Source of the DNA: Clostridiales bacterium
GTDB taxonomy: Bacteria > Bacillota > Clostridia > Saccharofermentanales > Saccharofermentanaceae
Length of the DNA stretch: 64,000 nt
Direction: 5' to 3'
Assembly: GCA_017513085.1 (NCBI GenBank)
Contig: JAFWDK010000015.1
Span: forward strand, 62,001-126,000
Positions 1 to 64,000 of the stretch are shown in pieces. The notes below the pieces were generated by a model that did not search any database, had not been told where the DNA came from, and saw only the letters and a program-made list of their open reading frames with translations. Position numbers and translations under genes: made by a program. Each line of letters begins with the position of its first letter. Within the stretch, counting starts at the first letter, position 1.

Positions 1-3
1 CAT
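1..3 (-). CDS. Start codon of a gene running off the left edge
   Basis: The first three bases read ATG on the minus strand. Upstream of them (positions about 13-19) is AAAGGAG at normal spacing, so a minus-strand gene very probably starts here and continues outside the window. Nothing can be said about its product. The promoter-like element and direct repeats at 91-217 probably serve it. Confidence 0.5.
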
Positions 4-90
4 TTCGCAGCTCTCCTTTCCATCTGGATCTTTTTCCTACGACCGGGCTATCGGTTTTTGAACACTAGCAATCGTTTTTTCTTTAAGAAA

Positions 91-96
91 AGTATA
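91..96 (-). promoter_or_regulatory. Extended -10 promoter for the gene at the left edge
   Basis: On the minus strand the sequence reads TGCTATACT, an extended -10 element. Transcription would begin near position 84 and reach the ATG at the window edge after a leader of about 80 bases. No good -35 hexamer is visible at 17 bases. Confidence 0.4.
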
Positions 97-169
97 GCAT
101 TCCTCGGCGGAAAAGGCTTTATCCTTTCAGTATAGGATCTGCGGTGTGTGCATGGTTTTCTCTCAAAAT

Positions 170-217
170 TTTCCACTTTTTCCATGAAAAATCTTTCTGA
201 ATTTCCACTTTTTCCAT
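170..217. repeat. 16-bp perfect direct repeat, 32 bp apart
   Basis: TTTCCACTTTTTCCAT occurs at 170-185 and again at 202-217. The 32-bp period is about three helical turns, as expected for two protomers bound on one DNA face. The pair lies upstream of the -10 element at 91-96 and downstream of the transglutaminase-like gene. It is most likely a regulator binding site. No gene is supported between 4 and 255. Confidence 0.5.
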
Positions 218-255
218 AACGCAAGTGTAGCACTAAGTTGGCATCAAATTGAGTC

Positions 256-957
256 TCACACCTTCCGCATCCTGGCGACGTTCCTGTTCATAACTTTTCT
301 TCCGTAGTGAACATAGGCGAAGTCCTTTACTTTGCTCCATGTCTGCTTGTGAAGGGTGAAGAAAGTATCCGGATCATCGAAGGTTCCGAAGTCTTTCACC
401 ATCGATGCATTTTGTACGAAAAGATCCTGTCCCCGCCAGGTCAGATCCAATTCTGTCAAGTCCGGGACCGAGATGGCATATTTCTGAAATGGCCCTTTCT
501 CCGGGTTCTCCTTCTTCTTCACGCCCTGCACATAGGCATCGTCCGTGATCACGCCCTCCAGTGCGATCCATTTCCCGTCATAGAAAACCTCCACCCAGGT
601 ATGGGCGATCGTCTTCGGTGCCAGGATCGAGATGATGCCCGAGGTCGCTCCTCTCTGAAAGCACTTGCTGACTTCCGATCCGTGCAGGCGGCAGGGGATC
701 CCACATCCGCGAAAGAGCGCCATGAGAAGTGTCGCCTTCGTGTTGCACTGGCCATATCCATCTGCGAGTACTTCTTCTGCGGTAAGTGTGTCAGAGCGGT
801 TATATCCGAAAAGGATCTCATTTCGGACATAGTCATAGATCGCGCCGATCCGATTATAGGTGTCGAGATCTTTCCATCCACGGGATTCGATCAGATTCTG
901 GATCGGTGCGGCGTCATAGTTTACCATCGGGGTTTTCTTAAGATATTTATTTTCCAT
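256..957 (-). CDS. Transglutaminase-like cysteine protease-fold protein
   Basis: This 233-residue protein has the transglutaminase core (papain-like fold). The presumed catalytic triad is Cys71 in GYGQCNTKA, His119 in AHTWVEV and an Asp at 139/140 in GVITDD. These domains hydrolyse or cross-link amide bonds; the substrate is unknown. There is no signal peptide, so it is probably cytoplasmic. The start is the ATG of MENKYLKK, which has AGAGG just upstream; a longer frame to 1011 lacks a site. It is the last gene before the left-edge gene. The family assignment is good, the role unknown. Confidence 0.75.
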   Translation of the reverse strand: MENKYLKKTPMVNYDAAPIQNLIESRGWKDLDTYNRIGAIYDYVRNEILFGYNRSDTLTAEEVLADGYGQCNTKATLLMALFRGCGIPCRLHGSEVSKCFQRGATSGIISILAPKTIAHTWVEVFYDGKWIALEGVITDDAYVQGVKKKENPEKGPFQKYAISVPDLTELDLTWRGQDLFVQNASMVKDFGTFDDPDTFFTLHKQTWSKVKDFAYVHYGRKVMNRNVARMRKV

Positions 958-1061
958 ACTGTGCCTCTTTTCTATAGCCGCCTCATGCCCGCGTGCCCTT
1001 GGTTCGGGCATCGCGCGCCGGGCGCTCTTTCTTTTCTGGCATCAGTATAGAAAATCCCGGA

Positions 1062-1811
1062 TTAATAAACTTTCAGAAATTCGCTATCTTTTATGGTGCT
1101 TCTTGCCGGAAGTCCCATGAGTCTTTTTACCGTGGAGGCAAAATGCGATGGCGAGTCAAAGCCCGCATCCATCGCGGCATCGGTGATCTTCCTGCCGCTT
1201 AAGATATCCTGGAAAACTCTCTCCAGCTGGTGAAGAAGCAGATAGTCTTTCAAGGTGATCCCCACCTGCTCAGAGAAAAGATGCGACAGGCGGGACGAAG
1301 AAAGGTGCAGTTCTTCCGCAAAATGATCGACAGAGTGATCCGTGCAGCTGCAGTTTTCCAGCATGGAAAGGAATGCCGTGATCCGCTCATCCAGCTGCTT
1401 CTCAGAAGATCCGGCACCGACAAATTCATAGAGCTTCTCCATCAGATTCGTGTACGATTCTTTGGAAAATGCACTTGTCAGAGATCGCGCAAGTTCGATC
1501 AGTTTATCTACCTTCTTTTCATCTAGGATATAGTATTCGTTCCCGCTAAGAAGCATGCTCAGTTTCCGCCCCATATCCGAGGCAGGTTCGATCACGCAGG
1601 TAAAAAGAAGACCGCCACTAAACTTTACGGCATGCTTCACGTTCACATTCACAAAAAGGCACCGGTCGTGGATCTTCTCCTTTCCCACTTTCATCTCCGG
1701 AGTGCCGTGAAGAAACAGGAAAAACTGGATCATGCCGTGACTGTGTGTCGCGGCTTCCAGATGATCCGTGAGTGAAGCGATCTTATCGATATCCCAGTAG
1801 ATCCGGTTCAT
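1062..1811 (-). CDS. AraC-family transcriptional regulator
   Basis: This 249-residue protein has a cupin-like N-terminal sensor half (HSHGMIQFFLF near residues 23-33) and two AraC helix-turn-helix units in the last 100 residues (HFAEELHLSSSRLSHLF, then ITDAAMDAGFDSPSHFAS). AraC proteins of this size usually sense a small molecule and activate a nearby promoter. AAAGG precedes the start. The neighbours are a transglutaminase-like gene and a U32-like gene in the same orientation, and the target is not evident. Confidence 0.88.
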   Translation of the reverse strand: MNRIYWDIDKIASLTDHLEAATHSHGMIQFFLFLHGTPEMKVGKEKIHDRCLFVNVNVKHAVKFSGGLLFTCVIEPASDMGRKLSMLLSGNEYYILDEKKVDKLIELARSLTSAFSKESYTNLMEKLYEFVGAGSSEKQLDERITAFLSMLENCSCTDHSVDHFAEELHLSSSRLSHLFSEQVGITLKDYLLLHQLERVFQDILSGRKITDAAMDAGFDSPSHFASTVKRLMGLPARSTIKDSEFLKVY

Positions 1812-1855
1812 GTTTTTCCTTTCTATTCATTCACTAACAGCCTGTGCGCCGGGCA

Positions 1856-2785
1856 TCAGAAAAGGTCCAGCGAACTGTCCAGATAGATCTCTTCTCTTAC
1901 TTTCAGCTGATATTCCGGCTTCGTCATATAGTATAGCAGGAACTCCAGGACAATGGCGCTTCCGAGGCTTCTTCCCTCAATCTTAAAGTGGGAAAAACCG
2001 GAAGCAAGATAGGTGTTCTGAATGTCATCGATCCCGATAAAGCCCGGGTTATTCATCGCGTCGGAGAAACGGTAGCCGAAAGAGGCAGAAGGCGATACGC
2101 AGACGTGGTCTTCCACGTCTTCACCGAGGCTTTTGCGGCTGACATTTTCGTAGCACTTCTTCCGGTCGCAGCAATCAAATCCGCAGCATTCGTTGCAGAG
2201 AAATTCCACTTTCGCTTTCTTATCGGGAGCGAGTGCTTTTAGCAAAGAAAAGGCTTTATTCAATCGGAAATCCGGCACCACATAGCGGAATTCTTCACGG
2301 GCCAGCTCGGCATCGAGATCCTGAAAAGCCGTCAGGACTTTCGTTGTGGAAGACACGAAATAGAAGCCCGGATAATTCGTTCGGATATAGTCCAGTAGAA
2401 GCTCGGAATGGACGATGATACCGTTCTCTGCGCCGCCGTTTCTCTCGAACAGCGCGCAAAGATCGTTGCAACGCTTGTCGGCAAGATGTTCTTCCCGAAG
2501 CAGTGAATTGCTGAATGTCAGGCGCGAAGAAATGCTGTATTCTTTCATGAGAGACGCGACATCGTGGGGATCCGCCTCGCCGAAACCGACACGGCCGCCG
2601 CCCCAGAGACAGTCCGCCGGCGCGCCGTAGATCGAGCCGATCCCGCACCAGTCGTAGAAATACTCGCGGTGCTCCCGGAATAAAGGAAGGAAAACCTTGT
2701 AGAGCTCATAGAACTCGAACAGGCCCGGCAGATGATAGCAAGCTGTCTTTTCTTTCTGATTCACGATCCTGATTCCCTTCCGCAC
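1856..2785 (-). CDS. U32-peptidase-like protein with cysteine cluster
   Basis: This 309-residue protein has a dense cysteine motif at 197-211 (CNECCGFDCCDRKKC) that resembles the Fe-S/Cys cluster of U32-family proteins such as RlhA and UbiU. The C-terminal stretch FSHFKIEGRSLGS also fits the end of that TIM-barrel family. U32-like proteins often act in RNA or quinone hydroxylation, but no such role can be assigned here. The start is uncertain: a GTG at 2785 lies just after the CDF gene, and another GTG at 2764 has a closer AGGA. The gene is spaced as if cotranscribed with the upstream CDF exporter. Confidence 0.5.
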   Translation of the reverse strand: MRKGIRIVNQKEKTACYHLPGLFEFYELYKVFLPLFREHREYFYDWCGIGSIYGAPADCLWGGGRVGFGEADPHDVASLMKEYSISSRLTFSNSLLREEHLADKRCNDLCALFERNGGAENGIIVHSELLLDYIRTNYPGFYFVSSTTKVLTAFQDLDAELAREEFRYVVPDFRLNKAFSLLKALAPDKKAKVEFLCNECCGFDCCDRKKCYENVSRKSLGEDVEDHVCVSPSASFGYRFSDAMNNPGFIGIDDIQNTYLASGFSHFKIEGRSLGSAIVLEFLLYYMTKPEYQLKVREEIYLDSSLDLF

Positions 2786-2793
2786 GGACGATG

Positions 2794-3918
2794 CTAAGCA
2801 TCCTCACTGAAATCCGTATCCATTGCAATTTGGAGCGTGTGATCAGGGTATTCTTTGCTGACTTTTTCGCAGACCTCCTGATACACCGCGCGTCGGTCTT
2901 TCGCATCAAAACTGATCACGATATCGAATCGGATCGACTTTTCAGCTTTATCAAGATAGAATCCGTGCATTTGCAAAACTCCGGAAACCTCGCCGACGAT
3001 CTTGGCAACTTTATTTCTGGCCTCCACTGCTTCAGGATCCCGGGTGTTATAGGAATACACGCCGATTGCAGTAAGGATCACATTATGTTCACTGAATACC
3101 TTGATCTGGATCTTCCGCAGCAGTTTATCAAGATTATCGGCAGAGAGAGTATCAGGAACTTCAATATGAACTGATCCGTTAAAAGAATCGGGTCCGTAAT
3201 TATGCAGGACAAGATCATAGACGCCATTTACTTCCGGAAAGCTTGCTACTGTTGCTTTAATGCTTCTGGCTAAATCAGCATCCACACGCTCGCCGAGGAT
3301 CTTCGACAATGTATCCCTTAGCATCTCTACACCTGCTTTGATGATCACTGCAGAAATGATAGCACCAAGCCATGCTTCCAAAGATAGGCCAAAGAGAAGG
3401 TATATGGCAGCAGCTGCAAGTGTTGAAGCGGAAATGACAGAATCCAGTACAGCATCGTCGCCCGAATTGATCAGCGAATCGGATTTCACTTTTTTCCCGA
3501 CACTCTTCACATATCTTCCAAGGACGATCTTGACCAGAACCGCCACGCCGACGATGATAAGAGAAACGGGAGCATATTCCGGCGTAACAGGGTGGATGAT
3601 CTTTTTGACTGATTCGATAAATGCCGTAATACCGGCATAAAGAACGATCACGGAAATGATCATGGCACTTAGATATTCGATTCTTCCATATCCGAACGGG
3701 TGCTTCTTATCCGGCTCCTTGCCGGCAAGCTTCGTACCAATGATCGTGATCACAGAACTCGCTGCATCTGAAATGTTATTTACAGCATCCATGATAATAG
3801 CGATAGAATTGGAAAGAATTCCTATTACTGCTTTAAAAGATGCAAGAAAAACATTGGCAACGATACCGATCCCACTTGTCCTGATGATGATCTTGTTCCG
3901 ATCATTTCGTTCGTTCAT
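2794..3918 (-). CDS. Cation diffusion facilitator, probable Mn-type exporter
   Basis: This 374-residue CDF transporter has about six membrane helices, a cytoplasmic C-terminal ferredoxin-like domain and the family motif HPFGYGR at 73-79. CDF proteins export divalent cations by proton antiport. The transport site looks unusual: TM2 has Asn47 and Asp51 (NNISD) and TM5 has Asp155 and Asp159 (DAVLD), where Zn transporters have His and Asp. This N-D-D-D set is the one known from MntE-like manganese exporters, so Mn is the inferred substrate. GGAGG precedes the ATG. No metal riboswitch is recognisable in the leader. Confidence 0.85.
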   Translation of the reverse strand: MNERNDRNKIIIRTSGIGIVANVFLASFKAVIGILSNSIAIIMDAVNNISDAASSVITIIGTKLAGKEPDKKHPFGYGRIEYLSAMIISVIVLYAGITAFIESVKKIIHPVTPEYAPVSLIIVGVAVLVKIVLGRYVKSVGKKVKSDSLINSGDDAVLDSVISASTLAAAAIYLLFGLSLEAWLGAIISAVIIKAGVEMLRDTLSKILGERVDADLARSIKATVASFPEVNGVYDLVLHNYGPDSFNGSVHIEVPDTLSADNLDKLLRKIQIKVFSEHNVILTAIGVYSYNTRDPEAVEARNKVAKIVGEVSGVLQMHGFYLDKAEKSIRFDIVISFDAKDRRAVYQEVCEKVSKEYPDHTLQIAMDTDFSEDA

Positions 3919-3992
3919 ACCCGTTCCTCCTAAACTCTCTGTTTCAACATATCAAATCTATTTCGTATGCCCATTACCGAAGTACATTAACA

Positions 3993-4020
3993 GGAAGTGA
4001 TGGTAAAAGCATACCACTTC
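3993..4020 (-). terminator. Hairpin after the XRE-PurM gene
   Basis: On the minus strand GAAGTG-GTA pairs with TACC-CACTTC in a long hairpin about 30 bases after the stop of the XRE-PurM gene. There is no clear T-run, so it is a weak terminator or an mRNA-end stabiliser. Confidence 0.35.
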
Positions 4021-4052
4021 AACAGATTTCAGACAATGAACGAGGAGCATCA

Positions 4053-5303
4053 TTACAGCCAGTTCAGACGATCATGGAATTCGATCTTTCTTTCACCTTT
4101 TTTCACTTCACCGATCTCGTAGCAATCGTAGGTCTTTCCGATATGATCCATGATTACTTTTTTATTTTTCTGCGAAGTGACCACAATAAAACCTACACCG
4201 CAATTAAACGTACGCAGCATCTCTTCATCCGTGATATTGCCATTATCGCGGATGAACTTGAAAAGGTTGAGGATGCGGATCTTTGACAGATCGATATCGG
4301 CACATAGTCCATCCGGAATGACACGGCACAGATTGCCTTCGATGCCGCCACCGGTGATATGCGCCATACCATGGATGATATCCTTCGGGAATAGTGCTTT
4401 TAGAGCGGGATAATAGGGTGTATGAGGCTTCATGATCTGCTCGATGAACGTCATGCCGTCAATCTTATCGAGCTTGATCTTCGGCATCTTATCCATAAGA
4501 AGACGCACCAAAGAATAACCGTTGGTGTGAAGTCCATTGGAAGCGATCGCCAGGACCGCGTCTCCCTCTTCGATCTTTGATCCGTCAATGACTTTCGACT
4601 TCTCCACAATGCCGGCGATACTGGATGTCAGCACGTAGACGCCCGCATCCACCACCAGCGGCTGGATGGAAGTTTCGCCGCCCACAAGGGAGCACTCGTT
4701 CTCCCGGCAGGCATCCGACACACCTTTGACCAGCGTCTTGATGGTATCCTTCTCCGCATTTCCGCAGACGATGGTATCGAGGACCGCCAGGGGTTTAGCG
4801 CCCATGACGACGATGTCATTGACCAGGTGGTTGATCATGTCATGGCAGATGGACTCCGTGTAGCCGTATTCCATAGCCAGTTTCTGTTTCGAACCGGGCT
4901 CTTCGGACTTCAGGACCAGTACCGGATCGGTTATTTCCGGGAACTTGATATCGTACAGTGAGGCAAAAGGACCCAGGCCGTTCAAGACGCGGCGGTCTTT
5001 CGTTTCCAGACTCTTTGCCATTTCTTTCTTGATCGTATCCGTATAAGTGATATCGATGCCGGCCTTGCTATATGAAAGTCCGTCGGCTTCTTTTTCACTT
5101 CCAGCAAGAAGCTCATCCACCGAAACTTCAAGGACCGTCGCCAGTTCTTTTAGACTCTCGATATTGGGATATGCGGTGCCGTTTTCCCACTTGGACACCG
5201 CCTGAAAAGACACCTTCAATTTATCCGCTAGCTGCTGTTGGGTAAGATTCAAACTCTTTCTTTTCTCTGCGATAAAACGACCGATCTTCGAACTGTCCAG
5301 CAT
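4053..5303 (-). CDS. XRE helix-turn-helix fused to PurM/AIR-synthase-like domain
   Basis: This 416-residue protein has an XRE/Cro-type DNA-binding domain at residues 5-62 (LTQQQLADKLKVSFQAVSKWE), followed by a PurM-like domain from about 76 to the end. PurM features include YSKAGIDIT, LVGGET, NGLHTNGYSLVR and HITGGG. PurM normally cyclises FGAM to AIR with ATP in purine synthesis. Here the family's DGVGTK nucleotide motif is replaced by SEEPGSK (about 133-139), and the normal enzyme has no HTH. A purine-intermediate-sensing regulator is therefore more likely than a working enzyme, by inference. The start ATG has GGAGGTG upstream; an in-frame start at 5333 lacks one. Confidence 0.8.
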   Translation of the reverse strand: MLDSSKIGRFIAEKRKSLNLTQQQLADKLKVSFQAVSKWENGTAYPNIESLKELATVLEVSVDELLAGSEKEADGLSYSKAGIDITYTDTIKKEMAKSLETKDRRVLNGLGPFASLYDIKFPEITDPVLVLKSEEPGSKQKLAMEYGYTESICHDMINHLVNDIVVMGAKPLAVLDTIVCGNAEKDTIKTLVKGVSDACRENECSLVGGETSIQPLVVDAGVYVLTSSIAGIVEKSKVIDGSKIEEGDAVLAIASNGLHTNGYSLVRLLMDKMPKIKLDKIDGMTFIEQIMKPHTPYYPALKALFPKDIIHGMAHITGGGIEGNLCRVIPDGLCADIDLSKIRILNLFKFIRDNGNITDEEMLRTFNCGVGFIVVTSQKNKKVIMDHIGKTYDCYEIGEVKKGERKIEFHDRLNWL

Positions 5304-5434
5304 GACCCGGCACCTCCGTTTTTTCTTTATCATAGCCGCTTAGCCGGCGCGAAAACAATAACCTTCTACTTGAGTTTAACATGAAAATTCAACTTGTGGT
5401 TGAGGAAAAATATTTAACTTTTTGTCGTATATAC

Positions 5435-5463
5435 TTGACATTATGTCGCAGACGTTGTACTAT
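5435..5463 (+). promoter_or_regulatory. Sigma-A promoter of the membrane protein-XRE operon
   Basis: TTGACA (5435-5440), a 17-bp spacer and TACTAT (5458-5463) form a near-consensus promoter ahead of the plus-strand pair at 5527-6661. TGTCG occurs on both sides of the -35 about 21 bp apart and could be an operator for the small XRE protein encoded in the operon. Confidence 0.65.
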
Positions 5464-5526
5464 TCATCTTGCAAGGCAGGGAGAAGCCCTGCCGGACAGA
5501 TGCGTTTTGCACGGAGGTGTAAACTT

Positions 5527-6480
5527 ATGAAAAAGAAAACATTAGCCTCGACGGTTTTGTCGATCATTATTGTGACAGTAGTCATTCTGGCAGCAGGCAT
5601 CAGATGCGCGCTTCGGCCGGAGAGCAAAGACTTTATTCAGTTTAGTAGCACGGTCACCGTCACAGACACCGGCATAGAACATGAACTCGAACCCATCCAC
5701 TTCGAGCCGATCGGCAAGAAGGTCACTTTTGATGTAGAGATCGATGGACCGGACGGAATAGATACCGAAGTCATCATCCACGTCGGATCACCGGATTCCG
5801 CATCTATCGTGAAAGAGAAGATAACCGGAACCGGGGATGGCAGTGCGAAGATCCATGTCACCGATGCTGAGGGCAAGGATCTGTATATGCAGTTCATTCC
5901 TGAAAACAGCGGTTCTCTCGCCCCCTCATCCTATAGTCTCCAATTCAAGCTGAAGGGCACTTCTGACGAACTGAAATTCCATAGCGGTCCCATGATGATT
6001 GCCGCCCTTCTCCTGGTCTTTGGGATCTATGTAATCGTGACAACCAACCGCAGCGAAAGCAAATACGATGAGCGTCAGCTGGCCGCTCGCGGAAAAGCTG
6101 CGATGAATGCACTGATCATTGTTATGATGTGCTGTTTTACATATGGCTGTCTGAGCATGTCCGTCGAGAACTTCCCGATCTCCATGTATGAGGTTGGCAT
6201 CGGATCAGTGATCGTAGGCTCGACCGCATTTGCCATCATGTGCGATGTCAATGATGCGTTCTTCGGTCTTTCCGAGAGACGCGCGAAGTTCATTGCCCTT
6301 TCTTGGGTCATGGGCATCCTGGCACTCTTTGGCGCCGGCATGACATTCCTCGGGCTCGGAAGATTTAACGAGATCACCGGCACAGGGCTCGTTGTAGGCA
6401 TCTGCTTCCTCCTTCTCGCCATCGAGCTCACGGTGAAGTCATCCATCGAGAAAAAGGAGGCCACTGATGAAGAATCTTAG
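5527..6480 (+). CDS. Multi-pass membrane protein with extracytoplasmic domain
   Basis: This 317-residue protein begins with a signal-anchor helix (about 10-27). An extracytoplasmic beta-rich region of roughly 130 residues follows, then about five membrane helices. KYDERQLAARGKA lies between helices, a motif seen in DUF2178-like membrane proteins that are paired with small HTH proteins. The start ATG (MKKKTLAS) has CGGAGGTG upstream; an in-frame ATG at 5422 overlaps the promoter. The gene overlaps the downstream XRE gene by 14 bases. The function is unknown; sensing or sequestration linked to the partner regulator is an inference. Confidence 0.7.
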   Translation: MKKKTLASTVLSIIIVTVVILAAGIRCALRPESKDFIQFSSTVTVTDTGIEHELEPIHFEPIGKKVTFDVEIDGPDGIDTEVIIHVGSPDSASIVKEKITGTGDGSAKIHVTDAEGKDLYMQFIPENSGSLAPSSYSLQFKLKGTSDELKFHSGPMMIAALLLVFGIYVIVTTNRSESKYDERQLAARGKAAMNALIIVMMCCFTYGCLSMSVENFPISMYEVGIGSVIVGSTAFAIMCDVNDAFFGLSERRAKFIALSWVMGILALFGAGMTFLGLGRFNEITGTGLVVGICFLLLAIELTVKSSIEKKEATDEES

Positions 6481-6661
6481 GTTAAAAGCGGCACGCGCCG
6501 CCCTGGACATGTCCCAGCAGGATCTGGCCGACAAAGTCGGCGTCTCCCGACAGACGATCAACGCCATTGAAAAAGGCGACTATAATCCCACGATCAAGCT
6601 CTGCCTGGCGATATGCAGAGCCCTCGGCAAGACCCTGGACGAGCTGTTCTGGGAAGAATAA
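6467..6661 (+). CDS. Small XRE-family regulator (64 aa)
   Basis: This single helix-turn-helix protein of the YozG/compact-Cro type contains MSQQDLADKVGVSRQTINAIE and the ending TLDELFW. It is about the normal length for regulators paired with DUF2178-like membrane proteins. Its start lies inside the end of the upstream membrane protein gene, so the two are translationally coupled. It probably controls its own operon through the promoter at 5435-5463. Confidence 0.88.
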   Translation: MKNLRLKAARAALDMSQQDLADKVGVSRQTINAIEKGDYNPTIKLCLAICRALGKTLDELFWEE

Positions 6662-6671
6662 GTTCAGTCAA

Positions 6672-6704
6672 AAGGGGTGCCTCCTGCTGTGAGAGACACC
6701 CCTT
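6672..6704 (+). terminator. Hairpin after the small XRE gene
   Basis: AAGGGGTG pairs with CACCCCTT around an inner CTC/GAG, starting 11 bases after the XRE stop codon. The stem is strong but only a weak T-run follows. It also sits at the end of the convergent GNAT remnant, so it may work in both directions. Confidence 0.6.
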
Positions 6705-6731
6705 GTATCATTTCTGAAATATACAAAAATC

Positions 6732-6890
6732 TTACGCTTTCCACACGCTCTTTTCGATCGCACACACATCATCGTGATACGGCCCTTCCCCGGTGAAAAG
6801 CACCTGGAACCTGCACTTTTCCAGCACGCGCCCCGACGCCTTGTTCTCCTGAAGGCGTACGCCGCGCACGTGTTTCAGATCCCTTTCAGC
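6732..6890 (-). pseudogene. C-terminal remnant of a GNAT acetyltransferase
   Basis: One minus-strand frame encodes a typical GNAT tail: HVRGVRLQENKASGRVLEKC, then FTGEGPYHDD and a Trp-Lys-Ala end. ENKAS-RVLEK is the conserved C-terminal signature of RimJ/RimL-like acetyltransferases. No N-terminal GNAT part precedes it. It is joined in another frame to the end of the P-loop NTPase gene, whose last residues look abnormal. This is most simply a deletion junction that removed most of an acetyltransferase and perhaps the NTPase tail. Confidence 0.65.
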
Positions 6891-7651
6891 GCACCATATC
6901 CCTTCGACGGAAGGATCGTTGTCTTCTCTGGAAAAAGCACTTCGCAAATTCTCAGTTCCAGTTCCTGCCTGTGGGCAAAGTGCGCGATCAGGGCCTCCTC
7001 CCCCGAAACTCCTCTTGCCTTCGCGTAGGGTGAATTATCGAAGAACTGCATCATCAGCGGAAACCACATCTCCACACCGTTTTCATCCGACCGTTCTTTT
7101 CTGATCACCTGAAGATTCCCGAGAAGATCTTCCGCCTTGAGATAAAGGATCTGAAACTCTTTTCCCGAAAGAGCATCGCGGATTTTCTGATAGAAAGAAA
7201 GGATCTCTTCATCAGACAAATTCCGGAAGAGGATCATGTCCTCGACGATGTTCTGGAAAAGCGAGCACTCGAAGATGTTCCCGTCACTGTTCCACGCCGC
7301 AAAACGCCGGAGAATGATCGACTCGAATTCCTCAAAAGTCACCCGGTTATTGTAGATCTCATACTGCTCCAGATCCTGATAGAATGCCCGATCTTCGGAA
7401 CGGATCTTGGTATAGGTCACGATCCGCTTTGTCCCCTCAGAAAAAGTCTTCTCCTCGATCTCATTACGAAGAGACGGATACTTCTCGAGGATCGCCGAAT
7501 ACTTCTCCTCATCCAAATATGCACACCAAGCAAGTTCCACAGGCGAATACTCGCCTTCCCGGACCGCCTTGAGTTCCGGATGAAGCTCCTGAAGCTTACT
7601 TACCAAGGTGCTTTTGCCACTTCCCTGTAAACCTTCAACGAAATAATTCAT
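6875..7651 (-). CDS. P-loop NTPase (kinase-like)
   Basis: This 258-residue protein has a perfect Walker A, GLQGSGKST (residues 7-15), at the N-terminus and otherwise resembles small nucleotide or metabolite kinases of unknown substrate. Glu/Asp-rich helices follow, and LRRF and FRNL segments could form the lid. GGGAGAGG precedes the ATG. The last dozen residues run into the GNAT remnant region, so the C-terminus may be truncated or replaced. It lies just downstream of a GNAT gene in the same orientation. Confidence 0.7.
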   Translation of the reverse strand: MNYFVEGLQGSGKSTLVSKLQELHPELKAVREGEYSPVELAWCAYLDEEKYSAILEKYPSLRNEIEEKTFSEGTKRIVTYTKIRSEDRAFYQDLEQYEIYNNRVTFEEFESIILRRFAAWNSDGNIFECSLFQNIVEDMILFRNLSDEEILSFYQKIRDALSGKEFQILYLKAEDLLGNLQVIRKERSDENGVEMWFPLMMQFFDNSPYAKARGVSGEEALIAHFAHRQELELRICEVLFPEKTTILPSKGYGALKGI

Positions 7652-7673
7652 CAGCCTCTCCCTTCTTCGGAAA

Positions 7674-8126
7674 TCACTTCACGAACTTTCTGTACACCCG
7701 GCTGGTGTCGCCGTTCCAGTCAGTCATATCCTGCCAGTAGGTGTAGCCGTACTTCTCGTAAAGACCTTCTTCTCCTGTGGAGATGTAGATCACCTCATGC
7801 CCGTCTTCCTTCGCCAGCTCGTAGGCGCGATCCAGAAGAAGTCCCATGCGGCGCCCGCCGCGATATTCGGGGAAAGTATAGACAAACCCGACCCACGGCG
7901 TGAGTGTCGGATCTTCGATCTCGTCTCTTTCCGCATAGGTGCAGAATGCCGCGAGTTTCTCACCGTCGGTGAGAAGCAGAAGTTTCGACGTCTCCCCCAG
8001 AAGATTCTTGAATTTATTTTCCGAAAGTAATTCATATAGAAAAGCACCTGCCACCCAGTCGCTTTTCTTGATTTCTTCTTTCCAGTGTTCCTGGTTGTTC
8101 GAATCAAAATAGTTAATGATTTCCAT
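7674..8126 (-). CDS. GNAT-family N-acetyltransferase
   Basis: This 150-residue protein has the GNAT core: beta-strand LAAFCTYAERD, the acetyl-CoA loop FPEYRGGRRMGLLLD and the C-terminal LYEKYGYTYW. It transfers an acetyl group from acetyl-CoA to an unknown amine. AGAGG precedes the ATG. The 22-base spacing from the downstream P-loop NTPase gene suggests cotranscription. Only the family can be assigned. Confidence 0.85.
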   Translation of the reverse strand: MEIINYFDSNNQEHWKEEIKKSDWVAGAFLYELLSENKFKNLLGETSKLLLLTDGEKLAAFCTYAERDEIEDPTLTPWVGFVYTFPEYRGGRRMGLLLDRAYELAKEDGHEVIYISTGEEGLYEKYGYTYWQDMTDWNGDTSRVYRKFVK

Positions 8127-8246
8127 GTATTCCTCTTTTGCCCAAAGTATCGGTTATAGATTCATCTTACAGCAGGAAAGAAATCTTCGCATTATACCCG
8201 AAATCTAATCCGGGCCGGATTCGACAAATAATCGCCACCAATCGGG

Positions 8247-9026
8247 TCAGTCGGTAATCAGCTCTACCATCTCTTTGATCTTATCGCCTACATCCTCCGT
8301 ACGATGTGCATCCGAAGACGTGATGATCGGCACATTATGCTTTTTCAGAATGCGGATCAGTTCCGGTTCCATTCCAAGGGAAGCGGTGTCCGGGCAGCGC
8401 CGGTAGGCGCCGCTGTTTTCATCAGCATACATGCCGTTTCGCGCCAAGGCTTCCGCTAGTTTCTCGTAATATTCCGTGAGCGGAAAAGACGCTTTATGCC
8501 CGAAAAGCTTGATGGTATCCGGATGACCGATCCCGTCGAAAAGCCCGCTGTCCGCAAGTTTCACGGAATCTTCGAAATACCTTCTGTAGGTGCTGTCCAC
8601 GTCGATCCCTTCCCACAGATCTGCATTATGATCGAAGGCAAAATCACCTACGAAGTGCATGCTTCCGAGAAGGAAATCCAATCCCTTATCCTTCGTCAGT
8701 TCGCGGATGAGATCTTCGTATTTTTCGAAGTAGCAGACCTCAAGTCCGAACTTGATCTTCACGGGATACTCCTGCTGCCGCACCTTATCCACCAGTTCCA
8801 GATACTCGCTAAAGTACTTCTTCCCGGCCTTTCGCTGAAACCAGTTGTCGACAAAATCACTTGCCGCGCGGGTAGAATCGTACATAGGAGCGAACTCCGG
8901 GAACATGTAGTTATGCTCCAGAAGCCGGATCTCTGAAAGCCCCATCTTCACCGCCTGATCCACAAACTCCTGGATCCAGGGAAGAGTATACGGACCCCTT
9001 TCGATATGGATGTGTCCGTCGATCAT
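8247..9026 (-). CDS. PHP-domain phosphoesterase, histidinol-phosphatase-like
   Basis: This 259-residue protein is of the PHP (HisJ/HisK) type. Metal ligands are visible in DGHIHIE at the N-terminus, EHN (residues 37-39), GLEVCYF, GSMHFVGD, GHPDTIK and SSDAH near the end. These enzymes remove phosphate from histidinol phosphate or related metabolites. No other his gene is nearby, so the substrate may differ. Its start overlaps the SGNH hydrolase stop by 4 bases (ATGA). Confidence 0.85.
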   Translation of the reverse strand: MIDGHIHIERGPYTLPWIQEFVDQAVKMGLSEIRLLEHNYMFPEFAPMYDSTRAASDFVDNWFQRKAGKKYFSEYLELVDKVRQQEYPVKIKFGLEVCYFEKYEDLIRELTKDKGLDFLLGSMHFVGDFAFDHNADLWEGIDVDSTYRRYFEDSVKLADSGLFDGIGHPDTIKLFGHKASFPLTEYYEKLAEALARNGMYADENSGAYRRCPDTASLGMEPELIRILKKHNVPIITSSDAHRTEDVGDKIKEMVELITD

Positions 9027-10012
9027 GCTTTCCCCGACTCCTTCGCCGTCTCACCTGCCGCCGTTTTTTCCGCCTTCCGGATAGCTTCTGCCAGATTTCT
9101 TCCGTAGATCTCACAGCCCAGTGCATTCGGGTGCAGATTGTCGAGGAAATATTCCGGGAAATGCGGCACCATCTGCATTCCGTCGATTACAGTAACATTG
9201 TTATACTTTTCTGCGATAGCCTTCACTTTCCCGCAGAACTCGATCAGCTTCGGAAGTCCGTCCCAGGAATCACCACGCCAGAGCGGAGTGATGCAGAAGA
9301 TCGGGATCTCGTTTCCGTAGATGCTGATCAGGGTCTCGTAGTACTCCTCGACCGGGGTCATATCCTTCTCGCCGTACTGGTTCGTGCCAAGGGCCACGAT
9401 GATCTTATCCGGAGTATAACCGTTCATCTTCATGAGGGACTTCTTATCGTAGATATAGCCGCCGATGCCCTGGTTGATGATGTCGTAATTCAGGATCCGG
9501 TTGGCGACACTGACGTAGGTGCAGGACGAACGGAGCGGGCCGTATCCCTGAGTAATGGAGTCGCCCAGCCACAGGACTTTTTCGTTCTTCTTGGCAGGTG
9601 TCACTTCCGCATCGATGGTGAAGTTACGGATCAAGACCGTCGCATCCGCCGGCAGGTAAATGACGACGGACTTTTCGCCTTCCGGAAGTTCCCACTCGAA
9701 AGTGCCGACATCCATGATATCCTTGACCCGCGCGATATTCGTAACAAAACCATTCACCAGGAGTTCAAAGGAATCCGGAGATCCTTTCCAGATGGTCTTA
9801 TAGTCGAAAGAAAGCTTCGTCGCAGACGTGGTGAATTCCAGTGTTTTTGCCGTAGTAGCCGTGCATCTTTCGTACCACATGAAAAAAGCACCTTTAAAGT
9901 ACTCAATCTGATCCTTGGTGTACTGGAAGGCCTGGAGATACCCGTCCTCCGTCTCCTCGAATTCATATGCGCCGAAATAGATCTTCTTTAATTCTTCGTT
10001 CGTTAAAACCAT
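9023..10012 (-). CDS. SGNH/GDSL hydrolase with N-terminal beta-sandwich
   Basis: This 329-residue protein has an N-terminal jelly-roll domain of about 150 residues. An SGNH esterase domain follows, with the nucleophile Ser in WLGDSITQGYG, Gly in QGIGGY, Asn in ALGTNQYG and the Asp-His pair in DNLHPNALG. This layout resembles CE2-like carbohydrate or acyl esterases that deacetylate glycans. There is no signal peptide. AAGGAG precedes the ATG. It is coupled to the PHP gene downstream. Confidence 0.82.
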   Translation of the reverse strand: MVLTNEELKKIYFGAYEFEETEDGYLQAFQYTKDQIEYFKGAFFMWYERCTATTAKTLEFTTSATKLSFDYKTIWKGSPDSFELLVNGFVTNIARVKDIMDVGTFEWELPEGEKSVVIYLPADATVLIRNFTIDAEVTPAKKNEKVLWLGDSITQGYGPLRSSCTYVSVANRILNYDIINQGIGGYIYDKKSLMKMNGYTPDKIIVALGTNQYGEKDMTPVEEYYETLISIYGNEIPIFCITPLWRGDSWDGLPKLIEFCGKVKAIAEKYNNVTVIDGMQMVPHFPEYFLDNLHPNALGCEIYGRNLAEAIRKAEKTAAGETAKESGKA

Positions 10013-10158
10013 ATTTTTGTCTCCTTATCCTTCGAAGGCTGATGTATCTATTCTACTATTGTGCAGATCCTTTATCCGTCCTTCTTATGAATCAGCTTGA
10101 AAAGGACCCACCATTTTCTCCGTGGTAGATCATCTGCTCTGACATACCGCTCTCCATC

Positions 10159-11301
10159 TCATCCCACGATCCCGGCAAACTTTTCCATGATCTCCGATAT
10201 ACCGATACTCTGCGGGCAGACCTGCTCGCAGCTCTGGCAGTGCAGGCATGCGGAAGGTTTCTTCTCCTGCGGCATCGAGCTCACCGCCATCGGAGCAATG
10301 AAGTCGAATCCGCCGCCGGCAACCGTAACATTATGTTCGTTGTAGAGCGCGATCAATCTTGGGATATCCAGCTCCATCGGGCAATGACTCACGCAGTAAT
10401 GACATGCGGTACAAGGAACGGAACCTATACTGAGGATCTCGGAAGCTACCTTCAGAAGTCCTTCCATTTCACTTTCGGAAAGAGGCTTATCTTCCGAGAA
10501 AGTCTTGATGTTCGCACGAAGCTGCTCCGGATCCGACATGCCGGAAAGAACCATCGTCACCTCCGGGATCGACTGCAAGAAACGGAACGCCCACGCCGGG
10601 ATCTCTTCCTCCGGACGCAGTGCTCGTAACTCAGATTCAAACTTCTCCGGAAGCTTCGCTAGTTTTCCGCCACGTAGCGGCTCCATGACCCAGACCGGGA
10701 TGCCGTATTCTTTCAGCATCTCCACCTTCTCTTGACCATGCTGGAACGTCCAGTCCAGATAGTTCAGCTGCAGCTGGCAGAATTCCATATCTTTTCCATA
10801 GGCTTCAAGGAAGCGGCGGAGCACATCCGGCTCGCCATGACAGGAGAACCCGAGATGACGGATCTTGCCTTCGTTTCTTCTCTCGATCAGGTAATCGTAG
10901 ATGCCGTATTTCGGATCGAGATACGCATCAATATTCATCTCACACACGTTATGGAAAAGATAGAAATCAAAATAATCGTGACCGGTCTTCTCCAACTGTT
11001 TCGGGAAGATCTCCTTGACCTTCGGCATATTCGAGAGGTCATATCCCGGGAACTTATCCGCAAGATAATAACTGTCGCGCGGGTGCTTCCGGAGCGCCTC
11101 GCCAAGGACGATCTCTGAGTTGCCGTTATGGTATCCGAATGCTGTATCAAAGTAATTGATTCCTGCGTCAAACGCCTCATCCACCATCTTCTGTGTATGC
11201 TCCACATCGATCTGGCTGTCATTTCCGTCGATCACGGGAAGACGCATCGCGCCAAAGCCAAGAGCAGAAAGCTTAATGTCCTGAAAATCTCGATACAACA
11301 T
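10159..11301 (-). CDS. Aldo/keto reductase with C-terminal ferredoxin domain
   Basis: This 380-residue protein has an AKR barrel (FGAMRLP, then FDTAFGYHNGNSE with the catalytic Tyr, and DFYLFHNVC). The C-terminal [4Fe-4S] segment has two Cys sets, CTACHYCVSHC and CLHCQSCEQVC. The family is NAD(P)H-dependent, and the clusters suggest electron transfer between ferredoxin and a carbonyl substrate. The start is the ATG of MLYRDF, which has GGAGGG upstream; the frame extends to 11337 without a site. A second, divergent paralogue is at 19838-21022. Confidence 0.88.
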   Translation of the reverse strand: MLYRDFQDIKLSALGFGAMRLPVIDGNDSQIDVEHTQKMVDEAFDAGINYFDTAFGYHNGNSEIVLGEALRKHPRDSYYLADKFPGYDLSNMPKVKEIFPKQLEKTGHDYFDFYLFHNVCEMNIDAYLDPKYGIYDYLIERRNEGKIRHLGFSCHGEPDVLRRFLEAYGKDMEFCQLQLNYLDWTFQHGQEKVEMLKEYGIPVWVMEPLRGGKLAKLPEKFESELRALRPEEEIPAWAFRFLQSIPEVTMVLSGMSDPEQLRANIKTFSEDKPLSESEMEGLLKVASEILSIGSVPCTACHYCVSHCPMELDIPRLIALYNEHNVTVAGGGFDFIAPMAVSSMPQEKKPSACLHCQSCEQVCPQSIGISEIMEKFAGIVG

Positions 11302-11373
11302 AGGAAGACCCTCCTTCATTTGCGGTAATAATCTCACTTACGGAGTCGCGAAGACACGCATTCCGATGTATTC

Positions 11374-11382
11374 ATTATATCA
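11374..11382 (-). promoter_or_regulatory. Extended -10 promoter of the aldo/keto reductase
   Basis: On the minus strand TGATATAAT lies about 70 bases ahead of the reductase start and behind the stop of the upstream GNAT. The same 9-mer occurs at four other intergenic sites in this window. No convincing -35 is visible. Confidence 0.5.
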
Positions 11383-11392
11383 CCGCATCAGA

Positions 11393-11809
11393 TCACGCCA
11401 GTGCTTTTGCCAGGAAATACTTCGTCAGCTTCGGGTTTTTATCCTCGCGGATGAACTCCACCCGGAACCCGAGTTTCTTATAGAATTCCGGCGCCTGAAA
11501 CCCGAAGGTCGTCAGCGTGATCTTCTCGTATCCCTTGCCGGAGAATGCCTCCTCCACAGCATGCACGAGCTTGCTTCCGAGTCCGCTTCTTCTTTGGTCT
11601 TCCGCGATGATCAGATCGCCGACATGCACCTCGTTATAGTAGGCTCTTCCAGTGATCACGCCAAGGATCTTCCCATCCTCACCTTCTGCGACAAAACAGT
11701 AATCCTCGTAGTTCACATCCACGCCGTTTTGCAGTGAATAATTCGCGAATCCATCTCCGATAAACTCACCGATCTTCTCGTTCTCTTCTTCTACTCTTCT
11801 GATCTGCAT
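11393..11809 (-). CDS. GNAT-family N-acetyltransferase
   Basis: This compact 138-residue GNAT has an acetyl-CoA loop in EDQRRSGLGSKLVHA, a central strand in ILGVITGRAYY and the C-terminal FYKKLGFRVEF. The acceptor is unknown. AAGGAG precedes the ATG, which lies 12 bases after the radical SAM gene, so the two are probably cotranscribed. The last residues (LAKALA) carry one copy of the AAAAGCAC motif. Confidence 0.87.
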   Translation of the reverse strand: MQIRRVEEENEKIGEFIGDGFANYSLQNGVDVNYEDYCFVAEGEDGKILGVITGRAYYNEVHVGDLIIAEDQRRSGLGSKLVHAVEEAFSGKGYEKITLTTFGFQAPEFYKKLGFRVEFIREDKNPKLTKYFLAKALA

Positions 11810-11821
11810 TTTTCTCTCTCC

Positions 11822-12700
11822 TTAAAGATCCCAAAGACTCATCTGGGTGTATTTTTCCGGGAACTCGTGCATATACCGGAAGATCTCGTCCGGGTCATGC
11901 ATGATCCCTTTTTCTTTGCAAAAGCACTTGAACATCCTCATCAGTTCTTCCGACCTGGGGCTCGGGATAATGTACGCATTTCCGAAGTTCTTCATGTAGC
12001 GTTCCTTCATCCCCGGGAAGTGCTGATCCATCTTTTCATAGAGATATTCCCGATCACCCTCACGAAGGGTCACGCCCATGTCAAAAGATAAAATGCCCTT
12101 CACTCCGACTCTAGAACACTCTTCGAGGATCGGCTTTACATTCTCTTCGTTATCGTTAATGAACGGAAGAAGCGGCGTCAGCCACACAACGGTCGGGATG
12201 CCTCTTTTATTCATCTCCTCCAGCACTTCGATGCGCCGCTTCGTGTTACAGACATGAGGTTCCAGTATCTTACAAAGATCGTCATCGTAGGTGGTGAGCG
12301 TCATCTGCACGACGCACTTACTTGCTTCGTTGATCTCAGAAAGAAGATCGATGTCCATGAGGATCCGGTCCGACTTCGTCTGTACCGCCACACCGAAACC
12401 GTACTTCTTAATGACCTCCAGGCACTTCCTCATGAGGTGAAGATCCGCTTCGCAGTGCATATACGGATCCGACATGGAACCGGTGCCGATCATGCACTTA
12501 GTTCTCTTCGAGCGGAGTGCTCTCTCCAGAAGCTCCGGTGCATTTTGCTTCACTTCGATATCCTCGAAAGGATGCTTAAACTGATAGCAGGTGCTACGGC
12601 TGTCGCAGTAGATGCACCCGTGCGTACACCCACGGTAGATATTCATCCCGCAGGAACCATGGTTATTTGTCAGGATCCCTTTTGCATCCACAAAGTGCAT
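11822..12700 (-). CDS. SPL-family radical SAM protein
   Basis: This 292-residue protein has the radical SAM triad in YRGCTHGCIYC near residue 25-35. The layout of the spore-photoproduct-lyase-like family follows (GTGSMSDPYMHCE, VQTKSDRI, VVWLTPLLPFIND). Members bind a [4Fe-4S] cluster and generate a 5-deoxyadenosyl radical; many are small-substrate or repair enzymes of unknown role. The start is the ATG of MHFVDAKG, with AAAGGAG upstream, instead of an in-frame start at 12721. Confidence 0.87.
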   Translation of the reverse strand: MHFVDAKGILTNNHGSCGMNIYRGCTHGCIYCDSRSTCYQFKHPFEDIEVKQNAPELLERALRSKRTKCMIGTGSMSDPYMHCEADLHLMRKCLEVIKKYGFGVAVQTKSDRILMDIDLLSEINEASKCVVQMTLTTYDDDLCKILEPHVCNTKRRIEVLEEMNKRGIPTVVWLTPLLPFINDNEENVKPILEECSRVGVKGILSFDMGVTLREGDREYLYEKMDQHFPGMKERYMKNFGNAYIIPSPRSEELMRMFKCFCKEKGIMHDPDEIFRYMHEFPEKYTQMSLWDL

Positions 12701-12765
12701 CGCGCTTCTCCTTTCGATCAACAGTTTACTAACATTTTCCGACTTACAAAGTCAGCAAATGCAAG

Positions 12766-12799
12766 TATAATGGAGACAGGAAGCAGTTAACTTGCTTCC
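12766..12799 (+). promoter_or_regulatory. Plus-strand promoter-like element with hairpin, no gene
   Basis: On the plus strand TTACAA, a 16-bp spacer and TATAAT (12766-12771) point into a region with no plus-strand gene. A 7-bp hairpin, GGAAGCA/TGCTTCC, follows at 12780-12800. This could start a small or antisense RNA against the end of the GNAT gene at 12846. No T-run terminator is seen. Confidence 0.3.
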
Positions 12800-12812
12800 C
12801 TCGAATAGTTAC

Positions 12813-12821
12813 ATTATATCA
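12813..12821 (-). promoter_or_regulatory. Extended -10 promoter of the radical SAM gene
   Basis: TGATATAAT on the minus strand lies between the stop of the GNAT at 12846 and the radical SAM start, about 110 bases upstream of the latter. It matches the extended -10 elements at 11374 and 16438. Confidence 0.5.
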
Positions 12822-12845
12822 CAAAAGGAACGTATTTTCGACCAC

Positions 12846-13769
12846 TTACTCTTGCTTTTTCTGCATGTGAAGAAGCTTCTTTTCCTTCTGGTAGCCGATC
12901 TTTTTATAGAACAGATTTCCTCCGCCGGTCATGATCTCGGCGCCGAGCTTACGCATCACCTGATCGTGACGGGACAGTGCTGCGGCGGCAAGTCCTTTGT
13001 GCTGATGGGAAGGAACTGTTCCGAGCGGCTCCATGTAGGCCAGTTTATTTTCCGGCACCCACCACATACCTGAGAAACAGACATATTCTTCGTTCTCATC
13101 GGCGATGATCACGGTGTAATCATATGTGGCATGCGGAGAAGGAGCGATCGTGCAGCCATACACATCCTGAAAGAGTTCATGGGCACTTGCGCCACCGCTC
13201 TTTTTGGGGGTCTCCACATCCGTAAACTCTCCGAAATCTTCGCTCATAAAACTGTCCCACATACACTTGGCGGACTTGAGTGGATCCGATGTTTTTGAAT
13301 CTACAAAATGGTATCCTTCCGGAAGCGGATAGTCGAGTTTTCCTTCACGGAAATCGAAGTAGTTTTCCGGTTCTTCATAAGTTACCTGATAGCCGCGCTT
13401 CTTCGCTTCCTCGATCAGCGCGGTCTGGCTGCTGTACAGGTTAAACTCGCGTGGTTCATCAAATTTCGGGTAAGCCTTTTCTGCATACTCGATCATTTCC
13501 CCGGCCAGAAATTCATAGCCTGGACGAAGAACAAAGTATGTGGAAGTAACAGGATTCTCGTAAAACACAAAAGCCACCGGAATATCTCCATCCATCCAGA
13601 AACGATTGAGGCGGAGATAATCTTTATCCATCCAGCAGCAAGTGATCGCATACTCCAGAAACGGTGCCGCAGGTCCGTTACTTCCCTCGGGATCATAGAC
13701 ATCTGTCATGAGTTTCCATGCAAGATCTATGTCTGTTAATATCTGAAATTGTTTTGTTCTAATAGTCAT
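12846..13769 (-). CDS. Large GNAT-family acetyltransferase
   Basis: This 307-residue protein has a C-terminal GNAT domain with CFSGMWWVPENKLAYMEPL, the acetyl-CoA loop VPSHQHKGLAAAAL and the ending LFYKKIGYQKEKK. The N-terminal 150 residues look like a degenerate second GNAT fold. The substrate is unknown. It overlaps the upstream GNAT by 4 bases (ATGA), so the two are translated together and may act on related substrates. Confidence 0.8.
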   Translation of the reverse strand: MTIRTKQFQILTDIDLAWKLMTDVYDPEGSNGPAAPFLEYAITCCWMDKDYLRLNRFWMDGDIPVAFVFYENPVTSTYFVLRPGYEFLAGEMIEYAEKAYPKFDEPREFNLYSSQTALIEEAKKRGYQVTYEEPENYFDFREGKLDYPLPEGYHFVDSKTSDPLKSAKCMWDSFMSEDFGEFTDVETPKKSGGASAHELFQDVYGCTIAPSPHATYDYTVIIADENEEYVCFSGMWWVPENKLAYMEPLGTVPSHQHKGLAAAALSRHDQVMRKLGAEIMTGGGNLFYKKIGYQKEKKLLHMQKKQE

Positions 13770-14191
13770 GTTTCTTTATCCCCTTCCAGCCACTGATGCA
13801 TGCCGGGTCCGAACTGTTCCGACGGACGGTCCACAAATCCGAATTTCTTATAAAACTCGTTTTTTCCTTTGGCGGACATTAGGGACACCATAAACAGATA
13901 TCCGGGTTTCATCTGGGCACGGATGAAGTCCATCATGGTCTCCATGATCTTTCTTCCCAGGCCTTGTCCCTGATGCTCCGGAAGCACGATGACATCCGCT
14001 ATATAGATCACATATCCATGGTCCCAGATGATCCTTCCCAGAGCAATCGGGCGGTCATCTTCACGGATACACCAGATATAGCAGTTCTTCAAGCCCTCGG
14101 CAGCCTGTTCCAGCGGGAACTCATGCCAGCCGACTGCTTTTCTCATCGCCATGTATTCATCCGGACGGATCGTATTTGTCATCACCTGCAT
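13766..14191 (-). CDS. GNAT-family N-acetyltransferase
   Basis: This 141-residue GNAT shows PIALGRIIWDHGYVIYIADV, the loop LPEHQGQGLGRKIMET and FYKKFGFVDRP, with every conserved element present. It is the first gene of a translationally coupled GNAT pair. GAAGG precedes the ATG. The acceptor substrate cannot be predicted. Confidence 0.88.
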   Translation of the reverse strand: MQVMTNTIRPDEYMAMRKAVGWHEFPLEQAAEGLKNCYIWCIREDDRPIALGRIIWDHGYVIYIADVIVLPEHQGQGLGRKIMETMMDFIRAQMKPGYLFMVSLMSAKGKNEFYKKFGFVDRPSEQFGPGMHQWLEGDKET

Positions 14192-14264
14192 CGCACATGC
14201 CTTCTTTCGATTATTCTTCTGTCATTATAATCTACCCGGTTTCATTGCAACAGAAACTGGTAGT

Positions 14265-14824
14265 TTATATATTGCCTATATATGTTCCCAGCCAGGTAGA
14301 GATAATATATTTCCGATCCTCGTCTATCATCTTAAAATCAGCAAGGTATTCATATTCAAACTCACGCACCAGTTTCATGGACGATAGTTCTAATAATGCA
14401 GATACGCATATAAGGTATGTCCTTTCTCATCTTTAAACCCATCGTCTAAAATACTGAAATGATTCTCCATATCCAGAAGCATCGTGTTCCCATTATCAAG
14501 ATCCAGAATGTAATTACTGTCGTCGGTGAACGTCATGAGATTGCCTTCGCACTTCAACATTTTATTTCTGAAGATCTCTTCTCCGGTTTCCATGGATATC
14601 AGTGCCAGAAGTCCGCTGGTGTTCTTTGCCGCTACCAGTTTTCTGTCCGGAGATACCGCAACATATCCAACATTGCTGACGGTTTTCGTCTTAAGTACAG
14701 GCTCTAGTGTCTCAAGATCATAAACATAGATACCGTTTCTGCCATTACTCGTTGCGGTCAGTTTCTCATCATCGGATATAAACAGATCCCACGACCAGCC
14801 GCTTATCTTCTTATCTTTCGCCAT
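14265..14824 (-). pseudogene. Beta-propeller (WD40-like) protein, probably frameshifted
   Basis: The intact frame (14390-14824, 144 residues) has propeller-like repeats such as NGIYVYDLETLEPVLK, VAVSPDRKLVAAKN and LALISMETGEEIF. It ends abruptly at LHY. The next frame continues without pause from about 14395 to a stop at 14265 and encodes LVREFEYEYLADFKMIDEDR and STWLGTYIGNI, the same kind of blade sequence. A one-base change near 14390-14400 therefore most likely broke a longer propeller gene. It starts 10 bases after the membrane protein gene and is probably in its operon. Confidence 0.6.
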
Positions 14825-14834
14825 TTTCTACCCC

Positions 14835-16394
14835 TTACATCAGGTTCTTATGATTTCCATTATAGCTCTTAAACACGAGTTTCCCGGCATCATCTTTATT
14901 GTTTCTATAAAGCCGGATCTCGGTTTCATGAAGCGGATAGCACTTGCCGCCTGCTTTGATTTCGAATGTAAAAGCACTTTCCCCGGTTCCGACACGGATG
15001 ATGAATTCTCCTTTCAGGGAGTCACCTCTGTTTCCGAACGCCTCGTCAAAAACCCGCAGGATCTCCTCTTTATTGAAGTAAATAAAGCAGGAGTATTTCT
15101 CTTTCTCATCTTCGAAGCGTAAGAACACATCCTTCAAGCGGGCAGGATCCATCTTCTCTTCCCATTCCCCACCGGAAAGGATCTTTTCTCCGTTGAAAAA
15201 ACGGCAGATGGTTTTCGTGATTTTGAAGCGGTCGTTTTCCGGACGGAAAAGGATCGTATAGTGGAATCTTTTCAGGTAGTTGTTGATGGTTTCAAGAGAA
15301 GGAACTCCGGATACTTCGCCGATCTCATCACCGGTTCTCTCGTGGGTAATGAAATTGCTCTTTTTCTCTTTCAGAAAGTCCGACACCTTCTGCTCATACT
15401 CCTTCGTCAATTCCCCCTGAAGAGGATAATCGAGCATGATGTTATGGATCTGGTTACGCCAGTTATGATACATAACCACTTTTCCATGAGGCAGGATCTG
15501 AAATTCGATATAATCCCATCTGAATCGTTCTTCATCATCCAGATAGCGATTCAGCTCATCCGGAAGATCTGCATCTAATTTATACGTATTCCCTTCAGAA
15601 AAGTCATACCATGCCATTACCACATGACTTGGCACAGGCGGCGAATCTCCGCCCTCATCACCTGCGAATCCGAGACAGCCGCGAAGAAGACCGTAGCTGG
15701 ACACACTATGTGTTTCGGTTGAAAAAGTGAATTTCCCTTCCAGAAGAAAAAAACACAACTTACCATACGTCTTCACACTGATATTGTTACTTCCATATAC
15801 ATCCCAGTGCGTAAGTTCAATCGGGACCGCATCCAGTTCTTTTCCTTCCCACTCGTCATTTCCCTCCAGCATACTTTCCCGGAACAGTGCTTTTCGATAG
15901 TCTTCCGTGCGAAGCTTAGCCCATCTTGCATGGTCATCAAATGCATCGCCGGAAAGATGTGACTCCCGGTTCATCAGCATAATAGAAATACTGATCAAAG
16001 CAGCAAAAGCTAACACAATATATAAACCGATCGGGTTTCCGTTCACTTTGAAAAACTGAATCAGAAGGAAAGATATCACACCCAGGATCACACTTGTAAC
16101 TGTCACATAGAACGAACGGAAACCGCGTGCCATACCGTTCCCCGCCGCGTCACTGTTGGGATAGAAGGGCCTGAAATAGAACCAGTAATGGTCAAAAAGA
16201 ATGATCGCGATCATAGAAGAAAATGGTGATCTCAACGCGATGAGATAAAGGCTTTCCAGCTGGGATAGAAGGACCAGCGATATGAATGTGGTCAGAAGAA
16301 AATTTCTTACACGGCGGGCCGGCTTATACAGCCATTTCACACACAGGCCGAAAAAGCTGCCTAAAATACAGGCCACATATAATCCGATATGCAT
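14835..16394 (-). CDS. Membrane protein with large cytosolic domain, unknown family
   Basis: This 519-residue protein has about four N-terminal membrane helices in the first 150 residues and a soluble region of about 360 residues. The soluble part has a beta-rich block (HWDVYGSNNIS, VVMAWYDFSEGNTYKLDADL, FQILPHGKVVMYHN) faintly like DUF2931, then a mixed second half. I do not recognise the protein. It has its own extended -10 promoter and a palindrome upstream, and it leads into the propeller gene. A sensor or envelope function is possible but unsupported. Confidence 0.6.
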   Translation of the reverse strand: MHIGLYVACILGSFFGLCVKWLYKPARRVRNFLLTTFISLVLLSQLESLYLIALRSPFSSMIAIILFDHYWFYFRPFYPNSDAAGNGMARGFRSFYVTVTSVILGVISFLLIQFFKVNGNPIGLYIVLAFAALISISIMLMNRESHLSGDAFDDHARWAKLRTEDYRKALFRESMLEGNDEWEGKELDAVPIELTHWDVYGSNNISVKTYGKLCFFLLEGKFTFSTETHSVSSYGLLRGCLGFAGDEGGDSPPVPSHVVMAWYDFSEGNTYKLDADLPDELNRYLDDEERFRWDYIEFQILPHGKVVMYHNWRNQIHNIMLDYPLQGELTKEYEQKVSDFLKEKKSNFITHERTGDEIGEVSGVPSLETINNYLKRFHYTILFRPENDRFKITKTICRFFNGEKILSGGEWEEKMDPARLKDVFLRFEDEKEKYSCFIYFNKEEILRVFDEAFGNRGDSLKGEFIIRVGTGESAFTFEIKAGGKCYPLHETEIRLYRNNKDDAGKLVFKSYNGNHKNLM

Positions 16395-16437
16395 CGCCGA
16401 TCATTCTCCTTTTCCTCGATGAACAATATTCGAGGGG

Positions 16438-16468
16438 ATTATATCAGCAAACCAAATCGCGATTTGGT
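16438..16468 (-). promoter_or_regulatory. Extended -10 promoter with 18-bp palindromic operator
   Basis: On the minus strand TGATATAAT (16446-16438) is the -10 of the membrane protein gene. ACCAAATCGCGATTTGGT at 16451-16468 is a perfect 18-bp palindrome just upstream, covering the -35 region. That position fits a repressor or class II activator site. No T-run follows it on the minus strand, so it is not a terminator for the MBL gene. Confidence 0.6.
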
Positions 16469-16521
16469 AAAAAACTTACTTTTCTGTTGAATAAACTACT
16501 TGAGAATGCCCATAGGTATGA

Positions 16522-17145
16522 TTACTTTGGTCCTGTCGGTTTTCCATGACCATAGTAGATCTTTCTTGGACCTAGGCTTCTTATCTTCTCTGCGCTCGCC
16601 TTAAGGGCATCCTTATCACAATACAAGTGTCCGGTGGCCGGTGTGATCCAGTTATCCAGCGCATCGCCTACGATCAGGTCCGTTCCTTCCACATCCACGC
16701 CTATCGAGCCTTTCGTATGACCGGGAAATTCCAGTATCTTCGCGCTGATCCCATATTCGGACAGATCGTCTCCCTCTTTGATATGGATCACATTTTCAGG
16801 TCTTTTCACAACGGTATTGCGCAGAACTTTCAGTGACATTCCCAATACGACTTTCCCGACGATTCCGTAGGATTTCATCGGCTGATTATCGAAGCTCTCG
16901 AAAAGATTCTCGTCTGCTGCATGGTAAGCAACCGGTACCCCAAAGTGTTCTGAAAGTTTCGCCGCATTTTCTGCATGATCGAAATGCACATGTGTCAGTA
17001 CGATAAGGCGCATGTTATACTTGCTGCATTCTTCCAGCACTTTTTCATAAGACTCCCCGCTGGCCGTATCCACGAGGATCGCCTCTTTCCCTTCTGATAC
17101 GATGTAGCAGTTATCCGTCTTACCTTTGATCCATTCTATCTTCAT
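16522..17145 (-). CDS. MBL-fold metallo-hydrolase (glyoxalase II-like)
   Basis: This 207-residue metallo-beta-lactamase-fold hydrolase has THVHFDHAEN (HxHxDH), GHTKGS, DAL and the final GHG metal-ligand sites. The spacing is that of glyoxalase II-like thioester hydrolases, not of class B beta-lactamases. It is probably cytoplasmic with a binuclear metal site; the substrate is unknown. A weak AAGGA-AAGG site precedes the ATG. Confidence 0.88.
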   Translation of the reverse strand: MKIEWIKGKTDNCYIVSEGKEAILVDTASGESYEKVLEECSKYNMRLIVLTHVHFDHAENAAKLSEHFGVPVAYHAADENLFESFDNQPMKSYGIVGKVVLGMSLKVLRNTVVKRPENVIHIKEGDDLSEYGISAKILEFPGHTKGSIGVDVEGTDLIVGDALDNWITPATGHLYCDKDALKASAEKIRSLGPRKIYYGHGKPTGPK

Positions 17146-17182
17146 CCTGTTCCTTATCCTTCCACTTCAGCAATCAGTTCTC

Positions 17183-17212
17183 ACAAAAGAGAGCCGGTTT
17201 CCCGACTCTCTT
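17183..17212 (-). terminator. Intrinsic terminator of the TipAS-type MerR gene
   Basis: On the minus strand AAGAGAG-CGG pairs with CCG-CTCTCTT across a short loop, followed by TTTTG. It begins about 30 bases after the MerR stop codon. Confidence 0.7.
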
Positions 17213-17241
17213 CTATGAACTTTCGTATCTTATTATACTGC

Positions 17242-17976
17242 TTATTCTGCCTGATCGCAGTAGATCCGGATCGCGTTGTCCAAGAAAACCGCTGTGCCTT
17301 CTCCGCCCCAGGAATCGATGTTCTCGGTGAATTCACCGCCGCCGGAATACATCTTTCCAAGGCCGCGCAGGATCTTGGGGGTGCAGGTGTACATGTTTTC
17401 CGTGATGAATCCCTGGAGCTGCTTCACCATGTCCTGTGCTTCCGGTGATGCCGGATCTTTCTCCTTCATCTTTCCGGCTTCCTTAAACAGCAGCATGAAG
17501 CGGTCCATCATGAGGTTCTCCTCTTCCTTCGTCCGGCTGCTAGACTTCTCCTGCATCTCCTGAAACTCCGGTGTGCTCCCGTACTGTTCTTTTGCCTTGC
17601 GGGAATACTCATCTAACTTACTTCTATCAAAGGCTTTAAAATCCATATGCCTCACTCCTACTTTCTTTATTCCAAGCGCGAAATTCATCAGGTTCTCGAT
17701 GTGCTCCTTCTTAAGACGCAAAAGCTCGATCTGCTGATCCAGAGCTTTGTTTCTGTCAAAGTCCGGGCTGCTCAAGATTGCCTGAATATCCTTAAGCGGA
17801 AACTCCAATTCACGAAACAGTAAAATGTGCTGAAGGCGTTCCAGATCCGTATCGTCATACAGTCTGTATCCCGCATCGGTGTATCCCGTCGGATGCAAAA
17901 GACCGATCTTGTCGTAATACTGCAGGGTGCGTATACTCACCCCGGCGAGCTTACTTACTTCATGTACCGTCATCAT
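17242..17976 (-). CDS. MerR regulator with TipAS antibiotic-recognition domain
   Basis: This 244-residue protein has an N-terminal MerR winged helix (VHEVSKLAGVSIRTLQYYDKIGLL), a coiled-coil linker and a C-terminal TipAS domain. The latter shows the ending GGGEFTENIDSWGGEGTAVF, as in TipAL/Mta. TipAS domains bind thiopeptide or other hydrophobic drugs and switch on transcription. GGAGG precedes the tandem ATGs at 17976/17973. It has its own 19-bp-spacer MerR promoter, so it is almost certainly autoactivated. No obvious drug pump follows. Confidence 0.9.
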   Translation of the reverse strand: MMTVHEVSKLAGVSIRTLQYYDKIGLLHPTGYTDAGYRLYDDTDLERLQHILLFRELEFPLKDIQAILSSPDFDRNKALDQQIELLRLKKEHIENLMNFALGIKKVGVRHMDFKAFDRSKLDEYSRKAKEQYGSTPEFQEMQEKSSSRTKEEENLMMDRFMLLFKEAGKMKEKDPASPEAQDMVKQLQGFITENMYTCTPKILRGLGKMYSGGGEFTENIDSWGGEGTAVFLDNAIRIYCDQAE

Positions 17977-18007
17977 GTTTTCGTCCTCCACTTAGCTTGG
18001 TAGCTTT

Positions 18008-18038
18008 ACTATAAACTATGACGTAACGTCAGAGTCAA
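18008..18038 (-). promoter_or_regulatory. MerR-type autoregulated promoter
   Basis: On the minus strand TTGACT (18038-18033) and TATAGT (18013-18008) are separated by 19 bp, the over-long spacer typical of MerR-activated promoters. The spacer holds the 13-bp dyad TGACGT-A-ACGTCA at 18019-18031. The target is the TipAS-type MerR gene itself. Confidence 0.85.
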
Positions 18039-18097
18039 GTGCTTTTTCCAAAGATGTATCATAAAGGGGTATTGTTCGAAAAAAGAATGATCTGATT

Positions 18098-18168
18098 CCC
18101 GTTTTTTCCTCAAAAAGTATGAACCGATTTTTCTTGAACGACACTCCAAAAATGGTGCATCGTTCAAC
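18098..18168. repeat. 71-bp perfect repeat, copy 1
   Basis: This 71-bp stretch recurs without mismatch at 18603-18673. It holds the right arm of the array hairpin plus a second inverted repeat, TTGAACGA (18134-18141) and TCGTTCAA (18160-18167). It marks the left flank of the non-coding block between the MerR and hydrolase genes. Confidence 0.85.
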
Positions 18169-18173
18169 GATCT

Positions 18174-18270
18174 GGGGGGTGGGGCGGGGAGCGTAAGGGG
18201 ACATGGGTGCTGGAGTGCAGGGGGGGCTGGAGTCAGGGGCCCAGGGGCGCAGGAGTCAAGGGTGCAGGGG
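18174..18270 (+). repeat. G-rich low-complexity stretch, quadruplex-prone
   Basis: Four runs of at least four G occur within 18174-18200 with loops of 1-7 bases, which fits a G-quadruplex on the plus strand. Further G-runs follow to 18270 with an imperfect 20-25 base repeat containing GGAGTCA and GCAGGGG. The composition is sharply different from both flanks and no gene is supported in it. Confidence 0.7.
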
Positions 18271-18337
18271 CAAATTCATACTTTTTGCAAGTTTCGAGCT
18301 CAAAAGAATGTACTTGTCTCAGTCCTGAATTAACGAA

Positions 18338-18628
18338 TTCATACTTTTTTCCGTTTTTTTCTCAAAAGGTAAGAAATCCCTTTGACGGAGCGCAGGTGAA
18401 TTCATACTTTTTCCCGTTTTTTCCTCAAAAGGTATGAAATCCCCTTTGACGGAGCGCAGGTGAATTCATACTTTTTCCCGTTTTTTCCTCAAAAGGTATG
18501 AAATCCCTTTGACGGAGCGCAGGTGAATTCATACTTTTTCCCGTTTTTTCCTCAAAAAGTATGAATTCTCATAGACGGAGCACAAGTGAATTCATACTTT
18601 TTCCCGTTTTTTCCTCAAAAAGTATGAA
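18338..18628. repeat. 63-bp tandem hairpin array, five units
   Basis: TTCATACTTTTT starts at 18338, 18401, 18465, 18528 and 18591, a period of 63-64 bp. In each unit it is followed by a T-rich loop of about 14 bases and the complementary arm AAAAAGTATGAA (or AAAAGGTATGAA), so each unit can fold into a 12-bp hairpin. Units are joined by GACGGAGC-CAGGTG linkers. A lone left arm lies at 18275. Frames across it are repeats of one nonsense peptide, so it is not coding. No variable spacers exist. Confidence 0.85.
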
Positions 18629-18673
18629 CCGATTTTTCTTGAACGACACTCCAAAAATGGTGCATCGTTCAAC
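18603..18673. repeat. 71-bp perfect repeat, copy 2
   Basis: This is identical to 18098-18168, 505 bp away, and overlaps the last array unit. Together the two copies bracket the G-rich and tandem-repeat block, as expected from local duplication or slippage. Confidence 0.85.
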
Positions 18674-18771
18674 TGAAGTGACCCTAAAGCTGGCAACAAC
18701 TTTGGATACACTTCGTTTTGAGGCAGCCTTTTCATGTTTCTTTATCCCCTTCCTTTCAATAGAAAATGTGG

Positions 18772-18780
18772 TGCTATAAT
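18772..18780 (+). promoter_or_regulatory. Extended -10 promoter of the hydrolase gene
   Basis: TGCTATAAT lies 30 bases ahead of the alpha/beta hydrolase start and just after the repeat block. A -35 is not clear. Confidence 0.55.
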
Positions 18781-18810
18781 GAAGACAGAAATCCGAAGGA
18801 GGCTCCATAT

Positions 18811-19710
18811 ATGCTTCGACAACCGTTGGGAGAACTCCCTGTCAGCATTCGCAGATATGAAACTACGGTAACCGGAAAAACAACGCAAAGAAGAGTGCCT
18901 CTTACTATTTTCTATCCATCTATCAGATGGGAAACCGAGTATCCGTATCAGGATCCGGTCTGGCAGAAATCGCCGGATCATCCGGACAACGGAGTACACA
19001 CTTTTTGCGGAAAAGAAGAAGCGTTAGCCGAAGTCAAGAATAAGTACCCTGTGATCCTTTTCAGCCATGGTCTCTGCGGGTATGAAATGGAGAGTACCGT
19101 CCTTTGCGCAGATCTGGCTTCTTACAGATATGTCGTAGTCAGTATCGGTCATCCTCGCGGCTCAAAAGTCGTGACGTATATCGATGGAAGTATATATGAA
19201 GATCCCGAGCCCTTCAGTAAGATCCGCCATAAACTGGATACGGTCGAACCCCTCTGGTATGAGGACTTCCTGTCCGCCAGGGACATGCTTTCAAACCTGA
19301 ATCAGACAGATCCGTTCTGGCGCGATCACCTGGATGTCTCTGACATAGGTATCGTAGGAAACTCTTTCGGCGGATGCTGCGGCATCGCGACGGCTCTAAA
19401 AAACAACACATTCCGATATGCCGTAAATCTGGACGGAGGACTCTTTGTTCCCCTCACCTATTCATTTACGGACACCCCGATCCTGATCCTACGCAGCATT
19501 CTGAATTTCAAATCAAATGCCGGACTTTCACGTCACGGCTGTACGAATGTGGAAGTAACAAAATACAGAAAACTCGTCCACTACGAATTCAGCGACGGCA
19601 TTTATCTGGGTCCGAGAGGAAAGAAGAACCGCGACTGGGCAGATCAGATCAGTCGTGAACGTTCAGAGCGGATCCTGGCATTCCTTACTAAATCCCGATC
19701 AGATCTCTGA
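18811..19710 (+). CDS. Alpha/beta hydrolase, PAF-acetylhydrolase-like
   Basis: This 299-residue cytoplasmic hydrolase has an oxyanion strand in PVILFSHGLCGY and the nucleophile elbow GNSFGG. The general layout (FYPSIRWETEY near the N-terminus) is that of platelet-activating-factor-acetylhydrolase-like or dienelactone-type esterases. The start ATG (MLRQPLGE) has AAGGAGG upstream; the longer frame from 18766 overlaps the -10 element. It is followed 127 bases later by an aldo/keto reductase on the same strand. Confidence 0.8.
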   Translation: MLRQPLGELPVSIRRYETTVTGKTTQRRVPLTIFYPSIRWETEYPYQDPVWQKSPDHPDNGVHTFCGKEEALAEVKNKYPVILFSHGLCGYEMESTVLCADLASYRYVVVSIGHPRGSKVVTYIDGSIYEDPEPFSKIRHKLDTVEPLWYEDFLSARDMLSNLNQTDPFWRDHLDVSDIGIVGNSFGGCCGIATALKNNTFRYAVNLDGGLFVPLTYSFTDTPILILRSILNFKSNAGLSRHGCTNVEVTKYRKLVHYEFSDGIYLGPRGKKNRDWADQISRERSERILAFLTKSRSDL

Positions 19711-19837
19711 ATCCCTCACTTACACATGTGTCGGCTTCTATACTTTTGGGCATTTAAAAAACTCGTTTCCCATTCACGGGCAGTTTACAAAATGCTGCTA
19801 TTCTAATATCAAGAGATTTCTGTCATGGAGGTACCGG

Positions 19838-21022
19838 ATGAATACACGTAACGGATTTCCGATCCTGGGCTTTGGCTGCATGCGCTTTGCCACGAAAGGC
19901 CGTAGTATAGATTTTGAAAAAGCAGAAGAACAGATCCTCCGCGCATTTGATCTGGGGATCACTTATTTTGATACGGCGTATATCTATCCCGGAAGTGAAG
20001 ATACCATAGGAAAAGTACTGGAAAAGCATCATCTTCGTGAGAAGATCACTTTGACGACAAAACTCCCGCAGTATCTTGTCAAAAAGCGCGAAGACCTGGA
20101 TAAGTATCTGGACGAAGAACTTAAGCGTCTGCGCACCACTTACCTCGATTATTATCTGTTCCATCACATGACGGATATCGTGCAGTGGGAATACTTGCTT
20201 TCACTGGGTGTAACAGACTGGATCGAAGAGAAAAAAGCAGAAGGAAAGATTCGTCACGTCGGCTTCTCTTTTCACGGAAATACGGAGATGTATCTGAAAA
20301 TCCTTTCCGCTTATTCGTGGGAATTAAGTCTCGTCCAGTATAACTACATGGATGAAAACTCTCAGGCAGGAAGAGAAGGAATTGCCGAAGCATATAAAAG
20401 AGGTATTCCCGTTTTCATCATGGAACCTCTTCGTGGTGGTAAACTTGTAGATCTTTTGCCTGAAAAAGCGAAGAAAGAAATCGCCGCGGATCCACATGGC
20501 TGGACACCGGCCGAGTGGGCATTCCGATGGCTTTGGAATCAGAAAGAGATCACCTGCGTGCTTTCGGGCATGAATTCGATCCCCATGATTGAAGAAAATA
20601 TACGTATCGCCTCCTCCACGGAAGCCGATTCATGGGGACCGGAAGAGATGGCCATGATCGACAGGATCCGTACCTACATCAACGAAAATACGAAGGTTGG
20701 CTGCACAGGATGCAAGTATTGTCTTCCCTGCCCTCGCGGTGTAGACATTCCGAGTATTTTTTCCTGCTACAATCACATGTATTCCGAGAAAAAATCCTCC
20801 GGACGGAAAGAATACTATCAGACGATCGCCTTACGTCTGGAACCGGCAGACGCGACCCGCTGTGTCGGATGCGGAAAATGTGAGAAACACTGTCCGCAGA
20901 ATATTCCGATTCGCGAGAAACTGAAGGAAGCCAACAAAGCGCTTTCTCCTCTTCCTTACAGAGTCGTTGCCAAGCTCTCGCGGAAAATACTGGTCGCAAA
21001 GAAAAAGAAAAAAACTTCCTGA
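19838..21022 (+). CDS. Aldo/keto reductase with C-terminal ferredoxin domain
   Basis: This 394-residue protein has the AKR motifs FGCMRFA, FDTAYIYPGSED (catalytic Tyr) and DYYLFHHMTD. The C-terminal Fe-S part has CTGCKYCLPC and CVGCGKCEKHC. It is a clear paralogue of the protein at 10159-11301, with the same barrel plus ferredoxin plan. The tail is rich in Lys. GGAGG precedes the ATG of MNTRNGFP; the frame runs back to 19655 without support. Ferredoxin-linked reduction of an unknown carbonyl is the likely role. Confidence 0.88.
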   Translation: MNTRNGFPILGFGCMRFATKGRSIDFEKAEEQILRAFDLGITYFDTAYIYPGSEDTIGKVLEKHHLREKITLTTKLPQYLVKKREDLDKYLDEELKRLRTTYLDYYLFHHMTDIVQWEYLLSLGVTDWIEEKKAEGKIRHVGFSFHGNTEMYLKILSAYSWELSLVQYNYMDENSQAGREGIAEAYKRGIPVFIMEPLRGGKLVDLLPEKAKKEIAADPHGWTPAEWAFRWLWNQKEITCVLSGMNSIPMIEENIRIASSTEADSWGPEEMAMIDRIRTYINENTKVGCTGCKYCLPCPRGVDIPSIFSCYNHMYSEKKSSGRKEYYQTIALRLEPADATRCVGCGKCEKHCPQNIPIREKLKEANKALSPLPYRVVAKLSRKILVAKKKKKTS

Positions 21023-21184
21023 GTTATGTTTCCCAAAGAATGACTACTTGATCTCCAAGGATTATATCAGAATTGGGAATCTGTTGTTCTTTTCATGACG
21101 AAAGTCATATCCAAATCATCACTTTTTGCACTTCTGTTGCCGTGTTTCATTTCGTAGAATCAGAATCACGAGAGGAGAGAGTAT

Positions 21185-21808
21185 ATGGATTTGAACAAGA
21201 TGATTTCTAAAGCAGGTTCAGCGATAGTAACAGTGACAGTATTTCTATTTGCGATATTTCTGCTGATCGATTTTTCTATGGGTAGCTACTTTGTCTGCCT
21301 TATCCTTCCGGTAGGGTTTATCATGATGACGGCAGGTCTGCAAAACGAGTGCGAAGGTGACCGGAAAGTCTCAGCGAATATAGGTTTGATCCTTTCGGCG
21401 GTGTATGGCACGTTTATTATGCTCGTCTATTATTCACAGCTGACTACGGTACATAACGAACAGTTGAATGAACAAGCGGCAAAACTTCTGGAATTTAATA
21501 AGTTCGGGCTGATCTTCAACTACGACCTTCTCGGCTACGGTGTAATGGCACTTTCTACCTTCTTCACGGGACTTTCGTTGAAGCCGGGCAGCAAGACGGA
21601 TAAGTGGCTCAAAGCGTTGCTGATGATACACGGCGTGTTCTACTTCAGCTGCACATTTATGCCGATTACGGGAATGTTCGCAAGGATGTCCTCCGGCGGG
21701 GACGGACTCGGCGGAAGGCTAGCCCTTGTTGCGTGGTGTGTATATTTTCTTCCGGTTGGAATTCTTTCCTATCTTCATTTCAGAAAAAGTGGCGAAGCAC
21801 TTCCCTGA
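21185..21808 (+). CDS. Six-helix membrane protein, unknown
   Basis: This 207-residue protein has about six hydrophobic helices and a short charged loop (NECEGDRKVS). The helix near 155 contains CTFMPITGMF. It resembles DUF998-like small membrane proteins in layout, but I cannot assign a family. GGAGAGAG precedes the ATG. The end of the gene forms the left arm of a strong intrinsic terminator, so it is a single-gene unit. Confidence 0.6.
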   Translation: MDLNKMISKAGSAIVTVTVFLFAIFLLIDFSMGSYFVCLILPVGFIMMTAGLQNECEGDRKVSANIGLILSAVYGTFIMLVYYSQLTTVHNEQLNEQAAKLLEFNKFGLIFNYDLLGYGVMALSTFFTGLSLKPGSKTDKWLKALLMIHGVFYFSCTFMPITGMFARMSSGGDGLGGRLALVAWCVYFLPVGILSYLHFRKSGEALP

Positions 21809-21831
21809 AAACTCAGGGAAGTGCTTTTTCT
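21795..21831 (+). terminator. Intrinsic terminator with 14-bp perfect stem
   Basis: AAGCACTTCCCTGA pairs exactly with TCAGGGAAGTGCTT across AAAC, followed by TTTCTTT. The left arm includes the stop codon of the membrane protein gene. The right arm carries a GTGCTTTT motif copy. The 21832-22087 stretch beyond it holds no supported gene. Confidence 0.9.
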
Positions 21832-22087
21832 TTACTTCACATGTTATGTATGTTCATGTTGATGACAGTCATATCGTCGTTCTCTGTCTTAATCTTCTCT
21901 TGATTTTCTTTCGTAAGCTCCTTCTTTGAATCCTTAGTTCCTTGAAGAATGACTCGCAAGATCATTTGAAAGTGTTTAAGTCATCGTCAAACGCTGGTAA
22001 AGAATTGATAAAGAAGACCAAGGCTGTTTTGCCAGGTATAGTATAATGTACTCAAAAACCAGAAGATGTCAACAAAGAGGAAGAAGA

Positions 22088-22840
22088 ATGGGCCTGTCGA
22101 TAGGTGATGTGGAGAAGATAACAGGAATATCTAAAGACCGGTTAAGATACTACGAAGAGAAGCAGCTTATTTCACCGGTCCGGGATACTGATAACAGTTA
22201 TCGCGAATATGATAACGAAGAAGTACTGAAGCTTCTGGGGATTCAGCTGTACAGATCAATGGATCTCGGAGTAAAGGAGATCCAGCAGATTCAGGATTCC
22301 GACTCAATAGAAAAGATATGCCATGTTTTTAAGAGACGTCAGGAGGAACTTCTGCTCCAGATGGCCCAATTACAATATCAGAAAGACATTGTATCAAGAA
22401 GTATCGATGACTGTGAGAAAATAACTGATCACCTCGGAAAATACACTATTAGGAAAGTAAAATCATTACGGCTTATCGATAAGATAGATGATTTGGTCAG
22501 CACAGAAACAGGTGCGAAGTTCAGGACGGAATCCGATGAGCAAATGATCATAATCAGAAGCTTAGTAAGACGTATTGAATTGACTCCTGCAGGTATAGGA
22601 GAGAATGCTGTTTTTGTGGCGGAAGAAACCGGAGAAGAGGATATCGAGTGCGTTTATACCGTAGTAAGAGACAGTGCCGAATACGATCCTCTGATGGATG
22701 AGTATGCCAAGTGTATGCAGTGGGTCCGCGAGAATAATATCAAATTAGGCAGGTATTGCTATATCAGACCTCTTCTTGTGTCGCATCTTGGAAAAAGCAC
22801 GGAAAGTTTTCTGGAAGTTTTTGCGCCGATCGAAAAATAA
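22088..22840 (+). CDS. MerR-family regulator
   Basis: This 250-residue protein has a MerR DNA-binding domain (GLSIGDVEKITGISKDRLRYYEEKQLI), a dimerisation coiled coil to about residue 120 and a C-terminal effector-like domain of about 130 residues without clear motifs. AGAGG precedes the ATG of MGLSIG; the frame from 22046 is longer but unsupported. A MerR-type promoter with a 19-bp spacer lies directly after this gene and drives the CPBP protease gene, which is its most likely target. Confidence 0.87.
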   Translation: MGLSIGDVEKITGISKDRLRYYEEKQLISPVRDTDNSYREYDNEEVLKLLGIQLYRSMDLGVKEIQQIQDSDSIEKICHVFKRRQEELLLQMAQLQYQKDIVSRSIDDCEKITDHLGKYTIRKVKSLRLIDKIDDLVSTETGAKFRTESDEQMIIIRSLVRRIELTPAGIGENAVFVAEETGEEDIECVYTVVRDSAEYDPLMDEYAKCMQWVRENNIKLGRYCYIRPLLVSHLGKSTESFLEVFAPIEK

Positions 22841-22843
22841 TGC

Positions 22844-22874
22844 TTGACCTTGGTACGATACCATACTTTATGGT
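22844..22874 (+). promoter_or_regulatory. MerR-type promoter of the CPBP protease gene
   Basis: TTGACC (22844-22849) and TATGGT (22869-22874) are 19 bp apart. The spacer contains TGGTA-CGA-TACCA (22851-22863), and ACCATA also pairs with TATGGT across CTT. This is the classic architecture that needs a MerR protein to untwist DNA. Confidence 0.8.
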
Positions 22875-22910
22875 TTACAGCATAAGACCATAAAGAAAGA
22901 GGTATGTATC

Positions 22911-23717
22911 ATGGAAACAAAAAAGAAGGATCTCCTTTTCTTCGTTATTCTTACGTATGTGTTATTTTACATTTCACTGGGGATGTGTTTGGTAATTGCA
23001 GCTTTCGGCGTGCCTATGGAAAGCATATCAAAATATGCTCCGGTAGTCATTTCGTGGGTGTCTTTGGCTGTGCTGATGATCTGGGCAAAACGGTTGCTTA
23101 AAGGTTCGTCGAGAAAAGAATTTCTAAAGGGATTATTTGCCGAGAAACTGAAAATCAAGTGGGTCTTGATCTCGATCATTATCCCTTCCGCTGTATTTGC
23201 CATTACTGTTATTGTTCTTAGCGTGGTCGATCGAAAACCTGTAGGTGAACTGATCAATCGGGATTATGCATCCTTTCCGCTTCTGTTTGTCCTGCAGCTT
23301 CTAATGGGCCCTACTGCTGAAGAACCGGGATGGAGAGGATACTTCTTTACGGAAGTGTCAGCTGAAAGAGGAATACTGAAAGGATCAGTCATCACGGGCC
23401 TTGTTTGGGGATTGTGGCACACGCCGCTTTGGTTAATGGAAGGATTTTCTCCGTTGAATCTGGTAATATATGCGGTTTCCTTCATGGGAGCAGTAATAGG
23501 TATAAGCATTATTATCGGATATATTTACGGAAAGCACAGGAATCTGATCTACTGTACGATCATCCACCTGTTGTTTAACTTCCTGAATGCACTCGTCATT
23601 ATTGATCAGAACAGAATGCCCTTTGTTGTGGTGATTTATGCAGTCCTTTATCTTCTCATTGCAGCAGTAATGATTTTGATCAACAGGACAACTTCCCGTA
23701 GAAATGAGATACAATAA
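22911..23717 (+). CDS. CPBP-family intramembrane metalloprotease
   Basis: This 268-residue membrane protein has the CPBP/Abi (CAAX-protease-like) motifs EEPGWRGYFF (EExxxR), VWGLWHTPLW (H with aromatic residues) and the third motif HLLFNFLNAL. About seven helices are visible. Members process prenylated proteins or confer bacteriocin immunity. GAGGT precedes the ATG. It is driven by the MerR-type promoter at 22844-22874. Confidence 0.9.
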   Translation: METKKKDLLFFVILTYVLFYISLGMCLVIAAFGVPMESISKYAPVVISWVSLAVLMIWAKRLLKGSSRKEFLKGLFAEKLKIKWVLISIIIPSAVFAITVIVLSVVDRKPVGELINRDYASFPLLFVLQLLMGPTAEEPGWRGYFFTEVSAERGILKGSVITGLVWGLWHTPLWLMEGFSPLNLVIYAVSFMGAVIGISIIIGYIYGKHRNLIYCTIIHLLFNFLNALVIIDQNRMPFVVVIYAVLYLLIAAVMILINRTTSRRNEIQ

Positions 23718-23839
23718 AAAGCTGCATCATGAAGGGTGGCAAAAACGTCAAGGCAGGAAGGTCGATCTCGTTTTCCGCCACACCCGTGCAGACGACAAGA
23801 TCCGCATCGATCCGAAAATGTGGATCAGGTCGCAAAGCG

Positions 23840-23874
23840 TTGATATTCTCCTGAAAGTTGACTATAATATCAAC
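23840..23874 (+). promoter_or_regulatory. Promoter and operator of the AbiE operon
   Basis: TTGATA (23840-23845), a 17-bp spacer and TATAAT (23863-23868) form a near-consensus promoter. The inverted repeat GTTGA...TCAAC (23857-23874) covers the -10, a suitable autorepression site for the AbiEi antitoxin, which is known to repress its own operon in streptococci. Confidence 0.75.
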
Positions 23875-23892
23875 TAAGCGGAGGAAATCGAC

Positions 23893-24483
23893 ATGGTTAT
23901 CACTACAGAACAGCTGTTATATGAAAACAGGATGTATAAAGATCCTAAGCACCGTATATTCAATATGGCTCGAAAGGGTGAGATTATACCGATCAAGAGA
24001 GGCATGTATGAAACGGATAAGGATACACCGGGATATCTTTTGGCGAATGTACTGTTAGGTCCATCATATCTATCTTTCGAGTATGCTTTATCATATTACG
24101 GAATGATTCCTGAGAGAGTAGAAGTTTATACATCGGCAACCTTTGGCAAAAGGAAAATACATGAATTCAAGAATGATTTTGGGACATACAGATACAGGGA
24201 TATTCCGCTTGAGGTATATCCGTATTTCTATACCAGAGAAGTAATCGGAGACCGACCGTTTTTAATTGCGACGAAGGAAAAAGCACTGTGCGATATGGTA
24301 AGTATTGTTTCGCCGATCAGAGGCATAGCCGATTTTGAAGAATATCTTTTTGACGGGATGCGTCTTGACGAAGATGAATTTGACAGTCTTGACGAGACCA
24401 GGATCTCAAGGATCGCACCGCTGTATCATAAGACAAATCCGGACAGACTCATACGGGTTATAGAAAGAAGGAAGAATCGATGA
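23893..24483 (+). CDS. abiEi: AbiEi-family antitoxin (type IV toxin-antitoxin)
   Basis: This 196-residue protein has an N-terminal winged-helix part (LARKGEIIPIKRGMYETDK-type motif) and the conserved AbiEi core GPSYLSFEYALSYYGMIPE, followed by IATKEKALCDMV. AbiEi binds DNA and represses the operon, which keeps the toxin low. GGAGG precedes the ATG. It overlaps the toxin gene by 4 bases (ATGA). The sequence is visibly richer in A and T than most of the window, consistent with acquisition by transfer. Confidence 0.88.
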   Translation: MVITTEQLLYENRMYKDPKHRIFNMARKGEIIPIKRGMYETDKDTPGYLLANVLLGPSYLSFEYALSYYGMIPERVEVYTSATFGKRKIHEFKNDFGTYRYRDIPLEVYPYFYTREVIGDRPFLIATKEKALCDMVSIVSPIRGIADFEEYLFDGMRLDEDEFDSLDETRISRIAPLYHKTNPDRLIRVIERRKNR

Positions 24484-25349
24484 ATGACGCAATAATGTCG
24501 ATGATGACGAGATACGATTGTAAGAGCAGTGAAGACTATGAAAATGCACTGAAGGAAATCGTGCAGGAGGTTGCACTTGTTGGCCTTTCCCGAAGTGGCT
24601 TTTTTACCCAAGCATCCTTTTACGGTGGAACGGCATTGAGGATTTTTCACGGCTTGAGGCGTTTCAGTGAGGACATGGATTTTTCATTGGATAAGCCGGA
24701 TGATACATTTGATCTGAGCGAATACATTCCATACGTTGAGAAAGAACTTGCCGCGTACAATTTCAGTCTGACTGTCAGAAAGAAGGAAAAGACTAAGGAT
24801 TCTGCAGTTCAGTCCGCTTTTATTAAAGGAAATACAGTACAGAACATTCTTGAAATAACATCTTCCGATTCTGCAGTATATGGGATAAGCCCCAATGCTG
24901 GTGTGAAGATAAAGTTTGAGATTGATACCCATCCACCGCTGGGAGCATCCTATCAGTATCTGAATGCCATCAATCCGACACCGTACCGAGCCAGGTTATA
25001 TGATCTGCCTTCATTGTTTGCTGGAAAGACACACGCCGTTCTATGCCGGGATTATAAGAACCGGGTGAAGGGAAGAGATTTCTATGATTATGTCTGGTAT
25101 TTGCAGAAAGGGTGTCAGATCAATCTGTTTCATCTTCAGAAACGCTTGGAACAATCGGGAAAGTGGGACGTCAGGGAAGAACTGACGTTAGAAAAGTTGA
25201 AAACTATGCTGATAGATCGATTTGAAAAGATCGATTACGATAGTGCCAGAGCGGATGTTGAGGTATTCCTGAATGAACACGACAGAGAAGGGCTGTCCGT
25301 ATGGGATGCGGAGTTCTTTTCCGACATAACGGACAAGTATCTTCGATAA
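24480..25349 (+). CDS. abiEii: AbiEii-family nucleotidyltransferase toxin
   Basis: This 289-residue protein has the AbiEii/DUF1814 nucleotidyltransferase signature: FYGGTALRIFHG (Gly49-Gly50), RRFSEDMDFSL with Asp65 and Asp67, IKFEIDTHPP and GRDFYDYVWYL. These toxins transfer nucleotides to tRNA or another target and cause growth arrest or abortive phage infection. All motifs look intact. It is translationally coupled to AbiEi. Anti-phage function is inferred from the family. Confidence 0.9.
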   Translation: MNDAIMSMMTRYDCKSSEDYENALKEIVQEVALVGLSRSGFFTQASFYGGTALRIFHGLRRFSEDMDFSLDKPDDTFDLSEYIPYVEKELAAYNFSLTVRKKEKTKDSAVQSAFIKGNTVQNILEITSSDSAVYGISPNAGVKIKFEIDTHPPLGASYQYLNAINPTPYRARLYDLPSLFAGKTHAVLCRDYKNRVKGRDFYDYVWYLQKGCQINLFHLQKRLEQSGKWDVREELTLEKLKTMLIDRFEKIDYDSARADVEVFLNEHDREGLSVWDAEFFSDITDKYLR

Positions 25350-25362
25350 TGGATAAATAGTG

Positions 25363-25393
25363 TTGACTCTCACATCGTGTCAGGGTTTATCCT
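25363..25393 (+). promoter_or_regulatory. MerR-type autoregulated promoter
   Basis: TTGACT (25363-25368) and TATCCT (25388-25393) are separated by 19 bp with a CAC-ATC-GTG core dyad in the spacer. This is the third promoter of this design in the window. It precedes the MerR gene at 25437. Confidence 0.75.
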
Positions 25394-25436
25394 TGATTTG
25401 AGCTCAAGGAAAACACATCCATGGAGGTAAGTACAA

Positions 25437-26240
25437 ATGCTTAAAATAGGAGATTTTTCAAAACTATCCAGAGTCAGCATCAGAATGCTCCGGCATTACG
25501 ATGATATCGGTCTTCTGAAGCCCGCCGAAATCGATGAGTTCACAGGATACCGCTATTATCAGGAAGAACAGCTCTTCACCATCGGAAGGATCACTTCCTT
25601 AAAGGATATGGGGTTTTCCCTTGCGGAGATCGTCCGCATCCTGGAAAACTATGATGATAAAGAGAAGATGGAGAAGTTCCTCTTAAAAAGACAGGAAGAA
25701 CTTCGGAAACTTTCAGAAGAGACTTCTTACAAACTGATGCTTCTGGAGTCAGCCCGAGACAGGCTGAGGAAGGAGCAAAAAATGAATTACGATGTGACAG
25801 TAAAAACCATTCCCGAAAGATACGCCGCCACCGTGCACACGGTCATTCCCCGCTACGAAGATGAAGGCATGGCATGGGGCTACATGAGTGAGATCGGACC
25901 GTCTCTGGTGCCGGCCGATCCGTGCCTGGCCGCCGCCGAGTTTCTGGACGATGAACACAAAGAAAAAGATGTGGAGATCGTGGTCTGGATGACCGTCAAA
26001 GGCACCTACGAGGATACCGAGCACGTGAAGTTTCAGACACTTCCTGCAGTAAAGGTTGCCAGCTGCATCATGAAGGGCAGCTACGCGCAGATGAACGAAG
26101 TCGTACCCACGATCGTGAACTGGATCAAGGCCAATGGCTATGAAGCCAATGGCCCGATGTTCAACATCTATCACGTGGGTCCGGTTCAGACACAGAACCC
26201 CGACGAATTCGTCACGGAAGTGTGTTTTCCGGTGAAGTAA
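25437..26240 (+). CDS. MerR regulator with GyrI-like effector domain
   Basis: This 267-residue BmrR/GyrI-type regulator has a MerR helix-turn-helix (IGDFSKLSRVSIRMLRHYDD), a coiled coil to about 120 and a GyrI-like ligand domain (KTIPERYAATVHTVIPRYED, VASCIMKGSYAQMNEVVPTI, YHVGP). Such domains bind hydrophobic cations or drugs. TGGAGG precedes the ATG. It is followed by a convergent lipoprotein gene only 7 bases away, so the regulated gene is probably itself or a distant one. Confidence 0.9.
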   Translation: MLKIGDFSKLSRVSIRMLRHYDDIGLLKPAEIDEFTGYRYYQEEQLFTIGRITSLKDMGFSLAEIVRILENYDDKEKMEKFLLKRQEELRKLSEETSYKLMLLESARDRLRKEQKMNYDVTVKTIPERYAATVHTVIPRYEDEGMAWGYMSEIGPSLVPADPCLAAAEFLDDEHKEKDVEIVVWMTVKGTYEDTEHVKFQTLPAVKVASCIMKGSYAQMNEVVPTIVNWIKANGYEANGPMFNIYHVGPVQTQNPDEFVTEVCFPVK

Positions 26241-26265
26241 AGAAGGATCAGGAGTCCTCCTTCTT
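26240..26265. terminator. Bidirectional hairpin between convergent genes
   Basis: AAGAAGGA (26240-26247) pairs with TCCTTCTT (26258-26265). It spans the MerR stop and the last codons of the lipoprotein gene and can serve both strands. Confidence 0.5.
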
Positions 26266-27705
26266 CCCGGACGGCGGATCACCCTTTGGCTTTTCCCCGG
26301 AAGGCGGAGCATCATGGTCTCCGCCTTCCGGTCCGCCCTTACTTCTATCAGAAGAAGATTCTGTCACCAGTGTGATCGCCTCACCTGTTGATGCCGTTCC
26401 TGCGCCATACGCTACACCGTCTACATAGAGAGTATGTCCGTTAAGGTCGATGGCATCCGTATCGCAGGTAAGAGAGGTAACATAGGAATCCCCGGTAAGG
26501 ATCCACTTTGATCCCGACTCGATCTCTACATAAACTTTTCCTTCGTTATCCGGGTCGATCGCACCCTGATAAGTCGAACCGGATGTAAGATACATATTCA
26601 CCGCCGAGACACTGTCTACCAGGATATCCCCATCTTGTTTCTGATTCTTAAGATATAGATTGACCTTTCCGCCGTTGGCTCCTTCCGATCCCCAGCCGGC
26701 CGCAGCTGCACGGAGGAACACGCCTTCGCTGTCCTGATTGGTGATCTCCACATTCTCAAGTGTGATCGTTGTGACGGTATTATTGACGAAGAAGATATCC
26801 CCGTTTTTATTTGTCAGCGATCCGTCTTTCATGGAAAAAGCGGCTTCGCCTTCCGCCGCATCACCGGACATGGACTGGTATATCATGACGGCCTGATACC
26901 ACGACGATTTATCACTGTTCTTGGAGTTGTTATCCGCCACCAGACTCACGTTATTCAGCGTTACGGAATTTCTTCCTTCCACTACTACGCCCTGGGATGA
27001 AGTGGACTCCATCTTCGCATCGTTGACCGTGATATCTGCCGTCGAGTAGATGACCGGAGATCCTTTTCCGTCCGTCGTATAAGAGCCGCCGGTAACGGTT
27101 ACGGTTCCGCCTCCACGGTCCGACCGGATCGCCGCGGAAGAATTTCCCGTAGTATGGATCGTAAGGTTCTCGGCATTCATCGTGCCGCCTCCGGTCGTCA
27201 TCAGTCCGCCGGAACAATTCCCGGATGTTCTGATCTCGGAGTTACTGATATTTACCGTCGTTCCTTCGCCGTAAGAGAACACCGCATTGGCATGTTTTCC
27301 ATCCGTATCGACTACGATATCCGACAGATCCAGTGTCGCTCCGTTCGTGGCAAAAATAGCGGCATTGTCGCCGTAGAAATCCGCCTCGTCACCTTCTTCC
27401 GAATCGCCGGTTTTGGTGACACGGACTTTGGAATAGGAAGCAGATTCACCATCTGCTTCGATGGCATGTTCACCATCACTGCTATTGGAGATTTCTTCTT
27501 CTGTAGCGATTCTATCCGGACTTTTCGAGACAGTGGATTCGGACTCTTCTTCAGTCTCACTTCCGTCCGGCTCGGATTCCGCGGCCGATGTAGAGGTGGT
27601 TGTATCGGTATTCTTTTCGCTCCGGTTCGAGCAGGCCGTCATGGAGATCATCATGGTTGCGGTCAGTAAAAGGGACAGGGTATTTAAGTGTTTTCGGTTA
27701 AGCAT
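26248..27705 (-). CDS. Lipoprotein with right-handed beta-helix
   Basis: This 485-residue exported protein has a type II signal peptide with lipobox SMTAC (Cys25) and a Ser/Thr/Glu-rich linker. A long Gly/Asn/Thr-rich parallel beta-helix follows, with repeating short strands such as ATLDLSDIVVDTDGK and NISNSEIRTSG. The C-terminal tail is rich in Pro, Gly and Lys. It is probably anchored to the outer face of the membrane and binds carbohydrate or wall polymer. It resembles DUF4353-type beta-helix lipoproteins. It lies beside the GH42 gene in the same orientation. Confidence 0.8.
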   Translation of the reverse strand: MLNRKHLNTLSLLLTATMMISMTACSNRSEKNTDTTTSTSAAESEPDGSETEEESESTVSKSPDRIATEEEISNSSDGEHAIEADGESASYSKVRVTKTGDSEEGDEADFYGDNAAIFATNGATLDLSDIVVDTDGKHANAVFSYGEGTTVNISNSEIRTSGNCSGGLMTTGGGTMNAENLTIHTTGNSSAAIRSDRGGGTVTVTGGSYTTDGKGSPVIYSTADITVNDAKMESTSSQGVVVEGRNSVTLNNVSLVADNNSKNSDKSSWYQAVMIYQSMSGDAAEGEAAFSMKDGSLTNKNGDIFFVNNTVTTITLENVEITNQDSEGVFLRAAAAGWGSEGANGGKVNLYLKNQKQDGDILVDSVSAVNMYLTSGSTYQGAIDPDNEGKVYVEIESGSKWILTGDSYVTSLTCDTDAIDLNGHTLYVDGVAYGAGTASTGEAITLVTESSSDRSKGGPEGGDHDAPPSGEKPKGDPPSGKKEDS

Positions 27706-27764
27706 TTTCGTCGTCTCCCTTCTGGATTATGACACCAGTATAGGAGGCGAACCTTAAACTAACT

Positions 27765-29801
27765 TCAAACCGTCTTCACTACCAGATTTCCTCTTCCCGG
27801 GATCGTGACATTGCCGTTGATCGTCTCGCCGGTGACCAGATCGATCCCGTTCAATCCCGAAAGAGTTACATCCTGTTCCGAGAGATTCAGGTAGAAATCA
27901 TAGGTCGCATCTGCCCCGACCCGCCTGTGCCACTCGATGCCCGATGGGAGCTCCCGCGTCTTGATCCCCGCATCTGAAATCAGCATGTCGAGGAATCCCA
28001 CTAGCTCTTCCGGAAGGATCCGGGCCGCCTGATAATAGGCCTTACCCTGCCCGTTCTTTTTGCACGTGATAGCCGGGGTTCCGGAATAGAAATCATCTTT
28101 ATATTTCCCGAGCACTTCCGCATCCGAGACACGCAGGATCTCGCAATAATCTCTTACGGAGAAGCACTTGTCCTCGGTCATGCAGATCGCATTTTTATCT
28201 GATGGGTATAGCGTGTCGATCTCTTCCGCGATCACTCCGAAAAGCTCCTTCAATCCCGCACCCGGAAAACCGCCTTCGTAGCAGAGTGTATTTTCATTGA
28301 CGTAGCCGGTCATGTAAGTGCCGAGAAGGATGCCTCCTTTTTCCACGAAGGCCTTCAGTTTCTCCGCCGTCTCCGGTCGCACGGAAAAGAGCATCGGCGC
28401 AAGAATGAGTTTATAGCCGTCAAAATCATCGTTCACGGAAATGATGTCAGCATCAATGCCGCGGCGCATCAGGGCCTCCCAGTATTTCTGGCAAGTCGTA
28501 TCGTACTTTTTCGTCTTCCCGCTGAATCCACCGGAATAGTCGATCGCCCACCAGTTTTCCCACTCGAAAATGATCGCCGCTTCGCTTCTTGAAGTACTGC
28601 CTTCCACCTCCGCGATCTTCTTTAGTGTCTCTCCTGTGTGGGCCACTTCGCGGAAGATCCTCGTGTCATTGGTCCCCAGATGACTAACCACGGCACCATG
28701 GAACTGTTCCCATGCGCCACGGGACTGTCTCCACTGAAAATACTGCACCGAGTCCGACCCGCAGGCCACCGCCTGCAGTGAGAACTGCTCATGGACTTTC
28801 GGTCTTTTCAGCTTGTTATATTCCGACCAGTTCACGCTTCCCGGACAACTCTCCATCAGAAGGAACGGCTTGTCCTTCCTAAGTCCCCGCATGATCGCGT
28901 GGTCAAAAGCACCTTCGATCATGGTATCTTCGTAGCTTTCCCAGTCGTTATGCATCAGCGGATAGCTGTCCCAGGAGATCACATCGAGTTCTTTTGCCAG
29001 AACACGGTAATCGATGTCGTAAAACCGCTTCATGAGATTGGTCGTGATCGGGACATCTTTCTTCTTCGAGCCTTCCCGGATCGCGCGGATCTCGGATCTC
29101 GTATAGTCCGCATAGTTCCACGTGGTGAATCTCCGCCAGTCGAGTTTATGTCCCATAATGGCGATCTGGCCGTTCGCATAAGGCGGTTCTACCTCGGAAA
29201 AATCACTGTACCTTGCGCTCCAGAATGTCGCCCACCATTCGTGATTGAGTTTCTCGATATCGCCGTTATAGCGCTTCCGGAGGAAGTCCTGAAACTTCGC
29301 TTTACACAGGTCGCAGAAGCATTCGCCGCCGAATTCATTGGAGATATGCCATGCCAGAAGTCCCGGATGATCGCCGACTTCTTCTGCCAGTTTTCTGTTA
29401 ATGATGCCTACCTTCTCACGATAGACTTCGGAAGACATGCAGTGGTTGTGGCGAAGGCCATGGCGTCTTCTGATACCCATGTCATCGACGCGCATGACCT
29501 CCGGATACTTACTGTCCAGCCACGCCGGGCGCGCGGCAGAAGGCGTTGCCAGGATCGTATAGATCCCGTTTTCGTAGAGCCGGTCCATGATCTCATGCAG
29601 CCACTCCAGATGGAACTCGCCTTCTCTCGGCTCATACATGGCCCAGGAAAACACACCGAGAGTCGCTTCGTTGACGCCGGCCTGCTTCATGTACTCGATG
29701 TCTTTTTCCAGGATATCGGGCCGGTCCAGCCACTGCTCCGGATTATAATCTCCACCATGAATGATCTTCCCAATAGGTCTTCCAAAAGCATATTCCGACA
29801 T
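27765..29801 (-). CDS. GH42 beta-galactosidase
   Basis: This 678-residue protein is a full-length GH42 enzyme. The acid/base Glu156 is in WHISNEFGG, the nucleophile Glu317 in LLMESCPG, and the zinc-site cysteines are at 121, 161, 163 and 166 (CFCDLC). The barrel is followed by the trimerisation (beta-galactosidase-like) domain and a small beta C-terminal domain. It cleaves terminal beta-galactose from galacto-oligosaccharides or plant galactans in the cytoplasm. GGAGG precedes the ATG of MSEYAFGR; earlier in-frame starts lack a site. Confidence 0.95.
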   Translation of the reverse strand: MSEYAFGRPIGKIIHGGDYNPEQWLDRPDILEKDIEYMKQAGVNEATLGVFSWAMYEPREGEFHLEWLHEIMDRLYENGIYTILATPSAARPAWLDSKYPEVMRVDDMGIRRRHGLRHNHCMSSEVYREKVGIINRKLAEEVGDHPGLLAWHISNEFGGECFCDLCKAKFQDFLRKRYNGDIEKLNHEWWATFWSARYSDFSEVEPPYANGQIAIMGHKLDWRRFTTWNYADYTRSEIRAIREGSKKKDVPITTNLMKRFYDIDYRVLAKELDVISWDSYPLMHNDWESYEDTMIEGAFDHAIMRGLRKDKPFLLMESCPGSVNWSEYNKLKRPKVHEQFSLQAVACGSDSVQYFQWRQSRGAWEQFHGAVVSHLGTNDTRIFREVAHTGETLKKIAEVEGSTSRSEAAIIFEWENWWAIDYSGGFSGKTKKYDTTCQKYWEALMRRGIDADIISVNDDFDGYKLILAPMLFSVRPETAEKLKAFVEKGGILLGTYMTGYVNENTLCYEGGFPGAGLKELFGVIAEEIDTLYPSDKNAICMTEDKCFSVRDYCEILRVSDAEVLGKYKDDFYSGTPAITCKKNGQGKAYYQAARILPEELVGFLDMLISDAGIKTRELPSGIEWHRRVGADATYDFYLNLSEQDVTLSGLNGIDLVTGETINGNVTIPGRGNLVVKTV

Positions 29802-29866
29802 ATCCGCGCCCTCCATTATATGTATCCCCGCGTCCGCTGATCGGTCAGGGGGCATTATTTTCCGAG

Positions 29867-30895
29867 TTACACCGGCATCTTCTCCATATACACGAACACC
29901 AGCTCATCGGTGATCTTTTTCTCGTCGAAGATCTTGTAACCGAGTTTCTCGTATAGTCTAATATTATCCACACTTCTCGTGCTGGTAAAGAGTTCGTAGC
30001 GTGTATCGACATAGTAGCACTCGATCTCCCGGAGAAGCTTACTGCCGTAACCTTTGCCGCGGAAATCCGGATGCACCATGAGTTTGCCGATGTAAGCGGT
30101 CTTATCCTTGGCACAGGAGCGGACGGATCCGATGATCTTTCCGTCCTCGGAAACCATCTTCAGAACAATGCCGTTTTCAAACTCTTCTTCCAGTTCAGAG
30201 AGCGTCTCCTTCAGCGGCGGAATATCTTTATTCCCAAAAAGCGCTGCCTCGCTTTGGTATGCGAGATACTGCAGATCCAGGATTTCTTTCAGATCTTCTT
30301 TCGTTGCCCTTACCACATCCGGCCGGATGTAATACACCAGGTTGATGCGCACTTCATGACGGGCAATATCGAAGTTTCCGTAGCAGCAGCTGTCGATACC
30401 CAGGAGCCGGAAGCCCTGGCTCCGATAGAAAGCGATGGCGTGAAGATTGCAGCTCTGGGTCTCCAGCATAATGGCACGGCGTCCGTCCCGCTGAGCTTTT
30501 TCCTTCACGAGATTCATCATTCTCGTTGCAATGCCCTGACGGTGCAGTTCGTCCGCCACCCACACTTCGGTGACCATAAGACGGTTGCTCCACTCTTCCG
30601 GACAGCACTCGATGCAGGCGAGAAGCTTCTTCTTCGGAAGGCCATTCTCACCTGTCTCTTCTCCGATGATGCCCCAGGCTTCAGCACCGGGCCAGTAGTC
30701 CGGATAAAGCCCGTCCATGAAATCCGGCTCATGCAATACCGGTTCATCGAATAACTTCTTTACCATATCCACATGGAATGAATCCGCATCTTCACGGATC
30801 TCCACGTCGAAGTACCCCTCCGTTGTGTAGCGCATCGGAATAGGCGTTCCTTTCCATTCCTCTTTCGGAAGCGGAACGATCTCATATGTATTCAT
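29867..30895 (-). CDS. Tandem double-GNAT acetyltransferase
   Basis: This 342-residue protein contains two GNAT domains. The first (about 1-185) has VTEVWVADELHRQGIATRMM and IAFYRSQGFRLLG. The second (about 190-342) has GKLMVHPDFRGKGYGSKLL and IRLYEKLGYKIFD. Both keep the acetyl-CoA loop, so both may be active. Duplicated GNATs are known among aminoglycoside and mycothiol-type enzymes, but the substrate is unknown here. Confidence 0.88.
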   Translation of the reverse strand: MNTYEIVPLPKEEWKGTPIPMRYTTEGYFDVEIREDADSFHVDMVKKLFDEPVLHEPDFMDGLYPDYWPGAEAWGIIGEETGENGLPKKKLLACIECCPEEWSNRLMVTEVWVADELHRQGIATRMMNLVKEKAQRDGRRAIMLETQSCNLHAIAFYRSQGFRLLGIDSCCYGNFDIARHEVRINLVYYIRPDVVRATKEDLKEILDLQYLAYQSEAALFGNKDIPPLKETLSELEEEFENGIVLKMVSEDGKIIGSVRSCAKDKTAYIGKLMVHPDFRGKGYGSKLLREIECYYVDTRYELFTSTRSVDNIRLYEKLGYKIFDEKKITDELVFVYMEKMPV

Positions 30896-30971
30896 TTTTC
30901 TTAACTCCTTTATTCTCGGCGCCTCCGAAAGGCGCCATGCCGGTCATTTCAACACAGGCAGGAAGCCCCGG

Positions 30972-31949
30972 TCATGACCAGCTGTTAAACTTCACGCGCT
31001 CGGAGAAAGCCTTTTTACTCGGCGCATGAAAATCATCCAGTGCTTTTCCCACGGGAAGAATGCAGACCACGTCGTACTCCTCCGGTACCTTCAGGATCGC
31101 ACCGATCTTATCGCAGATCCGGTCCTCGTCCGTGATATGACCCTCGTACCAGCAGCTCTGATAGCCCAGCTCCACGATGGCCAGAAGCATGTTCTCGATG
31201 GCTGCGGAATAATCCTGGATCGCGAAGCATCGGTCACGGTACGCATTGATCCGGCGCGTCAGAACAACGATCATGGCAGGCGCCGTCTGCGCCACCGGCG
31301 GATCCAGCACACCCTTGATTTGGTCAAGCACTTCTTTATCGTCCACGATCACTACATCCGTTGTCTGCTTGTTGCACCCGGACGGGGCGTCGATGCCCGC
31401 CGAAGCAATCGCCCTAAGGTCCTCCTGCGGTACTTTTTCGTCGGCAAAAGCACCTCTATAGCTGTGTCTCGTGGCGATGGTCTGAAGGGCGCTACGAAGC
31501 CCCATGATATAGATCTGGCACGGGTTCGCCTCGTCCCAGACGCTCTCGATGACTTCCATTTCCTTGAAGCCCAGGCTCTTATAGAACGCATTCGTAATGT
31601 CGTAATCCGCGTACATGCCTTCCTTCACGGTCTTGACCTGGATGAAGGAAAAGCCCTGCTGCACCGCATAGTCCTTCGCTGCCGCGAAGAGACGTCGTCC
31701 GTATCCTTTTCTATGGCAGGTCTTAAGGACACCCATCACGGCCAGTTCCATCGTGGCATCGCCCGTCTGCTTCAGGCAGAGAAAACCAACCGGCTTATCG
31801 TCCTCGCACGCCGCCCAGTAGGGCCAGTCCACACATTCACGAATATACTGCTCGCGGCTTTCTTCCACCTCGAACCACTCCGGAAGTGCCTCCAGGATCG
31901 CGCGGGTTATCGTCTTCTTCTCATTTGAATCGGTAATAAATCTAATCAT
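30972..31949 (-). CDS. GNAT-nitroreductase fusion protein
   Basis: This 325-residue protein has a GNAT domain at 1-150 (MGVLKTCHRKGYGRRLFAAA, AFYKSLGFKEMEV) joined to a nitroreductase/FMN domain at about 155-325 (GIDAPSGCNKQTTDVVIVDD, IENMLLAIVELGYQSCW, VVCILPVGKA). The second half would use FMN and NAD(P)H to reduce nitro or quinone groups. Acetylation plus reduction in one chain suggests drug or xenobiotic detoxification, by inference. GGGAGGT precedes the ATG of MIRFITD. Confidence 0.88.
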   Translation of the reverse strand: MIRFITDSNEKKTITRAILEALPEWFEVEESREQYIRECVDWPYWAACEDDKPVGFLCLKQTGDATMELAVMGVLKTCHRKGYGRRLFAAAKDYAVQQGFSFIQVKTVKEGMYADYDITNAFYKSLGFKEMEVIESVWDEANPCQIYIMGLRSALQTIATRHSYRGAFADEKVPQEDLRAIASAGIDAPSGCNKQTTDVVIVDDKEVLDQIKGVLDPPVAQTAPAMIVVLTRRINAYRDRCFAIQDYSAAIENMLLAIVELGYQSCWYEGHITDEDRICDKIGAILKVPEEYDVVCILPVGKALDDFHAPSKKAFSERVKFNSWS

Positions 31950-32086
31950 AGTACCTCCCAAGTACTGTATTTCTGTCGTCTACATAATAGACTACAGCGG
32001 AAGAAAATGCTTTACCTTCTTAGTATACAACATCTTCGTATTTCGGGATTTGTAACAATATTACACGTGCTGTTTTTATGGATCAT

Positions 32087-32551
32087 TCAGTATGCGGCAG
32101 GAGAATTTCCCGGTCTGTAAAAAACCTGATTCGGATAACCGAATTCTTCAGTCAGTTCGCCTTCGATAAAACCGAACTTCCGGTAAAGCGCACGTGGCGC
32201 CGTACCCTTCTCATCACCTTCACGGAAAGTCGATACCGTCACGTCAGAAGAAAGATCCAGCTCAGACAGAGCTTCTTGCAAAAGAATGGAAGCTATGCCC
32301 TGCCGACGGAATTCCGGATCGACTGCCAGGCAGCAGATCATGTTCCGGTTCCTGGAGAAAAGAAGCACACCGGCGATGGTATCCTCTTTCTTTACGCAGA
32401 CCGCCTGCTTCTTTCCCATGAATTTCAAAACCGTATTCTGATGCTCCAGAAGCGCCTCTTCCGTTTCCAGTCCGGGAAAACCTTCACGCACTTTTCGAAC
32501 CAATGCCATCCAGTTCTGTATGTCCGATGATTCTCCATACAAAGCTTTCAT
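32087..32551 (-). CDS. GNAT-family N-acetyltransferase
   Basis: This 154-residue GNAT has AGVLLFSRNRNMICCLAV, the loop DPEFRRQGIASILL and ALYRKFGFIEGEL. The start is taken at MKALYGES, preceded by GGAGA-GGAG; the longer frame reaches into the NUDIX-APH gene. The start codon follows the stop of that gene by about 20 bases, so the two are cotranscribed, which hints at a shared detoxification role. Confidence 0.85.
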   Translation of the reverse strand: MKALYGESSDIQNWMALVRKVREGFPGLETEEALLEHQNTVLKFMGKKQAVCVKKEDTIAGVLLFSRNRNMICCLAVDPEFRRQGIASILLQEALSELDLSSDVTVSTFREGDEKGTAPRALYRKFGFIEGELTEEFGYPNQVFYRPGNSPAAY

Positions 32552-32570
32552 TTTCTTTTCTCCGTCTCCA

Positions 32571-33866
32571 TCAGAACAGTTCATCCAGAAGGATGTAGTA
32601 GTTTATCTTCTCCCAATCCGGCTCTATTCCAAGCTCTTCAAAAAGCACTTCCGGCCGAATGTCCGGATAGACTTTGCTGCCCCATTTCCCGTCGGCGTTA
32701 TGCTTTAAGCTCCGGTAGCAAAGAGCAATATCCATCCACTTATCGCCGGTTCCGGTATTACCGAGGTCAATCAGTCCGCTGAGTTTTCCGTCCTTGATAA
32801 ACACATTCGGCAGGCAGAAATCGCCGTGAGACAGCACCGGCTCATAAGAAGGCTTGTTTTCCTTAAGCCAGGAAAGAAGCTCGGAAGGGTCTTTAAATCC
32901 ACCTTCTCCGAAGGTCTCCGGTTCCACATCGCTTAAGTCCACCAGATCGTTTTTCACCCGGTACTCTGCTTCCGAAAGAAGCGTATCGAGATCTTCTTTT
33001 CTCGGGCAGCCGGAGATATCGATGCTCCAGAGAAGCTTAAGCGCGTCTGCAAGGACCGGAATCATCTCCTTCGGATGCTCCATATAGTATGGATCGCAGG
33101 CAACGGTGCCCGGGATCCTGCTCATAAGAAGATACCGGTACTTCCCGTCTTTTTCATAGGCGAGGACCTCCGGTACCGGAAGCTTTCCCTTAAGATACCG
33201 CATGACCTCGACAGTCTGATCCTGATTTTCGCAGAACGGTCCTTCTTCCATATCGGCCGGATCCAGGATCTTCTCGCACTTCAGGACGCAGTCATCGAAG
33301 AGAAAGATCCTCGATCCGGATTTTCCCATGTCGTCGATCCGGAATTCTTTGCCGGATACTTTTTCCCGGATGCCTTCCGGAAGTTCCGAGAGAAGGATCT
33401 CCCGGAGTGCTGTGTATTCGCGATAATACATACCTCTACGCATCTCGTCCGTGCCGTCATATTCCGCATGGGTGGAAAAGATCTGAAGGATCTCCCCAAG
33501 CGGCATCCATCTCGGTTCCATGCCGGCTTCGATCTCCCGATCGGTCAGATGGCGCTCGGTCTCACCCGTCACTTCCGCGAGAAAATACTTGTTGAGCCAC
33601 TTACAGTCTTCGTAATATTCGTCGATCTGAAGCACACAAGGAGAAGTTTTGATCACTGCGCCACACTCTTCCGCCACTTCACGGATCACGCACTCTTCAT
33701 CGGTTTCATTCTCTTCGAGACCGCCGCCCGGAAGCATCCATTGATCGTTCTTCGTCTCATAGGACATCAGGATCTTCCCGTCTTTCATGATCACTGCCCG
33801 GCAGCCGGTTCTTGAGCTCGTCCAATTTCCAAAATAGTTGTCACCGATTATATCCAGGATCTTCAT
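32571..33866 (-). CDS. NUDIX hydrolase-APH(3') phosphotransferase fusion
   Basis: This 431-residue protein has two domains. Residues 1-160 carry an exact NUDIX box from Gly48 to Gly69, with RE at 62-63 and EE at 66-67. Residues from about 165 to the end form an aminoglycoside phosphotransferase of the APH(3')-III type. Asp349 and Asn354 lie in HGDFCLPN, Asp367 in LIDLGN, and Lys196 in VLKCEK. The final DWEKINYYILLDELF closely matches the end of APH(3')-IIIa. Both active sites look complete. Aminoglycoside or another hydroxyl substrate could be phosphorylated; real resistance is unproven. Confidence 0.9.
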   Translation of the reverse strand: MKILDIIGDNYFGNWTSSRTGCRAVIMKDGKILMSYETKNDQWMLPGGGLEENETDEECVIREVAEECGAVIKTSPCVLQIDEYYEDCKWLNKYFLAEVTGETERHLTDREIEAGMEPRWMPLGEILQIFSTHAEYDGTDEMRRGMYYREYTALREILLSELPEGIREKVSGKEFRIDDMGKSGSRIFLFDDCVLKCEKILDPADMEEGPFCENQDQTVEVMRYLKGKLPVPEVLAYEKDGKYRYLLMSRIPGTVACDPYYMEHPKEMIPVLADALKLLWSIDISGCPRKEDLDTLLSEAEYRVKNDLVDLSDVEPETFGEGGFKDPSELLSWLKENKPSYEPVLSHGDFCLPNVFIKDGKLSGLIDLGNTGTGDKWMDIALCYRSLKHNADGKWGSKVYPDIRPEVLFEELGIEPDWEKINYYILLDELF

Positions 33867-33921
33867 GTTTCCCTCGCTTTTTTTCTTTCCTCATTATCCG
33901 AAACTGTGTTTTTTCGGATCT

Positions 33922-34623
33922 TCAGTCAAAAAACTCCGGCTCGTCGAAGACGAATCCGTTATCCAGAAGTTGCTGGATAAGGGTCTTATAGTACTCCGGC
34001 ACCAGTTCTTCTGTTTCATCGTGAGCATGGATCAGAAGAAAATGGCTTCCGTCCTCATCAGTAAGCAAGGACTTTCCCAGCTCCGGATTGACCATCTCCG
34101 CGCGGGCCAGAATATCTTTCATCGTGACACCGCTTCCCGGACGGATCTCGTACTCTGCGAAATCGAATGTCCAGAATGTATCGATATCTTTATCCAATCC
34201 CATCTCTTTCCAGATCTTATAAGGGATCTGGGTATCTTTCACCTTGTTGAAGCCATGCTCCCGGAGATAGTCCTGCAGTGCGTCCTTATTCTCCCCGCCC
34301 TTATCGCCATACGGGAAACGGAACGGCCGGTATTTTCTCTCCACGCCGGCATCCTTATAAAGCTGGTCCAGGAGTTTCTCCGTCTTTTCGATTTCTTCGA
34401 TCGCTTCTTCAAGAGTCAGCTTCGAGAAGAAAGGATGCGTGTAACTGTGGTTGCCGACGATGGCGCCTTTCTGCAACGCATAGACTGCATTATCGTAGTG
34501 CTCTAAAACTCTTTCGCCCCAGGCAAACATCAGGACCGGGATCTTCTTCTCGCAAAGATAATCCACGATCGCACGAGTATTTTTCGAAGCAATATCATCC
34601 ATAGTTAAAACAGCATGTTTCAT
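33922..34623 (-). CDS. Polysaccharide deacetylase (CE4, NodB-like)
   Basis: This 233-residue deacetylase has TMDD at 7-10, the metal-binding HSYTHP (His59, His63), RFPYGDK and the final LIHAHDE. It removes acetyl or formyl groups from sugars or amides. There is no signal peptide, which is unusual for peptidoglycan deacetylases, so a soluble intracellular substrate is more likely. Confidence 0.88.
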   Translation of the reverse strand: MKHAVLTMDDIASKNTRAIVDYLCEKKIPVLMFAWGERVLEHYDNAVYALQKGAIVGNHSYTHPFFSKLTLEEAIEEIEKTEKLLDQLYKDAGVERKYRPFRFPYGDKGGENKDALQDYLREHGFNKVKDTQIPYKIWKEMGLDKDIDTFWTFDFAEYEIRPGSGVTMKDILARAEMVNPELGKSLLTDEDGSHFLLIHAHDETEELVPEYYKTLIQQLLDNGFVFDEPEFFD

Positions 34624-34725
34624 ATTCGGTATATCCTTTCAACATAAGACACAGTATAGAAAAATAGTACCAAACCATATGTGAAAAGAACAGAGTCTGA
34701 AAGTATAGACACGCTATGCAAAGGC

Positions 34726-34752
34726 AAAAGAACCCCGATCGCGGGTGCTTTT
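34726..34752 (-). terminator. Palindromic terminator after the AEC transporter gene
   Basis: AAAAG-A-ACCC-CGATCG-C-GGGT-G-CTTTT is a near-complete palindrome touching the AEC stop codon, with T-runs on both strands. It also carries a GTGCTTTT motif copy. Confidence 0.75.
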
Positions 34753-35690
34753 TACAAAAAAGTGAGAAGCATGGACATCGCAGGGATCGTAAAGATACAA
34801 AGAAGCGTGGAAAGCAGGATGCAGTTCGCACTCATCTTCTGTTCTTTGCCATGGATCTCCGCCATATTCAGAATGACCGATGCGCAAGGTACAGCGCCGA
34901 GGATGAAAAGGCTCGCTTTGAAAGCATACGGTACCGGAAGGAAGAATGCGACTGCGAAAGAAATAAGCGGAAACAGGATTAGTTTTCCACCACAGATCAG
35001 GTACACGAAAGGCTCGGAGAAAAGTTCTTTGAACTTGATCGTCGAAAGACGGATGCCTAAGATCAGCATACATACGGGCGTTGTCATTTTGCCGAGAAGT
35101 TCGATCGCATTTTTGCATGTACCCGGAATATGCTCCGGCGCCCCGACGATATAAAGCACAAGTCCAACAAGAAGCGAAAGCACTGCCGGGTTGATGATCG
35201 CCGAATGCAGCGATATATACTTCTTATCCAACGTCAGGCAGTACACGGCCGCCGTAAAAACCAGGATGTTCATGGAGATCACGTAGATCGAAGAATAGCA
35301 GGCCACCTCCGGATGATCCGGGAGAAGCGCTTGTATAAGGGGCATACCGAAGAAACCACAGTTGCCAAGTGCGGAACCGATGGCAAGCATCCTGTACTTG
35401 TTGATGTGAAACTTTTTCCGAAGGATCAGGAACAGCGAAAGAAGGAAGGCCACCTCAAACACAAAGGAAACGAGGAAGAATACTCCCATATCCCGCAGCG
35501 CATCCCAGGAAAACTCCATCGAAAAGAAGGACGAGACGATCATGCACGGCGAAAGCACATAGATCAGAACCGCTGACATCGTGGAAAGATGCTCCGCGGA
35601 TGCCTTCTTCGCTTTCCCCAGAATATAACCCGGACACATATACATCAGCGCGACCAGCACACTTAAAAAAGCAGTTTTAAAAGCAAGCAT
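34752..35690 (-). CDS. AEC-family transporter (auxin efflux carrier type)
   Basis: This 312-residue protein has about ten membrane helices in two repeats. It shows the AEC motifs ALGNCGFFGMPL in the first half and IGVRLS-like ILGIRLSTIKFKEL in the second. The family moves organic acids or amino acid derivatives such as malate. AGGA precedes the ATG. A palindromic terminator ends the gene. Confidence 0.88.
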   Translation of the reverse strand: MLAFKTAFLSVLVALMYMCPGYILGKAKKASAEHLSTMSAVLIYVLSPCMIVSSFFSMEFSWDALRDMGVFFLVSFVFEVAFLLSLFLILRKKFHINKYRMLAIGSALGNCGFFGMPLIQALLPDHPEVACYSSIYVISMNILVFTAAVYCLTLDKKYISLHSAIINPAVLSLLVGLVLYIVGAPEHIPGTCKNAIELLGKMTTPVCMLILGIRLSTIKFKELFSEPFVYLICGGKLILFPLISFAVAFFLPVPYAFKASLFILGAVPCASVILNMAEIHGKEQKMSANCILLSTLLCIFTIPAMSMLLTFL

Positions 35691-35722
35691 ATTCCTAAAC
35701 TTTCATCCCCCTAGAAGACCGA

Positions 35723-36205
35723 TCAGGCCTCGTTGACGAGTTTCCCGCTCATATGAACAGGGATGAATTCCAGACACTGCGCGCGGGGAAGCGCATGCTC
35801 CAGTTCGTGCTGAAGATATGCTTCGTCATCCGTAAACTTTTTCGTGATGGCAGTTCCGATCCGGATAGCCATCTCCACGTCATTTACCCGACGGATATGC
35901 CCGCGAATGATCACGCTCTTAATGTTCAATGCCCACTCGCCTTCTTTACGGAATCCCTCGTCGTAGACGCAGAAGCATGCTTTATCGCATTCATCAAGTG
36001 CATCCAGTTTGTGTCCCTCTTTGGCGCCATGGAAATAGATGTGTCCGTCCTCCTCACAAAACCAGTGATTCAACGGGATCGAGTAAGGATACCCTTGTTC
36101 GCCGATCAAAGAGAGAACACCGCGCTTCGTTGTCCGTAAAACTTCCCGGCATTCCTCTTCACTTAATTGCTGTTTAAATCTCCGCATCGGTCGAAACTCA
36201 CTCAT
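35723..36205 (-). CDS. Pyridoxamine 5'-phosphate oxidase-family flavoprotein (Nim-like)
   Basis: This 160-residue split-barrel FMN protein is similar to the NimA/5-nitroimidazole-reductase-like clade: TTKRGVLSLIGEQGYPYSIP, HIYFHGAKEGHK, CFCVYDEGFRKEGEWALN. FMN-binding proteins of this group reduce nitro compounds or act as small oxidoreductases. GGAGAGG precedes the ATG. Nitroimidazole resistance is possible but not shown. Confidence 0.87.
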   Translation of the reverse strand: MSEFRPMRRFKQQLSEEECREVLRTTKRGVLSLIGEQGYPYSIPLNHWFCEEDGHIYFHGAKEGHKLDALDECDKACFCVYDEGFRKEGEWALNIKSVIIRGHIRRVNDVEMAIRIGTAITKKFTDDEAYLQHELEHALPRAQCLEFIPVHMSGKLVNEA

Positions 36206-36329
36206 ACGTCATATCCTCTCCTAAGCAAAATCAGGAGCTATTATACCATGTAAAGCCCGCTTCGTCTTTGCTTCTTCGCATTTTCCGTCAAAACATCCCA
36301 CCCTAAAGGACAATCCTTCCCTTGCTTCT

Positions 36330-36357
36330 ACAAAGAAGCGCTTCTTTGTTGTAAAAT
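36330..36357 (+). promoter_or_regulatory. 20-bp perfect palindrome at the CorA promoter
   Basis: ACAAAGAAGC-GCTTCTTTGT (36330-36349) is a perfect palindrome that ends 2 bases before the -10 TAAAAT (36352-36357). It would cover the -35 region, so a repressor or activator site is likely. A leader hairpin, GCAGGA...TCCTGC, follows near 36384-36401. Confidence 0.6.
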
Positions 36358-36429
36358 AGGAATGCAAAAAGCATACATCCGCGCAGGAGACCGATCCTGC
36401 ACGCCGGAAGAGGAGAGGGTATATCGGAT

Positions 36430-37347
36430 ATGTACTACAAAATAGGTGAGCGCATCGAAGAATTCACACCGAAGAGTTTTGATAAACTGGATTTTCAATA
36501 TATAGCCGTAATCAGTTCCGAAGAGTGGATCAAGAACAATAAGAAGTTCAGTATGGGGATCGAGTGGGATATCAACCTCGATGAAATAACCGATACTCAC
36601 GCAGAAGTGAATATCGATTCTTTGACAGGAACGTTCTCCATTCCGAGCCGCAAAAACATCTCCGGACCCAAACACAACTTTGCTTTTGCACTCGACGAGA
36701 AAGGTGTTGTTTTTGTCGATGACGAAGGATTTGCTTTGAAGATCATCGATAAGATCTCCAAGAGCAAGAAGTATATCAACCCTTGCCTGGAGCGTTTCCT
36801 TTACGATTTTCTTGAGAGCATTATCCACAGAGACTATAAGATCATCGAACGTTATGACGCAAGATTAGACCAGATCGAAAAGGATGTCTTAAATGAAGAC
36901 TCCACAGGTTCCATCCGGGAGCTGACCGATATCCGCAGTGAACTTCGCGATCTCCGCATCCATTACGCCCAGCTTATGGATCTGAGCCAGGAACTGGAAG
37001 AGAATGAAAACGACTATTTCAAAGAAGATAACGAGCGCTATTTCCATCTGGTCTTCCAGAGAGTACAGTCCTTACACGAGATGGCTTCTTCACTTTCCGA
37101 TTATACTGCCCATATCCGTGACCTCAATCAGGCGCAGATCGACTTGAAGCAGAACAAGATCATGACGATCCTTACCGTCGTAACCAGCATTTTCATGCCG
37201 CTGACCTTGATCACAGGCTGGTACGGCATGAACTTCGTACATATGCCTGAACTGGCACAACCGGCGGCCTATCCGATCGTGATCGGCGTATGCATCTTTA
37301 TCGCTGTCGCATGTCTGGTGTTTTTCAAGAAGAAAAAGTGGCTGTGA
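36430..37347 (+). CDS. CorA-family Mg2+/divalent cation channel
   Basis: This 305-residue CorA-like protein has a large cytoplasmic N-terminal domain and a long helix. Two C-terminal helices follow, with the signature WYGMNF (GMN motif) between them. It mediates passive Mg2+, Co2+ or Ni2+ uptake as a pentamer. GGAGAGGG precedes the ATG. It is convergent with the GNAT at 37350, only 2 bases apart. Regulation probably acts through the palindrome at 36330. Confidence 0.92.
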   Translation: MYYKIGERIEEFTPKSFDKLDFQYIAVISSEEWIKNNKKFSMGIEWDINLDEITDTHAEVNIDSLTGTFSIPSRKNISGPKHNFAFALDEKGVVFVDDEGFALKIIDKISKSKKYINPCLERFLYDFLESIIHRDYKIIERYDARLDQIEKDVLNEDSTGSIRELTDIRSELRDLRIHYAQLMDLSQELEENENDYFKEDNERYFHLVFQRVQSLHEMASSLSDYTAHIRDLNQAQIDLKQNKIMTILTVVTSIFMPLTLITGWYGMNFVHMPELAQPAAYPIVIGVCIFIAVACLVFFKKKKWL

Positions 37348-37349
37348 CT

Positions 37350-37898
37350 TTAGCGTTCCGCTTTAAGGAGCGAATACCAGCTGGCGTCGCAAATGCCCGT
37401 GTTGTTTCTGTCTGAGCTTCGGAGCGTGCCTTCAAACTTTAACCCGCAGTGTGTCATGACTTTTCCCGAATTCGGGTTTCTCGGGTCGTGATAACTGCAG
37501 ATACGGTTTGCTCCGACCTCATCGAAGAAGAAATCCACGAGTGCCTGCATCGCTTCCGACATGATCCCTTGATGCCAGAACTTTCTTCCCAGGCAATATC
37601 CGATCTGGATCGACTCCGTGCTGTCATTGACCAGCCCGTGGATCGTACCGATGGCTTCTTCTCCATTCTCTTTAAGAGTGATGGCCCAGTGATAGTAGTC
37701 GTTTTTCTCATATTCCGGAAGCCACATACCCAGCACATATTTCGTTGTATCCACATTTTCATGTGTCGGCCATGTCAGAAACTTCGTCACTTCCGGATCC
37801 GACGCCCAGTTTCTGAACATCGCTTCCGCATCGTCCATAGTCAGACGTCGAAGGATCAATCTTTCTGTTTCTAAAATCTTTGTTCCACAATGCTTCAT
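37350..37898 (-). CDS. RimJ/RimL-type GNAT acetyltransferase
   Basis: This 182-residue protein has the RimJ/RimL N-terminal pattern LETERLILRRLTMDDAE, with IGYCLGRKFWHQGIMSEAMQ and a C-terminal MTHCGLKFEGTL. These acetylate protein N-termini or small amines. The start overlaps the stop of the upstream HAD gene by 4 bases (ATGA). Confidence 0.9.
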   Translation of the reverse strand: MKHCGTKILETERLILRRLTMDDAEAMFRNWASDPEVTKFLTWPTHENVDTTKYVLGMWLPEYEKNDYYHWAITLKENGEEAIGTIHGLVNDSTESIQIGYCLGRKFWHQGIMSEAMQALVDFFFDEVGANRICSYHDPRNPNSGKVMTHCGLKFEGTLRSSDRNNTGICDASWYSLLKAER

Positions 37899-38554
37899 TT
37901 TTCTTCCTCCAATATATCCGCTAATTCACTGATCGTATCGATCACATAGTCTGCTCCGGCGGCAAGAAGCGTTTCCCTGTCCGCATTTCCATAAGTCACG
38001 CCGCAAGTGCGCGCACCGGCATTTTTACCCATAAGGATATCCATAGGCATATCCCCTACAACCAAAGCCTGATCTGCTTCACATGACAGATCCTTCAAGG
38101 TTTTCAGGACCGGATCCGGATTCGGCTTCAAAAGCTCTGTATCTTCCTGGGCGAGAATATAGGAGAAGCGCCCGACGATCCCTAACTGATCCAAAAAGCC
38201 AAGCAGGGATCTACGGTTTCGGGATGTCGCGATCGTGCATGTGATACCCTTTTCCTCCAACTGATCCAGGATCTCCAACATGCCGGGAAAAAGCGTCGGC
38301 GGGTCCTTCCGGATCGTCTCATCGAAAAGACTCCGGTAATGCTTCACGCAAAGATCGGCTTCTTCCTCGGAAAGTTCAGGATACATATTTTGAAAACCGG
38401 TCTTAGCCGAATAACCGATCGTCGCCGCACAAGCTTCTTCGTCAGCCACGGGAAGATGCATCCTCCGCATAGTCTCCTGCTTAGCATACACGATTGCTTT
38501 TCGTGTGTCCATGATCGTTCCGTCAAAATCAAATATCACCAGTTGCGTCTTCAA
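37895..38554 (-). CDS. HAD-family phosphatase (phosphoglycolate phosphatase-like)
   Basis: The mature reading starts at a TTG (KTQLVIFDFDGTIMD), giving 220 residues. The motifs are DFDGT (motif I), TSRNR (motif II) and VGDMPMDILMGKNAG (motif III/IV), as in PpaX or phosphoglycolate phosphatase. AAGGAG lies about 10 bases before the TTG, just after the GH27 stop. The in-frame upstream part to 38671 overlaps GH27 and is not coding. It is coupled to the downstream RimJ/RimL-type GNAT. Confidence 0.87.
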   Translation of the reverse strand: MKTQLVIFDFDGTIMDTRKAIVYAKQETMRRMHLPVADEEACAATIGYSAKTGFQNMYPELSEEEADLCVKHYRSLFDETIRKDPPTLFPGMLEILDQLEEKGITCTIATSRNRRSLLGFLDQLGIVGRFSYILAQEDTELLKPNPDPVLKTLKDLSCEADQALVVGDMPMDILMGKNAGARTCGVTYGNADRETLLAAGADYVIDTISELADILEEEK

Positions 38555-38577
38555 ATTCCTTTTGCTCCTTACTAAAC

Positions 38578-39888
38578 TTATTTCTTTTCCACACGCAGGA
38601 CCAGACAGCCATGCGCCGGGATCTCTTGTTTTGAAATGCTTTCCCAGGTATCGAAGATCTCCCCGCTCCATAGCTCGGTGATTTTCGAAAGCTCACTGTA
38701 TCCGGTTTTCTCCGCGCCGGATCCTTCGGCAAAAGCACTTCTCCGTGGCGCATCCGTTAGATTAAACAGTGTTACATACTGCCTGTCTTCAGTCTCGCAA
38801 ACCGCTGTCCACACAGCTTCTTCATCGTTTTGAACAAGAACTTCCGGTTTATACTTCGGTTCTCTCATTGCCAGGATCTCCCGATTGGTAAGAAGGCTCA
38901 CCGTCTTCTCATCCATGGCAGGAAGTTCAGAACCGATCATGAGCGGGGAACCGAAAAGACACCACAAGGATAGCATAGTCCTCTGTTCTTCAAAGGTGAA
39001 ATTCGTAGGCCTTATTTTCCCGAAGCCCTTCCCCAACTTACCGATAGGAAGCATATCGCAGTCCGGATAGCACCCCGGCTTCACATGGTCCTTCCAGGTC
39101 CGGCAGCGGTCAAACATGTCCAAAAGAGATTCCCAGTGATCCCAGAAGTCGTCCGTGATGCGCCACATATTCGCAAATCTCTCATAGTGTGCCGCCTCAT
39201 CGATCAGGGCCGGTCCCGGTGAAAGCGACAGTACGATCGGCCGTCCCGTCTTTTCGATCGCGCGGTGGAGCATCTCCACTTCATGCCTTGCCGAGTAAGG
39301 ATCATGGGGATAAGCATTGGTATTACAGATATCATCGCACTTGATAAAGTCCACGCCCCAGGACGCATAAAGTTCAAGGAGCGAATCGTAGTAGCGCTGC
39401 CCGGCCTCGGTATTTCTTACGCCATACATATCCGGATTCCACTTACTGATCGATGACGGATCCGCGATCTCATCCGCTGTGACTGAAGTTCCCAGGACCG
39501 CGCCGTGAAGATGCGCCGCAAGACGCGGAATTCCCCGCATGATGTGGATGCCGAACTTAAGTCCTTTTGCATGGACATAGTCAGCAAGCTTTTTGAACCC
39601 TGAACCATCCGTCGAAGAAGGAAACCTCTCGGGATCCGGAAGGAAACGGGAGTACTCATCCATCTCCATTTTCGAGAAAGGAATATACTGGAATTCGTCT
39701 CTTCTCGTTCCGGCACCATGGGCGTACCACTGGATATCCACCACCACGTATTCCCAACCGTAGGAAAGAAGGTGCTCGGAAAGATAATCAGCATTGCGCT
39801 TAACGTCTTCTTCCGTCACGGTCGTATCGTAGTAATCGTAACTGTTCCAGCCCATCGGCGGAGTCGGGCAAAAATCGTTCTTATTCAT
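38578..39888 (-). CDS. GH27 alpha-galactosidase
   Basis: This 436-residue enzyme begins with PPMGWNSYD, the GH27 N-terminus. The nucleophile is probably Asp185 (FIKCDD) and the acid/base Asp is in RITDDFWD (about 246-247). A C-terminal beta-sandwich with LWSGE and LVLRVEKK follows. It releases alpha-galactose from raffinose-type sugars or galactomannan. There is no signal peptide. With the GH42 enzyme it suggests intracellular breakdown of imported galacto-oligosaccharides. Confidence 0.94.
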   Translation of the reverse strand: MNKNDFCPTPPMGWNSYDYYDTTVTEEDVKRNADYLSEHLLSYGWEYVVVDIQWYAHGAGTRRDEFQYIPFSKMEMDEYSRFLPDPERFPSSTDGSGFKKLADYVHAKGLKFGIHIMRGIPRLAAHLHGAVLGTSVTADEIADPSSISKWNPDMYGVRNTEAGQRYYDSLLELYASWGVDFIKCDDICNTNAYPHDPYSARHEVEMLHRAIEKTGRPIVLSLSPGPALIDEAAHYERFANMWRITDDFWDHWESLLDMFDRCRTWKDHVKPGCYPDCDMLPIGKLGKGFGKIRPTNFTFEEQRTMLSLWCLFGSPLMIGSELPAMDEKTVSLLTNREILAMREPKYKPEVLVQNDEEAVWTAVCETEDRQYVTLFNLTDAPRRSAFAEGSGAEKTGYSELSKITELWSGEIFDTWESISKQEIPAHGCLVLRVEKK

Positions 39889-39904
39889 CGCATTACCTCA
39901 GCTT

Positions 39905-40417
39905 TCAGCGAAAATATTCTTCTTTTAAGATCTCCATCTCGATGACATTGACCGGCTCTTTTTCCGTGATACCTGCATCGTGAAAACCAACCTTTTTATA
40001 GCATGCATGTGCCCGGTCGTTATTCTCGAAAACGCCGATGGTGATCTTTTCGACACCAAGGATCTCGAAGGCATACTTCATTCCGAGACGCAGCATCTCG
40101 GTACCGTAACCCTTACCGCGGTTCGTACAGTCGATGACGACCCAGCCGAAACGGAGCAACTTCGTATCTCCGTTTAAGTAACGCATGATGAAGCTTCCCA
40201 CCACGCCGTTTTCGTCGTCAAAAGCGACCCACGGATAGAAATTATCCGGTTCCTCGCAAAGTCCGTTCTTATTCTTAAACATGTCCGCGATGATCTCCGC
40301 ATCGATCGGATACTCACCGAAAAGATCTCCGCCCCATTTGTGGAACACGTCTTTATCCTGCACCCACTGCGCGATCTTCTTTGCATCCGCTTCTTTATAT
40401 TGTCTCAATCTAAGCAT
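39905..40417 (-). CDS. GNAT-family N-acetyltransferase
   Basis: This 170-residue GNAT has LRLRQYKEADAKKIAQWV at the N-terminus, GWVVIDCTNRGKGYGTEML for the CoA loop and ACYKKVGFHDAGI at the end. The overall style is that of RimJ/RimL or aminoglycoside 6'-acetyltransferase-like proteins. The substrate is unknown. It sits between GH27 and the S51-methyltransferase fusion on the same strand. Confidence 0.88.
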   Translation of the reverse strand: MLRLRQYKEADAKKIAQWVQDKDVFHKWGGDLFGEYPIDAEIIADMFKNKNGLCEEPDNFYPWVAFDDENGVVGSFIMRYLNGDTKLLRFGWVVIDCTNRGKGYGTEMLRLGMKYAFEILGVEKITIGVFENNDRAHACYKKVGFHDAGITEKEPVNVIEMEILKEEYFR

Positions 40418-40459
40418 ATGATTTTCTCTCCTTTTTCCGCTCTATATTCTACTGAAAAA

Positions 40460-41884
40460 TCAGTCCGGTTTCTTCGTAAGATAGAGTATGTGTGTGTCGT
40501 TAAAGACGACCTTTCCGCCGGCTTCTTCCACTGCGTCGTGAAGTTTTTGGAAGAATGTTTCCCGGATCGGATCCGGGATCACGATATGCGTGCAGTGCGT
40601 GCCGTTTAAGGCTACATATTCGTCAGCGTTCAGTTCTCTTTTTCCGGGGAATTCGCGCCTCTCCACTTCCTCATATCCGTACTCCGGCGCTGCCGTATAG
40701 CGGAAGCCGCCATGGGTATAGGGAATGTCCGGCTGGAAGTATTCATCGTAGAGCTTCTGGATCTTCTCATAGAGCACTTCATCATTGCTTTTATATTCGG
40801 AGGAAGTGAGCATCATGGCGAGAACTCCGCCGGGCTTCAGAAGGGAGAAGATCTTCGGATAGGCAATTTCTTCCGGGATCCATTGGATCGTGGCCGCCGA
40901 GTAGATCAGGTCATATTTTTCTTCTCCGAAATCATGGGTGATAAAGTCATCATTCACGATATGAAAGTTCGGAAGAGCTCCGTATTTTTCTTTCATTTTC
41001 CGATAGAGATGTTCACCCAGTTCGATGGCGTGATACTCGCATCCGGTGCGAAGGATCGGATCCGTCGCCTGCCCGGTTCCCGGGCCGATCTCCAGGACCT
41101 TGACTCCCGGTCCGACTTTCGCATAATCGATCAGATCAGAAAAGAGTTCCTCACTATATCTCGGTCGGAACTTATCGAACTGATCCGGAATCGTATCGAA
41201 GACTTTCCGGAATTCCTCCTGTTCCATTTCTTTCACGAGCTCCTCGTCAACGGGACGGATAATTCCGTCTTCCACATAGTGGATCGCACCGACGGTATCG
41301 ACGCGTCCTTCTTTCACGAAGATCGCACTCAGATCATCCATGGCGAAGACCGGATGGATCTTCGATGCCGCCAATACTTTCTCTTGACGCTCCTGATCTG
41401 CCGTATCAAAATGGGAGAGGATCGTAATATTCGCCATACCCAGACCTTCGTAGGCTTCCATTTTCTCCCAGATATCGATAGTAGTCTTTCCGAGATTCAT
41501 CGAGCCTGCGCTGACCCCGAGAAGCACGGCATCACTGTCTTTGATAGCATCAGCAATGTCCTTCTCCTTGATGAGCGCCATCTGCGCCGTGGCATTTCCG
41601 CCCATGAGGAAGATACAGGATGCTTCCTGGATCAGGCGTGATGCCTCGGAAAAAGATGTCCGCTCGTCGATGACACAGTGCATTTCAAAAGGCATATTCT
41701 TTTCTTCAAACATGACGTGCATGCCGTCCGAATCGTCGTCATTTTTCTCATATTCCTCCGGCCACGCACTGATGAAAACCAGGCTTTTCCGAACTGGAAG
41801 CTCTGCCTGAAGCCGTGCTGCAATCTCTGCCGTGAAGTGACGATCCGGGAACCCGCTGAATAAACCGATCAGTTGCTTTCTCAT
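40460..41884 (-). CDS. S51-peptidase-like and methyltransferase fusion
   Basis: This 474-residue protein has an N-terminal S51/dipeptidase E-like (glutamine-amidotransferase-fold) domain at 1-215. The nucleophile is Ser125 in GVSAGS and MGGNATAQM resembles the oxyanion region. The second half is a class I SAM methyltransferase with VLEIGPGTGQAT (motif I) and LLKPGGVLAMML. S51 enzymes cleave Asp-X dipeptides. A peptide-like substrate handled by two activities is an inference. The stop of the next methyltransferase overlaps its start by 4 bases. Confidence 0.85.
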   Translation of the reverse strand: MRKQLIGLFSGFPDRHFTAEIAARLQAELPVRKSLVFISAWPEEYEKNDDDSDGMHVMFEEKNMPFEMHCVIDERTSFSEASRLIQEASCIFLMGGNATAQMALIKEKDIADAIKDSDAVLLGVSAGSMNLGKTTIDIWEKMEAYEGLGMANITILSHFDTADQERQEKVLAASKIHPVFAMDDLSAIFVKEGRVDTVGAIHYVEDGIIRPVDEELVKEMEQEEFRKVFDTIPDQFDKFRPRYSEELFSDLIDYAKVGPGVKVLEIGPGTGQATDPILRTGCEYHAIELGEHLYRKMKEKYGALPNFHIVNDDFITHDFGEEKYDLIYSAATIQWIPEEIAYPKIFSLLKPGGVLAMMLTSSEYKSNDEVLYEKIQKLYDEYFQPDIPYTHGGFRYTAAPEYGYEEVERREFPGKRELNADEYVALNGTHCTHIVIPDPIRETFFQKLHDAVEEAGGKVVFNDTHILYLTKKPD

Positions 41885-42699
41885 TTCTTTCCCTCTTTTC
41901 TCGAAACGATCATCAGATGTTCCGTATGTGCCAGATACTCTTCTTTATCGCAGAAGCGGATCGCATAGTCATACCACGCCATCCGGATCTTTCTCGGACT
42001 TTTTGCCAGGCTCCAGCGGTAGGGTGCGAGGATACTCTCCTGCCCGAATATCTTCACCGTCTTAAGACCGGGGATCTTCGAAAGGAGTTTTTTTGCATCG
42101 GGAATGGTGGCCATATACGAGTAGGTAAAGGCTTCAAAAGACAGACTTTCGTCTCTTGCACAGGCCTCATAATACATCTTCTCATTCTCCCGGCAGATGG
42201 ACTCCTGCAGATCCCGAAGGCCATATACCACGCCCCCGAAAAGCAGGATAAAGCTGGTGAAAAGAAGCCCGCCGGGTTTGAGGACCCTCTTCGCTTCCGC
42301 CAGCGCGCGGATCCGGTTCTTCTCGCTCATGATATGGTACATGGGACCCATGAGAAATACCACGTCAAAAGTGTTATCCGGGAAGCGCGACAGGTCCATG
42401 GCATCGCCCTGCACCGCATCAAAATGCACTTTATACTGGTGTGCTTTTTTCTTGGCAAAGCGCACGTTCTCCGGGCTTAGATCCAGAAGGGTTACGTCGT
42501 GGCCTTTCTTGGCATAGTAGACCGAGTACTGTCCCGGTCCGCCCCCGATATCGAGGATCGTGGCGCCTTTTGGGATCAACCGGTCCATCATGTGGACCGT
42601 AATATATTTTTCATAAGGATGATCTTTCTGCAGCCGGTCCCATTCTTTTTTCGGGTGGCTGTCGTAGTATTCCTGAATGATTTCTTTCTGCTCTTTCAT
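41881..42699 (-). CDS. Class I SAM-dependent methyltransferase
   Basis: This 272-residue methyltransferase has motif I ILDIGGGPGQYSVYYA, then VTLLDLSPENV (motif II), DNTFDVVFLMGPMYH (motif IV) and LKPGGLLFTSF. The start is taken at MKEQKEII with GGGAG upstream; the frame to 42801 overlaps the CPT-like gene. It is coupled to the S51-methyltransferase fusion by a 4-base overlap. The substrate is unknown. Confidence 0.88.
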   Translation of the reverse strand: MKEQKEIIQEYYDSHPKKEWDRLQKDHPYEKYITVHMMDRLIPKGATILDIGGGPGQYSVYYAKKGHDVTLLDLSPENVRFAKKKAHQYKVHFDAVQGDAMDLSRFPDNTFDVVFLMGPMYHIMSEKNRIRALAEAKRVLKPGGLLFTSFILLFGGVVYGLRDLQESICRENEKMYYEACARDESLSFEAFTYSYMATIPDAKKLLSKIPGLKTVKIFGQESILAPYRWSLAKSPRKIRMAWYDYAIRFCDKEEYLAHTEHLMIVSRKEGKK

Positions 42700-42748
42700 A
42701 GTTATATCTCCCAAGCATACGCTTCTGGCTTGATTCCGATTCTTGCGG

Positions 42749-43258
42749 TTAGAAAAGCGCTTGCACGATTTTTTCAGCGCATTCTTCCGGGAAAAGGACA
42801 CTGGTATCGACAGTGAGACTGTACTGAATATCTTGACTCATCAGCTGCGCCTGTTCTTCCGACTGGCTCTCGTAGCGGTCTCCCCGCTCGATATTTCGTT
42901 GCTTACAGATATCCAGCGGACAGTACACTTCCACGATGGATAGCGGGCTGTCCTTCATGATCTCCATAAGCTTCTGATAATGGGGCTTGATCTCGTCGCG
43001 CTCCACCAGGATCCCGTCGATCAGGACGTTCTTTCCCATATCGGAATATAGTTTTGCGGTGTGATACATCATGATGATCACTTCCGATAAATACTTCCAG
43101 TAATCTTCCTGAAGATACTGTTCACCGACCATCTCCTGAAACAGGTCATTCGCCACCACATAGAAGAATACATCTCTTCGTGACTGCAGTGCATCCACGA
43201 TAGATGTCTTCCCTGAACTGGTTACGCCGTTTAAAAATATGATCTTCCCTTTTTCCAT
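42749..43258 (-). CDS. Chloramphenicol phosphotransferase-like kinase
   Basis: This 169-residue P-loop protein of the CPT family begins GKIIFLNGVTSSGKTSIV. It continues with a predicted hydrophobic substrate helix and ends ECAEKIVQALF. CPT proteins phosphorylate chloramphenicol or uridine-like hydroxyls. The start is taken at the second ATG because AGAGG is too close to the first. Substrate specificity cannot be judged, so real antibiotic resistance is not implied. Confidence 0.82.
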   Translation of the reverse strand: MEKGKIIFLNGVTSSGKTSIVDALQSRRDVFFYVVANDLFQEMVGEQYLQEDYWKYLSEVIIMMYHTAKLYSDMGKNVLIDGILVERDEIKPHYQKLMEIMKDSPLSIVEVYCPLDICKQRNIERGDRYESQSEEQAQLMSQDIQYSLTVDTSVLFPEECAEKIVQALF

Positions 43259-43328
43259 TTTCATTTCCTCTTACTTCCATTTCTGCCGTTGCGGATTCGG
43301 ATTTCCTTAGTATCTGCCGTAGCTGAAT

Positions 43329-44141
43329 TCAGATCTGCTCAAGGATCTGCGCGACACCGTCTTCTTCATTGGTGGCGGTGACCGTATCGGCCACGTTCTT
43401 TACCTCCTCGATGGCATTGCCCATCGCCACGCCATATCCGATATTTCTTATGCTCTCCACATCATCGTGATCGTCTCCGAAATAGACCGCTTCTGACACT
43501 GGTATATTCTCTCTTTCCAGAAGTCTTCTGACGCCATTCCACTTGGTCGCAGAGGTGCTCATGATCTGAAACAGCCACCCTTCTGCGACCGTGAAATACG
43601 CATCTTCCGAAAGACCGTTTTCGGAAAGGATCCCCCGTATTCTTTCGGGGATCTCCGAAGACGGGCAAAGGGGTTCTGTCGGGATCGTCACGGAAGAAAG
43701 TTTATGCTCTTTTCCTGCAATCAGGATCTTATACAGATCGACCTCTTTCAAAAGTGAAAGAAGGTCCGGTACTTTCGGTGTATCCCACTCGGGGATCTCG
43801 ATATTTCCGAAGATGCCTTTGCTTGTTTCCAGCACCACGATCAGGTCATCATGGGAAAGAACAGCGGACAGTGCTTTTGTCGCAGAATCAGAAGAAAAAC
43901 CGTTACTGATAACGGTGTCTCCGAACTTGATCCGCGCACCGTTTAAGGTGATCAGGGCATCAGCTTCGGTGAACTCTTTATACATCGCGGAGATCGCCCG
44001 TTCGGGCCGGGCAGAAGCGACCGCCCAGATTCCGCCGTTCTCCCGAAAAGCACGAATCGCTTGCATCGTGCGGTCGGAGATCGTTTTATCGTTCCGGAGA
44101 ACGGTTCCATCAAGGTCAGTAAAAACAGCGCGTATTCTTTT
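43329..44141 (-). CDS. Cof-type HAD phosphatase
   Basis: This 270-residue haloacid dehalogenase of the Cof/YidA type starts AVFTDLDGTVLRND and has the C2B cap. It ends with YFGDDHDDVESIRNIGYGVAMGN and VTATNEEDGVAQ. It dephosphorylates sugar phosphates or FMN-like cofactors. The start is the ATG with GGGAGGCG upstream. A homologue with the same ending sits at 61704-62468. Confidence 0.92.
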   Translation of the reverse strand, partial: KRIRAVFTDLDGTVLRNDKTISDRTMQAIRAFRENGGIWAVASARPERAISAMYKEFTEADALITLNGARIKFGDTVISNGFSSDSATKALSAVLSHDDLIVVLETSKGIFGNIEIPEWDTPKVPDLLSLLKEVDLYKILIAGKEHKLSSVTIPTEPLCPSSEIPERIRGILSENGLSEDAYFTVAEGWLFQIMSTSATKWNGVRRLLERENIPVSEAVYFGDDHDDVESIRNIGYGVAMGNAIEEVKNVADTVTATNEEDGVAQILEQI

Positions 44142-44198
44142 CATCAGCGCCTCCCTATGCATCTTTATGTGTCTAACTAAAGTATATCAATAAACCCT

Positions 44199-45164
44199 TT
44201 ACTTCAGCACCTGCGTCACGACCGTATGATTCGGCCGGGTGTTCTTGATGCCGATCTGAAAAGCATCTTCGTAGACGAGCTCTCCGGGAAGGTCCTCGCT
44301 CTCTGACAGATACAGCCGGACGCCATACTTCTTACACATATCGCGGTAGAAAGTCATCTGCTTCCAGATGTCGTTTCCTGCTTCTGCGTTCTTGAACCAT
44401 GTGGTCGCGTTATCGGGATTGCCCTGCTCGTAAAACGGCGGAACCGGAAGGACTTCCTCGAAATACTCTCTGTTCTTCCAGTATTCCTTCTCTTCCTCTT
44501 CCGTGAGCGTCTTATTTTCCACGAGTTTCCATACCGCGGTGAAGATCCCCCGGGGCTGCTGCGTCATGTATGCGATATCTGATGTGTGGACCCGGTAATA
44601 AGGCATCACCGGACCGCTTTCTTTTCTATCCAGTTCGCGCTTCACACATTGGAAATTCGCATCGAGTTCACCGGCGCCATCCATCACGATCCGCTTGCAC
44701 GAAAGGAGCTTCTGCCACTCATCATGCTTCGCTTTCGAGCGCATATTCACATCTCCCGTATCGTAACTTGCTGCCCACTCGAGGAACTCCTGGTGGTTCT
44801 GATACATGTCCCCGCCCGGAAGGAGCCGGTCGCCGAACTCTTCTTTCTCTCTTTTGCGAAGTCTCTCGATTCTGACATCCGTGTCCGTCACCAGGCGGAT
44901 CGCCAGGGTAAAGAGTGGAATCAACTCGTCTCCCCAGTCCACGAGAGAACCGGAGATCACGATCTTATCGTGCTTTTCGATATCTTCTTTCATGAGACGG
45001 AGACGTTCTTCAAAGCTTCGCTTCACTGTATATTTCGGATCGGTCGGCTCCCAGAAATAGTCATCGGTATCCATGAAGAAATACCCGAGTTCATCGCAGA
45101 TCTTCTTTCCCAGTGTGGAAGTTCCCGCGCCGGATGCACCGAAAATGTGTATGACCTGTTTCAT
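44199..45164 (-). CDS. P-loop kinase fused to unknown C-terminal domain
   Basis: This 321-residue protein has an adenylate-kinase-like P-loop, FGASGAGTSTLGKK (8-21), and kinase features to about 180 (DTDDYFWEP, IERLRKREKEEFGDRL). A C-terminal domain of about 130 residues follows (PYYRVHTSDIAYMTQQPRGI, REYFEEVLPVPPFYEQG). I do not recognise the second domain as any named family; it looks like a separate protein joined by fusion. GGGAGG precedes the ATG. The substrate is unknown. Confidence 0.75.
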   Translation of the reverse strand: MKQVIHIFGASGAGTSTLGKKICDELGYFFMDTDDYFWEPTDPKYTVKRSFEERLRLMKEDIEKHDKIVISGSLVDWGDELIPLFTLAIRLVTDTDVRIERLRKREKEEFGDRLLPGGDMYQNHQEFLEWAASYDTGDVNMRSKAKHDEWQKLLSCKRIVMDGAGELDANFQCVKRELDRKESGPVMPYYRVHTSDIAYMTQQPRGIFTAVWKLVENKTLTEEEEKEYWKNREYFEEVLPVPPFYEQGNPDNATTWFKNAEAGNDIWKQMTFYRDMCKKYGVRLYLSESEDLPGELVYEDAFQIGIKNTRPNHTVVTQVLK

Positions 45165-45192
45165 ATTCTGTCCTCCCAGCTATGCGTTTTCA

Positions 45193-45660
45193 TTAGATGA
45201 ACATTTCCATATATCTTCGGAAAGTTTCGAAACCGGCCGCCTCGTAGAAGGCCAGCGCGTCCTGATTAAACTCCCACATATTGAGTTCCAGACGATGGTA
45301 TCCCTGATCGATGGCGAAGTTCTTGATGAACTCGACCATGGCCGTGGCGATCCCTTCTCTTCTATGTTTCTCATCGACACAGAATTCATCGATATCGAGA
45401 AAATCACGGACCTTCATGAAGGGATTTTCCGGCTTATAGATGTGATGCAGGATCGCAAATCCACAGAGCTCGCCGTCTTTATCCGCGACGACGATCTTCT
45501 GCTCGGGATCTTTAAAGATGTAGTAAACGTAGTTTTGAAGCTCCTCACTGAATCCGGGCTTAAACACGTCCGGTTTTCCTTCAACATGAAGATCATTGAC
45601 CTGCTTACGAAGCACGTTGATCTTCTCCAATTCGTCTTCTTTTGCGAAACGGATGACCAT
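45193..45660 (-). CDS. GNAT-family N-acetyltransferase
   Basis: This 155-residue GNAT has LCGFAILHHIYKPENP, the CoA loop VDEKHRREGIATAMVEF, HRLELNMWEFNQDALAFYEA and AGFETFRRYM. The last motifs are typical of GNATs with a conserved Asn-x-x-Ala. AGGTG precedes the ATG. It may act on an aminoglycoside or amino compound, but no substrate can be assigned. Confidence 0.88.
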   Translation of the reverse strand: MVIRFAKEDELEKINVLRKQVNDLHVEGKPDVFKPGFSEELQNYVYYIFKDPEQKIVVADKDGELCGFAILHHIYKPENPFMKVRDFLDIDEFCVDEKHRREGIATAMVEFIKNFAIDQGYHRLELNMWEFNQDALAFYEAAGFETFRRYMEMFI

Positions 45661-45765
45661 ATTACTACACCTGCCTTTTTATGAAATATTTCTAACCATT
45701 GTATCGAAACGAAATAGGGAATACTAGTTCCCGGCAGTATAAAATTCTTGTTTCACGAATGCCAC

Positions 45766-46581
45766 TCATTTGAACTCTTTATCGTGCTTCTTGAAGAAGT
45801 CATAGAAGTACCGCGCATTCTCAAGCTCGGTCCAGTCCGCCACGGCAAAAGAACCGGAGTCCAGGTCGTAGATCTTCGCGCTGAGTGTGCCGAGCATGAA
45901 AGGTGAATGCGTCGCGATGATAAACTGACATCCGAGAAGTCTCGCCATGTCATTGAGTTTCTCCGCCAGTTTCACCTGATTATCCGGAGACAGCGACACC
46001 TCCGGCTCATCGAGAAGATACAGTGCATCCGGGCGAATAAAGTCATCGAAGAACTGAAGCGAGGTTTCTCCGTTCGAGTATTTCTCCTGCGAGAATTTGG
46101 CCCCTTCCCGGATCTTCCATCCGTCCACAGATCCGAGAAAAGCCTGTGCCTCTTCTTTGCTCTTACCGCTCTTGATCTGGTCGACCAGAAGCCCTTCGTC
46201 GAGAACCGGGATCTGCTGGATCTTCTTGACCTCATAGAGGATATCTTCGCTCTTGATGTAACGGCTGTCGGAAGGAAGGACCCGAAGTGTCTTCCCGAAT
46301 TCATCTTCCCCCAGTCCGGCCGTGCATTCTCTCGCGAAGTTGCCGCAGAAATCCTCCGATCCGAATGTATTCGGCGTGGCATATTCTTTTCCCTTTATGG
46401 AGAGCTTATTTGCGATGATATTGAGAAGCGTCGATTTCCCCGACCCGTTACTTCCATACAGCACCGTGATCCGGTCGAAGAAAAACTGCACCCCTTCTCT
46501 TCCGCGAAAAACATTGTACGGATAAATGTTAGGACAATTGAGGCGCTTGCTGCTCAGCTTGAAACTTTGAAGATAGATCAT
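45766..46581 (-). CDS. AAA-type ABC-like ATPase (SMC/RecF-style)
   Basis: This 271-residue ATPase has YGSNGSGKSTLLN (Walker A), YSNGETSLQ (ABC signature-like), LYLLDEPEVSLSP (Walker B) and ATHSPF (H-loop). The layout is that of the stand-alone ABC-ATPases related to RecF/OLD. There is no membrane part. It probably acts alone or with the membrane protein gene that overlaps its start (4 bases). The partner or substrate is unknown. Confidence 0.85.
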   Translation of the reverse strand: MIYLQSFKLSSKRLNCPNIYPYNVFRGREGVQFFFDRITVLYGSNGSGKSTLLNIIANKLSIKGKEYATPNTFGSEDFCGNFARECTAGLGEDEFGKTLRVLPSDSRYIKSEDILYEVKKIQQIPVLDEGLLVDQIKSGKSKEEAQAFLGSVDGWKIREGAKFSQEKYSNGETSLQFFDDFIRPDALYLLDEPEVSLSPDNQVKLAEKLNDMARLLGCQFIIATHSPFMLGTLSAKIYDLDSGSFAVADWTELENARYFYDFFKKHDKEFK

Positions 46582-47246
46582 GCTGTCGTTTCTCCCTTTG
46601 CGGGACGGGAAGTCTTCCGGCCTCCGCCCACTTTACCGTTCAGCGCGCAAAGAAGATTCGCAATTCCGAAAGAAACCAGCACGATCACGGCAAAGATCAA
46701 TATCGCGACGCCCCATCCCCAGCGCAGGAAGAAATAGAAATCGTTGTTATGCGGGTATCTTCCCCCCATGCCGTTAATGAGGATATTCAGGATATAACCA
46801 AAGCCGTAGACCAGGGTCAGAAGCGCCGACAGGATCCGCCACTTCATCTCTTTCTTTACCCCCGGAAGAAGTACATAGTCCACCATGGCAATCAGCGGTA
46901 CGATCAGATGGAAGAACAGATTTGCATTCTTATACATGCGTCCATACCCGTATACCGGCCCCAGGAAAAGCGCCACCACCGTAAAGGTCAGTCCGGTCGC
47001 TGTGGCAGACATCAGCTTTAAGACTTTCGTCGGTTTGCCTTCATAAAAGAGCGCGATGAGCGCGACGATCCCGGCAAAAAGATTCGACTGCACCGTGAAG
47101 TACCGAAGGCACATGATCCCCCGCAACTGAAACTCCATCCAGGCGCTTCGGTATGTCATGGTCATGTACATGCCGATCGAAACCAGGATCACCAGTACAA
47201 CATTGGTGATCTTACGGATGATGGTCATGTTCTTCTCACTACGCAT
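46578..47246 (-). CDS. Pr6Pr-family-like membrane protein
   Basis: This 222-residue protein has six membrane helices and the family motif YFTVQSN (about residue 49) with GFGYILNILINGMGGRYPHN. It resembles the Pr6Pr/FAR-17a-like bacterial membrane family of unknown function. The last helix is followed by a basic tail. It overlaps the AAA ATPase gene downstream, which suggests a two-component unit. GAAGGAAG precedes the ATG. Confidence 0.7.
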   Translation of the reverse strand: MRSEKNMTIIRKITNVVLVILVSIGMYMTMTYRSAWMEFQLRGIMCLRYFTVQSNLFAGIVALIALFYEGKPTKVLKLMSATATGLTFTVVALFLGPVYGYGRMYKNANLFFHLIVPLIAMVDYVLLPGVKKEMKWRILSALLTLVYGFGYILNILINGMGGRYPHNNDFYFFLRWGWGVAILIFAVIVLVSFGIANLLCALNGKVGGGRKTSRPAKGETTA

Positions 47247-47276
47247 ATTGTTTCTTCCTTCACTATGTCACATCTT

Positions 47277-48689
47277 CTACTGTCCGAAGCGGAAAGAATA
47301 GAAGTCCGCCGCCCCGCTTCCTTCGTAAGTAAAGTAGAGAGCATGTTTTCCGTTCCCGATCGTCAGTGGCGCCGTGTATTCCGTCCAGTTTTCCGAAGGT
47401 GCGATCCTGATCCGGGAGACGATCTTCCCGCCTCGTCCATCGCGTACGACGAACTCACCATCCGCCGTACCACGCACCTTCACGGAAAGTGCTTCTGCAG
47501 TATGGAAATCGAAATACCGGTAACCTGCCGTCGCGCCATCCACCATGTTGTTGATGTACTGGTTCGGGTTATCCTCGCGGTCTTCCCCCTCCTGGGTAAA
47601 GGCCGGGTGATGCTCATCCTGCTGCTCGGCAAGGCTCTCGGTCGTACCATTCTTACTAAAGAGATGACAGGCGATCCTGGCCTCATATTCACCCTCGTCG
47701 CGGAGCGGTCCGCCGTTTAATCCGCAAGACGTGATCTCCGCCTGATGGAATGCTTCCCCGTCGAATTTGATCTCCTCCGCGCAGGCCTGGCGGGAGAAGA
47801 AATGGCGGTTAGTCTGGCGATGGTAGAACACATACCACTTCCCGTTTACGAATGCCACACTTCCGTGGGTATTGCCGCGGTAGTTCATGGCCTCCGTATT
47901 TCCGTTCACGCCGATGTCGGCATTCGACACCAGCACGCCGCCAAAATGATAATCACCCAGAGGCGAATCGGCGACTGCCCAGCAGAGCTCATGCATCCAG
48001 CAGGAAGAATAGATGAAGTAGTATTTGCCGTTGATCTTTCGTACAGAACTGGCCTCGAAGAAAGGATGGGCCTCGTACTCCGTACCGTCCGCATCGTTAA
48101 TGATCGGCAAGTTATGGAATGGTCCTGCTTTCACGGTGATCATGTCCTGCTCCAGCTCCATCTTGAGGCTGTCCTTATCCACAGGTGTTTGTTTATATCG
48201 TGGGCTGTTTCCGGAGAAAAGATAGATCCGCTTGTCATCGTCGATAAAGATGCCCGGGTCGAACTGTCGGATCTCGTCCGGACGTGAACCGAGAATGTCT
48301 CCATTCGGATATCTTACGAAATCTAAAAACTCGAAAGGACCAATCGGTGAATCCGCCACGGCGACTCCGATCTCTTTGAGAAAATCCAAACAATAGTAGA
48401 GGTAGTATTTTCCATCGTTTCCGCGACACACATCCGGCGCCCACAGCGCATGGGAACCATCCGGATTTCTGGGGTCCTGAGTCTTCTTAAAGATCACTCC
48501 CTCAAAGCGCCAGTCGGAAAGATCGTCCTCCGGACATGACCAGCATACATAGTCGTTGGCACAGTATACGTCACCGTTAAAACGGTCGTGGCTTCCGTAG
48601 ATATAGAGCCGCCCGTCAAAGACACGGGGCTCGCCGTCCGGAATATATTCGTAGCTTGGAAGATATGGATTAAAAACCTGCTTTTTCAT
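47277..48689 (-). CDS. GH43 glycosidase with C-terminal CBM6-like domain
   Basis: This 470-residue protein has a five-bladed propeller. The general base is probably Asp18 in YIPDGEPRVF, and the pKa Asp and acid Glu lie in WAPDV and FEASSVRK. After about residue 350 a beta-sandwich (VKVRGTADGEFVVRDGRGGK) is similar to CBM6. It removes arabinose or xylose side chains from plant glycans. There is no signal peptide. GAGAGG precedes the ATG. It heads a group with an unknown protein and a feruloyl-esterase-like gene. Confidence 0.9.
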   Translation of the reverse strand: MKKQVFNPYLPSYEYIPDGEPRVFDGRLYIYGSHDRFNGDVYCANDYVCWSCPEDDLSDWRFEGVIFKKTQDPRNPDGSHALWAPDVCRGNDGKYYLYYCLDFLKEIGVAVADSPIGPFEFLDFVRYPNGDILGSRPDEIRQFDPGIFIDDDKRIYLFSGNSPRYKQTPVDKDSLKMELEQDMITVKAGPFHNLPIINDADGTEYEAHPFFEASSVRKINGKYYFIYSSCWMHELCWAVADSPLGDYHFGGVLVSNADIGVNGNTEAMNYRGNTHGSVAFVNGKWYVFYHRQTNRHFFSRQACAEEIKFDGEAFHQAEITSCGLNGGPLRDEGEYEARIACHLFSKNGTTESLAEQQDEHHPAFTQEGEDREDNPNQYINNMVDGATAGYRYFDFHTAEALSVKVRGTADGEFVVRDGRGGKIVSRIRIAPSENWTEYTAPLTIGNGKHALYFTYEGSGAADFYSFRFGQ

Positions 48690-48746
48690 GATGTCCTCTC
48701 TTTCGTGTCTGCGTTCGCAAGTCGGGATGTATCTTCTGCCTCAGGG

Positions 48747-49385
48747 TCACTTCAGATACCAGATCTCCCCGTTCGGCATGATCTGCATATCGCCGGGCAA
48801 AGTCTTCCGGATCTCTCCGGTCACGGCGTCCCGGATCACCGTTTCCTCTCTGTAGTCCGGATCTTCGTACCAGATACTGAAATACAGGTCATTCCCGTCG
48901 CGATAGTAATAGCTTTCCCGCTCATGGATCGGGATAGTCCTCTTCTCCGGCCAGATCAGCTCCAGCGAGCCGTCATTCGGCTGACGGGTCAATGTCAGCG
49001 GATGGACAGTAAGCCGCAGATTATAGCAATCTTTTACGGAATCAAGCGACAGCACGTCGAGTTCTTCAACCGTGTGATCTGTACAGGAGAACTGCTGGAT
49101 CCGGATCTTTCCTGCTTCAAAATCCACCGCAAGGAAAGATATCTTCTGATCGTCGTAGACCGGGTCGCTGAAAGCGATGTTTTCTGTCGGCGGGAAGGGG
49201 CAGAATTTCTCCCCATCCGGAAAATGTACGAGGAAAAAGTGATTCCCTGAAAGAGTCTTTCCCTCCTCGTAGAGTTCTTGCTCCTCATAAAGATCGCCCC
49301 GGGCATAGTCCAGCGCATAGTACCACTCCGATGTGCCCTCAAGGGGACGCAGATAGGAGATTCCGTTAAGATCCAGTTCCTTCAT
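48747..49385 (-). CDS. Conserved hypothetical beta-rich protein
   Basis: This 212-residue protein is not assignable. It is rich in beta-strand segments and aromatics (SEWYYALDYARGDLYEE, FLVHFPDGEKFCPF, NDLYFSIWYEDPDY). There is no signal peptide or membrane helix. It starts 4 bases after the alpha/beta hydrolase stop and sits between that gene and the GH43 gene, so a plant-glycan-related role is a guess from context only. Confidence 0.55.
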   Translation of the reverse strand: MKELDLNGISYLRPLEGTSEWYYALDYARGDLYEEQELYEEGKTLSGNHFFLVHFPDGEKFCPFPPTENIAFSDPVYDDQKISFLAVDFEAGKIRIQQFSCTDHTVEELDVLSLDSVKDCYNLRLTVHPLTLTRQPNDGSLELIWPEKRTIPIHERESYYYRDGNDLYFSIWYEDPDYREETVIRDAVTGEIRKTLPGDMQIMPNGEIWYLK

Positions 49386-49389
49386 TCTT

Positions 49390-50130
49390 CTACTCCTTTA
49401 TGAAAAAGCTCTTCAACGCTTCGACCATCTCCGGCAGATGCCGGGTGAAACAGTGGTCGTCCCCATGGATCTTCACCAGTGTCGCATCGTGATAGAGGGC
49501 CAGTGCTTTTTCCGCATAGGAACAGAGAACCGTATCGTCGTCGTCACCGTGAATCATGAAGACTTTACCCTTATATCTTTCGATCTCGTCTTCCACATGG
49601 ATCGTCTGGGCCACACGGCAATAATCGCCCGACAGTTCCCGGTCCCAGGATTGAAGCACTTCCGGAATGTGCAGCGGGTCAAAAGAAAGCCCGAGGAGCG
49701 TCCCTTTCCTTGCGTACTCCGGGATCATCCAGGCCGGCGAGATCGGAAGGATCGCCTTGAAATCATCCGGGAACATTCCGCCGATGAGCATCGTCAGAAG
49801 TCCGCCCTGGGAATGGCCGCACAGATAGAGATCCGTGACGAAATCCAGTGTCTTGACATAGTGGATCACGGAGATCATATTCGATACCCATTTGTAGAGC
49901 GTGTGGTCCCGGAACTCGCCATCGCTGGCACCATGTCCGTACATCTCCACGCGGAGCACGGAGATCCCGCACTCGTTCATAGCCTGCTGCATCGCGACGA
50001 TGTGGGGCTCCTCCATATGGCCGGTAAATCCGTGGACAAGGATGCAGAGCGGCCCTTTGACCGATTCGTCCGGACGGTCCATCTTCGCATGAAGCTTTAT
50101 GCCATCGCTGTTGATATAGAATTCCTTCAT
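49390..50130 (-). CDS. Alpha/beta hydrolase, cinnamoyl/feruloyl esterase-like
   Basis: This 246-residue esterase has HGFTGHMEE (oxyanion), the nucleophile elbow GHSQGG, HGDDDD and a final His in IHGDDHCF. The motif order fits the cinnamoyl esterases of lactobacilli and Butyrivibrio. With the nearby GH43 it could release hydroxycinnamates from arabinoxylan. CGGAGG precedes the ATG. Confidence 0.85.
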   Translation of the reverse strand: MKEFYINSDGIKLHAKMDRPDESVKGPLCILVHGFTGHMEEPHIVAMQQAMNECGISVLRVEMYGHGASDGEFRDHTLYKWVSNMISVIHYVKTLDFVTDLYLCGHSQGGLLTMLIGGMFPDDFKAILPISPAWMIPEYARKGTLLGLSFDPLHIPEVLQSWDRELSGDYCRVAQTIHVEDEIERYKGKVFMIHGDDDDTVLCSYAEKALALYHDATLVKIHGDDHCFTRHLPEMVEALKSFFIKE

Positions 50131-50201
50131 ATTTGACTTCCTCCGATTTTGTTATTCTTTCAGGTAGGAAATCTCATCTGTCGGAAGTGGATCGCATATG
50201 T

Positions 50202-50387
50202 TTACAGGAAGTAATTGATCACAAAGACCAGTATACCGCAAGCAATTACAATGAAACCCCGTATTCTCATGCCGGATACGGCTTTGGGGTCTTCGCGCAT
50301 TTCTTTTTTTACGGAAAGCTTCGGGCAGATTACCATAAAAAGGCCTAGCAAGCACATTACAATACCTAAAATCCAATACGGCATAAC
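50202..50387 (-). CDS. Small two-helix membrane protein
   Basis: This 61-residue protein has a helix in PYWILGIVMCLLGLFMVIC, a short charged loop and a second helix in FIVIACGILVFVINYFL. GGAGGAG precedes the ATG, which makes it a genuine small gene. No function is known. Confidence 0.7.
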   Translation of the reverse strand, partial: VMPYWILGIVMCLLGLFMVICPKLSVKKEMREDPKAVSGMRIRGFIVIACGILVFVINYFL

Positions 50388-50442
50388 ACTACTCCTCCTG
50401 ATCGAGATCACTACTAGCTTAGATAGTTATATATCAAGTATA

Positions 50443-50952
50443 TCATCTCATATAGGAAACAATAGGTGCAATATATTTTTTGTCTGAAATATCGTAGGAA
50501 TGTGAAATCAATTCTGCCATGGCTTTGTCTTTTTCAGTCGGATTCTTCTTATGGTTCATGATAGAAAGAAGCGCTTTCATGGCAAGTTTGGAACCTGTAC
50601 CCATCCGGTCATAGTTCAGGCCGCCCTGAAGGTAAAAGCCTGATATCCGGCTCTTCAGTTCTTCCGGGATGACCTTTTCCATTGCACTCTTTGCTTCCGG
50701 ATTCTCTGCCGGACTTGCGCCCACGACGAACAGGCCCAATTTCTTATCGTTCCACGAAGCCGCTTTACTGAAGAACCATTTGGCTCCCGTGACTCTTCCG
50801 GCATTCACCCAGCCACCGTAAAGAATGGCATCATAAGAAAGGAAATAGTCCGCCTTCTTTTTCTTCGCCTCTTTCAGATCAAAAACGTCTGCTGACGTTT
50901 CTTCTTTGATCCATTCTGCATATCTTTGAGTAAATCCTGTTTGTGATGTATA
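50443..50952 (-). pseudogene. Flavodoxin gene split by the IS element (main part)
   Basis: The frame has the flavodoxin FMN-phosphate loop NYTSQTGFTQRYAEW near its start, then YDAILYGGWVN and a C-terminal flavodoxin-like end. The IS200/IS605 element ends exactly before codon TAT of this frame. The first six codons lie across the element at 52672-52689. Joined, they give Val-Ser-Ile-Ile-Val-Asn-Tyr-Thr-Ser, a normal flavodoxin N-terminus. A GTG inside the IS right end restores an in-frame start (Met-Arg-Ser-Val-Asn), but without a ribosome site. It is probably inactive. Confidence 0.85.
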
Positions 50953-51061
50953 GTTGACACTCCGCACGGCTAAAGCCGTGGGATTCTTGCTTCATCGACC
51001 ACTGCTTAGTCCGAGGACTTTAGTCTTACATGGTCTCCACAAGCGTAAATTCGGGTATGTC
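50953..51061 (-). ncRNA. Predicted right-end reRNA (omega-RNA) of TnpB
   Basis: The stretch after the tnpB stop to the right end is the usual scaffold part of the TnpB guide RNA. It ends in the right-end hairpin, and the adjoining flank (minus strand from 50952 downward) would be the guide segment. The limits are inferred from the family; no promoter is identified. Confidence 0.5.
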
Positions 51062-52177
51062 CTACCCTACTAGGTTATTTGCAGTCATTAACATTCCCAT
51101 TTTCAGTATGTTAATGGCTGCATTTTTATCTCTGTCATGTTTGGTATGGCAGTTCGGACACTTCCAAGCTCTTACAGAAAGATTCTTTACTATCGGATTT
51201 TTATACCCGCAGATACTGCAAGTCTGAGAACTCGGGTACATCGTTGGAACCCGAACAATCTCATTCCCATACCATTCAGCTTTGTATTCAAGCATAGAAA
51301 AGAACTTTGACCATGACGTACTGGTAATATGCTTTGCCAGCTTATGGTTTCTTACCATGCCTTTTACATTCAGATCCTCGATGCAGATGGTTTGGTTTTC
51401 GCGCAAAAGCATCGTAGATGTCTTCTGTAAAAAGTCATTTCTCTGGTTTGTGATCTTTTCGTGTACTCTTGCAACACGGATACGCTGTTTGTTTCTGTTA
51501 TTCGAACCTTTCTGTTTTCTGGAAAGACGGCGCTGCTCACGGACAAGTTTCTTTTCGGTCTTTTCTAGATACTTCGGATTCTCTATAGTATTCCCGTTAC
51601 TGTCAGAAAAGAAGTCTTTGATCCCTACATCTATCCCGACGACGCACCCCGCATTAGGGCGGTCTTCCGGTTCAAAGTCAACATTTAATACTGCAAAGTA
51701 TTTCCCTGTCGGTGTTTTTTCAACAGTTACATTATGGATATGTCCGACCGGCATAGACTGTTTTATCCTCACATATCCGAGCTTGGGAAGTTTTAAGTAT
51801 TTCCCGGCAAAACGGATGTTGTCCTGCTGGTTGATCGTTCTATACGACTGATGGTTATCGTGTTTGCTTTTAAACTTCGGGTAAAAAGAACGATGTGAAA
51901 AGAAATTTTTGAATGCAGTATCCAGGTCACGAAGGGACTGCTGAAGCGAGATCGAATCCACTTCCTTAAGAAATGAAAAATCTTCCTGAAGTTTTATGGT
52001 AGTCAGCATGGATGATGTCTGCTTGTATCCGCATCTCTGTCCTTGTTCGTAAGACGTCTTTCTCATATCCAAGCCCTTGTTGTAGATCAGGCGCACACAG
52101 CCGAGCGTTCGGTCAATGAGGGAGCGCTGGCTTTTACTTGGATATATACGAAACTTTACGCCTTTTTGCATATTCAC
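51062..52177 (-). CDS. tnpB: TnpB RNA-guided nuclease
   Basis: This 371-residue TnpB has RuvC residues in GIDVGIKDF (Asp), CIEDLNVKG (Glu) and DRDKNAAINI (Asp). A zinc finger, CSICGYKN...CPNC, lies between the last two. All motifs are intact, so it may be an active RNA-guided endonuclease that protects the element after excision. The GTG start overlaps the tnpA stop (GTGA); the ATG two codons on (MQKGVKFR) is an alternative. Confidence 0.93.
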   Translation of the reverse strand: MNMQKGVKFRIYPSKSQRSLIDRTLGCVRLIYNKGLDMRKTSYEQGQRCGYKQTSSMLTTIKLQEDFSFLKEVDSISLQQSLRDLDTAFKNFFSHRSFYPKFKSKHDNHQSYRTINQQDNIRFAGKYLKLPKLGYVRIKQSMPVGHIHNVTVEKTPTGKYFAVLNVDFEPEDRPNAGCVVGIDVGIKDFFSDSNGNTIENPKYLEKTEKKLVREQRRLSRKQKGSNNRNKQRIRVARVHEKITNQRNDFLQKTSTMLLRENQTICIEDLNVKGMVRNHKLAKHITSTSWSKFFSMLEYKAEWYGNEIVRVPTMYPSSQTCSICGYKNPIVKNLSVRAWKCPNCHTKHDRDKNAAINILKMGMLMTANNLVG

Positions 52178-52575
52178 GGCCTCGTTTTTTGAGTATCTAC
52201 ATACCTTTTTATCGTTTCTGAACTTACTTTACCGGCTGTGCTTACGAAGTAGCTTCGTGTCCACAAACTCGGCATAGCCTTAAGCTTTGAAAATTCCTTG
52301 CGAAGCTCTTTTGAAGATGCACCTTTGATATATTTCATGATGTCAGGAACACTCATAGTAGGTAATACACTGACAAAAATGTGTACATGATCAACATGAC
52401 ATTCCAAAGCCAGGATTTCTATGCCACGTTTTTCGCATTCTATCCTCGTAAGTTCTTTAAAACGCTCTTCAACACCGTCTATTGAAAAAATCTTTCGTCT
52501 GTACCTTGGACAGAAAACAAAATGGTAGTTGAGAAGAGATACTGTGGTCTTTGTATGTTTATATCCGTAATCCAT
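52174..52575 (-). CDS. tnpA: TnpA Y1 transposase
   Basis: This 133-residue HUH transposase has the HUH motif at 63-65 in HVDHVHIF and the catalytic Tyr125 in IKRYVDTQ. The length is normal for the IS200/IS605 family. It cuts and joins single-stranded DNA at the hairpin ends. An extended -10, TGATATAAT, on the minus strand at 52590-52582 lies very close to the start, within the left end. Confidence 0.93.
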   Translation of the reverse strand: MDYGYKHTKTTVSLLNYHFVFCPRYRRKIFSIDGVEERFKELTRIECEKRGIEILALECHVDHVHIFVSVLPTMSVPDIMKYIKGASSKELRKEFSKLKAMPSLWTRSYFVSTAGKVSSETIKRYVDTQKTRP

Positions 52576-52671
52576 GAATATATTATATCACATTGTAGAT
52601 GTATTTTCATGACATATCTACAAAATGTCAGGGCTTTCATCCCACGGTTAAAACCGTGGGTTTTCCCGCCC

Positions 52672-52689
52672 GTTCACTATAATGCTCAC
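52672..52689 (-). pseudogene. First six codons of the split flavodoxin gene
   Basis: On the minus strand GTG AGC ATT ATA GTG AAC precedes the IS left end. This joins in frame to TAT ACA TCA at 50951. The GTG lies 11 bases after the TGA of the GNAT at 52701, so flavodoxin and GNAT were once translated together. Confidence 0.75.
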
Positions 52690-52700
52690 CAGGAAGGCGA

Positions 52701-53171
52701 TCATTCAATAGTCAGACTACAATTATATCGGACCACAGATCCATTCGGGTACTCGACGACAACTCTTTCCGCTTCAAAACCACTTTTCCGGTAGAATCCG
52801 ATCGCATCGTCATCTGTCTGCGCCGTGATCCTCTTGAGGTGCTCAGTTTCCATCACCTGATATATCATTTCTTTTCCGACACCCTTTTCCCACAGATCTT
52901 TTCTCACAGCAATCCCCAGGATCTCCGCCTCGACACCCGTTTCAGACCCCGTCGCTGCTTCTGTCTCTTTCAGCACCAGAATACCGGCTTTTTCGCCATC
53001 CATATCACATACGAAGATCTTCACAGACGGATCCGATAAAAACTTCTCCATCAGCGCTTTGTAATCTTCATAAGTCGGCTGATACATGCAAGGCGCATAA
53101 ATCAGAAACGCCTCCTCGGAAGTCAGCCAACTCTTATCCATACAGCGTCTGCTTTCACAAGTCTTTTTCAT
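52701..53171 (-). CDS. GNAT-family N-acetyltransferase
   Basis: This 156-residue GNAT has KAGILVLKETEAATGSETGV, the CoA loop VRKDLWEKGVGKEMIYQ and IGFYRKSGFEAERV. The start overlaps the upstream GNAT by 17 bases, so the two are coupled. It ends 11 bases before the split flavodoxin start. The substrate is unknown. Confidence 0.85.
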   Translation of the reverse strand: MKKTCESRRCMDKSWLTSEEAFLIYAPCMYQPTYEDYKALMEKFLSDPSVKIFVCDMDGEKAGILVLKETEAATGSETGVEAEILGIAVRKDLWEKGVGKEMIYQVMETEHLKRITAQTDDDAIGFYRKSGFEAERVVVEYPNGSVVRYNCSLTIE

Positions 53172-53649
53172 AGCTCACTTCTCGTATACTCTTGCCGCCA
53201 ATCGAATCATCACGCACCTCGGATGCCAATTGAAATCCCATTCTTTCATAGAAATCTCTGGCATTCGTATTCTCTTCCAGCACCCAAAGCATTACTTTCT
53301 TATATCCCATTTGCTTGAGCTCGGCTAACGCTTTTTCCATCAACTGTCTTCCGTAACCGCGCCCCACATATTCCGGCAAAAGATAGATGGATATCACTTC
53401 ACCATAACCCGGGAACGCATCAAATCTCGATTCGCAGAAACTGCTGGTTCCGACGATCTTTCCATCTTCAACACATACCAGTGTATGCCAACTAGGATTA
53501 TCCACCTTCGCCGCCCATCTTCCGGATGGAATGCTATCCAGATAATCCTGCGGAATGATTCCTTTATATGCAGACTTCCAGCTCTGCTCATAGACATTGC
53601 TGATCTCCAGTCTATCATCTGTCTTATCGATATACCGTACTGTACTCAC
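53155..53649 (-). CDS. GNAT-family N-acetyltransferase
   Basis: This GNAT of about 165 residues begins at a GTG with TGGAGG upstream (STVRYIDKTDDRL). It has SYKGIIPQ-type SAYKGIIPQDYLDSIPSGRW, ISIYLLPEYVGRGYGRQLME and ARDFYERMGFQLASEV, the form seen in many drug- or amine-modifying GNATs. The frame extends to 53721 without support. It is first in the GNAT-GNAT-flavodoxin group. Confidence 0.88.
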   Translation of the reverse strand: MSTVRYIDKTDDRLEISNVYEQSWKSAYKGIIPQDYLDSIPSGRWAAKVDNPSWHTLVCVEDGKIVGTSSFCESRFDAFPGYGEVISIYLLPEYVGRGYGRQLMEKALAELKQMGYKKVMLWVLEENTNARDFYERMGFQLASEVRDDSIGGKSIREVSYEKDL

Positions 53650-53754
53650 GCCGCACCTCCATCCATAACATAGTGCAATATTTGCGTTCCGAATGCAATA
53701 CGATATACCAAGTCGACACATCTGTTGACAAATGCACCCTCATCAGCGACGTAT

Positions 53755-54432
53755 TCAGCGACTTTTGCAAATAATCTGCGAATTTGGATCTGCAGCCCTG
53801 ATCGCCCCAGACGCGTGGATCCGGACAACGCGGTTTTCATCTGTCTCAGAAAGCTTCTGCAGTTCAGAAATGTACGGCCGCACAAACTCCGGTCTTCTTT
53901 TCCCGAGGACGCGGAAGATCTCCGGCGCTTCCATCCTGACTTTGTCATCCTCATCTTTTAGAAGTTTCGCAAATACCGGGATATGTTCCGCATAGATGTC
54001 CGGCGTGTTCGTCGCTATATTTTCAGAAGCCCAGATAAAACTGAGCCGGACCTTCGGATCCGCATCCTCCGAAAAACAAAACATTTCTTTCCAATACATC
54101 TCGATATTGGAAAAGCACCCGCGCCCGATCCTTCCGAGTGCATTCACCGCACGCTCTCGAAGAAGCGGTTCTGAGCTTTTACAGAAGGAATAGATCGATG
54201 GGACAACGTCCGAAATCAGGTGGGGATACACAAGCCCGATCTCCCCGAGCATCCAGATCGTCTTTGCTTTTATCTTCGTGGATTTATGAGTAAGAAGTGT
54301 GGAAAGATAGGGTATACTCTCCGGCCAATATTCCTTCTCTTTTGTAAGTTTTCCGAGTTCTTTGTAAAGTTCTGATTCAGTCAAGTCCGTTCTCCTTTTC
54401 GAAGAGACATTCGACTTCCGATCTGAACTCAC
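53755..54432 (-). CDS. HEAT-repeat protein
   Basis: This 225-residue all-helical protein has repeated pairs such as TKIKAKTIWMLGEIGLVYPH, LLRERAVNALGRIG, PKVRLSFIWASENIAT and DKVRMEAPEIFRVLGKRR. It is a HEAT or DNA-alkylation-repeat-like scaffold. It starts at a GTG overlapping the PadR stop by 4 bases. Interaction with the PadR system is a guess. Confidence 0.82.
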   Translation of the reverse strand: MSSDRKSNVSSKRRTDLTESELYKELGKLTKEKEYWPESIPYLSTLLTHKSTKIKAKTIWMLGEIGLVYPHLISDVVPSIYSFCKSSEPLLRERAVNALGRIGRGCFSNIEMYWKEMFCFSEDADPKVRLSFIWASENIATNTPDIYAEHIPVFAKLLKDEDDKVRMEAPEIFRVLGKRRPEFVRPYISELQKLSETDENRVVRIHASGAIRAADPNSQIICKSR

Positions 54433-54929
54433 AGTTGTCTTAATGTCTCTTTCTCCATTTCGATGATATGGATCATGCGGTCGATGGCGCAGATGCCGGA
54501 ATACGGGATCTTATGCGCCAGCATCTGCTCTTTATTCGCTTTCGTCCCGGCTTCGTATTCGTCCAGGATCGCCTGTCTTTTTTTCTTCTCGGTTTCCAGT
54601 TCTTTCTTAGTAAGCACATCGGAGAAGATCACGGCCAGGCAGAACCAGACGGAATCATAATCGACCCTCTCGAAAAGATCGCAAATCGTCTTCTTCAGTT
54701 CTTTTCGCCCGGCATCGGTAATACAATACACTGCCTTATTCTCGGCCTCTCCCGTATCCTCGATCAAGCCCTTTTTCTGAAGCCGGATGCAGGTCTCATA
54801 GAGCGTCGTCGCGCCAATCGGAAGCCAGTATTTCATGTTCATCTGATCGATGACCTTCAGCATGTCATACGCATTTTTCTCGCCCTTGGTCAGGATCCCC
54901 ATGATCACTATGGATGTTTTCGACAGCAT
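54429..54929 (-). CDS. PadR-family transcriptional regulator
   Basis: This 166-residue PadR protein has the winged helix (IVIMGILTKGEKNAYDMLKV, PIGATTLYETCIRLQKKGLI) and a C-terminal coiled-coil dimer domain. PadR proteins repress their own operon until a ligand binds. AAGGAG precedes the ATG, which lies 65 bases inside the end of the CPBP gene. The operators at 55713-55762 are its most likely sites. Confidence 0.88.
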   Translation of the reverse strand: MLSKTSIVIMGILTKGEKNAYDMLKVIDQMNMKYWLPIGATTLYETCIRLQKKGLIEDTGEAENKAVYCITDAGRKELKKTICDLFERVDYDSVWFCLAVIFSDVLTKKELETEKKKRQAILDEYEAGTKANKEQMLAHKIPYSGICAIDRMIHIIEMEKETLRQL

Positions 54930-55668
54930 TTCTCTTACTCCTTCTTCTCCGGTACCAAAACCATATCACGATCAGAAGCCAGATGATCAGGGCAAACACG
55001 AACGACTCGACACTCTTGATCCCGTCACCTGCTTCCGAAGATATTATAACATCCCAGAGCGCGCCCACTCCCCAGAAAAACGGAAAAATGACCAGCATAT
55101 TCCGGGTGATGTAGAATACTGCGGAGTACATCAGGCCGACCAGGAACAGATGCAGGAACTCCGGCTGGAATCCGGCATGATGAAATGAGTAAAAAGCACT
55201 GGTCAGTAAGATCGCCGGAATAATGCCGAATGCTTTTTCGAAGCTCATGCGAAGGAAACCGTAGATAAACAGCATCTCGAAGATGCCGGCCGTGAGTATA
55301 TACACCGCCGCATACAGATTTTTCTTCTGCAAAAGCACTGTTCCCTCGGGGATCCCGTCTCCCATGAACATGGCCAGAAGCCCTGCTGCAAAAAGGGTGT
55401 CCAGCAGAAGGCTCAGCTTGATCTTTTTCTTCGAAAAGCCGATGTCCGAGAGGACCTCTTTTCCTTTCTTATCCACATACATCGATACGAAAACGATGCC
55501 CAGTCCGAAGATCATGACTACATCCCGAAGGAGAAAAGACACGATCGTATCCCTCATCGAATCCCCCGAGAAAGGGAGCATCAGAAGGCTCAGGCCGATC
55601 ATCAGAAGCCCTGCAGCAACGGCAATCCACGTATCCCGGGTCACTTTCATCTTAAATAGTTCTTTCAC
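54865..55668 (-). CDS. CPBP-like membrane protein with degenerate protease motif
   Basis: This 267-residue protein has about seven helices and the CPBP order, but the EExxxR site is altered to EMLFIYGFLR. The His motif (FYSFHHAGF) remains. It may have lost activity or have a different specificity. The GTG start at 55668 has GAGGTG upstream; the frame to 55680 is longer. It is first in the CPBP-PadR-HEAT operon and could be the ligand-linked function. Confidence 0.7.
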   Translation of the reverse strand: MKELFKMKVTRDTWIAVAAGLLMIGLSLLMLPFSGDSMRDTIVSFLLRDVVMIFGLGIVFVSMYVDKKGKEVLSDIGFSKKKIKLSLLLDTLFAAGLLAMFMGDGIPEGTVLLQKKNLYAAVYILTAGIFEMLFIYGFLRMSFEKAFGIIPAILLTSAFYSFHHAGFQPEFLHLFLVGLMYSAVFYITRNMLVIFPFFWGVGALWDVIISSEAGDGIKSVESFVFALIIWLLIVIWFWYRRRRSKRNAVENIHSDHGDPDQGREKCV

Positions 55669-55712
55669 GAAAACAATCACCTCATATCAGGAGAATCACT
55701 TGCACATACATT

Positions 55713-55769
55713 TACTACGTATGCGTAGTATCGTGAGAGAATAATACCACGTATACGTAGTAATGTAAA
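55713..55769 (-). promoter_or_regulatory. PadR operon promoter with two 18-bp operators
   Basis: On the minus strand TTTACA (55769-55764) and TATTAT (55746-55741) are 17 bp apart. One operator, TACCACG-TATA-CGTAGTA (55745-55762), fills the spacer. A second, TACTACG-TATG-CGTAGTA (55713-55730), lies just downstream. The 32-bp distance is three helical turns. This is a textbook repression layout. Confidence 0.85.
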
Positions 55770-55798
55770 TACCCATTTTGAGATGATTTCTAAACAGC

Positions 55799-56470
55799 TT
55801 AGCTGACCAGACCACCATGGAACACGCATTCATAGACTTTCGTGTCATTGAGATAGATCTCTTCGTAGCCCTGAAACCAGGTAAAATCACCGGTGACTTT
55901 GCATCGGTATGTGTACTCTCCCGACTGGATAATCTCCGGTCCTCTATAGGGCATATTCTTATCTGCGGCACGAAGCGCTTCTTTCAGGAAATTCCCGCTG
56001 AACCCGTCGCCGAGAACCCTTCCCATATAGTTCATCGCGTAGACCGTGGCGCCATCTTTCCAGATGGCTTCTTCACCTGCAAACTTCTCGCCTCCGACAT
56101 ATGTGTCATGGTACATATACCTTCCGTTCTCGTAACGGAAATCGTGGGACGCCGGTCTTGTCGGATCCGCCTCGTTCATAAAAGCCGCATAGGTATTGAC
56201 GTTTGCTTCGAGCCGGAAGGAGATCAGTTCATCGAGATCCGGATCGTCATATGCCTTGATACTCATGGCGCATTCCTGGTCCTTCACCAGATAGTCCACG
56301 CTGACATTCATCAGCTCGCTGATCTGGATCAGGTTGGCAATATCCGGGTACACCTGCCCCGACTCCCATTTCGCCACGGCCTGTCTTGACACACCCAGTT
56401 TCTCGCTCAGCGCCTCCTGCGTATATCCTTTGTTCTTTCTCAATATCTGAAGTTTCTCGGAAAAGATCAT
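55799..56470 (-). CDS. XRE regulator with DUF5680 domain
   Basis: This 224-residue protein has an XRE domain (YTQEALSEKLGVSRQAVAKWE) and a C-terminal DUF5680-like domain (FRLEANVNTYAAFMNE, DTYVGGEKFAGEEAIWKDG, MNYMGRVLGDGFSGNFLKEA, FTWFQGYEEIYL). The domain is known from regulators of unknown ligand. The start is the ATG with GGAGGTGAG upstream. It probably controls itself or a divergent gene. Confidence 0.88.
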   Translation of the reverse strand: MIFSEKLQILRKNKGYTQEALSEKLGVSRQAVAKWESGQVYPDIANLIQISELMNVSVDYLVKDQECAMSIKAYDDPDLDELISFRLEANVNTYAAFMNEADPTRPASHDFRYENGRYMYHDTYVGGEKFAGEEAIWKDGATVYAMNYMGRVLGDGFSGNFLKEALRAADKNMPYRGPEIIQSGEYTYRCKVTGDFTWFQGYEEIYLNDTKVYECVFHGGLVS

Positions 56471-56583
56471 GCTTCTCACCTCCGAAAACAATATACTTGA
56501 CGGCGGCCGCTTCCACCACCAATCGGCAGTTGCAGTTCTGCTACCTTCATTATACAGAACATATATCTCCTCGGCGATGAATC

Positions 56584-56612
56584 TTAGATGGATGGATCTG
56601 AAATAGTATAAT
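56584..56612 (+). promoter_or_regulatory. Distal promoter of the LytTR operon
   Basis: TTAGAT (56584-56589), a 17-bp spacer and TATAAT (56607-56612) precede the LytTR gene by about 155 bases. The leader contains the hairpin TCCCCG...CGGGGA (56648-56673). It may provide basal expression. Confidence 0.55.
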
Positions 56613-56673
56613 GTAATCAGTATACGAAGAAAAAAGGATCCGGCTGCTCCCCGACAGTTCTTTTCAACGGGGA

Positions 56674-56745
56674 AATGTCCCGCTTATCCGCAAGAATGTC
56701 CTTCTTATCCATTATTCGTTGAACATGGCCGAGAAATACGATAAT
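56674..56745 (+). promoter_or_regulatory. LytTR direct repeats and activated promoter
   Basis: AATGTCC-NN-CTTATCC occurs at 56674-56689 and 56695-56710, a 21-bp period. This is two helical turns and is typical of LytTR sites. Nine bases on are TTGAAC (56719-56724) and GATAAT (56740-56745) with a short 15-bp spacer, as expected for an activator-dependent promoter. The LytTR protein encoded next is the likely activator. Confidence 0.7.
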
Positions 56746-56768
56746 CTCAGCCTGACGGAGAAAAAAAC

Positions 56769-57221
56769 ATGAAACTGTTTGTGAAAGAAAAGTGTGATGT
56801 AAAAGAAACCGAAGTGGAGATCCGTTGCAGGATCCGCGACAGAGAAGTCGATGATCTGATCGCGGGGATCAAAAATGCAGGGAGCTTCATCATCGGTGAA
56901 AAAGAGAATGGCGATCTTTGTCAGGTACCTGTCGTCAGGATCTTCTATTTCGAGGCGATCGAGGGAAAGGTATTTGCCTATCTCGAGAAAGAGATCGTCA
57001 AGATCAGAAGTGCTTTGTACGAAGTAGAGAGCACTTACCGGAGCAATCATTTCGTGCGCATCTCCAAGTCAGCAGTCGTTAATTTGAGAATGATCACAAA
57101 CATCCGGCCGGAAGAAGGGCGACGCGTGAGGATCGAACTGAGGAACCAGGAATCCCTCATTGTTTCGAAAAACTACGTCAGCGACCTGAAGAAGGCCATA
57201 GGCATGAAGGAGGGCAAATAA
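56769..57221 (+). CDS. LytTR-family transcriptional regulator
   Basis: This 150-residue protein has a LytTR DNA-binding domain in the C-terminal 100 residues (VRIFYFEAIEGKVFAYLEKE, NHFVRISKSAVVNLRMITNI, SKNYVSDLKKA). It lacks a receiver domain. Such short LytTR proteins pair with a membrane inhibitor as the LytTR regulatory systems (HdrRM, BrsRM) that control bacteriocins and competence in streptococci. It ends 1 base into the next gene, which matches that pairing. Confidence 0.9.
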   Translation: MKLFVKEKCDVKETEVEIRCRIRDREVDDLIAGIKNAGSFIIGEKENGDLCQVPVVRIFYFEAIEGKVFAYLEKEIVKIRSALYEVESTYRSNHFVRISKSAVVNLRMITNIRPEEGRRVRIELRNQESLIVSKNYVSDLKKAIGMKEGK

Positions 57222-57676
57222 TGAACAAGATCATATCTTCTTTTCAAAAAGCTCTTTCCACCTGTGTTTGTGCATTCTCATTGTGCATCATCATTCTGGC
57301 CTTTGTATCGTATGGAACAGGAAAACTGCTCTCTCCTGATAATATCTTTATCCTGACATGGATGTTCTTGTGCATAGTTATCATCCGCACACTGTATCTA
57401 TCTTTGGAAGGAACAAAAAGGATTGGAAGAATTCCATACTGGATCAAGAGACTGATCGCTCTTCCCTTCTATCTGGGAGTTACCGTGATTGGTATTAAGA
57501 ATCTGGCGTGTCTTGAAAACACTTACAAAACAAATCTGATATTCATTATTGGCGTGTTTGGAATCGTCTATTTCATCGCCTCAACGATCCGGTATTTCAT
57601 CGAAAGAAAGAAAACCGATGCAATGACCGATGCACTACTTAAGATCCAGAAGGAGATAGAGAAAGAAAATGAATAA
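57221..57676 (+). CDS. DUF3021-like membrane inhibitor partner
   Basis: This 151-residue protein has four membrane helices (LCIIILAFVSYG, ILTWMFLCIVIIR, LPFYLGVTVIGI, FIIGVFGIVYFIAS) and a charged C-terminal tail of about 30 residues. Four-helix proteins directly after LytTR genes act as membrane-bound inhibitors that hold the regulator. The start overlaps the LytTR stop by 1 base. Its overlap with the next gene (8 bases) shows tight coupling. Confidence 0.8.
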   Translation: MNKIISSFQKALSTCVCAFSLCIIILAFVSYGTGKLLSPDNIFILTWMFLCIVIIRTLYLSLEGTKRIGRIPYWIKRLIALPFYLGVTVIGIKNLACLENTYKTNLIFIIGVFGIVYFIASTIRYFIERKKTDAMTDALLKIQKEIEKENE

Positions 57677-58190
57677 GACAATGAAGAGTGTATTATTCGG
57701 CGGCGGTATCGCCCTGGTCATCGGTCTGACCGTATTGTTCGGGTACTTGGGTTTTCATGGCAAGAAAGTGAAAAACCGCTTGAATCTGTCCTATACGGAC
57801 AAGGTCGAAATGAAAGACGGGAAACTTGACGCGACCCGTTCGAGCGTGGAGTTTTACAATGAATCAGGAACAAACTATAAAGTAATGCTCAAGTGGGGAA
57901 ACCGTTCTGAAAAATACAGTTTCCTTACCATGACCAAGATCGTCGCACCTAGTGGAAAAGCAGAAGCCTGGACTTCCGGTGACTGGGGAGAATGCGAGAT
58001 GGAGTTCGAACTGACAGAAACAGGAGACTATACGATTATTAGTGAATACTACTGCACAGAAGAAGAATTTGAAGAAGCTTGTAAAAGTTTGGATCCGAAC
58101 TTTACGCTTGAAGGCAACACCTTTGTTTTCACGGGTGAAGACGGAAGCTGGGAGCAAAGGATCGATGTAAAACTGGTCGTATCGAAATAA
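57669..58190 (+). CDS. Membrane-anchored extracytoplasmic protein
   Basis: This 173-residue protein has an N-terminal anchor helix (SVLFGGGIALVIGLTVLFGY) and a beta-rich outer domain (FYNESGTNYKVMLKWGN, GDYTIISEYYCTEEEFEEAC). No family is recognised. It is the third gene of the LytTR operon and overlaps the membrane inhibitor gene by 8 bases. It may be the output or signal-related protein of the system, by context only. Confidence 0.65.
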   Translation: MNKTMKSVLFGGGIALVIGLTVLFGYLGFHGKKVKNRLNLSYTDKVEMKDGKLDATRSSVEFYNESGTNYKVMLKWGNRSEKYSFLTMTKIVAPSGKAEAWTSGDWGECEMEFELTETGDYTIISEYYCTEEEFEEACKSLDPNFTLEGNTFVFTGEDGSWEQRIDVKLVVSK

Positions 58191-58241
58191 AAAAGCTCAT
58201 TTCTTATCGACATCAAATATCCACTCATCTTGGAGGTAAAT

Positions 58242-58802
58242 ATGGAACGCAAGATCAAAGCCGGCTTGCGTGTGGTACCTGTCGTCCTTTTCGTGCTGTT
58301 ACTCTACGTATTTCTGCACGAAAGCGGGCATACCATCGTAGCACTTTCTGCCGGATCAAAAATCACCGAATTCGAACTTATTTCATTAAAGCCACATATG
58401 AATTTTGAAGGAGGAAACTATGATCTTTTCAGCACCTTATGGCTTCATGCAAACGGCTCGTTGCTACCTCTTTTCGTATCGTATATTGTTGCATTCACAT
58501 ACAGAAAAGAAATACAGAACTTTTTCTATCACGCCTTCTGCTTCCTTTTCTGTGTCACGACCACGTTATCGTTCCTCGTTTGGGTCGTCCTCCCGTTAAT
58601 GTACATGAACGGCTATATGGATAACGGAGAAGACGTTTGTAAATGTGCGGATCTTTTCAACATGTATTACGATCCATGGATCATAAGTGTGGTCGCACTT
58701 CTTCTCGTCGGGCTTGGCGCTTTATTGATCTTTTGGAAAGGGATCCCCCGACAGTTTTTCGCCCGCGTGAAAAAGCTCTTGAAGAAGAAAAACGTCACCT
58801 GA
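58242..58802 (+). CDS. M50-like membrane metalloprotease
   Basis: This 186-residue protein has a first helix ending with HESGHTIVA (HExxH-like HESGH), typical of site-2-type M50 proteases, and three or four further helices. A second metal-binding Asp is not obvious. GGAGGT precedes the ATG (MERKIK). It is the last gene of the LytTR operon. Peptide processing or immunity is possible. Confidence 0.7.
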   Translation: MERKIKAGLRVVPVVLFVLLLYVFLHESGHTIVALSAGSKITEFELISLKPHMNFEGGNYDLFSTLWLHANGSLLPLFVSYIVAFTYRKEIQNFFYHAFCFLFCVTTTLSFLVWVVLPLMYMNGYMDNGEDVCKCADLFNMYYDPWIISVVALLLVGLGALLIFWKGIPRQFFARVKKLLKKKNVT

Positions 58803-58813
58803 TCTTCCGCCTT

Positions 58814-60541
58814 TTAATCTTCCGCCTGCCTGTTCATGTGCGCATAGCTTCCGCCGTTTTTCATCAGTTCTTCATGTGTGCCGCGCTCCACGATCTTTCC
58901 GTTTTCGATCACGATGATCTGATCTGCATTCCGGATAGTTGAGAGACGGTGCGCAATGGCGATGATCGTCCTTTTTCCTGCGATTCCGGAAATGGCATTC
59001 TGGATCTGGCGTTCCGTCTCCACATCCACCGAAGCCGTCGCCTCATCCAGAATGATGATCGGCGACTTCCGAAGAATGGCGCGGGAGATGGCCACCCGCT
59101 GTTTCTGACCGCCGGAAAGGCGCAGTCCGCGCTCGCCGACCAGCGTGTCGTACTGATCCGGCATCTCCATAATGTCCTTATGGATGTTGGCCGCTTTTGC
59201 CGCCTCCATAATGTCCTCGCGACTGGCATCCGGAACCGCGTATCCGATGTTTTCCGCAATCGTGCCGTTGAATAAAAACGTATCCTGAAGGACAGGTGAG
59301 ATATTCTGTCTTAAGCTGTCGATGGTGATGTCATTGAGGTCATGACCATCGATCCGGATCTTTCCTTCCGTGGGTTCATAGAATCTCGAGATCAGCCTTG
59401 TCAGTGTAGTCTTTCCCACACCGGTCGGGCCGACGATAGCCAGCATTTTTCCCGGTTCACAGGTAAAAGAAACATCATCCAGGATCTTTCCACCGGTCTC
59501 ATACGAGAAGCTTACATGATCAAATTCGATTTCCCCCTTCGCATCCTCAAGCGGAGTCGCTTCTTTCGTATCCTTGATCTCGCACGGTGCATCCAATACA
59601 GAGATCACTCTTTCCGCGCCGGCCAGCGACTGCTGCATGTTCTCCAGAAGATTGGCCAGGCCCGTCACCGGGGCATAGAATAACGCGAGATAAAGAAGGA
59701 ATGCCACGACATCTTCCACGGAAAGGCCATCCTTATAGGCCAGATATCCGCCAAAAGCCACGACCAGGATCGTTCCGAGAGAAGAGATAAACTCCACGGT
59801 CGGATGGAAGATCGCACTGATCTTCAGTGCTTTTAACATGGCACGGATATGCTCGAAGTTCTTCTCGTCCACACGCTCCGTTTCGTATTCTTCCCTTCCG
59901 AAAGACTGGATCTCCTGGATCCCGGAAAGATTGTCCTGAAGTTTGCCGTTCAGCTCGCCCATCTTCTTCTGCGAGACCTTGAAAAAGGGTCGGACCTTCT
60001 TCGAGAAGATGATTCCGGATATAAAAATCAGCGGCAGAGGAGCGCAGGTGATCAGAGCCAGTTTCCAGTTGATAATGAGCAAAACGGCCAAAACTCCGAG
60101 GAATGTAACAATGTTCGTTATGGTTTCCGGGATCATATGCGCGTAGAGAAGTTCGAAATCTCTCGTGTCGTTGACGATACGGCTCATGAGATCGCCGGTC
60201 TGTTTATCGTGAAAATATCCGATGTGCATCCGCTCGAGCTTATCGTATGTCCGCGTGCGAAGATCCCCGACCAGATACCAGGCCGCCTTATGGGCGAGGT
60301 AGTTACTTAAGAAACGGAAAAGTACGCGAAAAAGGAAAAGCCCGACAAGTATCAGAGTTAAGATCCGGATCCTTGAAAGCCCCGCATCCGTGACTCCGGC
60401 ACTGACGATACCGGTCATCTCCGACATCACTTTCGGTGCCGCTAGATTCACTAAGGTCAGAAGAAGTGTAGATAGGATCGCGATGACATATAAAGCCTTA
60501 TACTTCAGCGCTTCCCGACTCAATCTCAGTAACATCTTCAT
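58814..60541 (-). CDS. ABC exporter (MsbA/LmrA-type half-transporter)
   Basis: This 575-residue protein has six membrane helices in the N-terminal half and an ATPase domain with GPTGVGKTTL (Walker A), RLSGGQKQRVAISRA (signature), IIILDEATASVD (Walker B) and AHRLST (H-loop). It works as a homodimer and exports lipid, drug or peptide. GGGGGAAG precedes the ATG. No substrate can be predicted from sequence. Confidence 0.94.
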   Translation of the reverse strand: MKMLLRLSREALKYKALYVIAILSTLLLTLVNLAAPKVMSEMTGIVSAGVTDAGLSRIRILTLILVGLFLFRVLFRFLSNYLAHKAAWYLVGDLRTRTYDKLERMHIGYFHDKQTGDLMSRIVNDTRDFELLYAHMIPETITNIVTFLGVLAVLLIINWKLALITCAPLPLIFISGIIFSKKVRPFFKVSQKKMGELNGKLQDNLSGIQEIQSFGREEYETERVDEKNFEHIRAMLKALKISAIFHPTVEFISSLGTILVVAFGGYLAYKDGLSVEDVVAFLLYLALFYAPVTGLANLLENMQQSLAGAERVISVLDAPCEIKDTKEATPLEDAKGEIEFDHVSFSYETGGKILDDVSFTCEPGKMLAIVGPTGVGKTTLTRLISRFYEPTEGKIRIDGHDLNDITIDSLRQNISPVLQDTFLFNGTIAENIGYAVPDASREDIMEAAKAANIHKDIMEMPDQYDTLVGERGLRLSGGQKQRVAISRAILRKSPIIILDEATASVDVETERQIQNAISGIAGKRTIIAIAHRLSTIRNADQIIVIENGKIVERGTHEELMKNGGSYAHMNRQAED

Positions 60542-60569
60542 GATTCTTCCCCCTTAACCGGGCAATTTT

Positions 60570-61655
60570 TCATTCATCCAAAAGATTGTAGATCCCATCT
60601 TCGGACAGGACGCCACGCTTCAGGTTGGCAGGAAGTAATCCCGCTTCGTCCAGTGCGAAGTCCTTCTTCCAATCAACACCGGTGTAGTACTTTTCCAGTT
60701 TTTTCAGATCCTCGGGCGCACCCTTCCCGGATGTAACTCTTTCGAAGATCTCTTCCATTTCCGTGATCCGCTGAACGGCCTTTTTCTCGTTTTCTCCGAT
60801 CCCCAGTATATTCTTCTCCATGCTTTCCAGAAGATCGTGGGAATCATCTTCGATATGCGAAAGATACGTCACGATGATCCCCTGCTTCGGCAGAACGTAA
60901 CATTTCTGCTTCCACTTGCCGTTAATGCTGAAGCCTCCTCTATACTTCCAGATAAAGAAACCGTACCCGCCTTCTCTATTCATCTGCTGCACGGAAGTGG
61001 CCATATCCACATATTCTTCGGAAAGGATACGGACGCCGTTATACACGCCCCCGTTATAAAGAAGCAGCCCGAACTTACTTAAGTCATGAACGGAAAGACG
61101 CATCATAGAAGCGCCGTAGAAATATCCCTCCGGCGATCTTCCGTACTCGAAGGATGTGATCTCCAGCGGCGCGAAGATCCTTTCTTCGATAAAAGCACCC
61201 AGATCGCTGCCGAGCACCTCTGTCAGCGCCACACCGATCAGGTATGACGAGATATTACTATAGTTGAATCCAGTTTCTTCCGGATCTTCGATCTCGCATG
61301 CCAGCGAAAAGTCCAGCCAGTTTTCCCCTTCCGCGCGGAACGGAAGATCGGAAACGGACATCGTCAGAAGACGGCGGAGACTAATCTTTTCCCAGCGGGC
61401 TTTCTGCTCTTTTGAAAGAGACAAGTGCTTTTCACTCGGAAGATATTCCAGGATCGATCGGTCTAGATCGATGCGTCCCTCATCGTAGAGGATCCCGACA
61501 GCGACGGACAGCACCGTCTTCGTCGCCGAGTAGATCTCGTGAATGCCCGATGTGTCCCCGAAGCTATGCGTTAACTCGCCATTCTCATACACTTCCGCAC
61601 CGAATACATTCCAATTATTGTCCTGAATATCCTTTACGAACTGATCGAATTTCAT
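60570..61655 (-). CDS. Beta-lactamase-family serine hydrolase (class C fold)
   Basis: This 361-residue protein has the SxxK motif in YSATKTVLS and the YxN motif in FNYSNISSY, typical of class C beta-lactamases and the EstB/DD-peptidase family. The length and C-terminal extension (about 100 residues) are atypical of true AmpC. There is no signal peptide, so a cytoplasmic esterase or peptidase is more likely. The start is the second in-frame codon with GAGGAG upstream (MKFDQF). Confidence 0.85.
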   Translation of the reverse strand: MKFDQFVKDIQDNNWNVFGAEVYENGELTHSFGDTSGIHEIYSATKTVLSVAVGILYDEGRIDLDRSILEYLPSEKHLSLSKEQKARWEKISLRRLLTMSVSDLPFRAEGENWLDFSLACEIEDPEETGFNYSNISSYLIGVALTEVLGSDLGAFIEERIFAPLEITSFEYGRSPEGYFYGASMMRLSVHDLSKFGLLLYNGGVYNGVRILSEEYVDMATSVQQMNREGGYGFFIWKYRGGFSINGKWKQKCYVLPKQGIIVTYLSHIEDDSHDLLESMEKNILGIGENEKKAVQRITEMEEIFERVTSGKGAPEDLKKLEKYYTGVDWKKDFALDEAGLLPANLKRGVLSEDGIYNLLDE

Positions 61656-61703
61656 CTTCTTTTCCACTCCTCGAAAAGCACTTTTTCCTGCAACTATTCT
61701 ACA

Positions 61704-62468
61704 CTATGAAAGGCAGTTTTTCCTCATCCATTCCGCCACGCCATCTTCGTCATTGGAAGCAGTGATCTCATCCGCGACGGCCAGAACTTCCGGGATCGCA
61801 TTCGCGACTGCAACGCCTTTCCCGCACATCGTCAGCATATCGATATCGTTCTTATCATCTCCGAAAGCCACGATATCCGAAATCGCGATCCCGCTTCTTT
61901 CGGACAGTGCTTCGATCGCCTGGATCTTTCCTGAGCCTTCCGGCAGAAATGCATACATGTTTTCTCCGCGATAACACTGTAGTTTACATCCGATTTCATC
62001 CGCGATCTCCTGCGCCATCTGTTCGCCGGCCAGCACGGCGGCGATCTTATTCGCCCCTACTTCCAGGTCCCGCGAATAATCGTTATAGACCGCTTTATGA
62101 AGTCTTTCCGACTCCGCGATATGCAGGCTGTTCCAGAAGACTGTTTTCCCATGGGCGACGGAGATTTCCGTTCCCGGCATCCGTGCCTTCACACTTCGCA
62201 CGATCCGGTTCGTATCCTCGATCGAGAAGGCCTTCGAATAGATACACCCTTCCTCCGCATGGATCAGCGTACCATCCGTGGTGATCTCATAATCCGGTTT
62301 CAGAAGGCGGATATACCGCTCCGCGCCGATCCAGTATCTCGCCGTCGCAATCGCCAGCCGGATCCCCTTCCTCCGGCACGCAGCAATCACATCCAGAGAC
62401 GCCTCGGATATACTCCCATCCTGCCTCAGAAGTGTATGATCCAGATCTGTTAAAATCATTCTCACCAT
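61704..62468 (-). CDS. Cof-type HAD phosphatase
   Basis: This 254-residue protein starts ILTDLDHTLLRQDG and ends with AFGDDKNDIDMLTMCGKGVAVAN and ITASNDEDGVAEW, the usual Cof/YidA order with a C2 cap. It is a probable phosphatase for a sugar phosphate or similar. The motif I reads DLDHT where most Cof proteins have DLDGT. AGGAG precedes the ATG. Confidence 0.9.
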   Translation of the reverse strand: MVRMILTDLDHTLLRQDGSISEASLDVIAACRRKGIRLAIATARYWIGAERYIRLLKPDYEITTDGTLIHAEEGCIYSKAFSIEDTNRIVRSVKARMPGTEISVAHGKTVFWNSLHIAESERLHKAVYNDYSRDLEVGANKIAAVLAGEQMAQEIADEIGCKLQCYRGENMYAFLPEGSGKIQAIEALSERSGIAISDIVAFGDDKNDIDMLTMCGKGVAVANAIPEVLAVADEITASNDEDGVAEWMRKNCLS

Positions 62469-62510
62469 GTTTATGCTCCTACCAATACAATTTTAGGGAA
62501 CTTTTCTTGC

Positions 62511-63245
62511 TTATTCTTTCTCAGAAGTTCCCCAAAACACTTCTCCCACTTTTCTATATTCCGCGAAGAAGAACAGCGGTATTTCTTCGTTCTTCCCCGG
62601 ATCTTCATAGGACTTCGGCTCGTCGGCATGCACCAGCACCAGTCCCGCTTCTGCGGCGCCATTCAGGTAATCAGACATCGGCCGGTGATAGTGTTTCGTT
62701 TCGCCCCAGAACCGGTTCTCACAGATGGAGGGCGTAATGTAGGATGTCACCATCTTTCCGGCCCGTCCGGTCTCCTCGTCCACCTTCCATTCGCCGGTAT
62801 AGAAAGCCGGATGCACGATCGAATAATAGAAGATCCCGCCTGTTTTCAGCACCCGCCTGCATTCGGCGAAAACAGGCCCCACGGGATCGATATCCATCAG
62901 CACCTGGTTGCAGAACACGATGTCGAATGCCCCATCTTCGAAAGGGAGTTTTCCGGTTATATCTGCTATGGCAAAAGCACTGTCCGGGTATTTTTCTTTC
63001 GCTATTTCGATCATCGCGGGCGCTCCGTCCACGCCGATCACGTCTCCGCCGATCGACCGGAAATAGTCCGTGTAATAGCCATATCCGCATCCGAGATCGA
63101 GAACTTTCTCTCCGGAAAGTTTCGGGAACCTTGCCTTCACGATAGCTTTGTTCATTTCGGAAAACGCCGACTGCTCCTGCTCGTTGGCAAAAGCACCTGC
63201 CGCCTCATTCCATTGTTCGATACCTGTCTTGCTCATAAGACTCAT
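62511..63245 (-). CDS. Class I SAM-dependent methyltransferase
   Basis: This methyltransferase of about 244 residues has VLDLGCGYGYYTDYF (motif I), VIGVDGAPAMIEIAKEKY, GAFDIVFCNQVLMDIDP (motif IV) and LKTGGIFYYSIVHP. It is in the UbiE/BioC-like family of small-molecule enzymes. The ATG at 63245 overlaps the phosphatase stop by 4 bases; a start at 63236 is also possible. The substrate is unknown. Confidence 0.88.
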   Translation of the reverse strand: MSLMSKTGIEQWNEAAGAFANEQEQSAFSEMNKAIVKARFPKLSGEKVLDLGCGYGYYTDYFRSIGGDVIGVDGAPAMIEIAKEKYPDSAFAIADITGKLPFEDGAFDIVFCNQVLMDIDPVGPVFAECRRVLKTGGIFYYSIVHPAFYTGEWKVDEETGRAGKMVTSYITPSICENRFWGETKHYHRPMSDYLNGAAEAGLVLVHADEPKSYEDPGKNEEIPLFFFAEYRKVGEVFWGTSEKE

Positions 63246-63865
63246 CCTTCGGTTTTCCATGAAACATAAGACATATCGTTGATATGCCGTACGCGGTGCT
63301 TCCCGTCATCTCCGACGATCATGTGAGAGACGCCTCCGGCCGGCCCGTGGATATCGACGTCATAATAGGCTTCCACCGGAAGGCCCAGATACATGAGATT
63401 CCAAAGACTCAGAAGATCACCGTGGGACACGATGATGATCGTCTCCTCATCACTTTCCATCACTTCTTCGTAGAAAGGAAGAAGGCGGTTCCAGCAAGCC
63501 CTGCGGCTCTCGCCGTCAGAGAACAGACAGTCATCGACGGTGTTCTCCGGTGTCTCAATATTTTCACGGAGCCACTGCACGGATTTCCCGCAGCACTTCC
63601 CCAGGTTTCTCTCGCGAAGTTCTTTTCGAAGGATCGCTTCCACGCCAAGGGATTTCGAGATCTCTTCCGCCGTCTGTGCCGCACGCTTGAGGTCCGAAGA
63701 ATACATCACGAATTTCTTTCCCTGAAGTTCTTCCTTCAGCTTCTTTCCGATATTCTCCGCCTGCTTGCGCCCGAGCTCCGTCAGATCCCAATCCGTCCAG
63801 GAACCGACCATCCCGTTCGTGTGATGGACCGACTGCGTATGCTGTACCGTAATGATATGTTTCAT
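63242..63865 (-). CDS. Histidine phosphatase-family protein with variant active site
   Basis: This 207-residue phosphoglycerate-mutase-fold protein has LTELGRKQAENIG, YSSDLKRAAQTAEEIS and SHGDLLSLWNL. The N-terminal motif is VQHTQSVHH, where most members have RHG. The canonical Arg is therefore replaced, though a His that may be phosphorylated remains. A specialised or lower-activity phosphatase is likely. GGAGGAG precedes the ATG. Confidence 0.85.
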   Translation of the reverse strand: MKHIITVQHTQSVHHTNGMVGSWTDWDLTELGRKQAENIGKKLKEELQGKKFVMYSSDLKRAAQTAEEISKSLGVEAILRKELRERNLGKCCGKSVQWLRENIETPENTVDDCLFSDGESRRACWNRLLPFYEEVMESDEETIIIVSHGDLLSLWNLMYLGLPVEAYYDVDIHGPAGGVSHMIVGDDGKHRVRHINDMSYVSWKTEG

Positions 63866-63945
63866 GGTCTACTCCTCCGCTTCGAACCGCTCCATGTTCC
63901 GTCACTCAGAAATGATCCTGGCCGTAGCATTTTACTTCACTTCTG

Positions 63946-63951
63946 ATTATA
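63946..63951 (-). promoter_or_regulatory. Promoter of the phosphatase-methyltransferase pair
   Basis: On the minus strand TATAAT (63951-63946) is preceded at 17 bp by TGTGAA. It lies about 80 bases ahead of the phosphatase start. Nothing else is supported from 63866 to the right edge. Confidence 0.45.
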
Positions 63952-64000
63952 CAGAAAAGATCCGCTGCTTCACAGAAATTACACTACCGGTACAATAGTT

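Follow-up and report, generated by a model that had tools for sequence, protein, structure and literature searches.

In the 64,000-nucleotide stretch of DNA analysed here (the window), one gene joins a Cro/C1-type (XRE) helix-turn-helix (HTH) to a remodelled AIR synthetase (PurM) domain, and its product is probably an autogenous regulator. We place the probability at roughly 60% that this fusion is gated by a ligand, controls only its own gene (more likely as an activator than as a repressor) and has lost or strongly changed its ordinary AIR synthetase activity. A regulatory role is likely, judging from sequence comparisons: the XRE domain is authentic and under purifying selection, the PurM domain is remodelled while the genome encodes a further PurM, and the operator is strongly conserved. 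The positions of the features are listed in Table 1.

Table 1. Features of the HTH-PurM fusion gene and its promoter (window coordinates)
Feature	Position	Strand	Description	Basis
HTH-PurM fusion gene	4053..5303	(-)	416 aa, XRE HTH + PurM	Domain search, conservation
Cro/C1-type HTH (HTH_3)	5109..5273	(-)	Residues 11-65	Pfam PF01381, E 5e-17
PurM/AIR synthetase domain	4098..5075	(-)	Residues 77-402	TIGR00878, predicted fold
SEEPGSK	4887..4907	(-)	Residues 133-139, replaces TDGVGTK	Alignment of 101 homologues
Operator site 1 (predicted)	5387..5404	(-)	CTCAACCACAAGTTGAAT, predicted centre about -73.5	Footprint of 57 non-redundant promoters
Operator site 2 (predicted)	5356..5374	(-)	CTCAAGTAGAAGGTTATTG, predicted centre about -43.5	In register with site 1 at a distance of 30 bp
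Predicted -35 hexamer	5353..5358	(-)	TTGTTT	Overlaps end of site 2; conserved TTG
Predicted -10 hexamer	5329..5334	(-)	TATGAT	Conserved GNTATNATAAA
Ribosome-binding site	5312..5317	(-)	GGAGGT	Read from sequence; partly conserved

The domain searches agreed with the sequence-only reading, which had described a Cro-type HTH preceding a PurM-like domain. The HTH_3 match (E 5e-17) was followed by AIRS at residues 150-232 and AIRS_C at residues 245-406 (Pfam), and TIGR00878 (purM) matched residues 77-402 with 270.2 bits against a curated cut-off of 236.35. No phosphoribosyltransferase domain was found in the protein, the architecture being HTH_3 + AIRS + AIRS_C. An alternative upstream start at 5333 is allowed by the rules for open reading frames; because its ATG falls within the conserved -10 element, 5303 was taken as the correct start of the 416-residue protein. 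In the AlphaFold model (mean pLDDT 88, pTM 0.77), the HTH comprised five helices (residues 4-17, 22-29, 33-40, 48-57 and 62-67), and Foldseek superposed the model on E. coli PurM (1cli) with a TM-score of 0.93 by target length, a fold match in line with the PurM-like domain proposed earlier. The recognition helix corresponds approximately to SFQAVSKWENG. The HTH was nearly invariant in the family alignment, and pN/pS values of 0.18 for the HTH and 0.14 for the PurM domain, obtained with synonymous sites near saturation, indicated purifying selection on both. No conserved gene neighbourhood was found as a functional clue, and no credible Rfam match (riboswitch or other RNA leader) was obtained for window positions 3900-5700. 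A defence system was also considered and rejected, the PADLOC matches having fallen on the HTH region. Elsewhere in the window, a small XRE regulator (6467-6661) overlaps the 3′ end of a divergent gene that has no Pfam match (5527-6661), and positions 6875-7651 encode a deoxynucleoside-kinase-like protein (PF01712, dNK, E 1e-4, under the curated cut-off).

The remodelling of the PurM domain was assessed by comparing 101 EEPGS proteins with 26 canonical PurMs, using the numbering of the canonical reference L142. The SGTDGVGTK of canonical PurM corresponded to LKSEEPGSK in the fusion. DGVGTK was present in all 26 canonical sequences, and all 101 members carried EEPGSK instead (E134, E135, P136, G137, S138 and K139 of the fusion), in line with the earlier reading of DGVGTK as SEEPGSK in the fusion. 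The invariant or nearly invariant exchanges were D65 to E, G66 to E, V67 to P, T69 to S and S62-G63 to L-K, together with E144 to I and D155 to V. The N-terminal AGY...V.L.K segment was lost (A17, G18, Y19, V22 and L24 became Y, T, D, K and E, and K26 was variable), and the GGETAEMP segment was also replaced, invariantly. D94, E141, H191, N193, H249, TGGG, R261 and FNxGxG were kept; the Asp of VND, GGET, H-x-N, H-I-TGGG and FNxGxG were retained in at least 90% of the 101 members. In selenophosphate synthetase, which has a related AIRS fold, an N-terminal Lys/Asp, the Asp of TxD, a second Asp and a Glu bind the ATP phosphates (PMC7595633). By analogy, the first two of these elements would be changed in the EEPGS proteins and the last two kept. 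The replacement of ATP-site features by other invariant residues, together with the retention of other active-site residues, suggests a new function rather than decay. Purifying selection on both domains, with synonymous sites near saturation, points to a new function that has been maintained. From these exchanges, we infer that ordinary AIR synthetase activity has been lost or strongly changed; since several active-site residues are kept, some activity may remain. The earlier description of the domain as a retired enzyme is at most tentative, given the acidic replacement at position 65 and the conserved D94, E141, H191, N193, H249 and TGGG.

The window's genome was found to encode another PurM, a long form of 398 residues whose DGAGTK motif is intact (L002:1390-2586, G000:C19); the sequence-only reading had named the absence of such a separate PurM, together with complementation of purM by the fusion, as an argument against itself. 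The long form occurred in all 23 genomes of the genus, in some of them in pieces. Among 41 other hosts, a canonical PurM scoring > 420 bits was found in 33 and the long form in seven, and no other PurM was found in G093. Because another PurM with an intact motif was present in 63 of the 64 host genomes checked, the fusion is regarded as a paralogue. The window's genome also contained purC and purH, and its purine pathway is therefore probably intact, with the long form probably serving as its working PurM. The fusion was the only protein in this genome above the TIGR00878 purM cut-off, the long form scoring below it. Automatic annotation may label the HTH fusion, and not the long form, as purM, an annotation trap through which genome-scale models would give the purM step to the wrong gene. 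The fusion resembles canonical PurM (TIGR00878; E. coli 1cli) in its full-length fold, an identity of about 31-37% and many retained active-site residues, whereas it differs in the added XRE HTH, three replaced segments, the coexistence with another PurM and an accessory distribution.

A scan of approximately 85,000 bacterial and archaeal genomes yielded 299 relatives, and the HTH-PurM architecture suggested for a domain search proved to be widespread among them: in the best 80 of the 299, EEPGS was present in 80/80 and an intact XRE HTH in 79/80, the HTH of L111 being truncated. The genomes are mostly MAGs, and by their record titles most hosts were Lachnospiraceae or other Clostridia of the gut and rumen. 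In the window's genus, 21 of 23 genomes carried the fusion (20 congeners and the window's own); the two congeners without it were G013, with a standalone EEPGSK protein of 53% identity, and G006, with neither. A member was held by approximately 12 of 299 sampled genomes of the family of G090 (about 4%), including two HTH-less copies and one degraded copy. The HTH-bearing proteins formed one clade with the standalone EEPGSK proteins outside it, indicating a single origin of the HTH fusion; the branch separating it from canonical PurM was very long, and the placement of the long branches is unsure. Members from the window's genus fell into two separate clades, which suggests horizontal transfer. 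In a plasmid search for fusion homologues, the best matches were PurMs with 35-37% identity, mostly in chromosome-sized records. The HTH-less EEPGSK PurM-like proteins (L024/L277, L173/L278, L274 and L275) showed approximately 50% identity to the PurM domain, and a MazG-family gene lies close by, downstream of L275. L283 (G609:C56), a degraded copy, lacks an N-terminal HTH, reads KEPGSK where EEPGSK would be expected and is apparently a pseudogene.

These features also bear on the alternative that the fusion is a still-active enzyme, whose PurM domain makes AIR or runs a related ATP-dependent reaction and whose HTH merely tunes its own expression in the manner of a trigger enzyme. The score above the purM equivalog cut-off, the conservation of D94, E141, H191, N193, H249, TGGG and R261, the exchange of D65 for Glu, also an acid, the existence of HTH-less relatives with EEPGSK and the HAD phosphatase gene located between the operator and the fusion in L131 are all compatible with such an enzyme. 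However, every member has other residues in place of both DGVGT and the N-terminal PurM segment, another PurM is present in 63 of 64 genomes, and the gene is patchy, reaching only about 4% of one sampled family. A still-active enzyme is therefore an unlikely explanation, although one that retains appreciable weight.

Phylogenetic footprinting of the fusion upstream regions gave TTCAACC-N3-GGTTGAAT as the consensus of site 1 and YTC-N8-GGTTATTG as that of site 2. In both predicted sites, TTC stands 9 bp before GGTT, and the sites are exactly 30 bp apart. The predicted -35 has its TTG within the last bases of site 2, and an 18-bp spacer separates it from GNTATNATAAA; positions assume a predicted +1 some 7 nt downstream of the -10 box. 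GTTATTG, with part of site 1, served to anchor the alignment, which made no use of the site 2 TTC, the site 1 outer bases or the -10. T-11 and C-10 were invariant in 57/57 non-redundant promoters, and the promoter block was conserved although synonymous divergence was saturated. Wherever a lineage has an intact HTH, tandem operators were found upstream of the fusion gene; L116 and L101 have near copies, and L276, L280 and L281, homologues of 62-69% identity, have diverged forms. Of 91 copies with a score of 8 or more out of 10, 88 showed an operator spacing of 26 bp and three a spacing of 27 bp. In L131 (4874-7064), the operator precedes a HAD phosphatase gene (PF08282) that itself lies directly before the HTH-PurM gene, an order that may reflect an operon and point to a functional partner.

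The specificity of the operator was evaluated by pattern searches in 43 genomes and a weight-matrix scan of 2.0 Mb of loci. All 34 zero-mismatch composite matches in the 43 genomes were located at the fusion gene, one per genome, and in four further genomes a composite match with one mismatch was found there. Perfect TTCAAC-N5-GTTGAA palindromes in the 43 genomes occurred 15 times at the fusion gene and five times in coding sequence or between gene ends. Site 1 was the unique exact site in the window's genome, where the next-best matches had two mismatches (17 vs. 5 for a reversed-pattern control); one of these, shared with a congener, lay within a glycyl-tRNA synthetase-like coding sequence. 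The composite operator scored 50 bits at the fusion promoter, and the next best score in the window was 0.3. One extra good operator was detected among the 43 genomes (G086, L239; G086:C17:21994-22031, minus strand), preceding a 52-codon ORF (MDNLKTGFDYRPATEYDII...) with no significant Pfam match. No operator was found at the HTH-less EEPGSK relatives examined (L024, L173, L274 and L275), and in L111 (8180 region) the HTH was truncated and the operator gone, with the PurM domain intact. The Lys following WENG in the HTH was paired with a T before GTTATTG in 27/27 cases, and other residues occurred with T in 0/67; because this co-change is confined to one clade, it represents a single event and carries little independent weight.

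Given this unique operator and its link to the HTH, autogenous control is the best reading. The fusion had previously been proposed as a purine-sensing transcription factor, of which the regulatory part agrees with the conserved XRE domain, the remodelled PurM domain and the operator. A transcription factor that senses a purine intermediate and also controls purine genes would fit the joining of an HTH to PurM, and enzyme-derived regulators have precedent (PMC3602430). However, the weight-matrix scan of 2.0 Mb detected no operator at the purC, purH, canonical purM or long-form purM loci, the operator being essentially unique to the fusion's own promoter, and control of a purine regulon appears improbable. 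Sites weaker than the searched patterns could nevertheless add up to a wider regulon. It is more doubtful still that the conserved elements are bound by another regulator while the fusion's HTH has a different role, since one operator per genome implies a dedicated binder and the operator tracks the HTH, being absent where the HTH is absent, even across apparent horizontal transfer. Finally, an ordinary purM with an accidental HTH fusion or an assembly error, despite the score above the TIGR00878 cut-off, is refuted by the conservation of the fusion in many independent assemblies (20 other congeners and 79/80 collection loci), the presence of another PurM and the invariant motif change.

In the proposed autogenous regulation, the PurM domains would dimerise like known PurMs and thereby pair the HTHs. 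The dimers would sit on both sites, which would share a face of the DNA at a distance of 30 bp and lie directly upstream of a weak -35; the protein would control the transcription of no gene but its own. A ligand in the remodelled cleft, possibly a nucleotide or phosphoribosyl compound, would set the switch; the natural candidates, ATP, FGAM and AIR, are suggested by the fold. Auto-activation is favoured because sites at about -43.5 and -73.5 are typical of activators and the -35 is weak, whereas the contact of predicted site 2 with the -35 would also make repression possible. By analogy with lambda CI at PRM, we give a modest preference to auto-activation.

Lambda CI has a Cro/C1 HTH and binds tandem operators located just upstream of a weak -35 (about -42) at PRM, resulting in auto-activation; it also represses divergent promoters, and its C-terminal domain is peptidase-like. 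The fusion shares the Cro/C1 HTH and the predicted tandem operators just upstream of a weak -35, but its C-terminal domain is a PurM. Bacillus subtilis PurR combines a winged HTH with an inactive phosphoribosyltransferase domain and controls a multi-operon regulon with PurBoxes. The fusion would resemble it in the idea of a purine regulator that senses through a retired purine-metabolism enzyme fold, whereas the HTH type and the enzyme fold are different and none of the purC, purH and purM loci examined has the fusion operator. A parallel in design is the BzdR/BoxR subfamily, in which an N-terminal XRE HTH is likewise joined to a domain that descends from a metabolic enzyme with nucleotide-binding function: in BzdR, a shikimate-kinase-like domain lost catalysis and became effector-binding, producing a ligand-controlled regulator (PMC3602430). 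BzdR controls a benzoate degradation operon, whereas the fusion has AIRS/AIRS_C and its sole evident target is its own promoter. No XRE-PurM regulator was described in the open-access literature searched, so the earlier statement that no regulator of this design was known is sustained for the XRE-PurM combination but not for the general design, and the fusion would represent a second design like BzdR, here with PurM.

A more elaborate and only tentative possibility is that the gene is a horizontally spreading one-gene switch, in which a PurM-derived pseudoenzyme would sense a purine-pathway ligand (FGAM, AIR or ATP) and activate only its own promoter via the two tandem operators, the output being the level of the protein itself, with a further role of the PurM domain in the cell. 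If this were true, the AIR-synthetase fold would have a regulatory use that the search of the bacterial literature did not turn up. As a captured domain, the PurM fold would join the short list of enzyme domains taken over by transcription regulators, and the very large set of natural variants, together with a predicted operator, would allow binding and ligand to be tested at once.
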